Assembly (NCBI GenBank): GCA_945869935.1
Contig: CAMBSA010000111.1
Span: 1 to 6,484 of the forward strand
DNA: 6,484 nt
Direction of reading: 5' to 3'
Source: Bordetella parapertussis
GTDB taxonomy: Bacteria; Pseudomonadota; Gammaproteobacteria; Burkholderiales; SG8-39
Below, piece by piece: positions 1 to 6,484 of this stretch. The number at the start of each line of letters is the position of its first letter. Within the stretch, counting starts at the first letter, position 1. The translations under genes were made by a program, and so were the position numbers. The notes beneath the pieces were generated by a model. The model was not told where the DNA came from. It did not search any database and saw nothing but the letters and a program-made list of their open reading frames with translations.

Positions 1-61
1 CGAAATTGGACTTGATCAGCGATTCCCTATGACTTTCCCGGAAGCCTTGCTTGCGCCCGCG

Positions 62-77
62 GCCCGAAGACTCGGGC
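62..77 (-). terminator. Possible weak terminator hairpin at the end of the MR/MLE gene
   Basis: GCCCGA (62-67) and TCGGGC (72-77) form a perfect 6-bp stem with a 4-nt loop. It begins at the last base of the minus-strand gene's TAG stop (77-79). On the minus strand no T-run follows, so it is not a classic intrinsic terminator. It could act as an mRNA 3' end stabiliser or a weak terminator. Positions 1-76 otherwise show no start codon with a ribosome binding site on either strand. Confidence 0.3.
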
Positions 78-1144
78 TAGACGAGGTACTTCTGCAGAAT
101 TCCGGGCGCAAGCGAAAGTCCGTGGCCCGGAACATTGCGCGGGGAAAGCAGCCCGTTCTGCGACATCTCGGGCCAGCCTTCGAACAGCGGTTCGACGAGC
201 GGAAAATCCTCCAGCCAAGTGAGGTTGGGCGCGGCAGCCGCGAGGTGCACGAACAGTCCGGGAAGGAAGTGGGGGGAGACTTCCACGCCGAATGCCTCGG
301 CCAATCGTGCGATGCGCAGGCATTCTGTCAGGCCACCGGCCATTGCGAGGTCAGGCTGCATCACTGCGCACAGTCGTTGGGCGATGAATGGCAGAGACTC
401 CGCGGCGCCCTGCAGGTGTTCGCCTGTGGCGATGCGTAACGAGACCTTTGACAGCGCCCGATAGCCTTCGAGGTCGTCAGCCGGGAGCGGTTCTTCCACG
501 AATAGTGCGCCCATCTCGTTGGCCAAGGCCACGAGGCGCGGTGCAGTTGTCGCGGATCCTTTTTCGTTCGCGTCCAGCATCAGTTCAACGCTGCGCGGAA
601 GGCTGTCGGACACGGCTCGAAGGACGTCCTTGTCGGCCAGTGTGCAGGACATGCGTGGCTTTACGCCCCTGAATCCGCGAGCGGCGTGCCTGCGCACGGT
701 TTCCGCGGCGTGTTCCGGCGTTTGTTGCGCGTTGAACCCACCGGAGCCATATACGGGAACTGCCCGCGCAGCGCCGCCCATCGCTGTTCCAAGCGGTACG
801 CCGAGGGCGCGAGCATAGGCGTCCCAAAGCGCCACATCGATCGCCGCCAGCGCGATGTAATTCGGCCCCCTGCGTGAACGATTCAGTGTCGCGGCGAGCG
901 AGCGCCAGGCAGCTTCGGGATGGCCGAGGGTGCCTCGCGACAGCAGTTTTTCCACCAGTACCCTGCCCGATGCGAGCGCGGCGTCACCGGCGCCGCCCAA
1001 CAGATAGCTGAATCCGAGGCCCTCGATTTCACGGTCGAGGGATACTCGCGCGACGAGAAGGTCAAAGGACGCGACCCCCGAACCGCCAACCGGCGTGTCG
1101 AGTTGATATCTCAGAAGTTCGATCGAGGCGGAAAGTATTCGCAT
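77..1144 (-). CDS. Mandelate racemase/muconate lactonizing enzyme family protein (enolase superfamily)
   Basis: Enzyme of 355 residues, full length for the family. It should abstract the alpha-proton of a carboxylate substrate bound to Mg2+, giving dehydration or epimerisation of a sugar acid or similar acid in the cytoplasm. The N-terminal capping domain is about residues 1-125 and includes AAIDVALWD at 100-108. The barrel follows. Metal ligands are D191 (LMLDAN), E217 (FVEEP) and E242 (TGEH). D265 (MQPDLAMAGGLTE) and H292 (SPH) match the His-Asp dyad of the mandelate racemase subgroup, and E312 matches its late glutamate. The usual KxK motif reads K162-P-R164, so the second lysine, a catalytic base in mandelate racemase, is arginine. 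This points to one-face chemistry, such as a dehydratase, rather than a two-base racemase. The start MRILSASIEL fits the family N-terminus, but no clear Shine-Dalgarno precedes it. It is divergent from the reductase gene. The substrate cannot be read from sequence. Confidence 0.9.
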   Translation of the reverse strand: MRILSASIELLRYQLDTPVGGSGVASFDLLVARVSLDREIEGLGFSYLLGGAGDAALASGRVLVEKLLSRGTLGHPEAAWRSLAATLNRSRRGPNYIALAAIDVALWDAYARALGVPLGTAMGGAARAVPVYGSGGFNAQQTPEHAAETVRRHAARGFRGVKPRMSCTLADKDVLRAVSDSLPRSVELMLDANEKGSATTAPRLVALANEMGALFVEEPLPADDLEGYRALSKVSLRIATGEHLQGAAESLPFIAQRLCAVMQPDLAMAGGLTECLRIARLAEAFGVEVSPHFLPGLFVHLAAAAPNLTWLEDFPLVEPLFEGWPEMSQNGLLSPRNVPGHGLSLAPGILQKYLV

Positions 1145-1214
1145 TGTGTGGCGCTAACGGGACTTGCAGCAGTGACGCGGCATTGCATTTCGTAACCGAG
1201 GCATTATTTCAGAT

Positions 1215-1228
1215 CGCGTTCGAAAGCG
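1215..1228. promoter_or_regulatory. Candidate operator palindrome
   Basis: CGCGTTCGAAAGCG is a 14-bp inverted repeat with one mismatched pair (G1218/A1225) around a perfect TTCGAA core. It lies just upstream (in the minus-strand sense) of the AATAAT at 1203-1208, where a repressor or activator of the MR/MLE gene could bind. Short palindromes are common by chance in GC-rich DNA, so this is only a candidate. Confidence 0.25.
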
Positions 1229-1268
1229 TGCGGTTTCGACAGCGACGCCGGATTTGGGCAAACTAACC

Positions 1269-1305
1269 TGCCGGTTGCCGGTGCTTTCCGCGCATGCGAA
1301 TGCGA
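1269..1305. repeat. Two adjacent short tandem duplications
   Basis: TGCCGGT is repeated head to tail at 1269-1275 and 1276-1282. Eleven bases later ATGCGA is repeated head to tail at 1294-1299 and 1300-1305. ATGCGAATG recurs at 1401-1409. The elements lie in the middle of the divergent intergenic region and could be half-sites for a regulator, or simply replication slippage products. Confidence 0.4.
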
Positions 1306-1489
1306 GGACCGTGATTTGCTGGCGACCGTGCAGAAACGTTCCTTGATGGAGGTGGTCATTGTCCGGTTCTTTTCAGTTACTCGGGATGCGTCACTGTGGA
1401 ATGCGAATGGAAGCTGTCGATCCGTCGGGCTTGAGCGTTATGTCTGAAGCCATTTCCTCGGTCTCGAATTTTCCTGGCTGGTGCGATTG

Positions 1490-2467
1490 ATGAAAATATG
1501 CGTGGTGGGTGCAGGGGCCATAGGCGGGTGGATCGGTGCGGGTATGGCTCGTGCGGGGCACGAGGTGAGCCTCGTCGCACGGGGGGGGCATCTCGATGCT
1601 ATACGGCGGCGTGGACTGGTCCTGGTGTCGGACGGTGAGACGTACACGGTTTCGGCAAGTGCGTCGGCGGATCCCGGCGACTTCGGCGTGCAGGAGGCGG
1701 TGTTTATCGCGCTGAAAGCCTATTCGATTCCGGAAATGCTGCCGTTGCTGGCGCCGCTGCTTGGCGCGGATACAGTCGTGGTTCCGGCAATCAACGGTAT
1801 CCCGTGGTGGTATTTTTACAAGGAGGGCGGGGCATTCGACAACTCGGTTCTCGACTGCCTCGATCCTCGCGGGACGATGCTTGAGGTGCTGGATCCCGGC
1901 CATATCTTGGGCTGCGTCGTTCACGGCGCTGCGCAGGTGATCGAGCCGGGAGTGGTGCGGCATACCGCGGGAGATCTCATCTATCTCGGTGAACCTGATC
2001 GTTCAGTTTCCGCACGCGCCCGGAAATTGTCAGACGCGATGATCTCCGCGGGATTCAATGCGCCGGTGGCCGAGGATATACGCCAGGAAATCTGGATGAA
2101 GCTGATTGGAAACCTTTCCTATAACCCGGTGGCTGCCCTGACGCTCGCGCATATGGATGAAATAAGCGCGAACGGGCGGGTCCTTGCATTGATCCGGATC
2201 ATGATGCGGGAGGCGATGGCGGTTGCCGAGGCTTACGGTATCGCGATCAGTCTTGGTGTCGAGGAGCGCATCGAAATGGCACGGCAAATCGGCCACGCAA
2301 AGATTTCGATGCATCAGGATGTGGAGAAGGGCCGGCCGCTCGAGATCGACGCGATTCTCGGCAGCGTACTTGAGCTGGCGCGGCGGTCCCGGATCGCGAC
2401 GCCGGTGATGGACATGGTGCATGCGCTGATCGAGGAGCGCGCCCGTCACCCGGTGACGGCGCCTTGA
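1490..2467 (+). CDS. Ketopantoate reductase family (ApbA/PanE-like) NADP-dependent oxidoreductase
   Basis: A 325-residue reductase counted from ATG 1490. Family members reduce 2-oxo acids with NADPH; the founding member reduces 2-dehydropantoate to pantoate in coenzyme A synthesis. The N-terminal Rossmann fold opens with the dinucleotide loop GAGAIG (residues 7-12), and VVPAINGIP places N102 as the substrate-side asparagine. The C-terminal helical domain has IWMKLIGNLSYN (K204, N208, N212), with K204 the expected catalytic lysine, and SMHQDVEKGRPLEID (273-287), with E285 matching the conserved late glutamate. An in-frame GTG at 1481 would add three residues. ATG 1490 is preferred because MKICVVGAGAIG is the standard family N-terminus. 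No good Shine-Dalgarno precedes either start. The gene lies 19 bp before a monooxygenase gene, so a catabolic oxo-acid role is more likely than pantothenate synthesis. That role is inference. Confidence 0.88.
   Translation: MKICVVGAGAIGGWIGAGMARAGHEVSLVARGGHLDAIRRRGLVLVSDGETYTVSASASADPGDFGVQEAVFIALKAYSIPEMLPLLAPLLGADTVVVPAINGIPWWYFYKEGGAFDNSVLDCLDPRGTMLEVLDPGHILGCVVHGAAQVIEPGVVRHTAGDLIYLGEPDRSVSARARKLSDAMISAGFNAPVAEDIRQEIWMKLIGNLSYNPVAALTLAHMDEISANGRVLALIRIMMREAMAVAEAYGIAISLGVEERIEMARQIGHAKISMHQDVEKGRPLEIDAILGSVLELARRSRIATPVMDMVHALIEERARHPVTAP
2443..2459 (+). other. Hairpin at the 3' end of the reductase gene
   Basis: CCGTCACC (2443-2450) and GGTGACGG (2452-2459) are perfect inverted repeats separated by one base, giving a 7-bp stem with a 3-nt loop. 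They end 5 nt before the TGA stop and 11 nt before the Shine-Dalgarno of the monooxygenase gene. No T-run follows. The position would suit an RNA element tuning downstream translation or mRNA processing, but it is inside coding sequence and may be chance. Confidence 0.3.
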
Positions 2468-2469
2468 GC

Positions 2470-2480
2470 AGGGAGGGGAG
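2470..2480 (+). promoter_or_regulatory. Strong ribosome binding site of the monooxygenase gene
   Basis: The purine run AGGGAGGGGAG ends 6 nt before ATG 2487 and lies wholly in the 19-bp gap after the reductase stop. It fixes the monooxygenase start. It is far stronger than anything before the reductase gene, suggesting the monooxygenase is translated at a higher rate from a shared message. Confidence 0.8.
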
Positions 2481-2486
2481 AACGCT

Positions 2487-4355
2487 ATGACGGTAGCCGA
2501 TGCGAGTGGGTATCGCTTACCGGTGTATGAATTCCGGCGTCCTGCGGAGCTCGGCAGCGGGGAAGTGAGCCGGCATCCGGTGATCATTATCGGAGGCGGA
2601 TTGTGCGGACTGACCGTCGCCTGTGATCTCGCGATCAAGGGCGTTCCCGTCGTTGTCCTTGACGAGGACAACACGGTCGGGGGGCGAGGTGCGTCATCTC
2701 GCGGGATTGTCTATGCCCAAAAGAGCCTCGAGATATTCGATCGGCTGGGTATTTACGAGCGAATACTGGCCAAAGGCGTGACCTGGTCCGTTGGCAAGAC
2801 GCTCGCCGGCGACGATGTGGTGTACTCGTTTGATGCGGGTGCGACGAACCACTCCCGTCAGCCGCCCTTCATCAATATCCAGCAGTTCTATGTCGAATGG
2901 TTTCTGGTCGACCGGATAGGAGAACTCGAGGGCGCGGACCTTCGATGGAACAACCGGGTGACGGGAATTCGTGATCTGGGTGATTGCATGCGCCTGGACG
3001 TGGAGACGCCGGTGGGAACCTACCAGATCGATGCTGACTGGGTGCTCGATTGCGAAGGCGTACATAGCGTGGTTCGCGAAGCGCTCGGGATCGGCGCGCA
3101 GACGTCACGGCGCCATGACCGGTGGTGCATCTCGGATGTGAGATTTCGTTTGCCCTTGCCCGCCGAGCGCTGGACCTGGGTCGAGGCGCCGTTCAACGAG
3201 AATCGCGCGGTCTGGCAGCACTTGATGGCTGACGATGTGTGGAGGATGGACTTCCAGATGGATCCGCAGTGCGATCTCGAGGAGGTCAGTCGCCCGGAGG
3301 TGGCCGCCGCACGTCTGCGCGCGCATCTTGGAGATGACGTGAACTTCGAGCTCGTCTGGGTGGGACCGTACTCGTACAGAAGTTTTGCGCTGGAGTGCTT
3401 CCGGCACGGACGGGTCTTCTTCCTCGGCGATACTGCGCATCAGATGAGCCCTTTCGGCGCACGTGGCGGAAACAGCGGAATTCAGGATGCGGACAATCTG
3501 GCCTGGAAACTCGCGCTGGTTCTGGGTGGGCGCGCCGGAGAGCGCCTGCTCGACTCCTACGACGCGGAGCGACGTCCGGCAGCGGTCGAAAACGTGCGCC
3601 TTACGCATCGGACCAATCGCTTTCTCTCACCGGACTCCGCGGAGGAAAAAGTACTTCGCGATGCGGTACTCGCCCTCGCGCGAAGGCACGAATTTGCCCG
3701 CCCTCTGGTCAATACGGGAAGACTGTCGGTCGCGTCGGCCTACGGGGATTCGCCCGTCATCGAGGGCGGCGGCAAAAGCGTGCAGAACCTGGCGATCGAG
3801 TTCGATGATGGACGTATCGGTCATCTTGCCGATCTGTTCCGTTCGTACGGCGGCATCGCAGGAATTATTTTCGGTGATGTTCCGGAAGTGCTGGAACTTG
3901 CCGCGGGCGATATGCCGGTACGCCTTTATGCCTGCGGTGGCCGCGGACGGCGAATGATCGTGGATCCCCGGGGGCTTCTCACAGAAGCCACGGGATCCGC
4001 CCCCGGGACCTGCGTGCTGCTTCGTCCCGACTTGCACATGGCGGCGACGATACCGTGGCCTGATCCCGAGTCGTTGAAGCACGGGCTGGATATCGCGCTC
4101 GGTGGCACTCCATCCGCGAAGCCGGCTGCGGTCAGTGAAGGAGATGTCGGACAACCGGAGGCAGGCATGCAGGTGGCACCGAATATTCCCGATCCGGACG
4201 GATTCTATGAGTCTCTTGCAGACGCTCATGCGGGGCTGTCTCCACAGCAGAGCGCCGCTTTGAACGCACGCCTTGTCTTCCTGCTGGCGAATCAGATCGG
4301 AGACGGATCCATGCTTCTCGAATGCATAGTCGCGGCGCGCGAAGGACATTCTTAG
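2487..4355 (+). CDS. FAD-dependent class A monooxygenase fused to a C-terminal DUF2783 domain
   Basis: A 622-residue flavoprotein of the p-hydroxybenzoate hydroxylase fold, expected to hydroxylate an aromatic or related substrate using FAD, NAD(P)H and O2. The FAD loop is VIIIGGGLCG (32-41), with D59 ending the second strand. The second nucleotide motif reads DCEGVHSVVR (188-197); relatives usually have CDG, so E190 replaces the aspartate. The FAD ribityl motif is FFLGDTAHQMSPFGARGGNSG (311-331) with D315, followed by QDADNLAWKL. The thioredoxin-like C-terminal domain runs about 405-540 (GRLSVASAYGDSP; VLLRPD). After a linker rich in Ala, Pro, Gly and Glu (541-560), residues 561-622 match DUF2783 (PNIPDPDGFYESL; ALNARLVFLLANQIGD). 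From memory, DUF2783 is usually a separate short gene beside this monooxygenase type. The substrate is unknown. The start is set by a strong Shine-Dalgarno. Confidence 0.9.
   Translation: MTVADASGYRLPVYEFRRPAELGSGEVSRHPVIIIGGGLCGLTVACDLAIKGVPVVVLDEDNTVGGRGASSRGIVYAQKSLEIFDRLGIYERILAKGVTWSVGKTLAGDDVVYSFDAGATNHSRQPPFINIQQFYVEWFLVDRIGELEGADLRWNNRVTGIRDLGDCMRLDVETPVGTYQIDADWVLDCEGVHSVVREALGIGAQTSRRHDRWCISDVRFRLPLPAERWTWVEAPFNENRAVWQHLMADDVWRMDFQMDPQCDLEEVSRPEVAAARLRAHLGDDVNFELVWVGPYSYRSFALECFRHGRVFFLGDTAHQMSPFGARGGNSGIQDADNLAWKLALVLGGRAGERLLDSYDAERRPAAVENVRLTHRTNRFLSPDSAEEKVLRDAVLALARRHEFARPLVNTGRLSVASAYGDSPVIEGGGKSVQNLAIEFDDGRIGHLADLFRSYGGIAGIIFGDVPEVLELAAGDMPVRLYACGGRGRRMIVDPRGLLTEATGSAPGTCVLLRPDLHMAATIPWPDPESLKHGLDIALGGTPSAKPAAVSEGDVGQPEAGMQVAPNIPDPDGFYESLADAHAGLSPQQSAALNARLVFLLANQIGDGSMLLECIVAAREGHS
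3962..3998 (+). other. Extended hairpin inside the monooxygenase gene
   Basis: Outer arms GGATCCC (3962-3968) and GGGATCC (3992-3998) enclose inner arms GGCTTCT (3973-3979) and AGAAGCC (3983-3989) with a CAC loop. The two 7-bp stems are separated by a small asymmetric internal loop. It falls in the thioredoxin-like domain (about codons 492-504), upstream of the internal start at 4167. A transcript could fold here; whether it matters is unknown. Confidence 0.4.
4157..4169 (+). promoter_or_regulatory. Internal Shine-Dalgarno and in-frame ATG before the DUF2783 domain
   Basis: GGAGG at 4157-4161 stands 5 nt before ATG 4167-4169, which is codon 561 of the monooxygenase, in frame. The ATG falls exactly at the start of the DUF2783 homology. 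Spacing and sequence are those of a normal translation start, so the site could yield a free 62-residue DUF2783 protein, or it could be a remnant of a formerly separate gene. Confidence 0.45.
4167..4355 (+). other. DUF2783 domain, possibly also made as a separate 62-residue protein
   Basis: This segment encodes residues 561-622 of the fused monooxygenase, beginning MQVAPNIPDPDGFYESL and including SPQQSAALNARLVFLLANQ. The length and pattern fit DUF2783, a family of short uncharacterised proteobacterial proteins that I recall lying next to flavin monooxygenases of this type. It looks mainly helical, with likely helices near 572-582, 586-603 and 607-617. No enzyme motif is visible. An accessory or stabilising role for the flavoprotein is inference from the fusion. 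The stop is shared with the full-length protein. Confidence 0.55.
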
Positions 4356-4357
4356 AA

Positions 4358-4371
4358 CGGAAAGCTTTCCG
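4358..4371. other. Perfect 14-bp palindrome after the monooxygenase stop
   Basis: CGGAAAGCTTTCCG is perfectly self-complementary and starts 3 nt after the TAG stop at 4353-4355. As RNA it would give only a 5-bp stem with an AGCU loop and no T-run, so a DNA-binding site for a dimeric regulator of the downstream TRAP genes is as plausible as a terminator. Confidence 0.35.
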
Positions 4372-4404
4372 CCAGGGGCCGAATTGGGTAATCTACCGGT
4401 CCTG

Positions 4405-4421
4405 CGCCCGGCATTCGGGCG
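4405..4421 (+). terminator. GC-rich hairpin in the spacer before the transporter genes
   Basis: CGCCCG (4405-4410) and CGGGCG (4416-4421) pair perfectly around a 5-nt GCATT loop. The following sequence is A-rich, not T-rich, so it does not meet the intrinsic terminator pattern on the plus strand. It could give partial termination between the monooxygenase and the transporter genes. An AT-rich patch follows at about 4425-4447, including AATAAT at 4442-4447 (5 of 6 matches to a -10 box), but without a recognisable -35. Confidence 0.25.
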
Positions 4422-4486
4422 GAGCGATAAGAACTTCTAACAATAATCGCGTCCGCGGCCATTAGCGGTTCGGCTCTGGAGCACCC

Positions 4487-4494
4487 GAGGGGAG
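4487..4494 (+). promoter_or_regulatory. Ribosome binding site of the 49-codon ORF
   Basis: GAGGGGAG ends 6 nt before ATG 4501. It is the strongest Shine-Dalgarno in the 291-bp spacer and is stronger than the one just before the TRAP small-subunit gene (GAAAGG at 4633-4638). It is the main reason to take the small ORF at 4501 seriously. Confidence 0.45.
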
Positions 4495-4500
4495 CGGAAA

Positions 4501-4650
4501 ATGAAGCCGACATTCGCACCAGCGAAGAGCAGGCGTGCGGGCAGCGTTTTCAGCGCGCACCTGCCTGGCGGAGGGTCTGAAGTGGTGGCCGACGTTTGGT
4601 CCCCCTCGGTTCCTGCCGAACGGAATCACCTCGAAAGGCTCGCAGGATGA
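4501..4650 (+). CDS. Possible small protein (49 residues) overlapping the TRAP small-subunit gene
   Basis: An uninterrupted ORF runs from ATG 4501 to TGA 4648-4650. It is preceded by GAGGGGAG at ideal spacing and its end overlaps the next gene's start in an ATGA (4647-4650). The product begins MKPTFAPAKSRRAG, is basic at its N-terminus, has a GGGS stretch near residue 23 and ends in ERLAG. It has no membrane segment, signal peptide or known motif that I recognise. By hand count, 31 of 48 codons after the start end in G or C, as expected for coding DNA here but also for background. It may be a translated leader that couples ribosomes onto the transporter gene, a small protein, or a chance ORF. 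It does not resemble the missing DctP subunit. Confidence 0.35.
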   Translation: MKPTFAPAKSRRAGSVFSAHLPGGGSEVVADVWSPSVPAERNHLERLAG

Positions 4651-5153
4651 AAAAGGGTGTCTTCGCTCGCTCGGCAGGCTATCTCGATGTCGTGCTGTCA
4701 TGGATCGCGGGTTTAGTACTTTTTTCAATGATGCTTCTGACTTCGGTCGATGTCTTTACGCGATACGTTCTGAATGCTCCGATCCGCGGTGCGTTTGAGG
4801 TTTCGGAAATATTGATGGCCGTTCTGATCTTCGCCGGCCTTCCCCTGGTGTCTCGAAAGAACGAGCATGTGACGATCGAGTTCGCTGACCGGTTGATCCC
4901 GGACGTGCTCAGGGGATTCATGGACGCGATGGTGCAGCTTGTATGCGCAGGCATGATGTTTGGCTCTGCCTGGCTCATGCTCCTGAAGGCGCAACGGGTA
5001 GGCCAGTACGGTGATAACACCGCGACTCTCAAGATTGAGCTTGCACCGTTTGTCTACCTGATGTGCGCGCTGATCCTGATCACCGGACTGATTCACTTAG
5101 TAAAGGCGTTCCGACCGGGCAGTTCGGATTTGCAGTCCGGCGGCCTGGTCTGA
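4647..5153 (+). CDS. TRAP transporter small permease subunit (DctQ family)
   Basis: A 168-residue inner-membrane protein, typical length for the 4-helix DctQ subunit that pairs with DctM and a periplasmic DctP to import organic acids using the sodium gradient. Hydrophobic segments lie at about residues 13-34, 51-70, 92-113 and 131-154. The family signature is visible as VDVFTRYVLN (34-43) followed by AFEVSEILM (49-57), with D35, R39, E51 and E54, and RKNEHVTIEF at 70-79. An upstream TTG at 4596 in the same frame would add 17 hydrophilic residues. ATG 4647 is chosen because MKKGVFARSAGYLDVV gives a normal short cytoplasmic N-terminus and GAAAGG lies 8 nt upstream. The start overlaps the stop of the small ORF, and the stop lies 13 nt before the DctM gene. 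The substrate is not readable from this subunit. Confidence 0.92.
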   Translation: MKKGVFARSAGYLDVVLSWIAGLVLFSMMLLTSVDVFTRYVLNAPIRGAFEVSEILMAVLIFAGLPLVSRKNEHVTIEFADRLIPDVLRGFMDAMVQLVCAGMMFGSAWLMLLKAQRVGQYGDNTATLKIELAPFVYLMCALILITGLIHLVKAFRPGSSDLQSGGLV

Positions 5154-5157
5154 GGAG
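5152..5157 (+). promoter_or_regulatory. Ribosome binding site of the large permease gene, overlapping the previous stop
   Basis: GAGGAG overlaps the TGA stop (5151-5153) of the small permease gene and lies 9 nt before ATG 5167. This arrangement supports translational coupling of the two permease subunits. Confidence 0.75.
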
Positions 5158-5166
5158 TGTGACGAC

Positions 5167-6462
5167 ATGCTAGAAGCACTGCTCGGATTTGCCGGCATTT
5201 TTGCGCTCTCCCTTTTGCGTATCCCAATCGGTTTTTCGATGGGGATCGTCGGCTTCGTCGGCTTGGGAATCCTGCGGAACTGGAACTCTTCCTATTCTTC
5301 GGTAACCCAGACGATCTACGAGAGCGGTTTCAACTACGTGCTCTCCGTGATTCCCTTATTCATCCTCATGGGCAATCTGATCAGTCGAGCAGGCATGTCG
5401 AAGGAACTCTTTGATGCGGCGCACTCCTGGATAGGTCACTGGCGCGGCGGACTTGCGCACGCCACGGTGGTCGCCTCGGCCGGCTTCGGTTCGGTGTGCG
5501 GATCCAGCGTGGCGACTGCCGCGACGATGGCCAAGGTCTGCTATGCGCCAATGAAAAAACTGGGCTATGCCGACTCGCTCGCTGCCGGCTCCATCGCCGC
5601 GGGCGGTACTCTCGGCATCCTGATTCCTCCGTCGACATTGATGGTTATTTACGGAATCATGACCGAGACCAATATCGGGGCGCTGTTTGCGGCCGGGATG
5701 TTACCGGGCCTGCTTGCGGTCGCGCTGTTGTCGATTGCAATCCACTACACGACATGGCGCGATCCGAAGGCGGGCCCCCCCGGGCCGCGTTCGGACTGGC
5801 CGACGCGCTGGAAGGCCTTGCGTGGCGTCTGGGGAGTCACGGTACTGTTTGTCGTGTCTGTAGGCGGCATTTATTTTGGCGTGTTCACGGCGACCGAAGG
5901 TGCCGGTGTCGGCGCGTTCGGTGCGTTCATATTTGCTTTGTTTCGCGGGCAACTCACATGGCGCGTGATGCTGGATATTCTGGTCGAGAGCGCGCGTACG
6001 ACCTCGATGCTTTTTGTCATTTTGATCGGCGCATTTATATTCGCGAATTTCGTGAACTTCACGTCCTTGCCCAACGACCTGAAGTCTTTCATCGAGCGAT
6101 TTGAAGTTCATCCCATGCTCGTGATGACTGTGATATGCATCATCTACATCGTGCTTGGCACGGTGATGGAAGAACTCTCCATGATTCTCCTTACGGTGCC
6201 GCTGTTCTTTCCCATCGTGATGCATCTCGGGTTCGACCCTGTCTGGTTCGGCATCATCATCGTCGTGGTCGTCGAGATAGGATTGATCAGTCCTCCGGTG
6301 GGCATGAACATGTTCGTCGTACAGACGCTTCTGCCCAACGTGTCCCTGCGAACCGTATTCAAGGGGGTCTGGCCGTTTGTGATTGCGGACTGCGTACGTC
6401 TCGCGATACTTGTTGCTTTTCCCGCAATCAGTCTCTGGTTGCCGCAGCTCCTATTCAAATAG
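5167..6462 (+). CDS. TRAP transporter large permease subunit (DctM family)
   Basis: A 431-residue polytopic inner-membrane protein, full length for DctM, which forms the transport channel with DctQ. Family hallmarks are in order: IPLFILMGNLIS (62-73), the first hairpin region GGTLGILIPPSTLMVIYG (146-163), TATEGAGVGA (241-250), GTVMEELSMILLTVPLFFPI (331-350) and the second PP loop GLISPPVGMN (372-381). The two PPS/PPV loops mark the inverted-repeat halves that carry the ion and substrate sites. About 11-12 hydrophobic stretches span the protein, with a polar loop at about 198-217. It is co-transcribed with the small permease gene by spacing. No DctP gene is visible within the 22 bases after the stop, nor elsewhere in the window, so substrate class is open; sugar acid, aromatic acid or other carboxylates are all possible. 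Confidence 0.95.
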   Translation: MLEALLGFAGIFALSLLRIPIGFSMGIVGFVGLGILRNWNSSYSSVTQTIYESGFNYVLSVIPLFILMGNLISRAGMSKELFDAAHSWIGHWRGGLAHATVVASAGFGSVCGSSVATAATMAKVCYAPMKKLGYADSLAAGSIAAGGTLGILIPPSTLMVIYGIMTETNIGALFAAGMLPGLLAVALLSIAIHYTTWRDPKAGPPGPRSDWPTRWKALRGVWGVTVLFVVSVGGIYFGVFTATEGAGVGAFGAFIFALFRGQLTWRVMLDILVESARTTSMLFVILIGAFIFANFVNFTSLPNDLKSFIERFEVHPMLVMTVICIIYIVLGTVMEELSMILLTVPLFFPIVMHLGFDPVWFGIIIVVVVEIGLISPPVGMNMFVVQTLLPNVSLRTVFKGVWPFVIADCVRLAILVAFPAISLWLPQLLFK

Positions 6463-6484
6463 GCTCGCGGCGTTTGCCATACGG

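What the first reader, a model, noticed from the sequence alone, without database searches (positions are those of the whole stretch)
4140..4355. Flavin monooxygenase fused to DUF2783 with the partner gene's start signals preserved inside
The last 62 residues of the 622-residue monooxygenase match DUF2783, which I recall as a separate short gene beside monooxygenases of this type. Inside the fused gene a GGAGG (4157-4161) sits 5 nt before an in-frame ATG (4167) exactly at the DUF2783 boundary. Either the fusion is recent, by loss of the upstream stop, or the gene makes both a fusion and a free DUF2783 protein. It also argues that DUF2783 works physically with the flavoprotein.
Basis: partly seen in the sequence, partly recalled or inferred. 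Interest (0 to 1): 0.75.

Follow-up and report, generated by a model that had tools for sequence, protein, structure and literature searches.

The report
Hydroxylase fused to its helper protein
This bacterial gene joins a flavin-dependent enzyme, predicted to oxidise aromatic rings, to a small protein that nearly all surveyed relatives encode as a separate next gene, and it still carries that small protein's own start signal, so it would likely make both a joined and a free form.

Summary
Residues 561-619 of the 622-aa monooxygenase match DUF2783 well above Pfam's cut-off. GGAGG (4157-4161) lies 5 nt before an in-frame ATG (4167) at the domain boundary.

DUF2783 is normally the next gene: of 201 FMO-DUF2783 pairs 194 were split and 7 fused; the tree needs four changes, most simply four fusions. 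The window's fusion occurs in a genus mate (97%) and in proteins 85% and 77% identical, so it is not very recent.

New here: the 66-aa ORF between mhaA and hmgA in a genome matched by Burkholderia xenovorans LB400 primers, a proposed MhaB coupling protein, is a remote DUF2783 homologue, seen with bridging profiles only. I read the window gene as a single-chain hydroxylase that works like MhaAB; its substrate is unknown.

Two products are plausible but unproven. Met561 is invariant where 1 of 22 linker columns is; 3.4% of 1,299 internal ATGs have as long a ribosome site. The five fused rows outside this clade have no ATG at the boundary. Protein or ribosome data are needed.

The parts
2487..4355 (+). 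Fused gene: FAD-dependent monooxygenase (FAD_binding_3 type) plus DUF2783, 622 aa
   Evidence: NCBIfam NF006002, 524.5 bits, cut-off 416
2577..3599 (+). FAD_binding_3 domain, residues 31-371
   Evidence: 203 bits; AlphaFold model mostly confident here
4101..4166 (+). Linker, residues 539-560, hypervariable (1 of 22 columns invariant among four fused proteins); residues 545-560 modelled with low confidence
4157..4161 (+). GGAGG, Shine-Dalgarno-like, 5 nt before the internal ATG; identical in the genus mate G001
4167..4169 (+). Internal in-frame ATG (Met561) at the first position of the DUF2783 profile; invariant in the window, G001, P0002 and P0003
4167..4355 (+). DUF2783 domain; would be a free 62-aa protein if the internal start is used
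   Evidence: 86.8 bits for the tail alone

Best explanation
The gene encodes a flavin monooxygenase joined end to end with DUF2783, a small protein that is likely its coupling subunit, and the retained internal start likely still makes some free DUF2783 as well. Shown: the two domains lie in one open frame; most surveyed relatives encode them as adjacent genes; fusion changed four times on the tree; start codon and ribosome site are intact. Inferred: DUF2783 works like MhaB, the small coupling protein of 3-hydroxyphenylacetate 6-hydroxylase, by sitting on the flavoprotein so that NAD(P)H oxidation is spent on ring hydroxylation rather than on making peroxide; the fusion fixes the 1:1 ratio that split relatives would approach by coupled translation (63 of 194 pairs overlap by 4 nt). 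Inferred and weaker: the internal start is held by selection and used. The confidence below is for the fused, coupled hydroxylase; the second product on its own I put at about 0.45.
For: DUF2783 match. 194 split and 7 fused of 201 pairs; 63 of 194 split pairs overlap by 4 nt. Four changes between split and fused forced by supported branches of a 190-row tree, with both domains confirmed by Pfam in L168, L169, L171 and L174. Coupling role: the 66-aa ORF between mhaA and hmgA in G1281, a genome matched by both published LB400 hmgA1 primers, scores 50.9 bits with a profile of 12 divergent DUF2783-like members and 31.6 bits with a profile of all 205 places, while the best of 2,000 shuffles scores 12.6 and 11.7. 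PMC3053370 (passages) calls P. putida U MhaB a coupling protein and proposes this LB400 gene (35% identical to it) as MhaB. Full-length hmgA lies within 10 kb of DUF2783 in 35 of 80 genomes, on the same strand in 36 of 36 pairs, and within 350 nt downstream in 16. Internal start: 3.4% chance rate; Met561 invariant, linker 1 of 22; no ATG at the boundary in the five fused rows outside this clade. One DUF2783 match each in G000 and G001.
Against: LB400 MhaB is not a Pfam DUF2783 match (0 families); my profile of 120 close DUF2783 proteins gives it 11.5 bits, below the best shuffle at 12.9; direct profile comparison is weak (hhalign probability 9.9%). Only bridging profiles link them, and of the 12 bridging members 7 pass Pfam's cut-off, 3 fall just short and 2 were not tested. 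PMC3053370 says its assignment needs confirmation and gives 60 aa, not 66. Two reviews list the P. putida enzyme among two-component enzymes of another type (passages), which does not fit the FAD_binding_3 type seen in LB400 MhaA. Window and LB400 monooxygenases are 35% identical, and no hmgA was found in the window. The AlphaFold model gives the tail 47-74 per ten-residue block and no contact measure. Met168 has as long a ribosome site; local RNA folding is ordinary. G000 is 72% and G001 90% complete, so a free copy could be missed. DNA of P0002 and P0003 was not available.
Confidence: 0.55

Rival explanations
1. Fusion only: the internal ribosome site and ATG are relics of the once separate gene, and one 622-aa protein is made.
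For: The five fused rows outside this clade have no ATG at the DUF2783 boundary, so a free product is not generally needed. The site length is reached by 3.4% of internal ATGs; local RNA folding is ordinary.
Against: Met561 is invariant in four proteins (three distinct clusters) in which only 1 of 22 linker columns is, although methionine has no synonymous codon; the fusion is old enough for 77% identity.
Confidence: 0.5
2. DUF2783 is not a coupling subunit but another partner, for example a folding or assembly helper of the flavoprotein.
For: No structure of a PF10932 relative was found by profile, and the one paper of the library naming DUF2783 has it in a gene table. The link to MhaB is remote.
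Against: Bridging profile match to LB400 MhaB, similar length and same gene order; same-strand linkage to hmgA in 36 of 36 near pairs.
Confidence: 0.3
3. Assembly or sequencing error: a frameshift or miscalled stop joins two normally separate genes.
For: Two other database 'fusions', P0241 and P0242, look like this: the monooxygenase match ends at profile position 354 or 395 of 554 while DUF2783 is intact.
Against: The window's monooxygenase matches to profile position 549 of 554 in the same frame; G001, P0002 and P0003 share the fusion; the P0001 cluster has 12 member sequences.
Confidence: 0.02

Closest known systems
MhaAB, 3-hydroxyphenylacetate 6-hydroxylase of Pseudomonas putida U and its proposed LB400 counterpart (PMC3053370, passages seen; original 2005 paper recalled only)
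   Same: Flavoprotein of 560-570 aa followed by a small protein of about 60-66 aa; both the LB400 and the window large subunits exceed the NCBIfam NF006002 cut-off; small subunits remotely homologous.
   Different: Window is one chain; large subunits 35% identical; no hmgA found beside it; substrate unknown.
Split FMO-DUF2783 gene pairs of Variovorax, Polaromonas, Bosea and others
   Same: Same two domains, same order, same strand.
   Different: Two genes, 63 of 194 overlapping by 4 nt, against one fused frame.
Naturally fused styrene/indole monooxygenase StyA2B/IndA2B (PMC6165268, passages seen)
   Same: A flavin monooxygenase fused to its partner component.
   Different: The partner there is a flavin reductase and the enzyme is group E; the DUF2783 tail is about 60 aa and matched no reductase family.
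Cas8/Cas11 genes with an internal start for the small subunit (PMC11899642, title and start of abstract seen; details recalled)
   Same: Large-subunit gene with an in-frame start near its 3' end that would give the small subunit.
   Different: Unrelated proteins; the short product is reported there, untested here.

Membership tests
DUF2783 (PF10932) | Score above Pfam's curated cut-off over the whole profile | tested here: met
   81.1 bits in the full protein and 86.8 for the tail, cut-off 25, profile 1-59 of 59
FAD_binding_3 flavin monooxygenase | PF01494 match and the matching fold | tested here: met
   203 bits; the 50 best PDB fold matches listed are led by the flavin monooxygenase PieE
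FAD_binding_3 flavin monooxygenase | Binds FAD and hydroxylates an aromatic ring | not testable with these tools
   No biochemistry available
MhaAB 3-hydroxyphenylacetate 6-hydroxylase | Large subunit in the same subfamily | tested here: met
   Both exceed the NF006002 cut-off of 416: window 524.5, LB400 745.5
MhaAB 3-hydroxyphenylacetate 6-hydroxylase | Small subunit homologous to MhaB | tested here: inconclusive
   Bridging profiles 50.9 and 31.6 bits, but the close-relative profile 11.5, below the best shuffle; no Pfam match; hhalign probability 9.9%
MhaAB 3-hydroxyphenylacetate 6-hydroxylase | Gene lies beside hmgA | tested here: not met
   None of the four other predicted window genes scanned is hmgA; G000 has hmgA on contigs 225 and 14, the window is contig 111; the contig is only 6,484 bases. 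So filed as 'works like', not as a member
MhaAB 3-hydroxyphenylacetate 6-hydroxylase | Substrate 3-hydroxyphenylacetate; small subunit essential for coupling | not testable with these tools
   Needs enzyme assays
Dual-product gene with internal start | In-frame start with ribosome site at the domain boundary, conserved | tested here: met
   the ribosome site was read in two genomes only, the Met in four proteins
Dual-product gene with internal start | Short product detected | not testable with these tools
   Needs ribosome profiling or proteomics

The most novel reading that the evidence does not exclude
One gene makes two forms of a coupled hydroxylase: a single-chain enzyme-plus-coupling-subunit and, from an internal start kept by selection, free coupling subunit. 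DUF2783, so far of unknown function, is the MhaB coupling family, which has been fused to its flavoprotein about four separate times.
Probability: 0.4. Interest if true: 0.65.

Novelty: new variant of a known kind. Interest (0 to 1): 0.5.

Why it matters
It gives DUF2783, a Pfam family of unknown function, a testable role: the coupling subunit of flavin hydroxylases that in many genomes sit beside homogentisate dioxygenase. Repeated natural fusions show which end of the flavoprotein tolerates the subunit and offer single-chain enzymes for studying how a protein of about 60 residues steers oxygen chemistry. If two products are made, it is also a bacterial metabolic example of an internal start supplying a small subunit.

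Tried and rejected
P0241 and P0242, listed as further fusions, were rejected: the monooxygenase match stops at profile position 354 or 395 of 554 while DUF2783 is intact, as expected of a frameshift. Long open frames around DUF2783 in G144, G501 (two), G535, G743 and G938 were suspected fusions; the monooxygenase lies in another frame, so they were counted as split. Single-piece plasmid hits in Variovorax and Ciceribacter (H5, H8, H25) were checked and are split in the same frame by a stop (L110-L112). An out-of-frame ATG at 4144 was considered as another start; G001 has ACG there. Gene neighbourhoods of 14 split relatives were scanned to find the substrate (112 of 114 ORFs picked); my ORF picking in GC-rich DNA was poor and the 25 of 46 families shown gave no shared catabolic gene. 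A PDB search with a DUF2783 profile found nothing up to E = 1. A search of G000 and G001 with LB400 MhaB found nothing, without a positive control.

Limits: rests on 205 distinct DUF2783 places for which DNA was held; 4 had no monooxygenase match within 700 nt upstream and were dropped; for 13 of the 201 kept the match picked scores 20 bits or less (the fused L168 among them, confirmed by Pfam). One search kept the best 80 of 559 loci; of 836 plasmid records four were fetched. The sets overlap in ancestry and are not a random sample. The tree is FastTree with long-branch warnings, and its four changes could include losses of fusion. After re-checking I lowered the main confidence from 0.6 to 0.55, because the close-relative profile fails on LB400 MhaB and the LB400 paper only proposes that gene as mhaB.

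Full report
1. Observation. The ORF at 2487-4355 encodes 622 residues. Pfam finds FAD_binding_3 (31-371) and DUF2783 (561-619, 81.1 bits, cut-off 25). GGAGG at 4157-4161 precedes the in-frame ATG at 4167 by 5 nt. In 20 contig stretches of the same genome (272,751 bases) 3.4% of 1,299 internal in-frame ATGs have a Shine-Dalgarno match this long at a usable spacing, and Met168 of this gene is one of the chance cases. Among 194 separate DUF2783 genes 44% have a match that long. So the site looks like a working DUF2783 start, but alone it is only moderately unlikely by chance.

2. Fused versus split. I pooled DUF2783 places from searches of 61 relatives (7 with a match), 369 genomes of the class (16), 399 of the order (63) and 398 of the phylum (59) (the groups overlap and include the own genome), with DNA fetched, from the best 80 of 559 loci related to the monooxygenase and from four plasmid stretches. 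Of 205 distinct places, 201 have a monooxygenase match upstream on the same strand within 700 nt: 194 split, 7 fused. Split pairs are close: 63 of 194 overlap by 4 nt. 35 of 194 are in the same frame, so a lost stop could fuse them; the other 159 would need a frame change. A region search of 5.8 billion proteins for this tail in proteins of similar length gave five clusters, of which two look like frameshift artefacts; that search reaches only relatives sharing short exact words, and the other fusions below were not among its results.

3. Age and number of fusions. The window's fusion is shared by the genus mate G001 (97% identity), P0002 (85%) and P0003 (77%); P0004 (69%) is a 556-aa protein without DUF2783. 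On a 190-row tree with 9 fused rows the label needs four changes, all forced by supported branches (FastTree). The simplest reading is four gains: the window clade; G560 and G682; G838 and G793; G568; a mix of gains and losses is not excluded. Pfam confirms both domains in L168, L169, L171 and L174 (DUF2783 in L174 only just over the cut-off, 27.0 bits). Two of these other fusions lie near hmgA (G568, 1,330 nt; G838, 3,696 nt).

4. What DUF2783 is. In 80 of 121 listed genomes I sought homogentisate dioxygenase (TIGR01015): a full match lies within 10 kb of DUF2783 in 35 of 80, on the same strand in 36 of 36 pairs, and within 350 nt downstream in 16. This is the order described for the proposed mhaA-mhaB and hmgA1 of Burkholderia xenovorans LB400 (PMC3053370, passages), where MhaB of P. 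putida U is called a coupling protein and the LB400 gene, 35% identical to it, is proposed as mhaB. The published hmgA1 forward primer matched 1 of 144 genomes of one genus, a 9.7-Mb genome; the reverse primer matches the same locus. There a 570-aa monooxygenase, a 66-aa ORF and hmgA follow each other (the paper gives 560 and 60 aa). The 66-aa ORF has no Pfam match, only weak direct similarity to the window's DUF2783 group, and 11.5 bits with my profile of 120 close DUF2783 proteins, below the best shuffle at 12.9. A profile of 12 divergent members gives it 50.9 bits and a profile of all 205 places 31.6 bits, against 12.6 and 11.7 for the best of 2,000 shuffles. Of those 12, 7 pass Pfam's DUF2783 cut-off, 3 fall just short and 2 were not tested. 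I conclude that MhaB and DUF2783 are one remote superfamily. That the P. putida U small subunit is essential for hydroxylation is recalled from the 2005 paper, which I did not see. Two reviews list the P. putida enzyme among two-component enzymes of another type (passages), which LB400 MhaA, an FAD_binding_3 protein, does not resemble; I could not resolve this.

5. How it likely works. Split relatives would make the two subunits in near-equal amounts by coupled translation; the fusion fixes that ratio. The inferred role of DUF2783 is to make flavin oxidation productive. The AlphaFold model shows a mostly confident monooxygenase, a disordered linker (545-565 under 50) and a four-helix tail of low to moderate confidence; docking could not be judged.

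6. One product or two. For two: Met561 is invariant in four fused proteins (three distinct clusters) in which only 1 of 22 linker columns is invariant; the five fused rows outside this clade have no ATG at the boundary (L174 has one 25 codons upstream without a ribosome site), so methionine is not needed there for folding; one DUF2783 match each was found in G000 and G001, which are 72% and 90% complete. Against: the ribosome-site evidence is modest, RNA folding is ordinary (28% of 500 internal ATGs fold more weakly), and the other fusions do without an ATG. Window and G001 differ by 2 synonymous codons in the linker and 3 codons in the tail, too few for a selection test. I put two products at about 0.45.

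7. In print. The term DUF2783 occurs in one paper of the library, in a gene table (PMC6710368, passage). Searches for MhaB, MhaA, coupling proteins and 3-hydroxyphenylacetate 6-hydroxylase listed no paper that links the two by title or abstract start; I did not read all listed papers.

Noticed in passing
window 4353-4391: After the TAG stop the same frame reads NGKLSARGRIG then stop, matching the C-terminal extension of P0002 and P0003 (NGKLSATGGIG, NGKLSAKGGIG); the window and G001 seem to have gained an earlier stop.
   Followed up: partly
window 4359-4370: A perfect 12-nt palindrome GGAAAGCTTTCC lies just after the stop codon and is identical in G001.
   Followed up: no
window 1481-2467, 77-1144, 4596-6462: Neighbours are a ketopantoate-reductase-like enzyme, a mandelate-racemase/enolase-type enzyme on the other strand and TRAP transporter DctQ and DctM subunits; no TRAP binding protein was among the genes scanned.
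   Followed up: partly
PMC6710368, operon bll2330-bll2329-bsl2328: A Bradyrhizobium operon of a VOC protein, FAD-dependent oxidoreductase and DUF2783 is listed with values of -4.2, -3.7 and -3.5 in a table of nnrR-mutant profiling (passage).
   Followed up: no
L056 and L090: Each locus holds a second monooxygenase with a divergent small DUF2783-like partner 3-4 kb upstream.
   Followed up: no
G465, G516, G649, G144: In four genomes a stretch 286-401 nt after DUF2783 has only a weak hmgA match (82-92 bits), perhaps a gentisate-type dioxygenase.
   Followed up: no
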